45,985 nucleotides of DNA. Origin: Singulisphaera sp. GP187. GTDB lineage: Bacteria > Planctomycetota > Planctomycetia > Gemmatales > Gemmataceae. This document shows positions 1-45,985 of this stretch, in pieces (positions within the stretch are counted from its first letter, which is position 1; every line of letters starts with the position of its first letter). Location of the stretch: positions 1-45,985 of the forward strand of contig CAMDQN010000047.1 in the NCBI GenBank assembly GCA_945905925.1, given 5' to 3'. Position numbers and translations under genes: made by a program. The notes beneath the pieces were generated by a model. It saw only the letters and a program-made list of their open reading frames with translations. It did no database searches and was not told where the DNA came from.

Positions 1-150
1 GCGTTGGATCTGTGGGCGAAGGCGACGAAACAAACGCCCTACGACGCGGCGATCGATCTGTGCGCACGACTGGGCATTGAACTGCCGACACTCACCCCGG
101 CGTCACGTAACAGGGAAGAGGAACCCGTAACCTCGGAATCGCTACAATGA
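1..150 (+). CDS. C-terminal fragment, possible CHC2-type primase/mobile-element protein
   Basis: An open frame enters from the left edge and stops with TGA at 148-150, leaving 49 residues. The segment LWAKATKQTPYDAAIDLCARL followed by GIELPTL resembles the end of a CHC2 zinc-finger (DNA primase-like) domain, in which a helix ending in a P-T-L turn follows the zinc site. The tail NREEEPV is charged and looks like the start of a linker. The zinc ligands would lie upstream and outside the window, so the assignment rests on general resemblance only. It could equally be the end of an unrelated planctomycete protein. Confidence 0.35.
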   Translation, partial: ALDLWAKATKQTPYDAAIDLCARLGIELPTLTPASRNREEEPVTSESLQ

Positions 151-445
151 CCTCGCGAGGTTTACAAACCCGCCGCCCCTGCCAATTCCATTTCACGCTG
201 AACCAACACACTATTGGAGACCACCCGGAACCGACACGAGCACGGCTGCAAGGATGCGATTCGGAAACGCCAGTGCCTCGTTGTCCGCAACACGCAAGAA
301 CCTCCCAGTATCGGGCGGGAACCCGTTGACCGTACCCCGGTAATCTGGTCAACTGATCTCACACACCCAAACTACCCGCCACTGCACTCCCCGGATGCCC
401 ATACTAACTGCCCTGTCGGCCGATGCGACCGAGGTAACAACTCCG
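151..445. other. intergenic, no gene recognised
   Basis: About 295 bases separate the partial left gene from the first DUF1501 gene. Short overlapping frames on both strands have no recognisable protein content. A GAGGT at 431-435 lies ten bases before the ATG at 446 and can serve as the ribosome-binding site of the next gene. I see no clear promoter or hairpin. Confidence 0.5.
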
Positions 446-1819
446 ATGCAACCGCCTGTGAACTGTCCGGGCCCGGCAGGGCTTACCCGGCGAAACATGC
501 TTCAGATCGGGACCATCGGGGCCCTGAACCTGACGCTGCCCCGGGTGCTGGCGGCTGGCGAGCGGCGCTCGCAAAGCGGCGGCACGCCCGCGGCGGACGC
601 CTGTATCTTGGTGTTCCTCAACGGCGGCCCCAGTCACCTCGACATGTGGGACATGAAGCCGGACTTGCCGAAGGAGTTACGCAGCGAGTTTAAGCCAATC
701 GCCACCTCGGTGCCCGGCGTTCAGGTCTGCGAGCACCTGCCCCGGCTGGCGCAGTTGATGTCTCACTGTACCCTGGTGCGGTCCGTCCACCACAGAGAGG
801 TCGCCCACGCACCCGCCGTCTACACGGCATTGACCGGCGTCCCGAGCAACGTTCGCGCTGGCATTCTCGGTGCGAAGCCCACCGACCACCCCGCGATCGG
901 CTCCGTGCTCGCCCGCTACCGCCCGCCGACGTCTCAGGTGATGCCCTACGTTTTGATGCCGTACCTGACGGCCGAGGGTGCCGGCGGTCCGCCGCAACCC
1001 GGCTTCCTCGGCGGCTGGCTCGGCAAGACGCACGACCCTTTCCTCGTGCTCAAGGGTGGGCCGACCCCGGACGGCTTCAACCTGCCGGCGCTGACGCCCG
1101 AAGCGGGGATGACCGCGGAGCGAGTGCGGGACCGCAGTCAGTTGCTGGCCGGGGTGAACCGGATCAGTCCCGTGGGTGACGAGCAGGCCAGGGAACTGGA
1201 GCGTCTCCAGGCGCGGGCTTGTGACCTGCTCACCTCGTCGGCCGCGCAGCGAGCGTTTCGACTGGACCAGGAACCGGCGCGGGTGCGGGACGCCTACGGC
1301 CGGAACATCTACGGCCAGAGCCTGCTGCTAGCGCGACGGTTGGTCGAGGCCGGCACACGCCTCGCCTGTATCTCGTGGGCACCGGACGCGAATGCTACGT
1401 GGGACACGCACGGCGACAACTTCAACAAACTCAAGAACCAGTTGCTGCCGCCGTTCGACCTGGGCTTCTCCCGGCTGCTCACGGACCTGACGGACCGGGG
1501 TCTTCTGGAACGCACCCTGGTGGTGGTCATGGGGGAGATCGGTCGCACGCCGAAGATCAACGGCGGGGCGGGCCGCGACCACTGGGAGTTCTGCTATACG
1601 GTCCTGTTCGCCGGGGGCGGGGTCAAGGGCGGGTTCGTCTACGGGGCCAGCGACAAGCACGGTGCCTACCCGAGCCAGAACCCGGTCACCGCCGGCGACA
1701 TCATCGCGACGATCTACCACTCTCTGGGAATCGCCCCCGACCTCGAACTCCGCGACCGCCTCGATCGGCCCATCGCGCTGGTGCCGGGTTCGGCTCCGAT
1801 CACGGACGTCTTCGCCTGA
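446..1819 (+). CDS. DUF1501 family secreted protein (first of tandem pair)
   Basis: This 457-residue protein belongs to DUF1501, planctomycete exported proteins with an alkaline-phosphatase/sulfatase-like fold and mostly unknown substrates. A twin-arginine motif TRRNML (residues 14-19) precedes a hydrophobic stretch, so Tat export is likely. Family motifs are present in order: LNGGPSHLDMWD near residue 60, YGRNIYGQSLLLARRLVE, WDTHGDN, RTLVVVMGEIGRTPKI and a GRDHW block. The His and Asp residues in these motifs are candidate metal ligands by analogy. An in-frame ATG at 395 exists, but 446 has GAGGT upstream and puts the RR motif at the usual distance from the start. The next gene, a paralogue, follows after 51 bases. 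The DUF1549/DUF1553 partner often found upstream of DUF1501 genes is not here. Confidence 0.9.
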   Translation: MQPPVNCPGPAGLTRRNMLQIGTIGALNLTLPRVLAAGERRSQSGGTPAADACILVFLNGGPSHLDMWDMKPDLPKELRSEFKPIATSVPGVQVCEHLPRLAQLMSHCTLVRSVHHREVAHAPAVYTALTGVPSNVRAGILGAKPTDHPAIGSVLARYRPPTSQVMPYVLMPYLTAEGAGGPPQPGFLGGWLGKTHDPFLVLKGGPTPDGFNLPALTPEAGMTAERVRDRSQLLAGVNRISPVGDEQARELERLQARACDLLTSSAAQRAFRLDQEPARVRDAYGRNIYGQSLLLARRLVEAGTRLACISWAPDANATWDTHGDNFNKLKNQLLPPFDLGFSRLLTDLTDRGLLERTLVVVMGEIGRTPKINGGAGRDHWEFCYTVLFAGGGVKGGFVYGASDKHGAYPSQNPVTAGDIIATIYHSLGIAPDLELRDRLDRPIALVPGSAPITDVFA

Positions 1820-1870
1820 CGAGCGTAGTTGACTTCCGACAAGAAAAGTCCACGCACAGGAGTTGAGATC

Positions 1871-3271
1871 ATGACGAAGACTTTGGTTGACCGGCGCCAG
1901 GTTTTGCGGGCCAGCGCGATCGGCGGCTTGGGCCTGGCCACTCCTGGTCTGGTCACAGCCCGGATGGATCCCAAACGCCCACTGGGGAGTGGGGCGGCCG
2001 AGAAGTCCTGCATCCTCGTCTGGTTGTGTGGCGGACCCAGCCACCTCGACACCTGGGATCTGAAGCCCGATGCGCCCGAGGGAATCCGTGGCCCCTACAA
2101 GCCCGCCGCCACCGCCGTCCCCGGTCTGCACCTCTCCGAGTTGCACACACGAATGGCCCCGCTGGCGAAGCACTTTGCCGTCATTCGGTCGATGAAGCAC
2201 GTCGGCAACATCAGCAACCACTTCGACGCCATGCACCACTGCCTGACCGGGCAGGCGGGAGCGCCGGACGATGCACCGTACATCGGCTCCGTCCTGTCAC
2301 ACGTTCGGCCCAGCAAGCAGAACATCGCGAGCTACTTCTGGCTGATGAACCCGGGCCGGGCGAGCGTCTTCATCTCCGCGTTCATGGCGACCGGCGGGTT
2401 CCTCGGATTGCGGCACGCCCCGATGTTCATCGGGAACCAGAACAACCACCCGGCGATGCCGAATTACCGCGGCGCGGACGACCTGTTCGCCCCGTCCGAC
2501 TCCGTCCGCATGGGCGACCGCCGGCAACTGTTGGCCGGACTGGACACGAAGCGGAGTGAAAGTGATCGTGTCCGACTCGAACAGGAGTGGCGCGAACTTC
2601 ACCAACGTGCCTTCGATCTGGCCACCGGCCCCGGCGGGCGGCAGGTGTTCGAGTTGGACCGCGAACCGGTGAAGGTGCGAGACACGTACGGCCGGCACCC
2701 ACTCGGCCAAAACCTGCTCCTGGCCCGCCGGCTCGTCGAGGGCGGCGCGGGCTGCGTCACCGTCAGCGGGTGGGTGGGGCCGTCGCCCGATCGCGACGGT
2801 GGTGCTTCCGGCATTTCGAGCTGGGACATGCACGGCGGGCACATGGGGATGGGCAACGCCTTCGGTTCCGGTTCCTATGGAATGAGTTGGTGTCTGCCCA
2901 GGCTCGACGAGGCGCTGGCCGCGCTGATCTCCGACCTGAACGATCGCGGTCTACTGGAACGTACTCTCGTGGTGGTGGTTGGGGAGTTCGGACGGTCGCC
3001 GAAGATCCAGACACAGGGCCAACCCGGGCGGGTCCACTGGCCGGATTGCTTCTCGGCGATTCTGGCCGGCGGTGGCATTCGTGGCGGCGCGGTGTACGGC
3101 GCGTCGGACAAGACCGGGGCGTATCCCAAAGACAAGCCGGTGCGCCCGCAGGATCTCGGGGCCACGATCTACCACGCTCTCGGTGTTGACCTCGACACGC
3201 GCCTGGGCAGGGACGGTGCCGTCCCGCGCCCCATCACGACGGGGGAGCCGCTCCGAGAACTGTTCGGCTGA
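1871..3271 (+). CDS. DUF1501 family secreted protein (second of tandem pair)
   Basis: A 466-residue paralogue of the preceding gene with the same motif order: WLCGGPSHLDTWDLKP, YGRHPLGQNLLLARRLVEG, SSWDMHGGHMG, RTLVVVVGEFGRSPKI and RVHWPDC. The N-terminus MTKTLVDRRQVLRASAIGG is a twin-arginine type signal. The start at 1871 is chosen over an in-frame upstream codon at 1829 because AGGAG at 1858-1862 lies eight bases before it. The two genes are separated by 51 bases and are probably co-transcribed. Relative to the first copy it has extra sequence around residues 140-220 and a Gly/Met-rich loop near GMGNAFGSGSYGMSW. The family is clear, the substrate unknown. Confidence 0.9.
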   Translation: MTKTLVDRRQVLRASAIGGLGLATPGLVTARMDPKRPLGSGAAEKSCILVWLCGGPSHLDTWDLKPDAPEGIRGPYKPAATAVPGLHLSELHTRMAPLAKHFAVIRSMKHVGNISNHFDAMHHCLTGQAGAPDDAPYIGSVLSHVRPSKQNIASYFWLMNPGRASVFISAFMATGGFLGLRHAPMFIGNQNNHPAMPNYRGADDLFAPSDSVRMGDRRQLLAGLDTKRSESDRVRLEQEWRELHQRAFDLATGPGGRQVFELDREPVKVRDTYGRHPLGQNLLLARRLVEGGAGCVTVSGWVGPSPDRDGGASGISSWDMHGGHMGMGNAFGSGSYGMSWCLPRLDEALAALISDLNDRGLLERTLVVVVGEFGRSPKIQTQGQPGRVHWPDCFSAILAGGGIRGGAVYGASDKTGAYPKDKPVRPQDLGATIYHALGVDLDTRLGRDGAVPRPITTGEPLRELFG

Positions 3272-3344
3272 GGAGCGAACGCTGCCGAAAGTGTCTGATC
3301 GTGGTGCAGGCGGCTCGCCTTCATTGCAAAGAGCAGGCGAGCTA

Positions 3345-3400
3345 CCGCGCGTGACACGGGCGTGCCGGATCCAATCCTGGCACGCCCGTGTCACGCGCGG
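3345..3400. terminator. perfect 22-bp inverted repeat between convergent genes
   Basis: Bases 3345-3366 and 3379-3400 are exact reverse complements with a 12-base loop. The hairpin lies between the stop of the second DUF1501 gene (3271, plus strand) and the stop of the A2M gene (3410, minus strand). No long T run follows on either strand. Position and symmetry suggest a bidirectional terminator or a transcript-end stabiliser. Confidence 0.65.
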
Positions 3401-3409
3401 CGCTCGCAA

Positions 3410-6400
3410 TTACTCCTTGACCTTCAACCGGAACGTCCCGCTGTGGCCGCGGACTTCCGTCTGGTACATCAGTTCCACGAACGCCGGCGGCACCACGAAG
3501 TCGCCCGCCAACTCCGCGAGCATGACCACCCGGTTGGAGATAGTCTGCCCCGTCTGTTCGTGGTGGAAGGCAACTGACGCCATCCGCTCTTCGCGGAGAG
3601 CGTAGCCCGTGTTCGGCTGCACGTTGGCGAACCGCGGGTCATCGACCGGAATGACCTCGGCCGTGCTTGGCTTCGGGCACTCCATCAGCATGAACCGCAT
3701 CCCGCCGGGCGTGTCGTAGGTCGCGGTCGTGTCGCACATGACGTAAGACCCGCGGGGAACCGTGTCGCCGTCCTTCAGTTCCTTCCCGACCTGCTTCGCC
3801 TTCTCGTCCCAGAGGTGGAACTTGCGGGCGACCTTGATCCCCTTGTCCATCGGCTCGATGTTACGACCGGTCTTCCAGTACCGCACGACCACGCGGTACA
3901 TGACCCCGGTCATCTCCGTCTTGAACGTCAGCTTGTTATCGCCTGACTTCAGTTCTGCGCCATCGACCGTGACCTTCTTGGTCAGTTTGTCGTCGAACTT
4001 CAGTTTTCCGGACTGCTTGCCGTTGAGCGTGTAGCTCAGTTCGTTCTTCGCATCCGGGTTGTAGTTGGCCTTCGCCAAGTAGTCGCACAAGGCGAACAGG
4101 ATGAGTGCCGTGTCTTTGGTCGAATTCCACCGGTCGCCGCGCTTGGTGGCCGCGAAGAACCCCAGGATGCCGTCAACCAAGGCGTCGTCCTTGTCGAACG
4201 CGACGATCGCTTTCATGGCCGCGGCGGTGATCTCGAACGGATCCTCCATCCACCGCGAGAACCCGGCCGTCTTCCAGGAGATGTGACCGCTCGCGTTCTT
4301 CTGAGCCTTCGCGCGCAGATCTTCGACGAACTTCCCGGCCAGTTCCTTCTTGTCCTGGCTAACGCACATCTCGACACAGAGAGCATTGGCGTAGTCGCTC
4401 AGTTTGCCGCCTTTCTGTTGCTGCGCGAGCCAGTCCCAGTGGGCCGCTTCGAGCTTCTCGCGGTGCGACCAGACGTACAGGCAGTAGATGCGGTCGGAGA
4501 CCTGCTGCGGCTGGTTCATCGCGTCGATGAAGTATTTCAGGCGCTGGAGGCCGCGCTGGATCGCGGTCTCGTTCGGAATCGTGTACCCGGCCTTCTCAGC
4601 CTGGAGCAAGCCGTAGAGGGCGTAGGGCGTCATCATCTCGTGCGTCTGGCTGCCGCCGTGCCAGCCCCACCCGCCGTCGGCTTGCTGGAGTTCGAGGAGT
4701 CGCTTGATACCCGCGGCGGCGACACCCGGCATCTTCTTCTGCAATTCGGGGTGATTGACCTGATACTGCTTGAGAATCTGGGCCACCTTGATCGCCGGCA
4801 GGAACCGGCTCATCGTCTGCTCGACGCACCCGTATGGGTAATCGACGAGGTAGTTCAGCGTGTCCGCCATGTCGGCGGCCAGCGACGGCGCGAAGCTGAT
4901 CTCCAGCCGCGCCGACCGCAGATCCACATCGTCCGGGATCGTGAACGTGATGCCGTCCTTGACCCGGCCGGACTGGGTGATGATCTGCTCGGCTGCTGCC
5001 CGCAGAACCGGCAGTCGCTTGAGCGAGGCGTCCGACCCGTCGGGGCAATCGACCGACATGAGCAGTTGCGTGAACCCCGCCGCCCCGGCGAGGAAGTTCC
5101 AGTAGACGTTTGCGCTCGACTTGGCGTCCACCCAGACGGTTTTCTCACTCGGCGAGAGGATCTCGCCGTTCTCGACCTTCAGACGGACCCGGATACTCTG
5201 CCCCTTCTCCGTGCGGTTGTGAACGGCGGCGAACACGCCCACGCGGTCGCCCTCGACGAACGTTCGCGGGAGCATCGGCCAGACCATGACCGGCTTGAAG
5301 GTGCGGAACTGGGCCTTCGCCTGCCCGACGTGCATCTTCCGCGACACCGCGGTGACCACTACCTGCCAGTTGGTCAGCGAGTCCGGCACCTTGAACTCGA
5401 CGCTCGCCTTGCCGTTCTTGTCGGTCCGAACGGCGGCGTTCCAGAAGGCGGAATCCGAGAAGTCGCGGCGGACGTCGATGTGCCCCTGGTCGGAGTCGGC
5501 CCCGATGAGCGGCGCGGATGCGACCGGCAGGTGCGAAATGAACCCCTGGCCTTCAGGGACGAAACTGCCGCTGCTGTTACCGGAGATCGACCGGTGGGAA
5601 TCGCCGCGCGCGGCGAACTCCCTGTTCCCCCCAGACCGGCCGTACCCCGCGAACTGGTCGAGACCGTTCCCGTACATCCGGCCGCTGTACCGGGAGTAGT
5701 ACTGCATCGGGTTGATGTTCACCCAACTCGGGTGCATCTCGTGCATCATCAGGGTGTCGCCGGCCAGGCCGAAGACGAGGTGGTATTCCCCCTGCTTGTG
5801 CTCGACGAGCTCGCGCAGCGGCTTCTTGAGTTGATCCTGGGTGTAGTAGTGCCAACTCTGGCCGTGGTAGGCGTACCAGACCGGGTTCGCGATGACCTCG
5901 ACGCCGGTCAGCCGCAACAGCGCGATCAGATGCGTCGAGTAGAGGTACTTGTTGTTCCGGACGTGATCGAGGACGGCCTTCAGGTTCTGAGCCGGCGGGT
6001 CGTTCGGGTGCGGGTCACCCTTGAGAAGCTCTTCCGCCCGCTTCAGAACGGTTTCGAGGGTCATGTCCCCGAGTTTCCGGCGGAGCAGATCCTTGGCCTG
6101 CATGGTGCGGACGCGCTCGTCGGCCAGATAGAAGTTGCGGATGTCCACCGACTTGTCCGCGTTGATGCCCAGCAGCGACTGGTCGTACACGGACACGACC
6201 AGGTCCACCTCTTCCTGGCGGTCCACCTGGAGATCGAGCTTCACGATCTCGCCGGGCTTCACCTCCTCTTTCACCTTTGCCGTCACATTGAGCATCCGGT
6301 CAGTGGGGGTGACGCGAACCATGCGACCCAGGATGTGGTTGAAGCCTTTCTCGTCGGGGTAGTGCAGATCGACGGTGCAGGCGTACTTGATGCCGGACGG

Positions 6401-8236
6401 AATCACTTCGTCGATGCGGGCCACGCCCCGAGCGTTGAGCGTGATCGGCTTCGCAAGGCGGACGCCGCTGCTGTCGCGCAGGGTGAGCAGGACACGCGCG
6501 CCGGCGTAGCGGCTGTGAATGGTGCCGCGGATGCGGTCGCCAGCGGCGTACTCGTCCTTGTCGAGCCGCAAAGCGAACGGCGTGAGGTCCTCACTATTCT
6601 TGACGACCAGACCGGCCTCGCATTGCGTGGTCCGCCCGTCGTCGTGGTGAGTGGCCGCCACGAGCTTGTACGCGCCCGGCTCGGTCAACTTGACGGTGGC
6701 CGTGTCCTTCCGCAGCGGCAGCGCGGTAACGAGCGTCCGCTTGGCCGGCTCTTCCTTCGGAATGGTGTTCCACCGGTTCCGCGACCCGCGGCCGTAGGCC
6801 GCACCGCGGCCGTAATAGCCGTAATCGTTGTACCCGTAGTACCCGTAATCGGCGTACCCGCCCACCGGGGCCGGCGACAACTTCATCACGACCAGCGACG
6901 TAGCGCCCTCCGGGGCTTTGCCGTCCTCGGACGTCAGCTTCGCCGTGATCTTCTCGCCAGTAACGAAGACTTCCTTCGCCACTTCGAGCTTCTGCTTCGG
7001 CGTAGCCTTGTCGCACTTCAGAGAGATCGTGTGCGTGGCGCGCTGCTCGCGCCCGTTGGCGTCCGTCACCACCCCCTGAACCTGAAGCACGAAGTTACCG
7101 GTCTTCCACTCTTTCTTGAGGTCGATGGTGTGCTTGCCCGGCTCGGCCCCGGAGAGGTTCAGGTCGTGCTGGAACTGTGCGACAACCGCCTGGAAATTGC
7201 CCATCACGTGTGGGGTGGCGCCGTCGGCGATCCACAGGAGGCGGTCTTCCTCTGGCATGTCGTCCAGGTCGAACGAGTGCGCCCCGAGCGGGGTGAAGTG
7301 GGCGAAGTCCTCGACCTTGAGCGGGCGCTGCTTATCGGCCTTCGTCTTCTCGACCACCTGGACCGCGAAGCTGATCTTGGACGCGGGCACCGGCTTGTCG
7401 AGGAAGTCCACTGTCTCGAACTTGAGGTTCAGTTTCTCGTCCGCCACGTCTCCAGAAATCTTCAGCCTGATCTTCGACTTGCGATATTCACCCAGGAGCA
7501 GTTTCGCCGACCCCTTGTGCCCTGGAATCTGGAGCGTGTACGTGTCCAGCGCGTCGGCGTCGCTGAAGACGTAGGTGCCGGCGACCTTGCCGTGCTCGTC
7601 GCTCGTCAGCTTCATCTGGAACGCCTTCGTCTGCTTCTGCTGCGAAACCAGAAGGACGTCAACGACGGTGTTCGGAATCGGGTCGAAGTCGCCGGCTGCG
7701 TTCAGCCTGCGCAAGAACCCGGCGAAGTGCAGCGCCTGGGTCGGCCGGTACGCGGTGCGGTCCACAATGAAGAAAACGCTCGGCTCCTTCTCGCCCACCG
7801 CCGGGGCCACGCTGATCGTATCTTCGAGCGACTGCTTCCAGCCGAGGGGTGCCTCGAACGTCACCGGGGTCGGCTTGTCGAACTTGTAGTCCCAGGTGAA
7901 CGTGTTGCCCTTCTCAATCTTGACCCGGGCGACGCTCTTGTCGCCCTGTCGGACGCGGACCACCAGGCCCTCGTAGTCGGTGGTGCCGGAGATCCACCCG
8001 AGTACCTTGCGGCCGTCGTCCTGGAGGCACAGGCGAACCGGGTTCTTGGCCGGTTCGACCTCCGCGAACAGCGGGACCGGCTCGGTGCTCCGCGGCATCG
8101 GCGCCAGGTCAGCGGGTTTTGACACCGCTTGGTGGCCGGGCACGACCCAACAGAGGGTCGCGGCAAGGGCGGTCAAGACCGCCATGTTCCGGGCCACCGT
8201 GGTTCGGGAAAGTGGGGAAACGAATGGTCGGTTCAT
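3410..8236 (-). CDS. alpha-2-macroglobulin family protein with thioester motif
   Basis: A 1608-residue bacterial alpha-2-macroglobulin, thought to trap proteases in the cell envelope. The N-terminus MNRPFVSPLSRTTVARNMAV plus a hydrophobic run to about residue 35 is a signal peptide with no lipobox Cys. An MG2-like segment (AYRPTQALHFAGFLRRL) lies near residue 160. The A2M core (SDSAFWNAAVRTDKNGKASV) is near 925-960. The thioester motif YGCVEQTMSR has Cys at 1137 with Glu and Gln in place, and is followed by an alpha-alpha barrel thioester domain (GGWGWHGG near 1190). Two Tyr/Gly-rich stretches, about 455-490 and 845-885, look like inserts; one may be the bait region. AGGAGG at 8243-8248 on the minus strand sits just upstream of the ATG. 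No penicillin-binding protein 1C gene, the partner in many proteobacteria, is adjacent. It ends next to a 22-bp inverted repeat. Confidence 0.92.
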   Translation of the reverse strand: MNRPFVSPLSRTTVARNMAVLTALAATLCWVVPGHQAVSKPADLAPMPRSTEPVPLFAEVEPAKNPVRLCLQDDGRKVLGWISGTTDYEGLVVRVRQGDKSVARVKIEKGNTFTWDYKFDKPTPVTFEAPLGWKQSLEDTISVAPAVGEKEPSVFFIVDRTAYRPTQALHFAGFLRRLNAAGDFDPIPNTVVDVLLVSQQKQTKAFQMKLTSDEHGKVAGTYVFSDADALDTYTLQIPGHKGSAKLLLGEYRKSKIRLKISGDVADEKLNLKFETVDFLDKPVPASKISFAVQVVEKTKADKQRPLKVEDFAHFTPLGAHSFDLDDMPEEDRLLWIADGATPHVMGNFQAVVAQFQHDLNLSGAEPGKHTIDLKKEWKTGNFVLQVQGVVTDANGREQRATHTISLKCDKATPKQKLEVAKEVFVTGEKITAKLTSEDGKAPEGATSLVVMKLSPAPVGGYADYGYYGYNDYGYYGRGAAYGRGSRNRWNTIPKEEPAKRTLVTALPLRKDTATVKLTEPGAYKLVAATHHDDGRTTQCEAGLVVKNSEDLTPFALRLDKDEYAAGDRIRGTIHSRYAGARVLLTLRDSSGVRLAKPITLNARGVARIDEVIPSGIKYACTVDLHYPDEKGFNHILGRMVRVTPTDRMLNVTAKVKEEVKPGEIVKLDLQVDRQEEVDLVVSVYDQSLLGINADKSVDIRNFYLADERVRTMQAKDLLRRKLGDMTLETVLKRAEELLKGDPHPNDPPAQNLKAVLDHVRNNKYLYSTHLIALLRLTGVEVIANPVWYAYHGQSWHYYTQDQLKKPLRELVEHKQGEYHLVFGLAGDTLMMHEMHPSWVNINPMQYYSRYSGRMYGNGLDQFAGYGRSGGNREFAARGDSHRSISGNSSGSFVPEGQGFISHLPVASAPLIGADSDQGHIDVRRDFSDSAFWNAAVRTDKNGKASVEFKVPDSLTNWQVVVTAVSRKMHVGQAKAQFRTFKPVMVWPMLPRTFVEGDRVGVFAAVHNRTEKGQSIRVRLKVENGEILSPSEKTVWVDAKSSANVYWNFLAGAAGFTQLLMSVDCPDGSDASLKRLPVLRAAAEQIITQSGRVKDGITFTIPDDVDLRSARLEISFAPSLAADMADTLNYLVDYPYGCVEQTMSRFLPAIKVAQILKQYQVNHPELQKKMPGVAAAGIKRLLELQQADGGWGWHGGSQTHEMMTPYALYGLLQAEKAGYTIPNETAIQRGLQRLKYFIDAMNQPQQVSDRIYCLYVWSHREKLEAAHWDWLAQQQKGGKLSDYANALCVEMCVSQDKKELAGKFVEDLRAKAQKNASGHISWKTAGFSRWMEDPFEITAAAMKAIVAFDKDDALVDGILGFFAATKRGDRWNSTKDTALILFALCDYLAKANYNPDAKNELSYTLNGKQSGKLKFDDKLTKKVTVDGAELKSGDNKLTFKTEMTGVMYRVVVRYWKTGRNIEPMDKGIKVARKFHLWDEKAKQVGKELKDGDTVPRGSYVMCDTTATYDTPGGMRFMLMECPKPSTAEVIPVDDPRFANVQPNTGYALREERMASVAFHHEQTGQTISNRVVMLAELAGDFVVPPAFVELMYQTEVRGHSGTFRLKVKE

Positions 8237-8471
8237 GTGACACCTCCTGCCGGGTCAATGGAGAGGCTGCGGACCCCAGACAGGGGTTAATAGGAATACA
8301 TACCCGAACGGGTGTAACGTGGGGGTAACTCGCGCCGCGGGTCGTCCGACCGCGACCGCCGTGGGAGACGGCGACGGATATTCATACGACGGACAGGAAG
8401 ACGATCGCAGCCGGAGCAACCGTTCCCGTTCCGGCGGAATCGACTACCAGGCGTCACCGGAGGCTCTCGCG
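8237..8471. promoter_or_regulatory. divergent promoter region, A2M / dihydroxyacetone kinase
   Basis: About 235 bases separate the start of the A2M gene (minus) from the start of the dihydroxyacetone kinase gene (plus), so both promoters should lie here. The strong AGGAGG of the A2M gene is at 8243-8248 and GGAGG of the kinase at 8459-8463. The AT-richer part around 8285-8315 is the best place for promoter elements, but I could not fix a -10/-35 pair. Confidence 0.45.
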
Positions 8472-10181
8472 ATGAAGAAACTGATCAACCACCCCGCCGC
8501 TGTCGTCGAGGAGATGATCGAGGGACTGGTCGCTGTCTTTCCCGGCCTCCGGCGATTGGCTGGCGAAACGGTTATGGTCCGTGCGGAGATTCCCGACCGA
8601 ACCATGCGTCGGGTCGCGGTGATCTCCGGCGGCGGCAGCGGTCACGAACCGGCGCACGCCGGCTACGTCGGCCGCGGCATGCTCAGCGCCGCGGTCGCCG
8701 GCGACGTCTTCACCTCGCCCAGCCCCGACGCCGTTCTGGCCGCTATTCGTGCGACGACCGGGCCGGCCGGCGCGCTGCTCATCATCAAGAACTACACCGG
8801 GGACCGCTTGAACTTTGGACTCGCCGCTGAGCTGGCCCGCGCCGAGGGCATCGCGGTGGAAACTGTCATCGTTGCCGACGATGTGGCGCTCGTGGCGTCC
8901 CCTGATCATGCCGGGCGTCGCGGGTTGGCCGGAACAATCCTCGTTCACAAGATCGCCGGCGCGGTGGCGGAGTCGGGCGCGCCTCTGGCCACGGTCGCCG
9001 CGGCTGCGCGAGCGGCGGCGGGGGCGGTTCGCACGATGGGCCTGGCCCTGTCGTCCTGCACCGTCCCCGCCGCCGGGCGTCCCGGCTTCACGCTCGCCGA
9101 AACGGAGATCGAACTGGGCCTGGGTATCCACGGCGAACCCGGTGTGCGCCGCGGACCGCTGGAACCGGCCGACATTCTGGTCGATCGTCTGCTCGACGCC
9201 GTCCTTGCAGATCTGGCTCTGTCCCCGGGTGCCCGTGTCGTGCTGCTGATCAACAACCTGGGGGCAACGCCGACGATGGAGTTGGCCGTGGTCGCACGGC
9301 GCGCCCTGGCCGTGTTGGAGGGCCGCGGTGCGGTGGTCGTGCGGGCCTACCTCGGCACGTTCCTGTCCGCCCTGGACATGGCGGGAGTCTCGCTGTCCGT
9401 CCTGCCCGTCGATGACGAATGGCTCGCCCATCTGGACGCACCGACCGACGCCCCCGCCTGGCCCAACGCCGCGGCGCGTCCCCGGCGCCGGACCGGACCG
9501 CCGCCGGAAGTGGCCCTTCCGAGCGGTCCCGCGCCCTCCCCGGCACCGATCTGCCCGCGGACACCTGTCGGGATTGCCCTGGAGTCGGCGATCCTCACCG
9601 CGACACAGGCTCTAATAGAAGCCGCTCCGCGCTTGACGGAAATGGATCAGGTGGTGGGAGATGGCGACCTCGGCATCAGCCTGGAACGCGGCAGCCGGGC
9701 CGTGCAGCAGGCGCTGCCGACGTACCCGCTCGATGACCCCGCCGCCGCGCTACACGCCCTGGCCGTGACGCTCCAGCGATCCCTCGGCGGCACATCCGGC
9801 CCGCTCTACGCCGCGTTTTTCCTGCGTGCTTCCGCCAGCCTCGGCCGCGCTACCGCGGATGACGCGCAGACCTGGGCAACCGCCTTCCGGGCCGGGTGCT
9901 CGGCGATCGCGGAGTTGGGTGGGGCAGCACCAGGCGACCGTACCATGCTGGACGCACTCTTGCCTGCAGCCGCCGCGTTTGAAGGTGGGGTGAGTTCGCG
10001 CCGCACCCGAGCCGACGCACTGCGGATTGCGTCCGACGCGGCTGCCGAAGGTGTCCGCGCCACAGCGCGGATGCTCCCCCGACGCGGGCGGTCGAGTTAC
10101 CTCGGCGAACGTGTCCTGGGCTATCCGGATCCGGGTGCCGAGGCGGTCGCCGTTGTACTTGACGCCCTGGCGAGAGGCTGA
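8472..10181 (+). CDS. fused dihydroxyacetone kinase (DhaK-DhaL), ATP-dependent type
   Basis: A 569-residue single-chain dihydroxyacetone kinase, phosphorylating dihydroxyacetone (or glyceraldehyde) with ATP. The DhaK part (about 1-330) starts with the typical MKKLINHP, has the substrate loop GGGSGHEPAHAGYVG near 52-66, NYTGDRLNFG, and GLGIHGEPG where His220 matches the residue that binds dihydroxyacetone covalently. After a Pro/Arg-rich linker the DhaL part (about 370-569) has GDGDLG at 396-401, whose Asp residues bind Mg-ATP, and a LGGTSGPLYAAFF block. The fusion means a PTS phosphoryl donor is not needed. The ATG at 8472 has GGAGG eight bases upstream; a frame extending to 8319 has no family similarity. 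It is monocistronic and divergent from the A2M gene. Confidence 0.93.
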   Translation: MKKLINHPAAVVEEMIEGLVAVFPGLRRLAGETVMVRAEIPDRTMRRVAVISGGGSGHEPAHAGYVGRGMLSAAVAGDVFTSPSPDAVLAAIRATTGPAGALLIIKNYTGDRLNFGLAAELARAEGIAVETVIVADDVALVASPDHAGRRGLAGTILVHKIAGAVAESGAPLATVAAAARAAAGAVRTMGLALSSCTVPAAGRPGFTLAETEIELGLGIHGEPGVRRGPLEPADILVDRLLDAVLADLALSPGARVVLLINNLGATPTMELAVVARRALAVLEGRGAVVVRAYLGTFLSALDMAGVSLSVLPVDDEWLAHLDAPTDAPAWPNAAARPRRRTGPPPEVALPSGPAPSPAPICPRTPVGIALESAILTATQALIEAAPRLTEMDQVVGDGDLGISLERGSRAVQQALPTYPLDDPAAALHALAVTLQRSLGGTSGPLYAAFFLRASASLGRATADDAQTWATAFRAGCSAIAELGGAAPGDRTMLDALLPAAAAFEGGVSSRRTRADALRIASDAAAEGVRATARMLPRRGRSSYLGERVLGYPDPGAEAVAVVLDALARG

Positions 10182-10385
10182 GTTGGTCAACTGTTCACAG
10201 ATGAGACGGACCCGGGCTGCCACAACGGCTCGCCGCGCAGAAGCGACCGACATTGTCGAGGAACGTTTCCAGGTGGCGACCGGGACGGTACACGGTTTAC
10301 GCGAGACTCTTGCCCATGTACCCGCAACCAACATCTCCCCGCCGGTCGATCCGTGAGAGCGTGAACCGCTCCAGAGGACCGCACC

Positions 10386-10740
10386 TTGCCCAACATCTCG
10401 CAGATCACCCACGACGAGAAGACCCGGAAAACGGTCAACGACAACTGTGCGCGGATCGTGCGCGCGTTCGGGTGGGCCGCGGGCGAGGGGCTGGTGCCAA
10501 TCACCATTCAGCAGTCCCTCGCGCTGCTCGAACCGCTCGCGGCCGGGCGGCGCCTGGACGTGAGCGAGGGCGAACCGGGACCGATCGACCACGTGAACAA
10601 GGTACTCGGGGGGCCGCAGCTCTGCACCCGACCCCGAAGCGCCGGGCCGTACTCGCGGCGATGATTCGTGTGCAACTCCTCACTGGGATGCGGCTGGGCG
10701 AACTGTGCGGCCTGTGGACCGACGGCCCGACCAGATCGCA
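10386..10740 (+). pseudogene. decayed tyrosine recombinase/phage-type integrase
   Basis: Frame one reads TRKTVNDNCARIVRAFGWAA then EGLVP and LLEPLAAGRR, typical of the core-binding domain of integrase-like proteins common in Gemmata. After a shift near 10610 another frame reads TPKRRAVLAAMIRVQLLTGM followed by RLGELCGLW, which matches the box I region holding the first catalytic Arg. The rest of the catalytic domain (HxxR and the Tyr) is absent, so the gene is frameshifted and truncated. No neighbouring attachment site or partner gene is seen. It marks an old mobile-element insertion. Confidence 0.65.
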
Positions 10741-11139
10741 CTGCCCTGGCGGCTGACCGGGCAGGGCGTTCAGCGCATCACACTAACGCTCGCCGACGGC
10801 ACGAAGCGGAAGATCGACGTGCCGGCGGTCAACGGGTTCGCGACCGACTGGCCCCCGCCCGAGGGGTGGCACGTGCTCGGGGACCGGGGCGCGCGGGACG
10901 GTGTGACGTTCGGTTGACGGGCAAACCGCTCGCCGTGTTCGCAGCGCTCGTGGAAGTCGGCGACGAGGGGCTAACGCTCACGGAGCTGAAGCGCGCGGTG
11001 TGGGACGATCACCGACGACCGGACCGCTCAGAACGCGGTGCCGAAGTTGCGGCAGCTCGTGCGTGAAGGGTTGGAGTTGCACGACGGTGAGGATCCCGTC
11101 GAGGCCGACGGCGAGCGGTACCGGTTGGCTGTGGCCTGA
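10720..11139 (+). pseudogene. frameshifted winged-helix-type protein remnant
   Basis: Three successive frames can be joined into one protein-like sequence. The first is IALPWRLTGQGVQRITLTLA with VPAVNGFATDWPPPEGWHVL (to about 10915). The second is RLTGKPLAVFAALVEVGDEG with LTLTELKRAVWDD (to about 11010). The third is TDDRTAQNAVPKLRQLVREG and ends DGERYRLAVA with a stop at 11137-11139. The second and third parts look like a winged-helix DNA-binding fold of the response-regulator C-terminal type. Two frameshifts make a functional product unlikely. It directly follows the integrase remnant. The function of the intact ancestor is unknown. Confidence 0.5.
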
Positions 11140-11622
11140 GTCGCGGGTCTTACTGGACAACTGGTGCCGGAGCCGGCGGAATGGAAACCTTGCACGCTCG
11201 CTGCGTGTGGCGAGCATCGGCGCACCGCATCTGTTTTGCGTCCGCGGCTCGACGCGGGCACCCTGGAGAACTTCGGCCCGATCACGGGGATCAGATCCGC
11301 GAGCACCTGTGGCTTGCGGACCACGCGTGTGACCGTGGGGTTGAGGAGACCGGGAATCGAGTGCATGGGTTGCTCACTTTTCCCCGATGCCGGCCGGGAT
11401 GGTGTGGTCGAACAGCCTTACCACGCGCTGTGTGTGTGGCGCAATGCACTCGGACAACGCAACATCGTCCTGTCGCAGAGCGACGAATTCAACGTTCCCG
11501 ACCCGACCGACAACGAACACGGGATCTGCGCGGGTTGCGCCGGGTAAGGGGGTTGGCGTTGCATCGTTCGCGCACGTCGGTATAAGACGCCGCTCGAATC
11601 AGTCCGCGCCTCACCCTCGAGG
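11140..11622. other. intergenic, no supported gene
   Basis: About 480 bases with short open frames on both strands. The minus-strand frame ending near 11028 contains LNPTVTRVVRKPQVLADLIP, which looks somewhat protein-like, but I cannot place it in a family and it has no ribosome-binding site. The region is probably more decayed DNA next to the integrase and winged-helix remnants, plus the promoter of the next gene near its right end. Confidence 0.4.
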
Positions 11623-13167
11623 GTGCCCGTGACCGGTGGATTCCTCGCACTCGTCCTGCACTGTTTTCCCGCTGCGCCTCCTGAACCCACAGGGTTGCAG
11701 AAAGGCGATGAGTTGACATTCATCGGGACGGTCGAAGAAGCCGTCGATCGCGCCGGTGCGCGGTTCCGCCGTTCGCAGAAGCTCGAAATTCGCGTCCTCG
11801 TGCTCGAAAAGAAAGACGCCTGGGTGGACGTGGCTGTACTCACGCTGCTCCGCCGCAAGAGCGACGCGGTTGCGGGTGCGGTTGGCGCCGTCACCGGCGG
11901 TGGGATGGACAAACCCGCACCGCCGGGCGCGCGGCTCGATCTGCTTCGCGTTCACGCCGACGGCAGCGCGCACCACCTGCACCCGGTCGGACCGCCGCCG
12001 CTCACGTTCGACGCGAAGACGCCGGCGCGCACGCTCCCCGCGGTGTCGCTCGACACGTTCAGCCCTTTTGAGTTCGGCGTGTTCCCGCCGCGCGCCCCCC
12101 GCGCCGCGCCGAACGAGCCGTGGACCGTGGCGAGTACCGATCCGAACCGCCCAGCCGAAGTGTGGCAGACGCAGGACACCGACACCGTGGCCGCGGAGCG
12201 CTGCACGATCCTCGTGGTGAATCAGCAACACGAGAGGTGGGCGAAGCCGATCGGTGGCCGGTCCGCGTGGCACCGCGCCGACGCGGTGTGGGTGTCCGCG
12301 CTCGACGGCACCGCGCGCAAGGTTCATCGCGTCATCAAGCACCGCGACGGCCTGGCTACCGACCTCGCGGCGTGGGTCGAGGTGAAGTACGAACTGAAGT
12401 ACAAATCGCGAGTCATCGGCCGCACGTTCGACCGCTACCGGTGTGACGTGGAGACCGCGTTCGCGGTGAGCACGGACCTCGGGCCATTCCTCGCGGACGC
12501 GGTGAAGCACGGGCCGAAGTTCTTCGAGACACGCGCGCAAAAGCTCGACGCGTACCTCGAACAAGCCGACGCCAGCAGTCCGTACCGCGAAGCGGTCCTC
12601 GCGGTGCGCCGTCAACTCGACGCCGCGCGTCGGGGCGAGTCCGTGACCGCGCCACCGCTGAGCAACAACCTCAAGAATCGCCCGGCGTGGCCCGAACCGA
12701 ACCAGCCCGCACCCGACTTCACCGCAGGCACGTTCAGGCTCTCCGAGAACCGCAACAAGCCGGTCCTTCTGGTGTTCTTCAAGCCCGGTGACGAGTTGAC
12801 GGACCTTGCGCTCGCGGTCGCCGACGCGCTACACCAGAAGGACGGAACCCGTCTCGCCGTCGTGCCGCTCACGGTGCGGGGCGACGTGGCCGCGGGCACG
12901 AAGGACCGCGACCGGCGGAAGCTGACCGTTCCGATTTACGACGGCACGCAGGCCGAGACCGCTTACGGCATCGAATCGGTGCCGCGGTTCGTGGTGATCG
13001 ACGGGCGAGGCGTGGTGAAGTGGACGTTCACCGGCGTGGGCGCCGAAACCGGGTCGTTAGCCAGGTCGCAGTTGGATCGCCTGCTCATCTCAGCTTCTCC
13101 CGGCGTCGCGTCCGGCACAATCGCTCCGTCCGGACCACAAAGTGGACGAACGCCCCCGCGACCGTGA
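11623..13167 (+). CDS. secreted protein with C-terminal thioredoxin-like domain lacking CxxC
   Basis: A 514-residue protein starting at GTG 11623 (GTG 11629 is an alternative). A short hydrophobic N-terminus (GGFLALVLHCFPAAPPE) suggests export. The first 330 residues are a planctomycete-type region I do not recognise, containing DELTFIGTVEEAVDRAG and a Lys/Arg-rich block (KYELKYKSRVIGRTFDRYRC). From about 360 a redoxin-like domain follows: APDFTAGTFRLSENRNKPVL, LVFFKPGDELTDLALAVADA, LTVPIYDGTQAETAYGIESV and PRFVVIDGRGVVKW, including the cis-Pro. The place where TlpA proteins carry WCxxC reads FKPGDEL, so the redox pair is missing. The domain may be structural or a binding fold. No partner gene is obvious; the next gene lies 54 bases downstream. 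Confidence 0.75.
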   Translation: MPVTGGFLALVLHCFPAAPPEPTGLQKGDELTFIGTVEEAVDRAGARFRRSQKLEIRVLVLEKKDAWVDVAVLTLLRRKSDAVAGAVGAVTGGGMDKPAPPGARLDLLRVHADGSAHHLHPVGPPPLTFDAKTPARTLPAVSLDTFSPFEFGVFPPRAPRAAPNEPWTVASTDPNRPAEVWQTQDTDTVAAERCTILVVNQQHERWAKPIGGRSAWHRADAVWVSALDGTARKVHRVIKHRDGLATDLAAWVEVKYELKYKSRVIGRTFDRYRCDVETAFAVSTDLGPFLADAVKHGPKFFETRAQKLDAYLEQADASSPYREAVLAVRRQLDAARRGESVTAPPLSNNLKNRPAWPEPNQPAPDFTAGTFRLSENRNKPVLLVFFKPGDELTDLALAVADALHQKDGTRLAVVPLTVRGDVAAGTKDRDRRKLTVPIYDGTQAETAYGIESVPRFVVIDGRGVVKWTFTGVGAETGSLARSQLDRLLISASPGVASGTIAPSGPQSGRTPPRP

Positions 13168-13221
13168 TTGTCTCGCGGAGCGCGCGAGGGGTACGATGCG
13201 TTGACTGAATGAGTAGCGCCG

Positions 13222-13716
13222 ATGACAACCGATTACAACATTCAGGGTCCAACGCGGGTGTGTGCCGCAACCGGGCGCGAACTCAAACCGGGCGACCGGT
13301 TCTTCGCAATGCTGACCGAAATCGCGGGCAAGTTGGTCCGCACGGATTTCGCGGCGGACGCGTGGCCTGGTGCGCTGACGAACACGATCGCGCACTGGGC
13401 CGGGAAGGTGCCGGCGGCCGGGAACAAGCCGCGCAAGCCGGTCGTAAACGACGACCTGTTGCTCGACTGTTTCGACCGGCTCAAGGATTCCGCCGACCCT
13501 GACGGGCTGAATTTCCGCTACGTCGCGACGCTCCTGTTAATGCGCCGCAAGCGGTTCAAGTTCGAGGACGCGGCCCGCGACACGAACGGGCGCGACGTGC
13601 TGATCGTGCGGGACGCGCGTGGCGGAACAATCCACCACGTGGTCGATCCGCGCCTGAATGACGAACAGATCACCGCTGTGCAGACCGAAGTGTTTCGTGT
13701 ACTGGGATGGGAGTAG
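13222..13716 (+). CDS. conserved hypothetical protein
   Basis: A 164-residue soluble protein without signal peptide or membrane segment. It opens with MTTDYNIQGPTRVCAATGRE followed by LKPGDRFF, which reads like a small CxxxGxxLxPG turn seen in several planctomycete unknowns. The middle has LLDCFDRLKDSADPDGLNFR and the end a short charged domain (RKRFKFEDAARDT, VVDPRLNDEQITAVQTEVF). Only one N-terminal Cys is present, so a complete zinc ribbon is not supported. The start codon has a weak upstream ribosome-binding site. It lies between the thioredoxin-like gene and a lipoprotein gene on the same strand. I cannot assign a function. Confidence 0.7.
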   Translation: MTTDYNIQGPTRVCAATGRELKPGDRFFAMLTEIAGKLVRTDFAADAWPGALTNTIAHWAGKVPAAGNKPRKPVVNDDLLLDCFDRLKDSADPDGLNFRYVATLLLMRRKRFKFEDAARDTNGRDVLIVRDARGGTIHHVVDPRLNDEQITAVQTEVFRVLGWE

Positions 13717-13719
13717 TTG

Positions 13720-13830
13720 GGTAGGTGCCGCTTGCCGAGCGGCACGCGATGACTCTCAGATGAAGCGACACGAACGTTCCCGAAGCGATACGACATGCGA
13801 AGCAGTGCCGCTCGGCAAGCGGCACCTACC
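13720..13830. repeat. MITE-like element: perfect 26-bp terminal inverted repeats
   Basis: Bases 13720-13745 and 13805-13830 are exact reverse complements around a 59-base centre. The element begins four bases after the stop of the upstream gene and ends 12 bases before the start of the lipoprotein gene, filling the gap. The arms carry GTGCCGCTTGCCGAGCGGCAC, itself nearly self-complementary. It has no coding capacity. It may act as a terminator and may limit translation of the following GTG-started gene. Confidence 0.75.
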
Positions 13831-13841
13831 GAAAGACTCCC

Positions 13842-14813
13842 GTGAACCACTTTCGCCTGATCGTCGTTGCAGCCGTGCTGTGCCCCGCCGTCGGGTGTGA
13901 GTGGATGAAGACCCACAACCCGTGGAAAGACGTCCACAAGGACGGAGACAAGCTCCGCGAGTTGCCGAAAACCACGCCCGACCAGTTCGTGACGTACCTC
14001 AACGATCACGCCGACCGGCTTCAGTCGATCACCAACGCCGATGTACGTGTCACCGCGCGCGACCGTAGCATCCCGATGCCGCCGCTACGCGGGACGCTCG
14101 TCGCGAGTCAACCGCGAAACTTCCGCATGGTCGGCGACGCGGCGATGGCCGCGAAAGTGGATCTTGGTTCCAACGACCAGCAGTTCTGGGTGTATGCGAA
14201 GGTGCCAACCGTGGACCCGATGTTCGTGTTCGCGTCGCACAGCGACTTCGAGGCAGGCAAGGCGAAGATCCCCGGGGGCATCCCGTTCGAGCCTGAGTGG
14301 GTGATGCAGGCGTTCGGCATGGCCCACTTCTTGCCACCGCACACCCAGCGCGATCTCCCACCGGGCACGCCGACCAACCAGTACAGCGTGAAGACCGACG
14401 AGAAGACCCGCACCTACACCCTGAGTTGGCCCGCAGTCACGCCCGGCGGCGTGTCCGTCCTCAAGGAGATCGTATTCGATGGCGACGCGGCCACCGGGAA
14501 CAAGCCGCAGGTGAAGAAACACATCGTTCGCGACACGAAAGGGAAGGTCATTTGTTTCGCGGAGATCAAGGAAGCGAAGACGGCGCAAGCCGGTGCCACC
14601 GACCCGCGGAGCGGACAACCGCTCCCGGTGCAGTATCCGACGAAGGTGCTCTTGCGGTGGGAGGAACAGAAGTTCGAGATGGAGTTAGAGTTGCTGAACG
14701 CGAAGATCAACCAGCCACTGACGCAGGAAGAGGCCCGCCGGTACTACAACCGCCCGAACATCCCCGGTGCGACGCCGATCGACCTCGCGAAGTACGAGGC
14801 GCCTTTGAAGTAG
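13842..14813 (+). CDS. predicted lipoprotein, outer-membrane sorting-like
   Basis: A 323-residue protein starting at GTG 13842. The N-terminus MNHFRLIVVAAVLCPAVGCE is a lipoprotein signal ending in an AVGC lipobox. The mature part begins with a short charged helix and continues with strands such as TNADVRVTARDRSIPMPPLR and NFRMVGDAAMAAKVDLGSND, then QQFWVYAK. This pattern of a ligand-carrying beta half-barrel resembles LolA/LolB-type or DUF4292-like planctomycete lipoproteins. The family call is tentative; the lipoprotein call is firm. No strong ribosome-binding site precedes the start, and a perfect inverted repeat lies just upstream. It converges with leuD across a hairpin. Confidence 0.75.
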   Translation: MNHFRLIVVAAVLCPAVGCEWMKTHNPWKDVHKDGDKLRELPKTTPDQFVTYLNDHADRLQSITNADVRVTARDRSIPMPPLRGTLVASQPRNFRMVGDAAMAAKVDLGSNDQQFWVYAKVPTVDPMFVFASHSDFEAGKAKIPGGIPFEPEWVMQAFGMAHFLPPHTQRDLPPGTPTNQYSVKTDEKTRTYTLSWPAVTPGGVSVLKEIVFDGDAATGNKPQVKKHIVRDTKGKVICFAEIKEAKTAQAGATDPRSGQPLPVQYPTKVLLRWEEQKFEMELELLNAKINQPLTQEEARRYYNRPNIPGATPIDLAKYEAPLK

Positions 14814-14817
14814 TGCA

Positions 14818-14904
14818 GCGGAGTAAGGTAAAAGGAAAAGGGAAGACAGAGCGGCCCTACTGCCTGTCTTCTCTTTTACTTTTTTACCTTTTACCTTACT
14901 CCGC
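14818..14904. terminator. long A/T-rich hairpin between convergent lipoprotein gene and leuD
   Basis: Bases 14818-14835 and 14887-14904 are an exact 18-bp inverted repeat. An inner 8-bp pair (14842-14849 with 14864-14871) extends the stem with an internal bulge. The right side contains a T-rich stretch (14870-14890). It lies five bases from one stop codon and four from the other, so it probably terminates both genes. Confidence 0.65.
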
Positions 14905-14908
14905 GGCC

Positions 14909-15478
14909 TTACTGAGCAAGCATTCCCACCTTCTTCGCGTAGCTGAACAGTCCCCCGGCTTCCAAAATCGGGGCGACCTCGCCCAGCGGTAACAGCGCGA
15001 ACGTCTCGCCGCTCGTGGCGTTCGTCAGCGTGCCCGCGGTGATGTCGATTACCAGTGTATCGCCGGTGCAAACCCGTTCGATGAGCCGGTCCTTCGTTTC
15101 GAGCGGAACGAGATACCCGCCGTTGATGCTGTTCCGGTAGAAGATGCGTGCGTAGAATTCCGCGACCACCGCGACAACCCCAGCCGCCGCGAGTGCGATC
15201 GGCGCGTGTTCGCGACTGGAACCGCACCCGAAATTCTTTCCGCCGACGATGATCGTGTACGGCGAGGCGTACTCGTCCCCGCCGGGCGTGTGGAACGGGA
15301 CGTGGCCCTTCGGCAACCCGGCCGCGGCGTCGGGAACGCCGCTCAGTGCGTACTTCCCGAACATCTTGTATTCCGCCGGGATCGACGGGTTGTAGGTCAG
15401 GTACTGTGCCGGGATGATTTGGTCGGTGTCGATGTTGTCGCCCAGCACGTAAGCGACGCCTTCAATTCGGGTCTGCAT
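14909..15478 (-). CDS. leuD: 3-isopropylmalate dehydratase small subunit
   Basis: A 189-residue small (swivel-domain) subunit of isopropylmalate isomerase, which interconverts 2- and 3-isopropylmalate in leucine synthesis together with the iron-sulfur large subunit LeuC. Diagnostic segments are VLGDNIDTDQIIPAQYLTYN near the N-terminus, the substrate loop GGKNFGCGSSREHAPIAL (about 75-95) and FYARIFYRNSINGGYLVPLE. Length fits the short archaeal/LeuD2-type proteins, which include homoaconitase small subunits, so related substrates are possible. leuC is not in this window. The gene is alone on its strand; its promoter should lie between 15479 and the divergent activator gene at 15716. Confidence 0.9.
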   Translation of the reverse strand: MQTRIEGVAYVLGDNIDTDQIIPAQYLTYNPSIPAEYKMFGKYALSGVPDAAAGLPKGHVPFHTPGGDEYASPYTIIVGGKNFGCGSSREHAPIALAAAGVVAVVAEFYARIFYRNSINGGYLVPLETKDRLIERVCTGDTLVIDITAGTLTNATSGETFALLPLGEVAPILEAGGLFSYAKKVGMLAQ

Positions 15479-15715
15479 GGAAACTCCACTCGGGCGCAGG
15501 ATTCCTAGTTAGGTAGGACTACGACGGCAAGAAACAACGCCCTTCGTGTTCGTCCCTCGCCGGTTTAGCGACAGTCCCGGAGGGACCGGGTTCCCCAACG
15601 GCAAAATACATGCTACAGTTTTCCATAGCGAACGGTTGTTCTCGGGGCCGTCGCAGCCGTACTCATACTCGCCATCACGAGATAGCCCGGCGATGGCCCG
15701 TTGGAGCGTACCGCG

Positions 15716-17698
15716 ATGCGCGCGCGACTCACCCTCGAAGGCGGCGAATGCGTGCCTCCGACCCTGGATCTGTCCCCCACGGGGCAACCGGTTACGCTCG
15801 GCCGCGGTCGCGACAACACCATCGTGTTGCGCGATGAACTGGCCAGCCGGACGCATGCGAAGATCTACTTCGAGGACGACCACTGGCACGTCCGCGACTT
15901 CGGGCTTAACGGCACCCGCGTGGACGGGCAACGGATCGACGGCGCGACCGAACTGGCCGACGGGCAGCGCGTCAAGATCGGTGAGGTGGTGTTGAAGTTC
16001 GTTCTCGAACCGAAGTCCCCGCCCCAGCCCGTCAAGGAAACACCCTCGACGATCCGGGTGCTTCACGAAAGCCCACACAACGCGACGAAGGTTCACGTAC
16101 TCCCACTCGATCGGATCTTGCCGTCCGACCCGTCTGCCGACCAGAGCGCCAAGCAACTGCGCGTGGACGAACTCACCGCGCTGTGCAAGTTCATGACCGG
16201 CGCGGTTGAGACCAAGACCCCGCTCGATCTCGTCAGTTTCGCCCTGCGCGCCATTCTGAACCAGACCGCCGCGAAACTGGCCGGCTACCTGAGTCCGGAC
16301 CCGGAAGACCCGGGACCGAAGATCGTGATGCCCGAGTCGGCCGCGATCGACATCCCGCTCAGTCGCCGGCTCACCGCCCAGGCGCAAAAGAACGGCAAGA
16401 CGATCTGGCTGTTCCCGGACCAGATCGCCGCGCACTCGCCGACCGATTCGCTCTCCGCGTTCGCGGACGCGATCTGCATTCCCCTCAAAGCATCGGGCAA
16501 GCCGTTCGCGACGCTGCACGTGTATCGCACCGGGCACGCGTTCGTCGAGCGCGACGTGCGCTTTATCGAAGCCGTCGCCGGGTTCCTCGCGCACGGGCTG
16601 GAAATCCTCCGCACGCGACGCACACTCGAAGCCGAGAACTTGCGGTTACGCAAGCACACGCCCGTGGCCGACGACATTATCGGCGGCAGCAACGCAGTCA
16701 TCCACCTGCGCCAACAGATTCTCCGGGCCGCGCCGCAGCCATTCACGGTTCTGGTGCAAGGCGAGAGCGGGTCCGGCAAGGAACTGGTCGCGCTGGCACT
16801 GCACCGCAACAGCCAGCGGGCCGAAGGGCCGCTCGTGGTAATGAACTGCACCGCCATCGCACCGACGTTCCTTGAAGCGGAGCTATTCGGCTACAAGAGG
16901 GGCGCGTTCAGCGGCGCCGACCGCGATCACCCGGGGCTATTCCAACAAGCGGACGAAGGCACGCTGTTCCTTGACGAAGTCGGCGAGTTGTCCCTCGAAT
17001 GTCAGGCGAAGTTGCTGCGCGTGATCGAGGGCAAAGCGTTCCGCCCCGTGGGTGGAACGAGCAACATCAAAGCCGATATTCGCATCGTGGCCGCAACGCA
17101 CCGCGACCTCGACAAGGACGTGACGATCGGGCGGTTCCGGCAAGATCTACTGTTCCGGTTGAAGGTGATTCAGGTGCGCGTACCGCCGCTGCGCGAGCAC
17201 CCGGAGGACGTGCCCGAGTTGGCGGCGTTCTTCCTGGCGAGGGTGTCGAGCGAGTGCCGGCGGAAATTCAAACTGACGCCGGCCGCGTTGAGGAAACTCC
17301 AGGCGTACCAGTGGCCGGGGAACGTGCGCCAGTTGCGCGCCGCCATCGAGAGCGCTGCGGTGATGTGCGAGAGCGACACGATCGACGCCGACGCGCTGCC
17401 GCTGACCGGGCTAACCGAACTCGCGACCCGCGCAACTGGCGCCGCGCTCACCGACCTGCCGCCGAGCCTCGACATGGTCGAGATCGAGACGTGGGCCATC
17501 TGCCGGGCGATGAAGCAGACGAACGGGAACGTGAGCCACGCCGCCAAGCTGTTGAACATCAGCCGCGACACCCTGCATACCAAGTTAAAGAAGCTTGAGG
17601 AGAAGGGAATCAACCGTCACTCGCTGATGGCCGGCAACACCTCGGTCACCCCGGTCCCGCTCGGCGCGCCCGAGCCGATCACCGTGACCGAGGTTTAG
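15716..17698 (+). CDS. sigma-54-dependent activator with FHA and GAF domains
   Basis: A 660-residue enhancer-binding protein that should activate sigma-54 RNA polymerase. An FHA domain (about 1-100) carries the phosphothreonine-binding pattern GRGRDNTIVL, SRTHAKI and GTRVDG. A GAF-like domain (about 150-310) follows. The AAA+ domain (about 320-560) has Walker A GESGSGKE (near 349), GAFSGA at 396-401 where most members have GAFTGA, Walker B LFLDEVGE, and the arginine-finger region RFRQDLLFRL. A Fis-type helix-turn-helix (GNVSHAAKLLNISRDTLHTK) lies near 600-620. No receiver domain is present, so input is probably a phosphorylated partner through FHA and a ligand through GAF. ATG 15716 has GGAG nine bases upstream. 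No kinase gene is adjacent, and I found no convincing -24/-12 promoter in the window. Confidence 0.93.
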   Translation: MRARLTLEGGECVPPTLDLSPTGQPVTLGRGRDNTIVLRDELASRTHAKIYFEDDHWHVRDFGLNGTRVDGQRIDGATELADGQRVKIGEVVLKFVLEPKSPPQPVKETPSTIRVLHESPHNATKVHVLPLDRILPSDPSADQSAKQLRVDELTALCKFMTGAVETKTPLDLVSFALRAILNQTAAKLAGYLSPDPEDPGPKIVMPESAAIDIPLSRRLTAQAQKNGKTIWLFPDQIAAHSPTDSLSAFADAICIPLKASGKPFATLHVYRTGHAFVERDVRFIEAVAGFLAHGLEILRTRRTLEAENLRLRKHTPVADDIIGGSNAVIHLRQQILRAAPQPFTVLVQGESGSGKELVALALHRNSQRAEGPLVVMNCTAIAPTFLEAELFGYKRGAFSGADRDHPGLFQQADEGTLFLDEVGELSLECQAKLLRVIEGKAFRPVGGTSNIKADIRIVAATHRDLDKDVTIGRFRQDLLFRLKVIQVRVPPLREHPEDVPELAAFFLARVSSECRRKFKLTPAALRKLQAYQWPGNVRQLRAAIESAAVMCESDTIDADALPLTGLTELATRATGAALTDLPPSLDMVEIETWAICRAMKQTNGNVSHAAKLLNISRDTLHTKLKKLEEKGINRHSLMAGNTSVTPVPLGAPEPITVTEV

Positions 17699-17712
17699 CG
17701 CCTTCGGCGCCC

Positions 17713-17885
17713 GTCGAAAGTCGTAACGTCGAAGACCACAACCGCGATTCTCTTCTCTCGTCGCACCGCAAAGCGGTGCGATGTTGTTTTCCGCCACTCT
17801 GCGGAGCCACTTGGACGCGCGAAGGTCGCGCCGCGGAGCGGCGGAAGACCTCAGCAGTTTGGTCTTCGACGTTACGACTTTTGAC
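17713..17885. repeat. compound inverted repeat with nested hairpins
   Basis: Outer arms 17713-17738 and 17860-17885 match at 25 of 26 positions, including an exact 22-bp core. Inside lies a perfect 9-bp stem with a three-base loop (17761-17769 with 17773-17781) and a GC-rich palindromic stretch around 17829-17846. It occupies the gap between the activator gene (plus) and the first secreted paralogue (minus), both ending here. It may be a bidirectional terminator or a non-autonomous repeat element. Confidence 0.65.
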
Positions 17886-17970
17886 TTCGCTGATGTCGGC
17901 GGATTGGGTCGTGAGAGAGCGGTATCGTCGGCACGCACGGATCGCGAGGTAGCCCGATTCCGCACGGGCG

Positions 17971-19530
17971 TCACTTCAGCAGTTTCAGCGCTGGGAGCGG
18001 CATCCGCACGCCGGGGTCGTCGCCGGGCGGTTCGTCGCTGTACCAACGCCCCTCATCGTCCTTGCCGTTCACGCCGACGCTGTAGAACAAGTAGCCCTTT
18101 TCGTTTGGCTTGTAGATCAAGTCCTTGCCAGTGAAGAGATCGTTGGGTGCGGTCGCGAGGTACTTGGGGGCGAGGTCCGCGAGCTTCGCGGGGTAGCGCC
18201 CGTTGTCCTTGTGGAACGCCGCGAGCGCGAACGCGACCTGAAGGTTTCGCTCGACCTGCCGCGCGCGGTCTTGAGAGTGCTGAACCTTGCGCACCGCGGG
18301 CGTGAGCAGTGCGATCAGGACGTCGCCGATCTCCTTGCCGATTTGCTTGCCGACTTCTTTGTTGGGGGCGCCGTTCTTGATGAGCTTTTGAAGTTCGGCG
18401 AAGTCGCGGTTCTTCTTGACCACCGCGTTCAGGTCTTTCTCGATCGCGTCGAACTCCTTTTCGCGTGCGGTGCGGTCCGGGAGGCGCATCGCGGCGGCCA
18501 TGCGGTCGTAAGACTTGTTGCCGTTGCGCAGCGCCGGCTCCCAGTCGATCATGTCGAGTCCCTTCAGTTCCTCCGCTGTGGGTTTCTTGTTCGCGCCATC
18601 GGCCCCACCGCCGCGACGGATGTTCTGGAGCGAGTCGAGGAACACGAACCGCTCGCCGAGGTCGATCTTGTCGGCCATCGGTACTGCTGGTGGAAGGTCT
18701 TGAAGTTCCTTCAGCCGGTCGAGCAGTTGCTTGGAGGTGAGGTCGGCGCGCTCGAGGTACGCGGCCGTGGCGTTGTGCGCGACCTGACCGATGGCGACGG
18801 CAACGAGCGACTCGATGAGCGTCGCACCGTGGCTCAGGTGCCGGGCGAGTCGGTGGCCGGCGATCAGGTCGGCCCACGCTTCTTGCTGTTTCCCATCTCC
18901 CAATTTCAGCATCGCGCGCGCGGCGAGCGCATTCGCGAGTTCGCGGCAGCTCTGCACGCTCGGCAGGAGGGCGCCGATCAGCCATGTCGGTTCGTCGCCG
19001 TTACGGTGCGACACGAGCGGGTTGTAATACTGTGTTCGTTTGGTCGCTTCGACCACCACGACGAGTGGTTTCTCGTTGGCCTTGAGCCACGCGGCGATGT
19101 CCGGGAAATCCTTCGCGATCCACGGGCGTTTGATGGCGCGGTCCTGCCGATCATAGACGATGTTAAAGTCGTCCGGTTCGACCTTGAGGACGTCTTTCAT
19201 GTACGCGCGCAAGTCGATGAAGTAATCGGCGCCAACAGGCGGTTCCTTCATCCCGAGGCGATTGAAGTATTCCGCGGGCGGTTTGTTGTTCCCTCCGGGC
19301 GTGGGGCCGAACGCTGCCCACAGCAGCACGTTCGTGTTCTTTTCGGGCGTAATGCCTTTGCTGAGGCGCTCGTTGAGCGCGGTCTCGAAGTCGATGTACC
19401 CGTTCTTGTCGATGGGACCGGTGACAAAGGTGGTTTCCTTGCCGACCGGGAGTTTCGCCGCGGGCGGCTTCTCGTCCGCGGGCGTGACGCCGACGAGAAG
19501 CATGAGCAGAAGAATCGCGCATGGCTTCAT
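17971..19530 (-). CDS. secreted protein, tandem paralogue 1
   Basis: A 519-residue protein with signal peptide MKPCAILLLMLLVGVTPADE (start at 19530; upstream in-frame codons add unlikely basic sequence). Near the N-terminus is FVTGPIDKNGYIDFETALNE, shared almost word for word with the next gene. The middle is helical (LATELANALA-like segments around 220-300). The last 90 residues (NLQVAFALAAFHKDNGRYPA, LADLAPKYLATAPNDLFTGK, GYLFYSVGVNGKDDEGRW) resemble the C-terminal part of planctomycete pseudopilin-like proteins. The function is unknown. It is downstream of its paralogue at 19626 with a strong hairpin between, so expression may be separate or attenuated. Confidence 0.8.
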   Translation of the reverse strand: MKPCAILLLMLLVGVTPADEKPPAAKLPVGKETTFVTGPIDKNGYIDFETALNERLSKGITPEKNTNVLLWAAFGPTPGGNNKPPAEYFNRLGMKEPPVGADYFIDLRAYMKDVLKVEPDDFNIVYDRQDRAIKRPWIAKDFPDIAAWLKANEKPLVVVVEATKRTQYYNPLVSHRNGDEPTWLIGALLPSVQSCRELANALAARAMLKLGDGKQQEAWADLIAGHRLARHLSHGATLIESLVAVAIGQVAHNATAAYLERADLTSKQLLDRLKELQDLPPAVPMADKIDLGERFVFLDSLQNIRRGGGADGANKKPTAEELKGLDMIDWEPALRNGNKSYDRMAAAMRLPDRTAREKEFDAIEKDLNAVVKKNRDFAELQKLIKNGAPNKEVGKQIGKEIGDVLIALLTPAVRKVQHSQDRARQVERNLQVAFALAAFHKDNGRYPAKLADLAPKYLATAPNDLFTGKDLIYKPNEKGYLFYSVGVNGKDDEGRWYSDEPPGDDPGVRMPLPALKLLK

Positions 19531-19563
19531 AATTGGAAACCTCGGGATGGTGTGGCACCTCTT

Positions 19564-19614
19564 CCGCCGCTCGCGGTTTCGCGAGCGTTGCGGTCGCAAA
19601 GCCGCGAGCGGCGG
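19564..19614. terminator. 13-bp stem hairpin between tandem paralogues
   Basis: Bases 19564-19576 and 19602-19614 are exact reverse complements with a 25-base loop that itself contains short self-complementary stretches. It lies just after the stop of the upstream minus-strand paralogue (19626) and before the start of the next (19530). A terminator or a processing/attenuation point within the gene pair is likely. Confidence 0.55.
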
Positions 19615-19625
19615 GGAGTCAGACC

Positions 19626-21194
19626 CTATTGCTTCTTCAATTCCGGGAGCGGCATCTTCACTCGCAGGTCGTCGCCGGGTGGTTCGTCGTCGTACCAGCG
19701 CCCGTCTTCGTCCTTGCCGTTCACGCCCACGCTGTAAAACAAGTAGCCCTTCTCGCCCGGCTTGTAGGTCAGCGCCTTGTTCGCGAAGAGGTCGGTGGGC
19801 ACGGTGCTAAGGTACTTGGGCGCGAGGTCGGTGAGCTTCGCGGGGTAGTCGCCGTTGTCCTTGTGGTAGGCTGCCAGCGCGAACGCAACCTGCAGATTGG
19901 CCGCGACCTGCTCGCTGCGGTCGTGGGCTTGCTGCACTTTCTGAAGCGCCGGAGAGAGCATTCCCATGAGGACATCGCCCAGCGCTTTGCCGAGCGCCTT
20001 CCCGTCCTTTTCGTTTTCTTTCATGAACTTCTTGGCTTTCTCGGGGTCCGCGAACTCCTTCTTGATGTCCTTGTAGTCGTTTTCGATCTTCTCGAATTCC
20101 TTGAGGCGGGCCGCACGGTCTTTCAGACGCAGAGCGGCGTCGAGGCGGTCGTAACCCTTGTTCAGGGACTGCATCACCGTGGTCCAGTCCACCGTCTCGA
20201 ACGCCTTCTTTTCATCGACGATGACGAAATTTTCGCCCGCGAAGAGGTTGTCGAGTCCGCCCGCGCCACCGCTGCGGCGGATGTACTGGATCGCGTCGAG
20301 GCCCATCATGCGTTCGCATACGCCGATTTTGTCCGCGAGTGGCGTCGCGCGCGGTAACCCTTGCAACTCCTTCAGACACGCGAGGGCGCGTTTGGAAGTG
20401 AGGTCGGGGTGTTCCAGGTAAGCCAGCGTGGAGTTGCTTGCGATCTGACCGATGGCGATACCGACGAGCGATTCGATCAGCGTGCCGCCGCGACTGACGA
20501 GCCGGCCCAACCGGTGAACCGTCATCAAATCCACCCACGCGTCATCGAGCTTGCCGTCTTTGAGCCTGAGCATGGCGCGGGCAGTGAATGTCGTCGCGAG
20601 TTCGCGGCATTTCTGCACGGTGGGCAACAGCGTGCCGATGAGATTGCTGGCCTCGCCGGGGTTGCGGCGCGACACGAGTGGGTTGAAGTACTCCGGGCGT
20701 TTCATCGCTTCAGTGACGAGTGCCAGCGGCTTCTCGTTGGCCTTGAGCCACTCGGCCATCGGCGGGCAGTCTTTCGATACCCACGGGCGCTGCATCACGC
20801 GCCCCTGAACCTCGAAGAACGCTTCCAGCCGCGCGCCGGAAAGCCCGAGTTTGTCGCGAACGTAAGCGGTCATGCCGATGAAGTATTCGCCGTCTTTCGG
20901 CGGAACCGGGATGTCGAGCCACCTGAAGTAGTCGAGCGGCATCCCGTCGCCGCCTTCGGGTGCTGGGCCGAACGCTTGCACGAGCAGAGCGTGAGCGTTG
21001 TTCTCACGCGTGATCCCCTTCCCGAGTTCGGCGTTGAGCGCGGCTTCGTAGTCGATGTAGCCATGCTTGTCGAGCGGCCCGGTTACGAAGGTTGTGTCCT
21101 TGCCGAGCGGCAGTTTTGGCGCCGGCGGCTTGTCCTCCGCAGTCGCGACAGCCGCGACGAGGAACACAGTCGGGAGCAACGCGAACACTTTCAT
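19626..21194 (-). CDS. secreted protein, tandem paralogue 2
   Basis: A 522-residue protein with signal peptide MKVFALLPTVFLVAAVATAE (start 21194). It shares long stretches with the preceding entry: FVTGPLDKHGYIDYEAALNA, FNPLVSRRNPGEASNLIGTL, ARAMLRLKDGKLDDAWVDLM and the C-terminal NLQVAFALAAYHKDNGDYPA, so the two arose by tandem duplication. A Lys/Glu-rich segment near 380-430 (KEFADPEKAKKFMKENEKDG) may form a coiled coil. No catalytic motif is recognised. The C-terminal pilin-like block suggests an exported structural or substrate-handling role, but that is inference. It is divergent from the DUF1549/1553 gene. Confidence 0.8.
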   Translation of the reverse strand: MKVFALLPTVFLVAAVATAEDKPPAPKLPLGKDTTFVTGPLDKHGYIDYEAALNAELGKGITRENNAHALLVQAFGPAPEGGDGMPLDYFRWLDIPVPPKDGEYFIGMTAYVRDKLGLSGARLEAFFEVQGRVMQRPWVSKDCPPMAEWLKANEKPLALVTEAMKRPEYFNPLVSRRNPGEASNLIGTLLPTVQKCRELATTFTARAMLRLKDGKLDDAWVDLMTVHRLGRLVSRGGTLIESLVGIAIGQIASNSTLAYLEHPDLTSKRALACLKELQGLPRATPLADKIGVCERMMGLDAIQYIRRSGGAGGLDNLFAGENFVIVDEKKAFETVDWTTVMQSLNKGYDRLDAALRLKDRAARLKEFEKIENDYKDIKKEFADPEKAKKFMKENEKDGKALGKALGDVLMGMLSPALQKVQQAHDRSEQVAANLQVAFALAAYHKDNGDYPAKLTDLAPKYLSTVPTDLFANKALTYKPGEKGYLFYSVGVNGKDEDGRWYDDEPPGDDLRVKMPLPELKKQ

Positions 21195-21355
21195 CACGGC
21201 ACCGAGGGAACGAGTGTATTGACCCCGAAGGGGGAAAGAGTGAGTCCGACTTGTTGAGAGTAACGCCTTGTCCTTGACTCTGTTCCATGAATCCGCGACG
21301 ATTTGAATTACTCCCCGCGATCTCTCGACTTCCACCCGCTTTACGGGTTCTTCCT

Positions 21356-23812
21356 ATGCTGTCTCGTCTGCTATTCGCTAGCTGCGTTCTGGGATTATTC
21401 GCCGCAGACCTTCGCGCGGTCGAACCGCCAACCGGCGCACCGAAAGAATTGCTGATCCACCCGAAGGAAATGAAACTTGTCGGGCCACGCGACGAGCAGC
21501 GCGTGATCGTCCTCGGGGTGTGGGCTGACGGTCGCAAATGGGATCTCACGCGTGTGGCGAAACTCACGAGCGCGAACCCGAAGATCGCGACCGCCGATAA
21601 AAGCATACTGCGGCCGGTCGCGGACGGAAGCACCACGCTCACCATCGAAGCGAACGGGGCGAAAGCGACCGTGAATGTGAGTGTCGAGAAATCGACTGCC
21701 GATGTGCCGGTGAGCTTCGCGAACGAGGTGGAACCGATTCTCACGAAGGCCGGGTGCAACGCGGGGAGTTGCCACGGGTCGCAGCACGGTCGCGGCGGGT
21801 TCAAGCTGTCGCTGTTCGGGTTCGACCCCGCGTTCGACTACTTGCAGATCGTGCAGAGCAACGAGGGCCGGCGCATCGTGCCGAGTAACCCGGAGCTAAG
21901 CATTCTGCTCGCGAAGCCGGCCCTGGTAATGGAGCACGGTGGCGGCGAGAAGTTGAAGCACAACGGCCGCGACTACGTCACCATTCGCCAGTGGCTCGAA
22001 GACGGTACACCGACACCGACCGCGAAGACCGACGCAACCGTCACGAAGCTCGAAGTATTTCCGCTCAGCCGATTGATGGTCCCGGGGGAGCAGCAGCAGC
22101 TCTCCATCACCGCGACGTGGTCCGACGGGCGGCGCGAAGACGTGACTTCGACGGCGCAGTTCGACGCGCTCAACGACGCGGTCGCGGTCGTCACGCCGGC
22201 GGGCTTGGTCACCGCGAAGGACGCGGGCGAAACGCACGTCATGATCCGCTACGGCGGCGCCGCCGAAGTCGCCCAGGTCACGCTGCCGTTCGCGAAGCTC
22301 GCGAAGTTCCCGGATGTCGTTGCGAACAACTTCATCGACGAGAAGCTCATCACGAAGTGGAAGGATTTAGGGCTGACGCCGTCGCCGCTCTCCACCGACG
22401 ACGAGTTCTTGCGCCGGCTCTACCTCGACGCGATCGGCACACTTCCGACCCCGGCCGAAGTCAGGGCGTTCCTCGATGACAAAGACCCGAAGAAGCGTGA
22501 GAAGGCCATCGACAAGGTGCTGGAACGCGGCGAGTTCATCGACTGGTGGGCGCTGAAGTGGGGTGATTTACTTCGCATCAACCGCACGGCCCTTCAAGAG
22601 AAGGGCATGTGGAGCTTCCACAACTGGGTTCGCGCCCAGGTGCGCGACAACGTGCCGATGGACGCATTCGTGCGCGACGTGGTGACCGCCGAAGGCAGCA
22701 CGTTTCTCGACGGCCCCGCGAACTTCTTCCAGATCGGTCGCGGGTTGGAGGAGTGGTCGGAAACGACGACGCAACTGTTCCTCGGTGTGCGTATCGGCTG
22801 TGCGAAGTGCCACCACCACCCGTTCGAGAAGTGGAGCCAGGACGACTACTACGGCATGGCCGCGTTCTTCGCGCGGATCGGCACGAAAACCAGCCAGGAG
22901 TTCGGCATCTTCGGTCGCGAAACGGTGATCTTCATTCGCCCTGCGGGCGAGGCGAGCCATCCGCGAAAGCGCACCACGGTGAAACCGATGCCGCTCGACG
23001 GCGACACGAAAGTGAGTTGGGATGACGAGTTCGACCGGCGGAAGCGGCTCGCGGACTGGCTCGTTGCTCCGACGAACAAGATGTTCGCGCGGAACATGGC
23101 CAATCGCTTCTGGGGCTACACGATGGGCCGTGGGCTGGTCGAACCGCTCGACGACATGCGCGCCACCAACCCCGCGAGCAACCCGGAGCTACTCGACGCG
23201 CTCGCGGACGAGTTGGTTAAGAGCAAGTTCGACCTGAAGCACCTGCTGAAGACGATCTTCAACAGCCGGGCGTATCAACTTTCGCACACCAGCACAGCGG
23301 GCAACAAACTCGACACCGCGAATGTCCACTTCACGCGATACACCGTGAAGCGGTTGACTGCGGAGCAGATCGCGGACGGTGTGGATTTCTCTACGGGGAC
23401 GCGCGAGAAGTACGTTGGCCTGCCACTGGGCACGAGGGCGATTCAGCTTCCCGATAGCGAAGTGCGGTCGTACCTGCTCGACACGTTCGGGCGCCCGCCG
23501 CGTCAGGTGTTGTGCGAGTGCGAGCGGACCACGAAGCCGAACATCGCGCAGGCGATGCACCTTCTGAACGGCGCGTTCCTGAACAACAAGATCGCGGACA
23601 AGGCGGGTCGCGTGGAGCAACTGATTACGGACAAGGCGCCGCTCGCGAAGGCGGTGGAGGAACTGTACCTCGCGACGTGGAGCCGCCGCCCGTCGCCCGA
23701 CGAGCAGAAGAAAGCGGAAGGTTGGGTGAACAGCGCGCCGACCATGCGCGACGGACTTCAGGACTTGCTCTGGGTGCTGATCAACAGCCGCGAGTTCCAG
23801 TTCAACAAGTGA
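21356..23812 (+). CDS. Ig-like / DUF1549 / DUF1553 secreted protein
   Basis: An 818-residue exported protein (signal MLSRLLFASCVLGLFAADLR; an in-frame ATG at 21287 would add 23 residues). Residues about 35-110 are an Ig-like (Big_2 type) domain. A PSCyt-like segment follows with GCNAGSCHGSQHGRGG, a CxxxxCH form rather than the usual CxxCH haem motif. A second Ig-like domain lies at about 210-310. DUF1549 (about 315-520) includes DDEFLRRLYLDAIGTLPTPA and CAKCHHHPFEKWSQDDYYG. DUF1553 (about 540-810) includes NRFWGYTMGRGLVEPLDD and FGRPPRQVLCECER. Such proteins usually sit with DUF1501 genes; here it is alone. Biochemical function is unsettled. Translation ends just before a long hairpin. Confidence 0.9.
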   Translation: MLSRLLFASCVLGLFAADLRAVEPPTGAPKELLIHPKEMKLVGPRDEQRVIVLGVWADGRKWDLTRVAKLTSANPKIATADKSILRPVADGSTTLTIEANGAKATVNVSVEKSTADVPVSFANEVEPILTKAGCNAGSCHGSQHGRGGFKLSLFGFDPAFDYLQIVQSNEGRRIVPSNPELSILLAKPALVMEHGGGEKLKHNGRDYVTIRQWLEDGTPTPTAKTDATVTKLEVFPLSRLMVPGEQQQLSITATWSDGRREDVTSTAQFDALNDAVAVVTPAGLVTAKDAGETHVMIRYGGAAEVAQVTLPFAKLAKFPDVVANNFIDEKLITKWKDLGLTPSPLSTDDEFLRRLYLDAIGTLPTPAEVRAFLDDKDPKKREKAIDKVLERGEFIDWWALKWGDLLRINRTALQEKGMWSFHNWVRAQVRDNVPMDAFVRDVVTAEGSTFLDGPANFFQIGRGLEEWSETTTQLFLGVRIGCAKCHHHPFEKWSQDDYYGMAAFFARIGTKTSQEFGIFGRETVIFIRPAGEASHPRKRTTVKPMPLDGDTKVSWDDEFDRRKRLADWLVAPTNKMFARNMANRFWGYTMGRGLVEPLDDMRATNPASNPELLDALADELVKSKFDLKHLLKTIFNSRAYQLSHTSTAGNKLDTANVHFTRYTVKRLTAEQIADGVDFSTGTREKYVGLPLGTRAIQLPDSEVRSYLLDTFGRPPRQVLCECERTTKPNIAQAMHLLNGAFLNNKIADKAGRVEQLITDKAPLAKAVEELYLATWSRRPSPDEQKKAEGWVNSAPTMRDGLQDLLWVLINSREFQFNK

Positions 23813-23823
23813 AGGTTGTCTTT

Positions 23824-23905
23824 GGCGAGCTGGTCGTAAGCCCCCGCGTGGATGACAACTCATCACAGTTGTCATTCACGCGGGGGCTTACGACCAGCGC
23901 TCGCC
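23824..23905. repeat. near-perfect long hairpin overlapping a stop codon
   Basis: Arms 23824-23860 and 23867-23905 pair along nearly their whole length (one mismatch and a two-base bulge) with a six-base loop. It separates two convergent genes and overlaps the last codons and TAA (23888-23890) of the phosphotransferase-like gene. The arms contain GTAAGCCCCCGCG, a motif shared with two other places in this window. It probably terminates both transcripts. Confidence 0.75.
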
Positions 23906-26368
23906 TTTTGGTTCGCCCACAATCGTGACCGTTCCCCTTCCGCCATCGACGCGGAGCATCTGGCCCGTCTTCAGGCGCTGCGTCACACCGGGCAAGCCGG
24001 CCACCGCGGGCAAGCCGAACTCTCGCGCCACAATCGCACCGTGCGACAACACGCCGCCCGTTTCCATCACCAGCGCCTTCGCGTGAACGAACAGCGGCAC
24101 CCACGCGGGGTCCGTCGAGGGGCACACCAGGATGTACTCGCCTTCGGGCGGCGCCGCGGTGGGTTCGGTGAGTACCAGCGCCGGGCCTTCGGCCACGCCC
24201 GCGGAGAGCGGTACGCCTTCGAGTTTGTCGCCGCCCGGCGGTTCCGGAAGTGGCCGCCCAATCGCGTCGAGATCGTCGCTGAACAACACCGCGGGCACTT
24301 CGAGTGAGAGTTCCGTTTGACGCTGCTTGCGAGCGTTGGCGATCTTCGCGGAGAGGTCTTTGCCCGCAAGCAGGTCCGGTAGGTCGGACGGCGTGAGGAA
24401 GAAGATGCCGCCGTTCAGCCCGAACTTGCGGTCGAGTTCGACGAGGATGCGGCGAATAACCTGATAGCCCAGCAAGAGGTAGTGCTTGCCCGCTTCGCGA
24501 AGCCCGAGATAGGTTCGCAGGCGCTGCACCTTCGCCGCGAGTTGGTCGCGGAACGGCCCCGCGAGTTTCGCTTCCGTCGCGATCTTCTCCACGTCTGTTG
24601 TGACTGAAGTGTGCTCGCGTGCGTGTGCGCCGCGAATGAGCTTGTCGAGTTCTTGAGGTGCTTCGGACCAGCGCGGTTGCGCGAGTTCCATTTCGTTCGT
24701 GCCGCGGTGACCGAACTCTGTCAGGAACTCCGCACGGCTCATCTTCCCGGAAGCCAGGTCGCAGACCGCGCCGGGAAGGTTCGTACCTTCTGGGGGCGCG
24801 GCGCCAAGGCTCAGTTCGCCTACCGCGACGCGGGCACGTTCCTCACCCAACTTCGGCTTGAGCGTCTCGAACACCTCCGTCCACGCAAGGTCCGCGAACA
24901 CTGTTGGCTTCAGACTGTCGCGGGCGAACTCGACGAGTGTCTTACCGACCCACGCTTGGAACTCGCGGACGAGAACTTCCGGCTCGCACCCGGACCACTT
25001 TTCAGTGAGCGCCTGCGCCACAGACCCTGCGAACGCCGGCGCCGTCTCGCGCTCGAACTTCTGCGCGAAGTCGGCAGACAGCTTCTTCGTCGTGTTCATG
25101 AGTCGCGTAAGACTTAACACGGTGCCGGGCAACCCCAGCACACCAAACACACAACCCTGCCCCGCGAGCGGGTTCAGAGCCGGTTTCGGATCGAGAGCCT
25201 TACGCGGCTCTCGTTTATATTCGCCCAATGGATACTCGAATGGCGGACGAGAAAATTGCATCCGCGGCAAACGCGAGAGGTTCGCCATCGGCCGCCCCGC
25301 GACAAGGTCGAAACCGGACAGCGACCCGAGCGCCAAATCGGGCTTCGCGCCGAGATCGCGGTTCATCGCGCCGAACCCGCCGTCGGCCGCGAGCAGGCGC
25401 TGCACAACGGCCCACGTCATCGGCGTCGGTTCGGGCAGCACTTCGCTCAGGTTGTACCGCACCCACACGGTTCCGCGGGTGTCGGCTTTCGCTTTCAAGT
25501 CCGCGATGACGGCTTGCCGCACCTGTTCGCGTTCGACCGCGCCCGCCACGGTAATCGGTCGCGCCTGGAGGAGGTGAACCGTACCGCCCGCGAAGGCCCA
25601 TTCGATGTCACGTGCGTCGCCGTAGAATGCTTCGACCTTCCGTCCGAGTTCCGCGAGTTGTGACAACGCGGTGTCACCGATGCAGAATTGCCGCTGAAGT
25701 TCCGGCGGCACGTGTTCTTCGACGCCTGCGGTCACGCGGACGGCCTTCGAACCTAATACGCGTGTAAGGACGCTTCCGGTCGCGTGGTCGAGCGTGAACC
25801 GGTCCGGTTGCACGCGACCCGACACGACCACTTCACCCAAGCCCCACGCCGCCTCAGCGAGCATCTGCTTGCCGTCGGCGTCGTGCGGGTCGCGTGTGAA
25901 CAACACACCGGCCGATTCCGCGGGAACAAGCTTCTGTACCACAACCGCCATCGCGAGACCGGCCGCGTCCACGTTCTGCTTCGCGCGATAAGCGACCGCG
26001 CGCTCGGTGAACAGCGACCTCCAGCAGCGTTCGATCGCGTCGAACAGCAGTTGGTCGCCTTGTACGCCGAGAATGGTTTCTTGCTGGCCGGCAAAACTCG
26101 TGTCGGCCGCGTCTTCGGCTGTGGCACTGGATCGCACCGCGACCAAACCGTTCCCGAGTATTTCGTAAGCGTTGGCGATGGCGCGCGCGAAGCCCGCGTC
26201 GGAGCGGATGCCGCGTTCCACGAGCCGCCGGTATGCCTGTGTGGTCACAACGAACCCGGCTGGCACCGGCAAGCCGGCTTTCGCGGTCTTGCCGAGGCTC
26301 AAGCCTTTGCCGCCGACAAGGATCGCTTCCGCGTCGGTGATCTCGTCGAAAAACAGAATGTCCGGCAT
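23888..26368 (-). CDS. PEP/pyruvate-binding phosphotransferase, rifampicin phosphotransferase-like
   Basis: An 826-residue enzyme with two of the three domains of PEP synthase. The N-terminal ATP-grasp-like PPDK domain (about 1-290) opens with AEAILVGGKGLSLGKTAKAG and LPVPAGFVVTT, and has AVRSSATAEDAADTSFAGQQ and DIEWAFAGGTVHLLQARPIT. A long middle region (about 300-700) follows. The C-terminal mobile domain has the phosphohistidine motif GGVLSHGAIVAREFGLPAV with His776. The PEP-binding TIM barrel of true PEP synthase is absent, and size and order match rifampicin phosphotransferase-type enzymes, which move a phosphate from ATP to a small molecule. The actual substrate is unknown. It is translationally coupled to the RNase H gene (TGACATG). 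Its final residues come from a palindromic repeat. Confidence 0.87.
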   Translation of the reverse strand: MPDILFFDEITDAEAILVGGKGLSLGKTAKAGLPVPAGFVVTTQAYRRLVERGIRSDAGFARAIANAYEILGNGLVAVRSSATAEDAADTSFAGQQETILGVQGDQLLFDAIERCWRSLFTERAVAYRAKQNVDAAGLAMAVVVQKLVPAESAGVLFTRDPHDADGKQMLAEAAWGLGEVVVSGRVQPDRFTLDHATGSVLTRVLGSKAVRVTAGVEEHVPPELQRQFCIGDTALSQLAELGRKVEAFYGDARDIEWAFAGGTVHLLQARPITVAGAVEREQVRQAVIADLKAKADTRGTVWVRYNLSEVLPEPTPMTWAVVQRLLAADGGFGAMNRDLGAKPDLALGSLSGFDLVAGRPMANLSRLPRMQFSRPPFEYPLGEYKREPRKALDPKPALNPLAGQGCVFGVLGLPGTVLSLTRLMNTTKKLSADFAQKFERETAPAFAGSVAQALTEKWSGCEPEVLVREFQAWVGKTLVEFARDSLKPTVFADLAWTEVFETLKPKLGEERARVAVGELSLGAAPPEGTNLPGAVCDLASGKMSRAEFLTEFGHRGTNEMELAQPRWSEAPQELDKLIRGAHAREHTSVTTDVEKIATEAKLAGPFRDQLAAKVQRLRTYLGLREAGKHYLLLGYQVIRRILVELDRKFGLNGGIFFLTPSDLPDLLAGKDLSAKIANARKQRQTELSLEVPAVLFSDDLDAIGRPLPEPPGGDKLEGVPLSAGVAEGPALVLTEPTAAPPEGEYILVCPSTDPAWVPLFVHAKALVMETGGVLSHGAIVAREFGLPAVAGLPGVTQRLKTGQMLRVDGGRGTVTIVGEPKGERWS

Positions 26369-26369
26369 G

Positions 26370-27029
26370 TCACTTCGCTTTCTTCTTTTTCAGCACACCA
26401 GATTCATCGAGCAGCGACCAGAGTTGTTCCCACACCGCTTCCGGCGGGAGCTTCGCCACGCCGTTCGCGGCCCAGTGCTTCGCCGCGTCCGCGAGACACT
26501 GGATCGCGTCGGCGCGCACGCCCGCGTCATCGACGTTGGTTTTCGGCGTGTGAATCGCAGCTCTGGCCGCAGTCACGGGCACGTCGAAATCCGTCGGCAC
26601 CGGCTGGCCCCGCTTGCGCGGCTTCCCGTCGAGCGCGTCGTTGCCGATCGCGTCGGCACGCTTGTTCTGCTCGCGTCGGACGTGCGCGATCGTCACGCTC
26701 TCGAACTGCTTCCGCAACCGGCACGCTTCTTCGTACAGCGGGCGCAGGTCTTCGTGCTTCACCTTGTACGCGCCCGCCATCTGCTTCACCATCAGTTCGC
26801 TATCACTGAACACCTGAAGTTTCTTCACGCCGAGTTCGGCCGCGAGCGTCAAACCCTCCACGAGCGCGGTGTACTCCGCCACGTTGTTCGACGCGGTTCC
26901 GATGGTGTCCGCTTCTTCGACCACGGGCCTCCCCGGGCGCGCGAGCACGACAGCGTAAGCCGCCGCGCCCGGGTTGCCGCGCGACGCGCCGTCGATGTGC
27001 ATGGTGGCCGTGTCGGACATCGTGTTCAT
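26370..27029 (-). CDS. RNase H-like protein (RNase HI / RVT_3 type)
   Basis: A 219-residue protein whose first 130 residues form an RNase H fold of the bacterial/archaeal type that cuts RNA in RNA-DNA hybrids. The four acidic catalytic positions are visible: Asp13 (HIDGASRGNPG), Glu52 (NNVAEYTALVEG), Asp76 (FSDSELMVKQM) and Asp126 (KRADAIGNDALDG). The extra 85 C-terminal residues hold PVPTDFDVPVTAARAA and a helical part ending in KKKKAK, with no domain I recognise. ATG codons at 27029 and 27020 are both possible. It is the first gene of a two-gene unit with the phosphotransferase-like gene, whose start is one base after its stop. It is divergent from tsaB across about 70 bases. Confidence 0.88.
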   Translation of the reverse strand: MNTMSDTATMHIDGASRGNPGAAAYAVVLARPGRPVVEEADTIGTASNNVAEYTALVEGLTLAAELGVKKLQVFSDSELMVKQMAGAYKVKHEDLRPLYEEACRLRKQFESVTIAHVRREQNKRADAIGNDALDGKPRKRGQPVPTDFDVPVTAARAAIHTPKTNVDDAGVRADAIQCLADAAKHWAANGVAKLPPEAVWEQLWSLLDESGVLKKKKAK

Positions 27030-27098
27030 CCCGCGTTAGAATGCTTTACATTGTGCGAACGCTCTCGCACTGTGGAAAGCACCGTTGTGGGAAGGCGC

Positions 27099-27782
27099 AT
27101 GACCGGGAACTGGCTGATCCTCGAAACCTCCGATCGCGTGGCCCGCATCGGGCTGGCACGCGGAGCCTCTGTTGCGGGAACGGCCGAACTCGATTCGGCA
27201 CGCCGACACGCACGCGACATGACTTCGACCATCGACGCGCTGCTGAAAGCGGAATCACTAAAGCCCGCCGATTTGACCGGAGTGATGGTGAGTCGCGGGC
27301 CGGGGAGCTACACGGGCCTTCGGGTGGGGCTTACGACGGCGAAGGCGCTCAGCTACGCGACCGGCTGCGAACTTCGCGCGGTGGACACGTTTGCTGCCAT
27401 CGCGGAGCAGACGCCCGCGAACGCGAATCATGTGTGGGTGGTCGCGGACGCACTTCAGGGACTGGTATACGCACAGCAGTATGTGTGGCGACACGAGGGC
27501 TGGCTCGCCGCGAACCAACTCCAGATTCTGAACGCGAATACGTTCGCGGCGGGCCTGGCGGTCGGTGATTGGGTCACCGGCCCGGGTGTGAGCGTCCACG
27601 ACGCACAGATTCCACCCGCGAATCCACGCGCGGTCGAAGCGGAACGCTTCTCGCGAGTGGCGAGTGTGTTCGCCGTCGGGCGAAGGCTTCGACCAGTCAC
27701 GAAGGAAGAACTGTTTAGCCTGGAACCGCTGTACCTGCGGGGCAGTTCGGCGGAAGAGAAAGCGAAAGAACCACGCGGGTGA
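27099..27782 (+). CDS. tsaB: tRNA threonylcarbamoyladenosine biosynthesis protein TsaB
   Basis: A 227-residue ASKHA-fold protein that pairs with TsaD to attach threonylcarbamoyl to A37 of ANN-decoding tRNAs. Diagnostic segments are ILETSDRVARIGLARG at the N-terminus, HARDMTSTIDALLKAE, and GVMVSRGPGSYTGLRVGLTT with AKALSYATGCELRAVDTFAA. Length matches bacterial TsaB. ATG 27099 is preceded by GGAAGG with short spacing; GTG codons at 27072 and 27087 are alternatives. A much longer in-frame extension to 26172 runs through the RNase H gene on the other strand and is not coding. The C-terminal part is less conserved, as usual for the family. Confidence 0.92.
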   Translation: MTGNWLILETSDRVARIGLARGASVAGTAELDSARRHARDMTSTIDALLKAESLKPADLTGVMVSRGPGSYTGLRVGLTTAKALSYATGCELRAVDTFAAIAEQTPANANHVWVVADALQGLVYAQQYVWRHEGWLAANQLQILNANTFAAGLAVGDWVTGPGVSVHDAQIPPANPRAVEAERFSRVASVFAVGRRLRPVTKEELFSLEPLYLRGSSAEEKAKEPRG

Positions 27783-27819
27783 ATAATCCCGCGCGGCCCG
27801 GATGAATGACAATGGGGTG

Positions 27820-28239
27820 TCAGTTGCCGTTCTTTGGGAGCGGCATCGGCGTCGGCAGTGGGTGGGATGGCACCACCGTCGGACCCGGGGTGATCGGGAT
27901 CGGGGAGCCGATGGACGGGTTGCCAATCGGCGGATACCCAGTCGGCGTGACCGGGACGCCGTCGTAGGTCATCCCGGAACGACCCACCGGCACCACTGAC
28001 ACCACCGGCGTTCCGCACCCGTGGCACGGCGCCACCACCGGGCCAATCACATGCCCGCCGTGCTCGCTCGTTATCGCACGGCGGGTTTGGATCGGGTGCA
28101 GTACTGGGTGCGCTACCGGCCCGCACGAGTGGCACGGGTGGTTCGCCCGCCAGCGGGCAACGGGGTGCGCAATACACCCGGTCGCGAAGAACTGAGAGAC
28201 TACGGCCAGTAGGCCGAGACACAAGAGGCGCTTTTTCAT
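27820..28239 (-). CDS. small proline-rich lipoprotein
   Basis: A 139-residue protein with signal MKKRLLCLGLLAVVSQFFAT ending in a lipobox ATGC. The mature part begins IAHPVARWRANHPCHSCGPV, a pattern I associate with small planctomycete lipoproteins, and contains two CxxC pairs (PCHSCG and APCHGCG) that could bind metal. The last 50 residues are Pro/Gly/Thr-rich and probably unstructured (PIGNPSIGSPIPITPGPTVV). AGGAGT lies eight bases upstream of the ATG, a strong ribosome-binding site. A second, even smaller lipoprotein gene lies upstream on the same strand. No function can be assigned. Confidence 0.8.
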   Translation of the reverse strand: MKKRLLCLGLLAVVSQFFATGCIAHPVARWRANHPCHSCGPVAHPVLHPIQTRRAITSEHGGHVIGPVVAPCHGCGTPVVSVVPVGRSGMTYDGVPVTPTGYPPIGNPSIGSPIPITPGPTVVPSHPLPTPMPLPKNGN

Positions 28240-28440
28240 CGTGGTGACTCCTTTATGCGGCTAGCCGCGGCGTTCCCCTGCCGTCAGGTGGAATCATGCG
28301 CGGTCAAGGGAGTCGTGCAACCACGAAGGGGCTAAATTTAGTCGGAAGTTAGGGGAGAACCGGAGTGCTGGCGCGGCGGGGAAAGCAGACCCGGTTAGCG
28401 AAACGGGTACGGTGGCGACAGATGTGCGGAGCGAACGAAT

Positions 28441-28476
28441 CCCGTGCGGACCGGCGCTTCCTTCGGTCCGCACGGG
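28441..28476 (-). terminator. perfect 12-bp hairpin after the 56-residue lipoprotein gene
   Basis: Bases 28441-28452 and 28465-28476 are exact reverse complements with a 12-base loop. It lies 30 bases past the stop of the small lipoprotein gene on the minus strand, a normal terminator position. No strong T run follows, so the call is moderate. Confidence 0.55.
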
Positions 28477-28505
28477 ACACAATTTCGTTCAAGATCGCAC
28501 GCCGA

Positions 28506-28676
28506 CTACGGGTGCGGGCCGGGGACGTAGCCAGCCGGCAGCCCCTTGTCGCAGCACGGCTGCGGAGGCGGGGCGAAACTGCCCGAACTGTTACAGTGCC
28601 GACGGCACCCACACCCGGACAGAGGCAGCAGCAGCGTGAAGGCGATCAGCGCCAAGAAGAAACGCTTGGTGTTCAT
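28506..28676 (-). CDS. 56-residue cysteine-rich lipoprotein
   Basis: Reading the minus strand from ATG at 28676 to TAG at 28506-28508 gives 56 residues. MNTKRFFLALIAFTLLLPLS is a lipoprotein signal, followed by the lipobox SGC. The mature peptide, GCRRHCNSSGSFAPPPQPCC then DKGLPAGYVPGPHP, has several Cys and many Pro. GGAG lies about nine bases upstream of the ATG, and a hairpin follows the stop. Its small size, signal and ribosome-binding site support a real gene although no family is recognised. It shares strand and style with the 139-residue lipoprotein downstream. It may be cell-envelope decoration or a metal-binding peptide; both are guesses. Confidence 0.72.
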   Translation of the reverse strand: MNTKRFFLALIAFTLLLPLSGCGCRRHCNSSGSFAPPPQPCCDKGLPAGYVPGPHP

Positions 28677-28946
28677 GGGAGTCGCTCCGTCAGTCGGTTG
28701 GGCTAATCCGTGCGCGCGTATTTAAGGGGACGCGGGCATTCATCCCGCGAGCCGCGTGCGAAGCGGCCTACCTACCTGACATCCAAATGTAGGACCGACT
28801 TGCGTAGCCACAACTCGCGGCTTGAGCGAATCAGGGACGAATCGCGTGGTAAACGGGCGGTTGTACCAGTTGCGCCGGGATCGCAGGTTTGTGAAGAGCG
28901 GCAAGAAGTCGCGATAATGCTGGCTATTTGACCCCGGAGCGAGCGA
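28677..28946. promoter_or_regulatory. divergent intergenic region, small lipoprotein / moeA
   Basis: About 270 bases between two divergent starts. A short hairpin (GCGGG...CCCGC around 28733-28750) lies near the lipoprotein side. GGAG at about 28935-28938 precedes the moeA ATG. No clear -10/-35 pair and no molybdenum-cofactor riboswitch could be identified by eye. Confidence 0.4.
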
Positions 28947-30275
28947 ATGACCGAGCCGAACAAGCCAGCGTTCTTCGACGTGCGTATGCAAGGCTTCCGC
29001 GAGCGTGCCACCGTGGACGCCGTTCTCGCACTCCTGGATGCGCGAACGCGGGTACTCGCGGTCGAAGTGGTTCCCGTTCTCGAAGCGGCTGGGCGTGTCC
29101 TCGCGGAACCGGTTGTGTCGGCGGTCGATGTGCCGGGGTTCGCGCGATCCGCGATGGACGGCTTCGCGGTGCGCGCCGAAGACACGCTCTCCGTGCTTCC
29201 GCTCAGGATCGTTGGCGAGTCACTCCCGGCGCGGCCGTTTATGGGCGAAGTGACGCCGGGTCACGCAGTGCGAGTCACCACCGGCGCGCCGATCCCGAGC
29301 GGAGCGGACTCGGTGCTGATGGCCGAGTTCGCGCAACGTGACGCCGACGGTCGCGTATCGGCTCGCGCGCCGGTGGTGTGTGGCAAGCACGTCGTTCGTG
29401 TCGGTGAAGACGTGGCGAGAGGTCGCGAAGTGCTGCCCGCCGGGCGCCGACTCCGCCCTCAGGACGTGGGGTTGCTCGCGTCCGTTGGTGCCGCGTGCGT
29501 TCCGGTCGTGCGACGGCCACGGGTCACGATCCTCGTGACCGGGAACGAACTACTCCCGCCCGGCGCGATGCCCGAAGGCTTCAGGATCGTTGACAGCAAC
29601 TCACCGATGCTGAGCGCCCTCGCGGCGCGAGACGGCGCGGACACGCTGCCGGTGCGCTACGTTCGCGACGACTACGATGCCGTGCGCGACGCGATCCGCG
29701 ACGCCGCGGAGGGGGCCGACGTGGTGCTCGTGTCCGGCGGCACGTCGGTTGGTACCGAGGACCACGCGCCGCGGGCCGTGGCCGAGTTAGGCGAACTCGC
29801 AGTACACGGCGTCGCGCTGCGCCCGGCCGGGCCGATGGGCGTCGGGTTCCTTTTGAAGAGAAGTGGTGAAGTGGTGATGGGGAGAATGGGTGACGAAGAA
29901 GGTAACGAGGCTTTGTCACCCCTTCACCCCTTCACCCCTTCACCACTTCTCTTCCTCCTGCCGGGCAATCCTGTCTCGTGCTTGTGCGCGTACGATCTCT
30001 TCGCCGGGCGCGTGGTGCGCCGCCTGGGCGGGCGGTCGTGGGAGTTGCCTTACGCGAAGGTGGTTCTTCCGATTGCGGAACAGATCAGGTCTGCGGTCGG
30101 GCGCGTCGATTACGTGCGCGTGAAGCGCGAGGGTAACGCGGTGGCACCAGTCGCGTCGGGTGGAGCGTCGAACCTCAGCAGCACCGTGGCCGCCGACGGC
30201 TTTGTGCTGGTGCCACACAACCGCGACGCGCTCGCACCGGGCGAACTCGCGGACGTGTGGCTCTACGACAAGTAG
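28947..30275 (+). CDS. moeA: molybdopterin molybdenumtransferase MoeA with repeat-derived insert
   Basis: A 442-residue MoeA, which inserts molybdate into adenylylated molybdopterin in the last step of cofactor synthesis. Family motifs run in order: DVPGFARSAMDGFAVRAEDT (about 60-80), VTTGAPIPSGADSVLMAEF, VLPAGRRLRPQDVGLLASVG, VTGNELLPPG, ADVVLVSGGTSVGTEDH and FLLPGNPVSCLCAYDLF. Between VGFLL and FLLPGNPVS about 30 extra residues (304-335) are encoded by a 100-bp hairpin element; the insert is in frame and precedes the conserved GNPVS loop, so function may be kept. GGAG lies eight bases before the ATG. No other moa/moe gene is adjacent. Its stop codon sits in a hairpin shared with the convergent gene. 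Confidence 0.92.
   Translation: MTEPNKPAFFDVRMQGFRERATVDAVLALLDARTRVLAVEVVPVLEAAGRVLAEPVVSAVDVPGFARSAMDGFAVRAEDTLSVLPLRIVGESLPARPFMGEVTPGHAVRVTTGAPIPSGADSVLMAEFAQRDADGRVSARAPVVCGKHVVRVGEDVARGREVLPAGRRLRPQDVGLLASVGAACVPVVRRPRVTILVTGNELLPPGAMPEGFRIVDSNSPMLSALAARDGADTLPVRYVRDDYDAVRDAIRDAAEGADVVLVSGGTSVGTEDHAPRAVAELGELAVHGVALRPAGPMGVGFLLKRSGEVVMGRMGDEEGNEALSPLHPFTPSPLLFLLPGNPVSCLCAYDLFAGRVVRRLGGRSWELPYAKVVLPIAEQIRSAVGRVDYVRVKREGNAVAPVASGGASNLSSTVAADGFVLVPHNRDALAPGELADVWLYDK
29855..29954. repeat. palindromic element inside moeA (40-bp arms)
   Basis: Arms 29855-29894 and 29915-29954 are reverse complements at about 36 of 40 positions, with a 20-base loop. The right arm contains three direct units of CCCCTTCA. 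The element reads through in frame as KRSGEVVMGRMGDEEGNEAL then SPLHPFTPSPLL. It resembles the hairpin elements between genes in this window but is inside a conserved enzyme. Confidence 0.85.
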
Positions 30276-30301
30276 GACAGATTTCCAACCCGTCCTACTT
30301 G
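30269..30301. terminator. hairpin containing both stop codons of convergent genes
   Basis: Bases 30269-30278 and 30292-30301 form an exact 10-bp stem with a 13-base loop. The TAG of moeA (30273-30275) is in the left arm and the TAG of the minus-strand isomerase-like gene (30295-30297) in the right arm. It is probably a compact bidirectional terminator. Confidence 0.6.
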
Positions 30302-31212
30302 GTCTGTAACCCGGCGATGACCACTTCGAGGAACTCGCGGGCGCGCTTCGCGAGTGCGTCCACGCCCTCTGGCTTCTCCGGGCGCGGCACCAGTGGCGCG
30401 AAGATGTTCTCGCACGACAGCGACATCGTTCGGCCCGTGAACGCGACCGGGTGCAGCAACTTGTAATGGTCGATCTCGCCAAAGCCCGGGCCGCAGTCTT
30501 CGTCTTTCGGCCAGTTGCGGTGATCCTTGATGCAGAAGCTCCGCACCTCGGCCGCGCACAACTTGATGTCCGGGATCGGGTCTTTGTCGAGGTAGTCGAG
30601 CACGTTCCCCGCGTCGTAGTTCACCTTCACGTTCGGGTGATCCACCTCTTTGGTGATCGCGGCACACGCCTCGCCGGTGCCAGTCTCGCCACCGTGTTGC
30701 TTCACGACCAGCGTCACGTTGTTGTCCTTCGCGATCGGTCCAAGTTGCTTGAATCGCTCGACCCACAGTTTGTGGTTGCCGCCTTTCGTGTGGCCGAACG
30801 TGAGCACTTGCGGCACACCTGCGGCGCCGGCCTGCTTCAGTCGCTGCGTGTGTACCTCCAAGCCGTCCTTCGCTTCAGGGTAGATGCCACTGAACATCAT
30901 GACTGGCTCAAGGCCTAAGTCGCGGCACTTCTTCGCCAGCTCCTTCGCCTTCTCCGGCGGCGCGTCTCGCGCGAGTACCGGCACATCCTTGCCGTCCTCC
31001 TTGTGTGAGGTGCCCCACGCGACGAACGCGTAACCCGCGCCTTTGAGGCCGTCGAGAGCGCGGGCAAGCGAAAAGCGTGAGTACGGCAGCGTCATGCACG
31101 CGATCTGAAACTTCGTGGGCGTCTTCTCGTCGGCGCGGGCTTGGGCGAGCGGGGGGCATAAGCCCGCCGAGATTGTGACACTCGCGGCACCGAGGAACGT
31201 GCGTCGGTTCAT
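30295..31212 (-). CDS. Tat-exported sugar phosphate isomerase/epimerase-like protein
   Basis: A 305-residue AP-endonuclease-2-type TIM barrel (xylose isomerase-like superfamily). The N-terminus MNRRTFLGAASVTISAG is a twin-arginine signal; an in-frame start at 31263 would lose this pattern, so 31212 is chosen. Segments such as YSRFSLARALDGLKGAGYAF, KKCRDLGLEPVMMFSG, NVTLVVKQHGGETGTG, HPNVKVNYDAGNVLDY and IKDHRNWPKDEDCGPGFGEI follow the fold, with candidate metal ligands in the Lys-Gln-His, Asp and Asp-His positions. Exported members are frequent in planctomycetes and are thought to act on sugars, but no substrate is known. Part of the signal region is encoded by a repeat shared with other loci. 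Confidence 0.85.
   Translation of the reverse strand: MNRRTFLGAASVTISAGLCPPLAQARADEKTPTKFQIACMTLPYSRFSLARALDGLKGAGYAFVAWGTSHKEDGKDVPVLARDAPPEKAKELAKKCRDLGLEPVMMFSGIYPEAKDGLEVHTQRLKQAGAAGVPQVLTFGHTKGGNHKLWVERFKQLGPIAKDNNVTLVVKQHGGETGTGEACAAITKEVDHPNVKVNYDAGNVLDYLDKDPIPDIKLCAAEVRSFCIKDHRNWPKDEDCGPGFGEIDHYKLLHPVAFTGRTMSLSCENIFAPLVPRPEKPEGVDALAKRAREFLEVVIAGLQTK
31144..31170. repeat. GGCGAGCG-GGGGC-TAAGCCC repeat in a signal-peptide region
   Basis: The sequence GGCGAGCGGGGGGCATAAGC continues with CCGCCGA and is partly palindromic. It resembles the arms of the hairpin at 23824-23905 and the copy at 45929-45956. Here it encodes residues 15-23 of the isomerase-like protein's Tat signal. Confidence 0.5.
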
Positions 31213-31789
31213 ATAGTCATTTCCTATGGAAAGTGGTTCCGAACACCGATTGTACAGCACCATTAGCGCCGGGTGCGCTGCGCATTTCGGAAGGAATACG
31301 TTGCCGCTACTTTACACCGAGCGTGCGAACGTGCTGTCACGTGAAAACAGTTCCATTCGTGGCGAGGGTTTTATGGCGCCTGGCGTAACCGCGGAAAATC
31401 CTTGAAATCTCCGCGTGATCGCGAGTTGACCCGGTCCGCAAAGTTGTCCTAGAGACTCATATCTGAAACGCACGCCGTCCCTGATCGGCCCTCTCCGATC
31501 GACCCGGCAAGCGGGTGCCAAGCAAGGCACCAGCCGACTCCTCGCTCGACGCGCCCGGTCCCCTCAGACTCGGTCGCCCGACAACTTCGGTCCACTCTCG
31601 GATCGGTTCCGCTGACTCGCACTCGGCGGCCCCGGACCAGCGCGATCTGCGGTCGTGATGCCGCCGGGGCGACCGACACCCGTACTCGCACCACCAAACA
31701 GACCCTCCGTCGCAACCGGTCCGTACCGGTGCGGGCGTTAATGCGCCTCCGCGCCGCCGGTCGCCGCACGGACATTGAGGCGACTTCGC
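31213..31789. promoter_or_regulatory. 577-bp divergent leader region
   Basis: The gap lies between the isomerase-like gene (minus) and the metalloprotease gene (plus). A possible sigma-70 pair for the plus strand is TTGACC at 31426-31431 and TAGAGA at 31450-31455 (18-base spacing). This would leave a leader of about 330 bases. Within it a small hairpin (GGTGCC 31514-31519, GGCACC 31526-31531) and several GC-rich self-complementary stretches occur. No conserved riboswitch is recognised and no coding frame is convincing. Confidence 0.4.
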
Positions 31790-33862
31790 ATGTTCAAGTG
31801 GCTGACCCGTACGCAGAATCGCACTTCATCGGTGAAGACTCGGCGGCCCGTTCTCCGGCTCGAACAGCTCGAAGCTCGTGAGGTGCCTGCGGTTCTGATC
31901 CAACTAGACTACTCTCGCGACGGCGGCGGGTTCTTCAACAACGCGGAAGCGCGTGCGATCATCGAGCGCGTCGCGAGCGAACTGGGCGGCAGCCTGAACG
32001 CCAACCTCGCTGCCATCTCCCCGTCCGGCACGAACACGTGGAGCGCGACGTTCTTCGACCCGGCCACCGGCGGGCAGACCAGCGTGTCGAACCTGGTAGT
32101 CGGCGCGAACACGATCCGCCTGTACGTCGGTGCCCGCGACTTGCCCGGGACCGAAGCCGGGTTCGGCGGGTTCGGTGGGAACAGCATCTCCGGCACACAG
32201 GGGTGGATCAACACGATCCAGAGTCGCGGCCACTCCGGGTTCGCACCGTGGGGCGGGAGCATCACGTTCGATAACCAGCAGCAGTGGCACTTCGGCCAAT
32301 CGACGGACGGGCTGAACTCGACCGAACTGGACTTCTACTCGGTCGCGACCCACGAACTGGGCCACGTGCTCGGAATCGGCACCGCACCGCAGTGGACGAG
32401 TCTCGCACAGGGTGGCGCCTTCCGCGGGACGAACGCGATCGCCGTTTACGGCGGGGCAGTGCCGCTGAACTCGAACAGCTCTCACTGGGCCAACGGGGTG
32501 ACGGTCGGCGGGCAGGCCGTGAGCCTTGACCCGTCACTGACCTACGGAATCCGGGTGAACTGGTCGGCGCTGGACGCGGCGGCGCTGCGGGATCTGGGTT
32601 GGGGCGCCGCGGCCACGACCACCACACCGCAACCCGGTGCGCCCCCACAACCTCGCGCGGTAACGTCCGCCCCGGGTCCGCTCGCGGGTCCGCAACCGGT
32701 CGCGTTCACCGGGAACCCGGACGGCATCGTGTCGCTGTTCACCGTCTCCGGCGGTGTGCTCAGCGACACCGGGCGCCGCCTCACGCCGTTCGCAGGGTAT
32801 CGCGGCGCGATCAGGGTCGCGAGTGGCGACTTCAATGGGGACGGCACTACCGACTACGCGTTCACGATTGGCGCCGGCCCGCAGGCCGTGGTTCAACTCA
32901 TGGACGGGCGCAACGGCTCGGTCCTGGTCGGCCAGACGGTCATCTTCCGGGGGTTCACCGGTGGGCTGTTCCTCGCGGCTGCGGACATCAACCACGACGG
33001 CCGGGCCGAACTGGTCGTCTCGGCCGACGCGGGCGCAGGCCCGCACATCCAGACGTTCCAGATCGCGGGCGGTGCGCTTCAGTTACAGTCGAGCTTCTTT
33101 GCATTCGACAACCCAGCGTTCCGAGGCGGGGCGCGGGTCGCTGCGGGAGACATCAACCGGGACGGGTTCGCGGACGTGGTGGTGACGACCGGCGGGCAGG
33201 CGGAAGGCCGGGTCGCAGTGTACAGCGGGGCCGACCTGCGGAATAATGTCGCGACGCGATTGACCCCGGATTTCATCCCATTCGCGGGGTTGTGGTCCGC
33301 GCTGAACGCGGCGGTGGGCGACATGGACGGCGACGGGTTCGCGGAACTTGCCATCAGTCCCGACCGCGGCGCGCCGGCACACGTCAAGGTGTGGGCCGGC
33401 GCAACGGTGAGCTGCAACCTCGGCGCGATGGCGAGCAACCTGCCGTTGGTCGGGAGCTTCTACGCGTTCGCGCCGACCGACCCGAGCGGTGCCCGGCTGG
33501 CGCTGAAGGACACGAACGGCGATGGGCTTTCCGAACTCACCGTCGCGAGCGCGAACCGGACCAACTCCATGGCCCGCGTGTTCAACTTCGAGCAGGTGGT
33601 CGCGGGCGGTGCGAGTGCCCCGTCCACCACGCCGTTCGGCGCGCCGACCACCTCCGACGGCCTCTACGCCGGGCTGAACGCAACGAACACGGAGACCACG
33701 AGCGAAGTGGCTCCGGTGTACGTCGAACCGCCGGTGTTCGGCAACGTGACCGACACGGTCACGACCAACCGGATGAGCGGGAAGTGCAACTGCGGCGGGT
33801 GTTTGGTTCTCGCGCAACTGGCGAGTGGGGATGAAATGTTCTCCGCGATCCCGGTCGTGTGA
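31790..33862 (+). CDS. secreted zinc metalloprotease-like protein with FG-GAP repeats
   Basis: A 690-residue protein. The N-terminus is short and basic and leads to LRLEQLEAREVPA, a planctomycete export/sorting-type motif instead of a standard signal peptide. A metzincin-like domain (about 35-270) has HELGHVLGIG at 188-197 with His188, Glu189 and His192. The residue where matrixins carry the third His is Thr198, but SSHW with His232 downstream could be the ligand, as in leishmanolysin-type proteases with an insert. After a Pro/Thr linker come FG-GAP/VCBS-like repeats with calcium loops (GDFNGDGTTDY, ADINHDGRAE, GDINRDGFAD, GDMDGDGFAE, KDTNGDGLSE), a probable beta-propeller. The end has a Cys cluster (GKCNCGGC). 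ATG 31790 follows GAGG. Confidence 0.85.
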   Translation: MFKWLTRTQNRTSSVKTRRPVLRLEQLEAREVPAVLIQLDYSRDGGGFFNNAEARAIIERVASELGGSLNANLAAISPSGTNTWSATFFDPATGGQTSVSNLVVGANTIRLYVGARDLPGTEAGFGGFGGNSISGTQGWINTIQSRGHSGFAPWGGSITFDNQQQWHFGQSTDGLNSTELDFYSVATHELGHVLGIGTAPQWTSLAQGGAFRGTNAIAVYGGAVPLNSNSSHWANGVTVGGQAVSLDPSLTYGIRVNWSALDAAALRDLGWGAAATTTTPQPGAPPQPRAVTSAPGPLAGPQPVAFTGNPDGIVSLFTVSGGVLSDTGRRLTPFAGYRGAIRVASGDFNGDGTTDYAFTIGAGPQAVVQLMDGRNGSVLVGQTVIFRGFTGGLFLAAADINHDGRAELVVSADAGAGPHIQTFQIAGGALQLQSSFFAFDNPAFRGGARVAAGDINRDGFADVVVTTGGQAEGRVAVYSGADLRNNVATRLTPDFIPFAGLWSALNAAVGDMDGDGFAELAISPDRGAPAHVKVWAGATVSCNLGAMASNLPLVGSFYAFAPTDPSGARLALKDTNGDGLSELTVASANRTNSMARVFNFEQVVAGGASAPSTTPFGAPTTSDGLYAGLNATNTETTSEVAPVYVEPPVFGNVTDTVTTNRMSGKCNCGGCLVLAQLASGDEMFSAIPVV

Positions 33863-33865
33863 GTG

Positions 33866-33903
33866 GTTTTGGTTTTAGCCCTTATCGGGGCGAAAACCAA
33901 AAC
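33866..33903. terminator. hairpin between convergent genes
   Basis: GTTTTGGTTTT at 33866-33876 pairs with AAAACCAAAAC at 33893-33903, with an inner GCCC/GGGGC extension. It is just past the metalloprotease stop and before the stop of the minus-strand TIGR02996 gene. The T-rich arm on one side and A-rich arm on the other suit a bidirectional terminator. Confidence 0.6.
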
Positions 33904-33920
33904 ACCGAGGCTGTCTCCTG

Positions 33921-35183
33921 TCACGCCGTCGCGTTCGGAAAGCGCGCCTGCAACCTCTTCCGCACCACGGCACTCAGCCGGTGCGATACGAACGAGCCGC
34001 CACGCAGGTTCTGGAACGGCGCGGACACAAGAAGCTCGCCGACCGCCGCGTCGGTCAGTCCGCCGGACCCGACCGCGAGCCACTCCAGCGACGCGAGGTG
34101 CGGATTCTGCGCGGCTGCGATCACGCCTGCTTCGCCCGCCCCGGCCGATAGGTGCAACCGCCGCAGCGCCGACAGGCGCGGCGACTGGAGCAGCACGCGG
34201 AGCGGCTTCTCCCCTTCGCTCGGGACGTAATAGCTCTCGATCGCCAAGACGCGGAGTCGGCTGAACACGTCTGAGTCTGCGAGTATCCGTGCGCCGTTCG
34301 CGTTCAAGCCGGTGATCGTCACCCATTCAACGGGTGCCGCGGCCCAGACCTTCGGCGCGGCGCTCACGAGCGTGGTGGCGCTCGTCACGGACACACCGGG
34401 GAACCCGCGCCGAAACCCGGCCCATCGTACCCCGCGGATCGCCGGTAGTTCGGCTAGCCACCGCTCACCCAACTGGAGAAGAAGTTCACGGCCGCGCTGC
34501 TGGTCCGGGTCGGTTGCGGGGACAACTTTTTCGCGTTCTCGTTCGGCGAGCCGGCACTGGAGGCGGATGAACTCGGCCCGTGCTGGGTCGTCGTGTTCGT
34601 CGAGCCAGTCGGCGTACATCAGGCGCGGCGTGTCTTCGTCCGGGTTGCTCAGGATCGCTCGCAGTAAGCGGTTCTGGTTGTCCGCGCTGGCAACGGCAGC
34701 CCATCGCGGGCGTTCGTCCCCGGTCGCGGCTTCGTAGCGGAAAACGCGCACGCTGGCCGAATCCGCGACCACGAGCGCCTTGCCGTCGGTGCTGAACGCG
34801 GCGACCGCCCACCCGTCGGACGCGCGCACGCCTTCGATTGTTTGCTGAACGGCCCCGGCTGCATCGAGAACGTGAACGGCGTCGGTGTCCGGGTCAAGCG
34901 CGACGCGATCGCCGTTGGGGTGTCGCGTGTAAGCTCGCGGGTCATTCCCTGGCGCGCACGGGCCGAGCATGGGGTATGCGGCACCGTTCCAGGTAATCGC
35001 GCCGGTCGCGTCGTCGAAGTGTTCTTCGGCGCCGGGCGTGGAAGTGATGAATGCGGAGCGGAAGTACCAAATCGAGAACAGCCCGTGATCGGTCCAGACG
35101 AGAACCTGCCCGTTCGGGTACGGCAGCGACACGCCGCGAACGCGGCCCTTGATCTCGCCGAACGTGCCGAACGGAACCCACAT
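33921..35183 (-). CDS. TIGR02996 repeat-companion domain protein
   Basis: A 420-residue protein. The N-terminal 140 residues look like beta-propeller-type repeats (GQVLVWTDHGLFSIWYF, GWAVAAFSTDGKALVVADSA). A TIGR02996 domain follows (about 160-205: NRLLRAILSNPDEDTPRLMY, ADWLDEHDDPARAEFIRLQC). The rest is repeat-like and Leu/Ala-rich (LRVLLQSPRLSALRRLHLSA, NPHLASLEWLAVGSGGLTDA), similar to a leucine-rich repeat. TIGR02996 is known mainly from Gemmata and some myxobacteria and its role is unknown. The gene starts two bases after the deoxyribosyltransferase-like gene ends, so all three minus-strand genes from 36636 form one operon. Confidence 0.8.
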   Translation of the reverse strand: MWVPFGTFGEIKGRVRGVSLPYPNGQVLVWTDHGLFSIWYFRSAFITSTPGAEEHFDDATGAITWNGAAYPMLGPCAPGNDPRAYTRHPNGDRVALDPDTDAVHVLDAAGAVQQTIEGVRASDGWAVAAFSTDGKALVVADSASVRVFRYEAATGDERPRWAAVASADNQNRLLRAILSNPDEDTPRLMYADWLDEHDDPARAEFIRLQCRLAEREREKVVPATDPDQQRGRELLLQLGERWLAELPAIRGVRWAGFRRGFPGVSVTSATTLVSAAPKVWAAAPVEWVTITGLNANGARILADSDVFSRLRVLAIESYYVPSEGEKPLRVLLQSPRLSALRRLHLSAGAGEAGVIAAAQNPHLASLEWLAVGSGGLTDAAVGELLVSAPFQNLRGGSFVSHRLSAVVRKRLQARFPNATA

Positions 35184-35185
35184 GG

Positions 35186-35647
35186 TCAGGCTCCCGGCAG
35201 AGCGGTGAACCAGTCGCGCACTTGCTTTGCGAGCGCCGCGGTGTCACCCGTCACCGTAACTTCCGGGCGCGTGAGCTTCAACTGAACTTCCACATCGAGG
35301 CTTCGCTGGTAATCTGGGTGGGTGCCGACGAAGAGCGGTTGTTCACGAACCTGTGCGCGCCCGCCGAGTTCGTAGAGCGCGATTGGGCAGAGCGTTTCGG
35401 GCGGGAACCAGAACAGCACCGCGGTGGTCCGGCGCAGGTGCCGGAACTCCCATTCAATTTGCGCGTGTGCCGCGGTGGGATCGTCCATCGGGAAGTCGCG
35501 GCGCCGCGGGTTGAGCAGCACGAGCGGCAGGTCCGCGAGGCGCGCGACCACATCGGCCTGCCAGTCGAACGTGCCGCTGATGCCGCCCGCGAGGAACACG
35601 CTCGGCGCGGGGCCGTCGTACTCGGCGAGCGATTCGATGTAGGTCAT
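35186..35647 (-). CDS. nucleoside 2-deoxyribosyltransferase-like protein
   Basis: A 153-residue protein resembling the nucleoside deoxyribosyltransferase (Nuc_deoxyrib_tr_2) fold. It has PSVFLAGGISGTFDWQADVV at the start, LPLVLLNPRRRDF, QIEWEFRHLRRTTAVLFWFP and ETLCPIALYELGG, where the Glu residues are candidate catalytic or binding positions. Related proteins exchange bases on deoxynucleosides or hydrolyse nucleotides; which applies here is not known. Its ATG overlaps the desaturase stop (ATGA, 35644-35647) and the next gene follows with a two-base gap, so it is the middle gene of a tight operon. The pairing with a lipid desaturase is unexpected. Confidence 0.8.
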   Translation of the reverse strand: MTYIESLAEYDGPAPSVFLAGGISGTFDWQADVVARLADLPLVLLNPRRRDFPMDDPTAAHAQIEWEFRHLRRTTAVLFWFPPETLCPIALYELGGRAQVREQPLFVGTHPDYQRSLDVEVQLKLTRPEVTVTGDTAALAKQVRDWFTALPGA

Positions 35648-36636
35648 GGCTTGGCAGTTGAAGGTGGGCCTTCACCACTTTCCTTCGCGCCTTCGGCGAT
35701 GTGCTTCGGCACCTTCACCGCGGCCACGTCCCACGCGAGGCTCACAAGTTGCAACGCGCGCACGAAGGTGAACGTTAAGTCGATCTCCCACCAGCGGTGA
35801 CCCTGCGAACACGCGCGCGGAGTCGCGTGGTGGTTGTTGTGCCATCCCTCGCCGTTGGTCAGCACCGCGACGAACACGTTGTTCCGGCTCCCGTCGTTTG
35901 TCTTGTAACTACGGTAACCCCAGCGGTGCGCCGCGGAGTTCACCAGCCACGTGATGTGCCACACGTACACCGTTCGCACGATCACCGCCCACAGGAACCA
36001 CTGCACGCCGAACTGCACCGCGGCGTCCGTCGTGTCGAAGAACGCGAAGCCCGCACCGAAGCCCAGCGCGGTCAGCGCGACGACGTGAGCCAGCCACACC
36101 AGCAGCCACTTCTCCCCGCGATGCAGCCAGCGCAGGAACTTGTCGCCCATCAGGTCGGGGACGTACTTGCCGTAGGTGTCGAGCCGCTGACGACGCTCGT
36201 CCGCGGTGTAGATCCACTCCATGTGGCCCCAGTAGAAGTGCTCTTTCGGGCTGTGCGGGTCGCCTTCTTCGTCGCTGTGTTGGTGGTGCATCCGGTGCGT
36301 GCAGACCCACCACAGCGGCGAGCCTTCCATGCTGCACACGCCGAACAGCACCCAAAGGCGTTCGAGGAACTTGGGGAACTTCGCGGCGGAGTGCGTCAGC
36401 ATCCGGTGGTAGCCAAGGTTGATGCCGAGCGAGCCAAAGATAAAGTTTCCGACGAGCAGCGCCGCGATGCCCCACCACACAAACGTGTACGGCAGAAACG
36501 CGAGCGGCACGAGCAGGTGAACGCTCACGATGGCCGCGAAGAACCAGAACACCTTCCGCTTGCGCGCCGCGGGAATAGCCGCTTGCGGCTTCGCGACTTT
36601 GACAGGGGTTGGGGTGGGCACGGGAACTGAACTCAC
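35644..36636 (-). CDS. membrane acyl-CoA/fatty acid desaturase
   Basis: A 330-residue integral membrane di-iron desaturase of the delta-9 type. Histidine boxes are visible: HRMLTH at 77-82, HRMHHQH at 114-120 and EGWHNNHHATP near 265-275, with WHITWLVNSAAHRWGYRSYK before the last box. Hydrophobic segments at about 30-70 and 170-215 form the membrane helices. A Pro-rich N-terminal tail (VPTPTPVKVAKPQAAIPAAR) is cytoplasmic. It should introduce a double bond into saturated acyl chains to adjust membrane fluidity. It is the first gene of a three-gene operon with the deoxyribosyltransferase-like and TIGR02996 genes, and is divergent from the CoA-transferase gene. Confidence 0.92.
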   Translation of the reverse strand: MSSVPVPTPTPVKVAKPQAAIPAARKRKVFWFFAAIVSVHLLVPLAFLPYTFVWWGIAALLVGNFIFGSLGINLGYHRMLTHSAAKFPKFLERLWVLFGVCSMEGSPLWWVCTHRMHHQHSDEEGDPHSPKEHFYWGHMEWIYTADERRQRLDTYGKYVPDLMGDKFLRWLHRGEKWLLVWLAHVVALTALGFGAGFAFFDTTDAAVQFGVQWFLWAVIVRTVYVWHITWLVNSAAHRWGYRSYKTNDGSRNNVFVAVLTNGEGWHNNHHATPRACSQGHRWWEIDLTFTFVRALQLVSLAWDVAAVKVPKHIAEGAKESGEGPPSTAKP

Positions 36637-36753
36637 GTAAGGATTCCTCGGCAGAGAGAAGGTCAGCGGTTGCGAATCGCGGTGTGTTGATAAAGAATAA
36701 CACTCGCGCGCGGTTCCGTCCGCGCGAATCCCCGGCCGCGAGTGGAACCCGTC

Positions 36754-37524
36754 ATGCCGTTCAGCCCAATAGAACTGATGATTTGTAGTGCCGCACGCGA
36801 ACTCGAAGACGGCAAGTCGGTCGCGGTCGGCACCGGTTTACCGTGCGCCGCGGCGATGCTCGCACAGCGGACACACGCCCCAAACCTGGTGATCATGTTC
36901 GAGGCCGGCGGTGTCGCGCCGCTCCTTCCGACGATGCCGGTGAGCGTCGGCGATAGCACCACGTTTCACAAAGCCGTGCTCGCGACTTCGATGGCCGACG
37001 TGATGCAGTTCTGCCAGCGCGGAATGGTGGACTACACGTTCCTGAGCGGTGCGCAGATCGACCCTTACGGTAACTTGAACTCCACCGTGATCGGCCCGCA
37101 CGACAAGCCGAAGGTGCGGTTGCCCGGCAGCGGCGGCGCGAACGATCTCGCGTCGTTCTGTTGGCGCACGCTGATCGTTATGAAGCACGACGCGAAGAAG
37201 TTCGTGGAGAAGCTCGACTTCCTGACGACGCCGGGTTACCTGACCGGTCCCGGTGCGCGCGAGGCCGCGGGCTTGCCGGCGCACACCGGCCCGCACCGCG
37301 TCATCACGGACTTGTGTGTGCTGGACTTTGCCCCGGAATCTCGCCGAATGCGCGTGAAGAGCCTTCATCCCGGTAAGACGCTGGAACAGGTACGCGCCGC
37401 GACCGGTTTCGCGCTGGACGCGTGCGACCCGTTCGGCACCACCGTCGAACCTAACGAGGAGCAACTGCGGATATTGCGAACGGAGGTCGATCCGGGAAGG
37501 TACATCTTGGGCCGGGCTTCATAG
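36754..37524 (+). CDS. CoA-transferase family I, subunit B (glutaconate-type)
   Basis: A 256-residue beta subunit of a family I CoA-transferase. It opens with FSPIELMICSAARELEDGKS and VAVGTGLPCAAAMLAQRTHA, has MFEAGGVAPL with Glu50 at the place of the catalytic glutamate of glutaconate CoA-transferase B, and GMVDYTFLSGAQIDPYGNLN followed by GSGGANDLASFC. The alpha subunit, needed in this family, is not in the window. It may be encoded elsewhere or the protein may have another role. ATG 36754 is preferred to GTG 36742 by position of GAGTGGA. Its 3' end overlaps a TIGR02996 remnant on the other strand. Confidence 0.87.
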   Translation: MPFSPIELMICSAARELEDGKSVAVGTGLPCAAAMLAQRTHAPNLVIMFEAGGVAPLLPTMPVSVGDSTTFHKAVLATSMADVMQFCQRGMVDYTFLSGAQIDPYGNLNSTVIGPHDKPKVRLPGSGGANDLASFCWRTLIVMKHDAKKFVEKLDFLTTPGYLTGPGAREAAGLPAHTGPHRVITDLCVLDFAPESRRMRVKSLHPGKTLEQVRAATGFALDACDPFGTTVEPNEEQLRILRTEVDPGRYILGRAS

Positions 37525-37635
37525 TCGCGGTCGAGGTGGCTTTGCGACGAGGCCCCAGCCGGCGTAGATCAGGCGCGGCGTGTCTTCATCCGGGTGCGCC
37601 AGAATCGCGGCCAGTAGCGCGGCTTCGTCGTTCAT
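37519..37635 (-). pseudogene. truncated TIGR02996 domain remnant
   Basis: From ATG at 37635 the minus strand reads MNDEAALLAAILAHPDEDTP then RLIYAGW, a good match to the first half of a TIGR02996 domain, where YADW is typical. After Trp the sequence becomes unrelated (GLVAKPPRPRL) and stops at 37519-37521, overlapping the stop of the CoA-transferase gene. It is a fragment of a larger lost gene of the type still intact at 33921-35183. Confidence 0.7.
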
Positions 37636-37663
37636 ACCCGCATTGTACCGCGGCGCCCGAGGC

Positions 37664-38539
37664 TCACAGGTCGGTCGCGTTGAGAAGTTGGTTGTCGTTG
37701 CGGACGCACGCACGCATCCAGGTGGCCGGTGCGACGGAGTAGCGGATCGCGCGCACGGAGCCGTCACAGAACGCGACGTGGAACCCGCCGACGCGGGGCG
37801 ACCCAAACACCTGCGACGCAGTCGTATCGCAGTCGTCCGCGAAGTCGTGCGTCGGCTGGCCCGCGCCCCGATACACTTCCCAGTCATCGTTCCAGCCGGG
37901 CAGGCAGTACGACTCGTTGTCGTCGGCGGCAGTGTTGAACGCGGCGGTGTTCATCCGCTTCTCGCCGGCCAGCACCGTGGTGCTCGTGCCGTCGGTGATT
38001 TCGGTGAACCGGATCGCGCCGAGCGTACTTTGCATCACAACGCCGTCGGAGCCGGTACTTGTACTGCCCGCGTTCGTGGCGTAGTCGATCTTGGCGTTGC
38101 CGCTCACCGCCCGCTCCGGGCGCGCCCGGAGCGGGCAGAAGTACGTCTTCACCGGGGTGCCTCGCACGAACGCTGGGTCCGTATTCTTGTGCAGGTGATC
38201 CTGTTCGATGTACGGCAGGATGTGGTACGCCCAGCTCCAACTCGCCGCGCGCGCCTGCGGGGTGGTTGCGTTCGGGTCACCGCCGGAGGGCGCCGACGTG
38301 GGGTGGACGTGCATCCCGCCTTTCGGGAACCGGGCGAGCGAGTCGTGGTGGCTGTGGAAGGCGAGGCCGATCTGCTTGAGGTTGTTCTGGCACTTCATGC
38401 GTGCGGCGGCCTCGCGCACCTTCTGCACGGCCGGTAGCAACAACCCAATAAGGATCGCGATGATCGCGATGACGACCAACAACTCGAGTAGCGTGAACCC
38501 CAGACTCCGCCGACGGTCGCGGCTTACGAAGTGTGACAT
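37664..38539 (-). CDS. DUF1559 pseudopilin-like protein
   Basis: A 291-residue protein with a type IV prepilin-type leader: short basic start MSHFVSRDRRRSLG, cleavage before FTLLELLVVIAIIAILIGLL, Glu at mature position 5. The DUF1559 body has QKVREAAARMKCQNNLKQIG, SWSWAYHILPYIEQ, VKTYFCPLRARPERA and FTEITDGTSTTVLAGEKR. The end is GGFHVAFCDGSVRAI. The family's H-X9-DG signature has Arg where His is usual. These proteins are very numerous in planctomycetes and are processed by prepilin peptidase, but their function is unknown. A perfect 28-bp palindrome lies inside the gene. ATG 38539 is chosen because the pilin leader starts there; the upstream in-frame codon at 38665 is not. Confidence 0.9.
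   Translation of the reverse strand: MSHFVSRDRRRSLGFTLLELLVVIAIIAILIGLLLPAVQKVREAAARMKCQNNLKQIGLAFHSHHDSLARFPKGGMHVHPTSAPSGGDPNATTPQARAASWSWAYHILPYIEQDHLHKNTDPAFVRGTPVKTYFCPLRARPERAVSGNAKIDYATNAGSTSTGSDGVVMQSTLGAIRFTEITDGTSTTVLAGEKRMNTAAFNTAADDNESYCLPGWNDDWEVYRGAGQPTHDFADDCDTTASQVFGSPRVGGFHVAFCDGSVRAIRYSVAPATWMRACVRNDNQLLNATDL
38109..38136. repeat. perfect 28-bp palindrome inside DUF1559 gene
   Basis: Bases 38109-38122 and 38123-38136 are exact reverse complements with no loop. In frame it encodes the PLRARPERA stretch after the CP motif, where related proteins have a short variable loop. Confidence 0.75.
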
Positions 38540-39046
38540 CAAGTCGGTCTCAAAATCGCCAATGAGATGTGACTTCGGGCGGGTGGCGATTCGCGACCCG
38601 GACGAACGTACACGGTCTCCTGATGATTGGATGATCAGGCTACAAGCAAGCGAAACGACAAGCACATTGGTAACAGAGGGGATGTGGGTCCGTCAAGGAG
38701 GAAATGAGGGGGACGTGAGATCACGCGGAGGCCACGTTGCAGTTTGCGCACGATGACGGTTGGCATTCAATCAGATTGGAGTAATCCGCTGTCCCGACAT
38801 AACTTACGGCTAGGACGCTTTTGCCATCTCGACCACGGGTCGCGAGTAAAAACGGCAAGCAAGCCGAGCCGTTTTGAGCGTTTTCAGCGGCTTTCGGGAT
38901 GGTTCGCGCAAACCGCGGCGTGACCGCAGATCGCTCTCCCCGAAACCCGAAGTTGTCGCCCGAACTTGGCCTTGAATCGTGTCTGGTCGCGGGTCCATAA
39001 TCTGGGGTGTGTTCCGTGGGCTGAACGAACAAGGAGGTTCCAGGCC
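38540..39046. other. 507-bp intergenic region, no supported gene
   Basis: It lies between the DUF1559 start (minus) and a 71-residue gene (plus). Both promoters should be here. An 8-bp stem hairpin flanked by A and T runs lies at 38849-38875. No coding frame longer than shadows is convincing. A small RNA upstream of the hairpin is possible but unsupported. Confidence 0.4.
38849..38875. terminator. orphan terminator-like hairpin
   Basis: AAAACGGC (38849-38856) pairs exactly with GCCGTTTT (38868-38875) across an 11-base loop, followed by more T-containing sequence. Both strands would end in a T run after a stem. No gene ends nearby, which makes its target unclear. Confidence 0.45.
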
Positions 39047-39262
39047 ATGATCATTTCCGACCCGTCCGTTCTGATCCCCGAAGCCGTTACCATCGACATC
39101 TCGGAAGCCCGCTGGGCGGTCGAGTACCTTTCGTTGATGATCGAGCAACTGGGGCCTGCGTCTTCGGTGAGCCTGGTGCTAATGCAGGCCCGTCGCGAAC
39201 TCAACAGCCTGACGCGTTCCCCGAGCGCGACCGTCGTGGGACCGTTGCGCATCGCGGCGTGA
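39047..39262 (+). CDS. 71-residue hypothetical protein
   Basis: From ATG 39047 to the TGA at 39260-39262 the frame encodes MIISDPSVLIPEAVTIDISE, ARWAVEYLSLMIEQLGPASS and a C-terminal part ending VVGPLRIAA. GGAGG at 39033-39037 sits nine bases before the ATG, the best ribosome-binding site in this part of the window, which supports a real gene. The sequence is soluble and largely helical with no Cys and no signal. It ends 13 bases from the stop of the convergent alcohol dehydrogenase gene. No family is recognised. Confidence 0.6.
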   Translation: MIISDPSVLIPEAVTIDISEARWAVEYLSLMIEQLGPASSVSLVLMQARRELNSLTRSPSATVVGPLRIAA

Positions 39263-39275
39263 GCGACGGTTGCGA

Positions 39276-40439
39276 TTACTGGCACGCCACCGCGACGCGC
39301 ACCGGGCGTTCGGCTTCAGCGAACCGGAATGCTTCGTTCACTTCCGCGAGCGGAAACGACTTCGACACGAGTTCCGCGAACGGGTATCGCGAGTGGTTGG
39401 CCTCGAGGAACTCGACTGCGGTTGCGAGGTCTTGCGGGGCGTAGTTGTGAACGCCGGTGATCGTGAGGCACCGGCGGATGACCGTTTCCGGGAACACCGG
39501 CACCGAGTCGGTGGGGAACACTGCGCCAACCCACACTGCGGTTCCGCCAACGCGTAACACGTCGAGCGACGCGCGACACGCGTCCGGCGAACCGCTCAGT
39601 TCGAGCGCGAGGTCCGCGCCGCGGCCGTGCGTGACTGAGTTCACGAGATCCACGAGCGCATCCGGCTTCGCAAGGTGCCGCGCGCCGAACCTGGCCGCTT
39701 GTGACAACCGACTGTCACTCACGTCGCACGCGATCGCGGTGAGGCCGAGCGAATCGGCCCATGCGCACGCGGTCAAGCCGAGCATCCCGAGACCGAAGAC
39801 AACACAAGAACCTCTCCCCCCAACCCCCTCCCCTAAGAAGGGAGGGGGAGTAAAACCTTTGCGCGCCGCAAACGCACCCTCAGCGCCTTGCCCCCCCTCC
39901 CTTCTTAGGGGAGGGGGTTGGGGGGAGAGGTTCTTCAGCGCCGCCGCGACGGTTGCGGTCGCACACCCCGCGGGCGCCGCGACCGCGTCCGGCAACCCCT
40001 CCGGCACCTTCACGATCGCCGTGCCGCGAAGCAAGTGACAGTGCGTTGACAGCCCGCCCACCGGACCGCACTGCGGCGTGATTGCTTCGTGCCCGTACTT
40101 GCGCAGCGATTCACACTTCTGGGGAAGCCCGCGCGTGCAAAAGAAGCACGTTCCACACGACACCGCGACCGCCCACACAACGCGGTCCCCCACGCACACC
40201 GGTTCGCCGCTCACGGTGCGAAGATCGCCGTTCACCTCTTCGACCACGCCGACCGGTTCGTGACCGAGTACGCACGGTGTCTTCTCTTTGCGCTTCCCGG
40301 TGAACGTGTGCAGATCGCTTCCGCACACTGTACATAGCGACACGCGAGCCAGCGCCTCGCCCGGTTGCAGCGCGGGGCGCGCGCACCGTTCCACGTGGAA
40401 CGGTGTACCGGGTCCGTCGAAGATCGCGGCGTGGATCAT
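39276..40439 (-). CDS. zinc-dependent alcohol dehydrogenase, phosphonate-catabolism type, with repeat insert
   Basis: A 387-residue medium-chain dehydrogenase resembling TIGR03366, alcohol dehydrogenases linked to phosphonate breakdown. It has the catalytic zinc site VCGSDLHTFTG and GHEPVGVVEEV, the structural zinc cysteines CGTCFFCTRGLPQKC, and GGLSTHCHLLRGTAIVKVPE. About residues 169-211 are encoded by a perfect 42-bp-arm inverted repeat, placed just before the NAD-binding CVVFGLGMLGLTAC strand-turn-helix. The insert begins NLSPQPPPLRREGG, a sequence type known from repeat-derived protein segments. Its ATG overlaps the stop of the transporter gene (ATGA, 40436-40439), so the two are coupled. 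A long in-frame extension to 40967 lies inside the transporter gene and is not coding. Confidence 0.87.
   Translation of the reverse strand: MIHAAIFDGPGTPFHVERCARPALQPGEALARVSLCTVCGSDLHTFTGKRKEKTPCVLGHEPVGVVEEVNGDLRTVSGEPVCVGDRVVWAVAVSCGTCFFCTRGLPQKCESLRKYGHEAITPQCGPVGGLSTHCHLLRGTAIVKVPEGLPDAVAAPAGCATATVAAALKNLSPQPPPLRREGGQGAEGAFAARKGFTPPPFLGEGVGGRGSCVVFGLGMLGLTACAWADSLGLTAIACDVSDSRLSQAARFGARHLAKPDALVDLVNSVTHGRGADLALELSGSPDACRASLDVLRVGGTAVWVGAVFPTDSVPVFPETVIRRCLTITGVHNYAPQDLATAVEFLEANHSRYPFAELVSKSFPLAEVNEAFRFAEAERPVRVAVACQ
39807..39934. repeat. perfect 42-bp inverted repeat inside the dehydrogenase gene
   Basis: Bases 39807-39848 and 39893-39934 are exact reverse complements with a 44-base centre. 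Each arm contains CCTAAGAAGGGAGGGGG-type sequence that is also locally self-complementary. The total of 128 bp is translated in frame. Exactness of the arms suggests recent insertion or ongoing gene conversion. Confidence 0.9.
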
Positions 40440-41788
40440 GGCGACTGGGGAGCTTTCCCCTGCTCCTGAGAGGGAGTGCGGATTGCGTACACCGCGGCGA
40501 CGAGCATGGTGACCACCGCGACGCCCGCGAGCGTGCCGAACGCGGTACTCCAACCGTAGTGCTGCGCGATGCGGCCAATGCCGGAGCCGGCGAGCGTGGC
40601 GCCGAGGTAACCGGCAGTGTCGATCAGCCCGGCCGCGGTCGAACCGCCTCGCTGCCCGCCGAGCTTCACCGCGAGCACGCCTGAACAGAACGTGTACGGC
40701 GCGAGTAGGAAGAACGCCACCGCACCGATGAGCGCCAGCGCGGTCCACGTTTGCCCTTCGAGCGGAAGCCACGCGAACAGGCACAACACGAGAACCAGTC
40801 CGACGAGCGACGACACGACCACAAGACCATAGCGCCCGTTGAGCCGGTCTACGAGCCACCCGGCGAACACCGCCGCACACGCGCCGGCGAGCGGGAACAC
40901 GAGACTGGCCATCCCCGCCGTGCCCGCGTCCAACTTCACCACTTCCTTCAGGTACGTCGGGTTCCACAGGTTGAATGTCTCACGGATCAGCGTGAGGCCC
41001 ACGTTCATCGAACACACGAGCCAGAACGTACCACTGCCCAGGAGCGGCGCGAGCAACTTGCGGAGCGAGATCTTCTCGTGCCCGGCATCGTCGCCATACA
41101 CGTTGCCCGGCGGCGGCGGCGGTTCCGGCAAGCCCACATCCGCGGGCCGGTTCTTCAGCACGAAGAAGCTGACGCACCCGATCGCGCCGAGCGTCGCGGC
41201 GGAGGTGTAGAACACGCCCTGCCAGCCAAGACCGAGTTTCGCGACACCGCCGAGGTAGAAGCGCGCCGCCGCGTCACCGAGCAGATAGCTCATGCACAGC
41301 ACACCCATCACGGTGGCCATGCGGTTCGCGGTGAACCAGCGCGACGTGATCTGCACCAAACCGCCCCAGCCCATCGACTGCACGAACCGGTTCGCGGCCC
41401 ACACCGCGAGGAACGGCAACAACACCGCGACCGGGAATCCGAGGCTCCCGGCGGCACCCGCGAGCGGCCCGGCGACCAGCGGGCTGAGCGCGAACAGCAC
41501 TGTACAAATGACCGACGCGAACATCCCGAACAGGAAGATGCGCTTCCCGCCGACGTACTCGGCCGCGACGCCGTTGAGCGTCTTGCCGATCGCGTAGAGC
41601 AGCACGCCGACGGAAGCGATGTCGCCGATGTGCGACTTGGTCAGGCCCGCGGCGCCGTACTCATCGAGCAGCAGCGGCGACGCGACGGACAGGTTCGATC
41701 GGCACACGTAGTAGCCCGCGTAGCCGGTGAACAGCGTGGCGATGGTGACCGACTGCCAGCGGCGCAGCCGAGCGGCTTCGGACGTCAC
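40436..41788 (-). CDS. MFS transporter, organophosphate:phosphate antiporter (GlpT/UhpT-like) family
   Basis: A 450-residue, 12-helix transporter. The N-terminal FTGYAGYYVCRSNLSVASPL matches the family start, where the Arg after the Tyr-Tyr-x-Cys region contributes to phosphate binding. Later segments include DIASVGVLLYAIGKTLNGVA, GLVQITSRWFTANRMATVMG, RETFNLWNPTYLKEVVKLD and AGYLGATLAGSGIGRIAQHY. A cytoplasmic loop near residue 220 is Pro-rich. GTG at 41788 has GGAG six bases upstream. Substrates in the family are glycerol 3-phosphate, hexose 6-phosphate and phosphonate-type compounds. Coupling to a phosphonate-type alcohol dehydrogenase favours an organophosphonate here, as inference. Confidence 0.88.
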   Translation of the reverse strand: MTSEAARLRRWQSVTIATLFTGYAGYYVCRSNLSVASPLLLDEYGAAGLTKSHIGDIASVGVLLYAIGKTLNGVAAEYVGGKRIFLFGMFASVICTVLFALSPLVAGPLAGAAGSLGFPVAVLLPFLAVWAANRFVQSMGWGGLVQITSRWFTANRMATVMGVLCMSYLLGDAAARFYLGGVAKLGLGWQGVFYTSAATLGAIGCVSFFVLKNRPADVGLPEPPPPPGNVYGDDAGHEKISLRKLLAPLLGSGTFWLVCSMNVGLTLIRETFNLWNPTYLKEVVKLDAGTAGMASLVFPLAGACAAVFAGWLVDRLNGRYGLVVVSSLVGLVLVLCLFAWLPLEGQTWTALALIGAVAFFLLAPYTFCSGVLAVKLGGQRGGSTAAGLIDTAGYLGATLAGSGIGRIAQHYGWSTAFGTLAGVAVVTMLVAAVYAIRTPSQEQGKAPQSP

Positions 41789-41876
41789 TGGCGGCTCCGG
41801 GAAGTGGGAACGGTTCCCGGATTGAGATAGAGACGCAGCGCCGGACGCGAGTGAAATTCGCGTGAAGCGGCGACGC

Positions 41877-43118
41877 TCAGAACTTCAGATTCATGCCCTT
41901 TAGCCGCGCCACGGTTTCGGCCGTGAGCGCGTCCTCCTCGGTTTCGTCCTTCGCGATGTAAGTCACCGAGAAGCGGAGAAACGCGCCCGCGTCGTCCCAC
42001 GGCACGCAGCACACGCTCTGCTCGTGGATCAGGTACTGCGACGCGGCTTCTGCGTTGGCGAATACGAGATCACCGGCCGATTTCGGCGCGCTCGCGTAGA
42101 GGAAGTACGTGCCGCCCGGCATCTCGCACTTGAAGCCCACTTGCTTCAGTGCCGCGACCAGCTTTTCCAGCCGGCGCTTGTACTTCGCACGGATTTGCAC
42201 GGGGATTTCCGGTGTGCGCAGCGCTTGCGCCGCCGCGTGCTGCACCGCCATGAACTGACCGCTGTCGCTGTTGTCCTTCACGTCAGCGTAGGCTTGCACG
42301 ATCTTCGGGTGCCCGCATACGAACCCGAGTCGCCAGCCGATCATGTTGAACCCCTTCGACATCGAGTGAACCTCGACGCCGACTTCTTTCGCGCCGTCCA
42401 CCTGAAGGAAGCTGAGCGGTTCGGCCTTGTAGCTCAACAGGATGTGTGCCGCGTCCTGCACGATCACGATCTGGTTCTTGTGCGCGAACTCGATGACTCG
42501 CTTGTAGAAGTCGCGCGTCGCAACGGCCCCGGTCGGGCTGTTCGGGTAGTTGATGACCATCAACTTCGCGCGCTTCTTCACGTCGTCCGAAATGCCGTCG
42601 AGATCGGGGAAGAAGCCGTTCTTCTCCAGCAGTGGGAGCCGAACCACTTCGCCACCGAGATAGCGTGTCCACGTGCCCGCGACCGGGTAGCCCGGCACGG
42701 TCATCAGGGTCACGTCGCCGGGGTTGATGAACACCGCGGGGAGCATCGCGTAGGCGGGCTTGCTGCCGATACAGTGACAGACCTCGGTCACCGGGTCGAG
42801 GGTGACGCCGAATTGCCGCTTCATGAACTCTGCGGCGGCGTCCTTGTAGTTCTGGATGCCGTTGTCCGCGTAGCCGCGGTTATCGACCTTGTTCGCTTCG
42901 CGCGTGAGCGCGTCGCGTACGCTGGCGTCGGCCATGTCGTCGTTTTCGCCAATGCCGAAGTCGAGCAATTTGCGCTCGGGGTGTTCGGCGAGTGCTTTCC
43001 GCTTGGCGCGTTTGATCTTCTCGAACTTGTAGATGTCGGTGCCCTTGCCGTAGTTGGCCCCGCCGATGCGGTCGGCGAACAGCGACTGGAACCACGGATC
43101 GGAAACGGTGGCGGACAT
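41877..43118 (-). CDS. dapL: LL-diaminopimelate aminotransferase-like class I/II aminotransferase
   Basis: A 413-residue fold-type I PLP enzyme. The start YGKGTDIYKFEKIKRAKRKA with LLDFGIGENDDMAD matches DapL-type proteins, which turn tetrahydrodipicolinate into LL-diaminopimelate for lysine and peptidoglycan. Further PLP-site segments are GYADNGIQNYKDAAAEFM, KLMVINYPNSPTGAVATRDF (the Asn-Pro pair), VQDAAHILLSY, and the Schiff-base Lys255 in HSMSKGFNMIGWRLGF. Other aminotransferases of the class, including a phosphonate-related 2-aminoethylphosphonate one, have different signatures, but a substrate shift cannot be excluded. It is upstream of the transporter gene by 88 bases, so these genes may be co-transcribed. 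Confidence 0.75.
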   Translation of the reverse strand: MSATVSDPWFQSLFADRIGGANYGKGTDIYKFEKIKRAKRKALAEHPERKLLDFGIGENDDMADASVRDALTREANKVDNRGYADNGIQNYKDAAAEFMKRQFGVTLDPVTEVCHCIGSKPAYAMLPAVFINPGDVTLMTVPGYPVAGTWTRYLGGEVVRLPLLEKNGFFPDLDGISDDVKKRAKLMVINYPNSPTGAVATRDFYKRVIEFAHKNQIVIVQDAAHILLSYKAEPLSFLQVDGAKEVGVEVHSMSKGFNMIGWRLGFVCGHPKIVQAYADVKDNSDSGQFMAVQHAAAQALRTPEIPVQIRAKYKRRLEKLVAALKQVGFKCEMPGGTYFLYASAPKSAGDLVFANAEAASQYLIHEQSVCCVPWDDAGAFLRFSVTYIAKDETEEDALTAETVARLKGMNLKF

Positions 43119-43195
43119 AGCGGAGCGGCCCTTGCGCGGGAGAGTGGAACGGGAATCCCGCTGTTGTATTTGGTGGCACTGAAGTGGGAAACGGA

Positions 43196-43223
43196 AGCGC
43201 CCGCAGCTTTCACCGCGGGCGCT
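43196..43223 (-). terminator. 9-bp stem hairpin after the membrane Cys/His protein gene
   Basis: AGCGCCCGC (43196-43204) pairs with GCGGGCGCT (43215-43223) across a 10-base loop, 25 bases past the stop of the minus-strand gene at 43248. No long T run follows, so a rho-independent role is likely but not certain. Confidence 0.55.
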
Positions 43224-43247
43224 GTGATTTCGCTGGGTGTGCGAGCG

Positions 43248-44213
43248 TCACTCGGCAACGGAGGGGGCGACGACGGTCGGGTCCGGGCTGGTGCCGCCGA
43301 CGCCGACGAGCAGGTGGCCCCGGCGCCCACTGCGGTGGAACGTGTAGTCAGTGCCGTAGGGTGTCTTGTCAGCGGGGTGCAGGAACACGCCCATCGCCCC
43401 CCACTTGCCCTCGATCAGAACCGGCTGGCCCTCGGTCACGTACCGCACAACGGCGCTGTGCGTGATACTCCCAGTCTGGCGGTAGATCACCACGTCGCCC
43501 GGTTGCGGCTCATGCACTTCCATATACCCGTTGTCCTTGAGGATGGCTTCCACGTCGTCGGGGGACAGCAGGTACTTGCCGCCGGTGAAGACCCAACCGT
43601 AACAGTTCGAGGTGTCGGTCGGCGTGCCGTTGCGGATCACCTGGCCGGTGAGGCTGGCGCCGCGGAGGAACTTCTCTTCGGGACCGACCATCGTGCGGCT
43701 GTCGCGCGCGGCGATCGGTTCCTTGAGTACGATGGTGGCGCCGCGGTCGGTCACGGCACGGGCGCGGGCGGTCGGCTGGTGGAGCTGGCGCCCAAGCGTG
43801 GATTCGAGGTTCAGTGTGTTCTTGTCGGCGAGTTCGGCGTCCGTGCGATCGAACACGATCATGGCGCTGGCTGTGAGGCCCGCACCGCCCAGAGTGAGAA
43901 GCCCCCAGAGAACCAAGACCACGGCACGGGCATGGCGATGAAACCAAGCGGAGCGGAGCACCACCGACGCAACCGCGACGAACGCGACCGCAACAACCAT
44001 GACGGTACCGACACGAACGGCCAGTTCGCCCCGCGCAAACGAAAACAGGACTACGGCCACCGTCCCACAAGCCGCCAGACAGCCAACTCCGCCCAGAGCG
44101 GTTCGGCGCCAGGTCCGCGTGCCCACAAGGAGATTCACCCCGCCGGCTAGCATCAGCCCGAGGCCCGCGGCCACGAGAACAAAGAGCCGGTCGAAGTGTT
44201 CAAGACTGGTCAT
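43248..44213 (-). CDS. membrane protein with Cys/His peptidase-like domain
   Basis: A 321-residue protein with four predicted membrane helices in the first 115 residues (FVLVAAGLGLMLAGGVNLLV, ALGGVGCLAACGTVAVVLFS, VGTVMVVAVAFVAVASVVL, VVLVLWGLLTLGGAGLT). A soluble domain follows. Here TDTSNCYGWVF places Cys204 at the start of a helix and GSITHSAVVRYV places His252 on a strand, with PQPGDVVIYRQ between, the spacing and motifs of NlpC/P60 or CHAP-type cysteine hydrolases. Such enzymes cut peptidoglycan cross-bridges or act as amidases. The match is by pattern only. ATG 44213 is preferred; an upstream TTG at 44255 adds a sequence without family look. No partner gene is evident. Confidence 0.7.
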   Translation of the reverse strand: MTSLEHFDRLFVLVAAGLGLMLAGGVNLLVGTRTWRRTALGGVGCLAACGTVAVVLFSFARGELAVRVGTVMVVAVAFVAVASVVLRSAWFHRHARAVVLVLWGLLTLGGAGLTASAMIVFDRTDAELADKNTLNLESTLGRQLHQPTARARAVTDRGATIVLKEPIAARDSRTMVGPEEKFLRGASLTGQVIRNGTPTDTSNCYGWVFTGGKYLLSPDDVEAILKDNGYMEVHEPQPGDVVIYRQTGSITHSAVVRYVTEGQPVLIEGKWGAMGVFLHPADKTPYGTDYTFHRSGRRGHLLVGVGGTSPDPTVVAPSVAE

Positions 44214-44596
44214 CGTTGTCTCGGTGAACGCGGTCTGGCAATCCTGATCCAACAAGCACGCAGCCGAGGCTCAACACATTTAACACAGTAAACGTGAGGA
44301 GGTAGTGAGGCACGACAGAAAACGCCGCGAAGTCCGTGCGCCAGAAATGAGAGGGCGAACTGGAGGGATCACGATTCGCGCGAACGACCACGGATCAGCC
44401 TGCCGAAGCGAAACGTTCGGGCCGAGAAAATATGAGATCCGGCGCCGAGTGGCTGATGAAAGAAGCGTGAGAGGTTCGAGAAGCAGGGACAAGAGAGCGC
44501 GAAAGGGAGGGAAACACAAAAGCCCCGCGACCACGGCCGCGGGGCTTGCCCCGACTCATTTCCTGATTCCTGCCCTCAAATCTATGTTTCCTGTCC
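44214..44596. other. 383-bp intergenic region
   Basis: It lies between the membrane protein start (44213) and the stop of the oxidoreductase gene (44597), both on the minus strand. It contains a strong terminator at 44520-44547 for the upstream gene. The rest is GA-rich on the plus strand. A GTG-started plus-strand frame at 44305 has a good Shine-Dalgarno but runs through the terminator and is low-complexity, so it is not called. Confidence 0.45.
44520..44547 (-). terminator. rho-independent terminator of the oxidoreductase gene
   Basis: AAGCCCCGCG (44520-44529) pairs with CGCGGGGCTT (44538-44547) across an eight-base loop. On the minus strand the stem is followed by TTGTGTTT, a proper T-rich tail. 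It lies about 50 bases past the stop of the Gfo/Idh/MocA gene. Confidence 0.85.
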
Positions 44597-45883
44597 TCAC
44601 ACCTTCCACTTCGCGCGCGGCTCGCGTGACAGTTCCTTGTTCGCCTTCGCATCGTCTGTGAACAGTTCCTTAGCCGCGTCCCACTTCAGTTTGCGGCCCA
44701 ACCGGTAGCCGATGTTTCCGAGGTGGCAGATGCTCGCGGAGCGGTGCCCGGTTTCGGCCGGGCAGATTGTTTCCTTCCCGCTCTTGATACACTCTAACCA
44801 GTTCTTCTTGTGGTCGGTGCTGGCGTAGACACGCTTCTCCTTTTCGCCGATCGGCTCCTTCAGAATCGTGTCGGGCAGGCTGCTGATCCCGCCGCGACTC
44901 ACGAGAATGGTGCCCTCAGTGCCCTCGAACACGCAGTCCGCTTTGATCTCCTTGCCGTCCTTGCCCTTCGCGAACTCGTTGTGAATCATCACGACGCCGT
45001 TTGCGTAAACGAACCGCAGCCCGCGATCGCTCTTCGGGTCCGGCGGTATCACTTCGATTGGGCCGTTCGTGTCCATGCCCATCGCCCACTGCGCGATGTC
45101 GAAGTGGTGCGCGCCCATGTCGGCCAGTTGTCCGCCGCCGTACTCCTGGTAGTTCCGCCACGCGGGGAAGTGACCGTGAACCCCCTTCGGGCACAGCACG
45201 GAGTTGTATTCACGCTCCGGCGCCGGCCCGAGCCACGTGTCCCAGTCGGTGCCTTCGGGTTTCGGTTCGCCTTTCAGGTCGCAGGGAATCGCCGCGGCAC
45301 CGACGCCGATGCGCACGGTCGTGAGCTTCCCGATACGCCCGTTCCACACGTACTCAACCGCCTTGCGGAAGTGCCCGCCGAACTCGCTCCGCTGCTGGCT
45401 CCCGGTTTGAAAGATGATCTTCGCCTTCGCGACTTCGTTGACGATCCACCGGCCGTCGGTGAGGTTTTGCGTGAGTGGCTTTTCGCAGTAGATATGCTTG
45501 CCGGCGCGGGCCGCGAGCACGGCGGGGATCGCGTGCCAGTGGTCCGGCGTGGCGATCACGACCGCATCCAACCCCTTGATCGCGAGCAGTTCGCGGAAGT
45601 CGCCGTAGGTCTTCACGCCTTTGTAATCACCGGACTTGATGCGGTCCGCGTACTTCTTCTCGACGGTGGTTTTCGCGCTGTCGAGGCGCTCCTTGACCAC
45701 GTCGCACACCGCGACGACTTCGACCTCGTTGCGGCCGAGGAAGCCACCGAGGTGTCCGCGGCCCATCGTGCCGACGCCGATGAACCCAAGGTTGAGCTTT
45801 TCGTTCGCGGCGTACCCCGACGCGCGCGACAACACGAGCGGTGCCGCGGCACTCGCGGCCAGAAACTTGCGACGAGAGAGCAT
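44597..45883 (-). CDS. Tat-exported Gfo/Idh/MocA family oxidoreductase
   Basis: A 428-residue NAD(P)-dependent oxidoreductase with a Tat signal (MLSRRKFLAASAAAPLVLSR). The Rossmann motif GFIGVGTMGRGHLGGF is followed by AVVIATPDHWHAIPAVLAA and HIYCEKPLTQNL, with the family Glu-Lys-Pro that helps bind the cofactor and substrate. The C-terminal part has YGGGQLADMGAHHFDIAQWA, a typical substrate-side segment. Family members act on sugars, inositols or related compounds; no substrate can be named. AAGGAA lies about six bases upstream of the ATG. It is a single gene with its own terminator. Exported copies of this family are numerous in planctomycetes. Confidence 0.92.
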   Translation of the reverse strand: MLSRRKFLAASAAAPLVLSRASGYAANEKLNLGFIGVGTMGRGHLGGFLGRNEVEVVAVCDVVKERLDSAKTTVEKKYADRIKSGDYKGVKTYGDFRELLAIKGLDAVVIATPDHWHAIPAVLAARAGKHIYCEKPLTQNLTDGRWIVNEVAKAKIIFQTGSQQRSEFGGHFRKAVEYVWNGRIGKLTTVRIGVGAAAIPCDLKGEPKPEGTDWDTWLGPAPEREYNSVLCPKGVHGHFPAWRNYQEYGGGQLADMGAHHFDIAQWAMGMDTNGPIEVIPPDPKSDRGLRFVYANGVVMIHNEFAKGKDGKEIKADCVFEGTEGTILVSRGGISSLPDTILKEPIGEKEKRVYASTDHKKNWLECIKSGKETICPAETGHRSASICHLGNIGYRLGRKLKWDAAKELFTDDAKANKELSREPRAKWKV

Positions 45884-45928
45884 GAGAGGTTCCTTGTGTT
45901 GGGAGGGTGAAGGCCCGATGATATCCGA

Positions 45929-45956
45929 GGCGAGCGTGGGGCGTAAGCCCCCTGAT
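45929..45956. repeat. copy of the GGCGAGCG-GTAAGCCCCC repeat
   Basis: GGCGAGCGTGGGGCGTAAGC continues with CCCCTGATT. GGGGC-GTAA-GCCCC is a small hairpin. It resembles arms of the hairpin at 23824-23905 and the segment at 31144-31170. It lies upstream of the oxidoreductase gene start. Confidence 0.5.
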
Positions 45957-45958
45957 TG

Positions 45959-45985
45959 AACCTCAGCGTACGAGGTGCTGAGGTT
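45959..45985. repeat. 8-bp inverted repeat at the right edge
   Basis: AACCTCAG (45959-45966) pairs with CTGAGGTT (45978-45985) across an 11-base loop. The window ends here, so it may be part of a longer element. Confidence 0.4.

Follow-up and report, generated by a model that had tools for sequence, protein, structure and literature searches.

The element and its host gene

Why does the gene of a zinc-dependent dehydrogenase contain, within its reading frame, a perfect inverted repeat that is translated with the rest of the protein, and what could have put it there? The gene lies in a window (the whole stretch of DNA that was analysed) of 45,985 nucleotides. We regard it as probable, although well short of certain, that the element is one copy, without the nuclease, of a mobile palindrome associated with DUF559 genes, that such palindromes insert blind to the reading frame, and that in-frame copies survive as loops of the host proteins. 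The association between DUF559 and the palindromes is observed; mobilisation by DUF559 is inferred from it. The features of the locus are as follows.

39276-40439, minus strand: zinc-dependent dehydrogenase of the TIGR03366 type, containing the palindromic element in frame
39806-39935, no strand: palindromic element of the A-A type, 130 bp, coding for dehydrogenase residues 169-211
39806-39848, plus strand: left arm, 43 nt, perfect (inverted-repeat search and base-by-base reading)
39824-39848, plus strand: small hairpin within the left arm (CCCCCTCCC-CTAAGAA-GGGAGGGGG), read from the sequence
39849-39892, no strand: spacer, 44 nt; other copies have several unrelated spacer sequences
39893-39935, minus strand: right arm, 43 nt, perfect inverted copy (inverted-repeat search and base-by-base reading)
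39893-39917, minus strand: small hairpin within the right arm, read from the sequence

The initial annotation had reported a perfect inverted repeat coding for an insert in a zinc dehydrogenase, and such a repeat is indeed present. An inverted-repeat search returned arms of 48 nt at 39806-39853 and 39888-39935 with 96% match, and base-by-base reading established that the outer 43 nt of each arm are identical; the perfect match therefore stands, but the extent given earlier (arms of 42 bp, element at 39807-39934) was one base short on each side. Folded as a single strand, the element is far more stable than its 200 shuffles (z = -13.2). The open reading frame on the minus strand stays open across the element, and its product matches TIGR03366 with 436 bits (cut-off 328). 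According to the Pfam scan, the inserted residues lie between ADH_N, which ends at residue 146, and ADH_zinc_N, which starts at residue 220, in agreement with the proposed position in a loop ahead of the NAD-binding strand.

Five more close inverted repeats are located elsewhere in the window (13709-13841, 14809-14913, 17713-17885, 23829-23898 and 29855-29954); their arms of 26-44 nt show 87-97% complementarity, and their sequence is unlike that of the family to which the dehydrogenase element belongs.

A repeat family in the genome

The genome assembly (6.47 Mb in 251 contigs, 96.6% complete) contains the 128-bp element at no fewer than 40 distinct places (40 scored among 208 first-look candidates), and the arm core, with up to 3 mismatches allowed, has 204 matches in the genome compared with 18 for the reversed pattern. 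A sample of 80 stretches (1.5 Mb), most of them around listed matches and 16 of them arbitrary, holds 99 facing arm pairs when arm variants are included, and 27 arms without a partner. When arm variants were scanned, the reversed pattern gave 211 matches; this control is unfair for C-rich arms, and we therefore rely on facing pairs instead. The genome carries about a hundred or more copies of the palindromic repeat, and the genome-wide search with one arm, which the initial annotation had suggested, shows that the arms are not unique to the dehydrogenase gene. No insertion sequence ended by arms of the family was recognised in the sample from this genome. A pair of facing arms 2.1 kb apart (L197), considered as one larger element, proved to be two separate in-frame elements. 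At L034 (8724-9511) the two parts of an element are separated by some 0.7 kb of dissimilar DNA in which small ORFs occur.

The arms are near-identical among copies, whereas the spacers are several unrelated sequences. Many pairs consist of one A arm and one shorter B arm, and each arm contains a small hairpin of its own, which is the design of a REP pair. Rfam returned no match at the gathering score, and its weak microRNA matches reflect the long hairpin. In the 52 A-A pairs, 44 variant positions are common to both arms of a copy, against a mean of 6.4 (maximum 28) in 500 shuffles of arm pairing, and a further 155 are confined to one arm. The perfection of the arms had been read as a sign of either recent insertion or strong homogenisation, and this choice remains undecided, since the private variants shared by two arms fit either. 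The same excess is what could be expected if the palindromes were immobile now, their arms persisting by replication template switching and the in-frame copies being old relics. We hold this to be improbable by a wide margin, considering that about a hundred copies combine near-identical arms with unlike spacers.

Across the 99 copies no consistent target-site duplication was found (the best of about 720 combinations of offset and length reaches z = 3.5), and the exact ends of the element are not fixed. The host DNA 4-30 nt outside the copies is G-rich when read into the element, on both sides, with a GC skew of 0.33-0.35 that falls to 0.04 at 80-120 nt; the copies thus sit at local skew switches, which is a hint as to the mechanism. 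No pairing beyond the arms was found in these flanks.

Reading frame and host genes

To describe the genic context, a three-periodic coding model trained on the long ORFs of the sample was applied to the 200-nt flanks of the 99 copies. The model placed 258 of 300 pieces of 150 nt in the right frame, these pieces being taken from the training set itself. Both flanks are coding on one strand in 48 copies, and 39 of these are in frame and open, where 7.2 would be expected for random frame and length; the remaining nine comprise two in frame with a stop, six shifted with a stop and one shifted but open. As for the other copies, 31 face the 5' side of a gene, 9 the 3' side, 2 lie between divergent genes and 9 fall into neither class. 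For 11 of the 31 copies facing a 5' side, the reading frame continues across the element, so that 39 is probably an undercount of in-frame copies; broken genes may likewise hide among these 31. For REPs a downstream bias has been reported (PMC3733652, as far as the accessible part of that paper goes), which differs from the preponderance of 5'-facing copies here.

Nineteen of the 39 in-frame ORFs, with much sequence on both sides, were scanned, and 18 contain a Pfam family. The hosts include SMC (with the insert in the hinge region), an AcrB-type transporter, M16 peptidase, RecD2, a SMUBP-2-like helicase, DUF1549/DUF1553, Lnt, UbiD, an ATPase of the MgsA/RarA type and a subunit of NADH dehydrogenase. 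In three DUF1553-type paralogues (L026 9130-9217, L033 9116-9239, L073 9588-9711; Pfam scan for L026 only) the in-frame element occupies a shared position, which may be due to a preferred site, to gene conversion or to duplication of a gene that already had its insert.

The same loops in related species

The dehydrogenase loop could be read in 17 homologue loci. It is long (93-213 nt) in ten: G000, G001, G002, G006, G007, G009, G012, G014, G016 and G018. In six of these (G000, G002, G006, G014, G016, G018) the inverted repeat exceeds all 200 shuffles, and these six palindromic loops represent at least four kinds of sequence, those of G002 and G014 being unlike the arms in the window. The remaining four appear arm-like by eye only, with inverted-repeat scores not above the shuffles; G007, G009 and G012 are alike and share flanks, and G001 is degenerate. 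The frame is shifted in G009 and G016. The loop is short (42-60 nt) in G011, G017 and the more distant homologues of G013, G004, G028, G019 and G026, so that the insert is not common to those distant homologues that were read. The dehydrogenase loops of the congeners are too divergent to provide an exact empty counterpart of the window element's site.

A comparable picture emerges for mobA, where 16 of the 19 loci tried were readable; the motif was not found in G001 and G011, and a contig end interrupts G006. A DUF559 cassette occupies the loop in G000 and G003, and an in-frame palindrome of another sequence occupies it in G007. The loops of G012, G015, G016 and G009 are longer, with arm-like stretches seen by eye only and no repeat above shuffles, and that of G009 is frame-shifted. 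In nine loci the loop is short. The unlike inserts at both loops identify them as tolerant sites, and both were used more than once within the genus. That related species have unlike inserts in the same loop is also difficult to combine with immobile relics.

The repeated occupation of these two loops might suggest that the inserts are kept as a useful loop or domain of the host protein. Considering, however, that the hosts are unrelated, that the encoded residues depend on the frame used, that the insert sequence differs between species and that several congeners do without it, we find selected domain insertion hardly credible. The 251 contigs of the assembly could raise the suspicion of an artefact of assembly. 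This idea deserves next to no weight, because in the near-finished assemblies of G007 (1 contig) and G012 (3 contigs) both sites are likewise occupied by long loops that keep the frame, and the mobA palindrome of G007 is clear.

Arms in other phyla and their linkage to DUF559

The exact 24-mer arm pattern occurs in at least 107 stretches of named genomes, from Chloroflexota, Bacteroidota, Cyanobacteria, Armatimonadota, Spirochaetes, Myxococcota, Planctomycetes and others. Together with the dispersal in the genome and the predominance of open frames among intragenic copies, this bears out the earlier suggestion of a wide family. Under a loose rule, 37 of 114 arms in the cross-phylum stretches have a facing partner within 220 nt, making 36 pairs. 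Thirty-one of them are far enough from an end, and 8 lie within an ORF that extends 80 residues or more to either side; three of the 8 come from the assembly of G003, a congener, and another has a host that we take to be a tRNA-guanine transglycosylase. At L165 (6315-6422) a palindrome lies in a long ORF whose downstream part resembles, in our estimation, the end of an intein. Among 99 relatives, the own genome included, the number of arm matches ranges from 0 to 204.

Which gene could be the partner of these arms? In the own genome copies of the repeat flank a DUF559 gene (C89), and the reading frame of a MobA-type protein extends over the entire segment; in G003 the DUF559 gene is likewise between arms and in frame in mobA. 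A DUF559 profile run on the 107 arm-bearing stretches found 8 genes, all of them 26-350 nt from an arm (product of chances 1.8e-6). We then considered 60 DUF559 loci, from relatives and from arm-bearing genomes of other phyla, 48 of which had sufficient score and flank. An inverted repeat joins the two flanks of the DUF559 gene (score at least 18) in 33 of the 48, compared with none of 44 windows displaced by 800-1150 nt and none of 48 shuffles. Among the relatives, which were not chosen for arms, 17 of 29 loci are joined, 7 have a palindrome on one side and 5 have neither (displaced windows: 0 of 26 joined, 2 of 26 one-sided). Of the 19 loci from arm-bearing genomes in other phyla, 16 are joined and 3 have neither (displaced windows: 0 of 18 joined, 1 of 18 one-sided). 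The neighbourhood of mobA, used as another control, gave 0 of 23 joined and 1 of 23 one-sided. There is no clear palindrome at 8 of the 48 loci, and some of the loci are mutually related, so these counts are not independent draws.

The arms near DUF559 face in or out and often have a common build, in which a few bases separate a CCCTCTCC-GGAGAGGG-type hairpin from a CCTCAC-like tag. Tag-like sequence is present in the DUF559 flanks of 25 of 29 loci in relatives and 17 of 19 in other phyla; the corresponding displaced windows have it in 2 of 26 and 1 of 18 cases. In two Hymenobacter loci (L301, L302), which have strong upstream palindromes, DUF559 is in the same open frame as the gene directly downstream, presumably a RecQ-like helicase.

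The co-occurrence of arms and DUF559 in genomes was assessed with cut-offs of our own choice. Strong DUF559 matches are present in 14 of the 18 relatives whose arm matches number 10 or more and in 20 of 81 others (p = 4e-5); within the genus the co-occurrence is not significant (11 of 13 vs 4 of 6, p = 0.37). A DUF559 match of any strength was obtained for 21 of 25 arm-bearing genomes from other phyla; it is strong (E up to 1e-20) in 16, and 9 of the 25 lack a strong match. We picked these genomes ourselves, and L122, L145, L147 and L153 were already known to hold DUF559.

Arm-rich genomes without strong DUF559 do therefore exist, G029 with 181 arm matches being one of the four such relatives among the 18, and they leave room for the possibility that the palindromes are moved by another enzyme, either Y1/RAYT or an unrecognised one, with DUF559 as a passenger that gains by its position or by cutting hairpins. 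The own genome has three matches of the Y1_Tnp type (one below cut-off), and RAYTs are the known partners of REP elements, as stated in the available portion of PMC3733652. On the other hand, in several phyla it is DUF559 that such arms enclose, and the Y1 genes at L038 and L065 are flanked, as judged by eye, by palindromes of other sequence. RAYT was considered as the partner and rejected, given that no copy of the window-element family lies within 700 nt on either side of any of the three Y1_Tnp genes. We consider a different enzyme to be a rather unlikely but serious alternative.

The DUF559 domain

What kind of protein is DUF559? The residues D42, E53 and H59, which we assume to be of the catalytic type, are present in all 61 of the 61 DUF559 domains. 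An AF2 model of the DUF559 domain of G003 (pLDDT 84, from a 7-row alignment) has as its only PDB matches with E up to 0.001 the structure 3hrl and two chains of I-Bth0305I (3r3p), the latter with E 2.4e-5 and TM 0.70/0.82. The next structural matches are PvuRts1I and mitoribosomal proteins, and Vsr takes rank 9 (E 0.019). By sequence the match to 3hrl is clear (1.3e-15) and that to 3r3p weak (E 0.03), and with PADLOC one of two DUF559 domains gave weak matches, the best being 'homing endonuclease' (E 1.4e-4). DUF559 is thus predicted, mainly on the model, to be a PD-(D/E)XK-type nuclease with the fold of Vsr and homing endonucleases. Work on I-Bth0305I is cited in the part of PMC11879112 available to us. 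In the accessible text of PMC12907096, Caulobacter VsrA, which shares the Pfam domain discussed here, is treated as a Vsr-like DUF559 endonuclease with a role of the mismatch-repair type, and palindromes are not mentioned in the main text.

Cassettes inside conserved genes

IleRS, LeuRS and YbeY are essential proteins. In other phyla, DUF559 interrupts, without loss of frame, the genes of IleRS (TIGR00392; 802 and 721 bits, cut-off 621), LeuRS (823 bits, cut-off 548) and YbeY (106 bits, cut-off 45). More in-frame hosts are methylases of the type ISP and MmeI-like kinds, HsdM/N6-methylase and an AddB-like protein, the last with a score below the cut-off of its model. Joined inverted-repeat flanks are present in all these cassettes except that in HsdM, which is cut by a contig end and has only one short upstream palindrome. 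No intein family was matched in the 10 proteins scanned with Pfam, and the frames run through; the cassette therefore appears to stay in the protein.

The IleRS loop was read in 31 loci (the 30 listed out of 59 genomes, plus L294). The cassette occupies one site in 4 of them and is absent from 27. No second IleRS was seen in G117, G130 and G155 among the matches listed, and in relatives of G117 with about 95% identity the site is empty. The four DUF559 domains of IleRS form one supported clade (96/85), in a tree built on few columns and with the row of G117 flagged for composition. These sequences show the pattern of site-specific, homing-like inheritance, although repeated losses could have produced it as well. 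That close relatives of a cassette-bearing IleRS have empty sites is a further difficulty for immobile relics. Patchy presence at the same site together with empty alleles holds for IleRS; it has not been shown for the window element.

A possible mechanism

On the reading that we prefer, the element consists of two inverted arms, each composed of a small C/G hairpin and a CCTC[A/T]C-like tag. The arms enclose either a short spacer, the common form found in the window, or a DUF559 gene, presumed to be the autonomous form. DUF559 would most likely cut or nick at the arms or at targets, and repair would copy the arm-bounded DNA. Insertion would ignore the reading frame, and selection would retain in-frame copies, the frame-breaking ones being lost. 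Two of the three arm frames per strand are without stops, so that in-frame copies in tolerant loops could survive, translated as about 30-50 residues. It is only inferred that the arms spread through cleavage of DNA by DUF559, that this spread proceeds via the repair of breaks and that the host proteins remain functional, and no movement of palindromes or cassettes was observed in these data. A more general statement, namely that CCTCAC-tagged palindromes with DUF559 form a cross-phylum element that inserts in frame, essential genes included, and stays unspliced, its nuclease-less palindromes multiplying as translated loops, is one for which we see the chances as evenly balanced.

If the proposal is correct, a domain of unknown function would acquire a role and a widespread bacterial palindrome a partner, and the element would reshape proteins by remaining in them, as a counterpart of the intein that is never removed. 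It would also explain segments of the P-x-P-SP-x-x-GEG type in unrelated proteins of several phyla, and annotators could account for low-complexity proline/glycine segments shared by proteins that are otherwise unrelated. It would become testable which loops of IleRS, LeuRS, YbeY or SMC tolerate 40-150 foreign residues.

Relation to known systems

Homing endonuclease elements resemble the DUF559 cassettes in the fold of the I-Bth0305I catalytic domain, which is only predicted here, and in the same-site, patchy and monophyletic occurrence within IleRS. The cassettes differ in that no intein family was matched in the 10 proteins scanned with Pfam, and we know of no homing element with palindromic arms and abundant nuclease-less copies. 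Insertion sequences and MITEs share with the family the short inverted-repeat form and high copy number; the differences are that no target-site duplication was found and that the presumed partner is not a known transposase. DUF559 cassettes do have the same arm design as the nuclease-less copies, but DUF559 has not been shown to be a mobility enzyme.

Rickettsia palindromic elements are short palindromes in frame in unrelated protein genes and are translated (review PMC10969869, accessible part). The elements described here are similar, being palindromes of about 100-150 bp that lie in frame in unrelated genes; unlike the Rickettsia elements, their arm sequence is present in many phyla and tied to a nuclease gene, and the portion of PMC10969869 available to us names no enzyme. 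Within the open-licence literature searched, no title on DUF559 concerns palindromes, and nothing relevant joins DUF559 with palindromic repeats, tRNA synthetases or mobile elements, or Vsr with RAYT. The novelty of the link between DUF559 and palindromes is provisional, subscription journals being mostly outside the search.

REP/REPIN sequences are, according to the part of PMC3733652 that was accessible, opposed pairs of small hairpins with a conserved tag, present in many copies and flanking a cognate nuclease gene. The present family likewise has two REP-like hairpins in opposite orientation and a high copy number. Its tag is CCTC[A/T]C-like and not GTAG or CGTC, the arms reading AACCTCTCCCC..., its linked gene is DUF559 and not a tyrosine transposase, and its copies are often in frame inside genes. 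The own genome also has RAYT-like genes with palindromes of their own, at L038 (9835-10431) and L065 (3946-4575), which constitute a second system, of the RAYT type.
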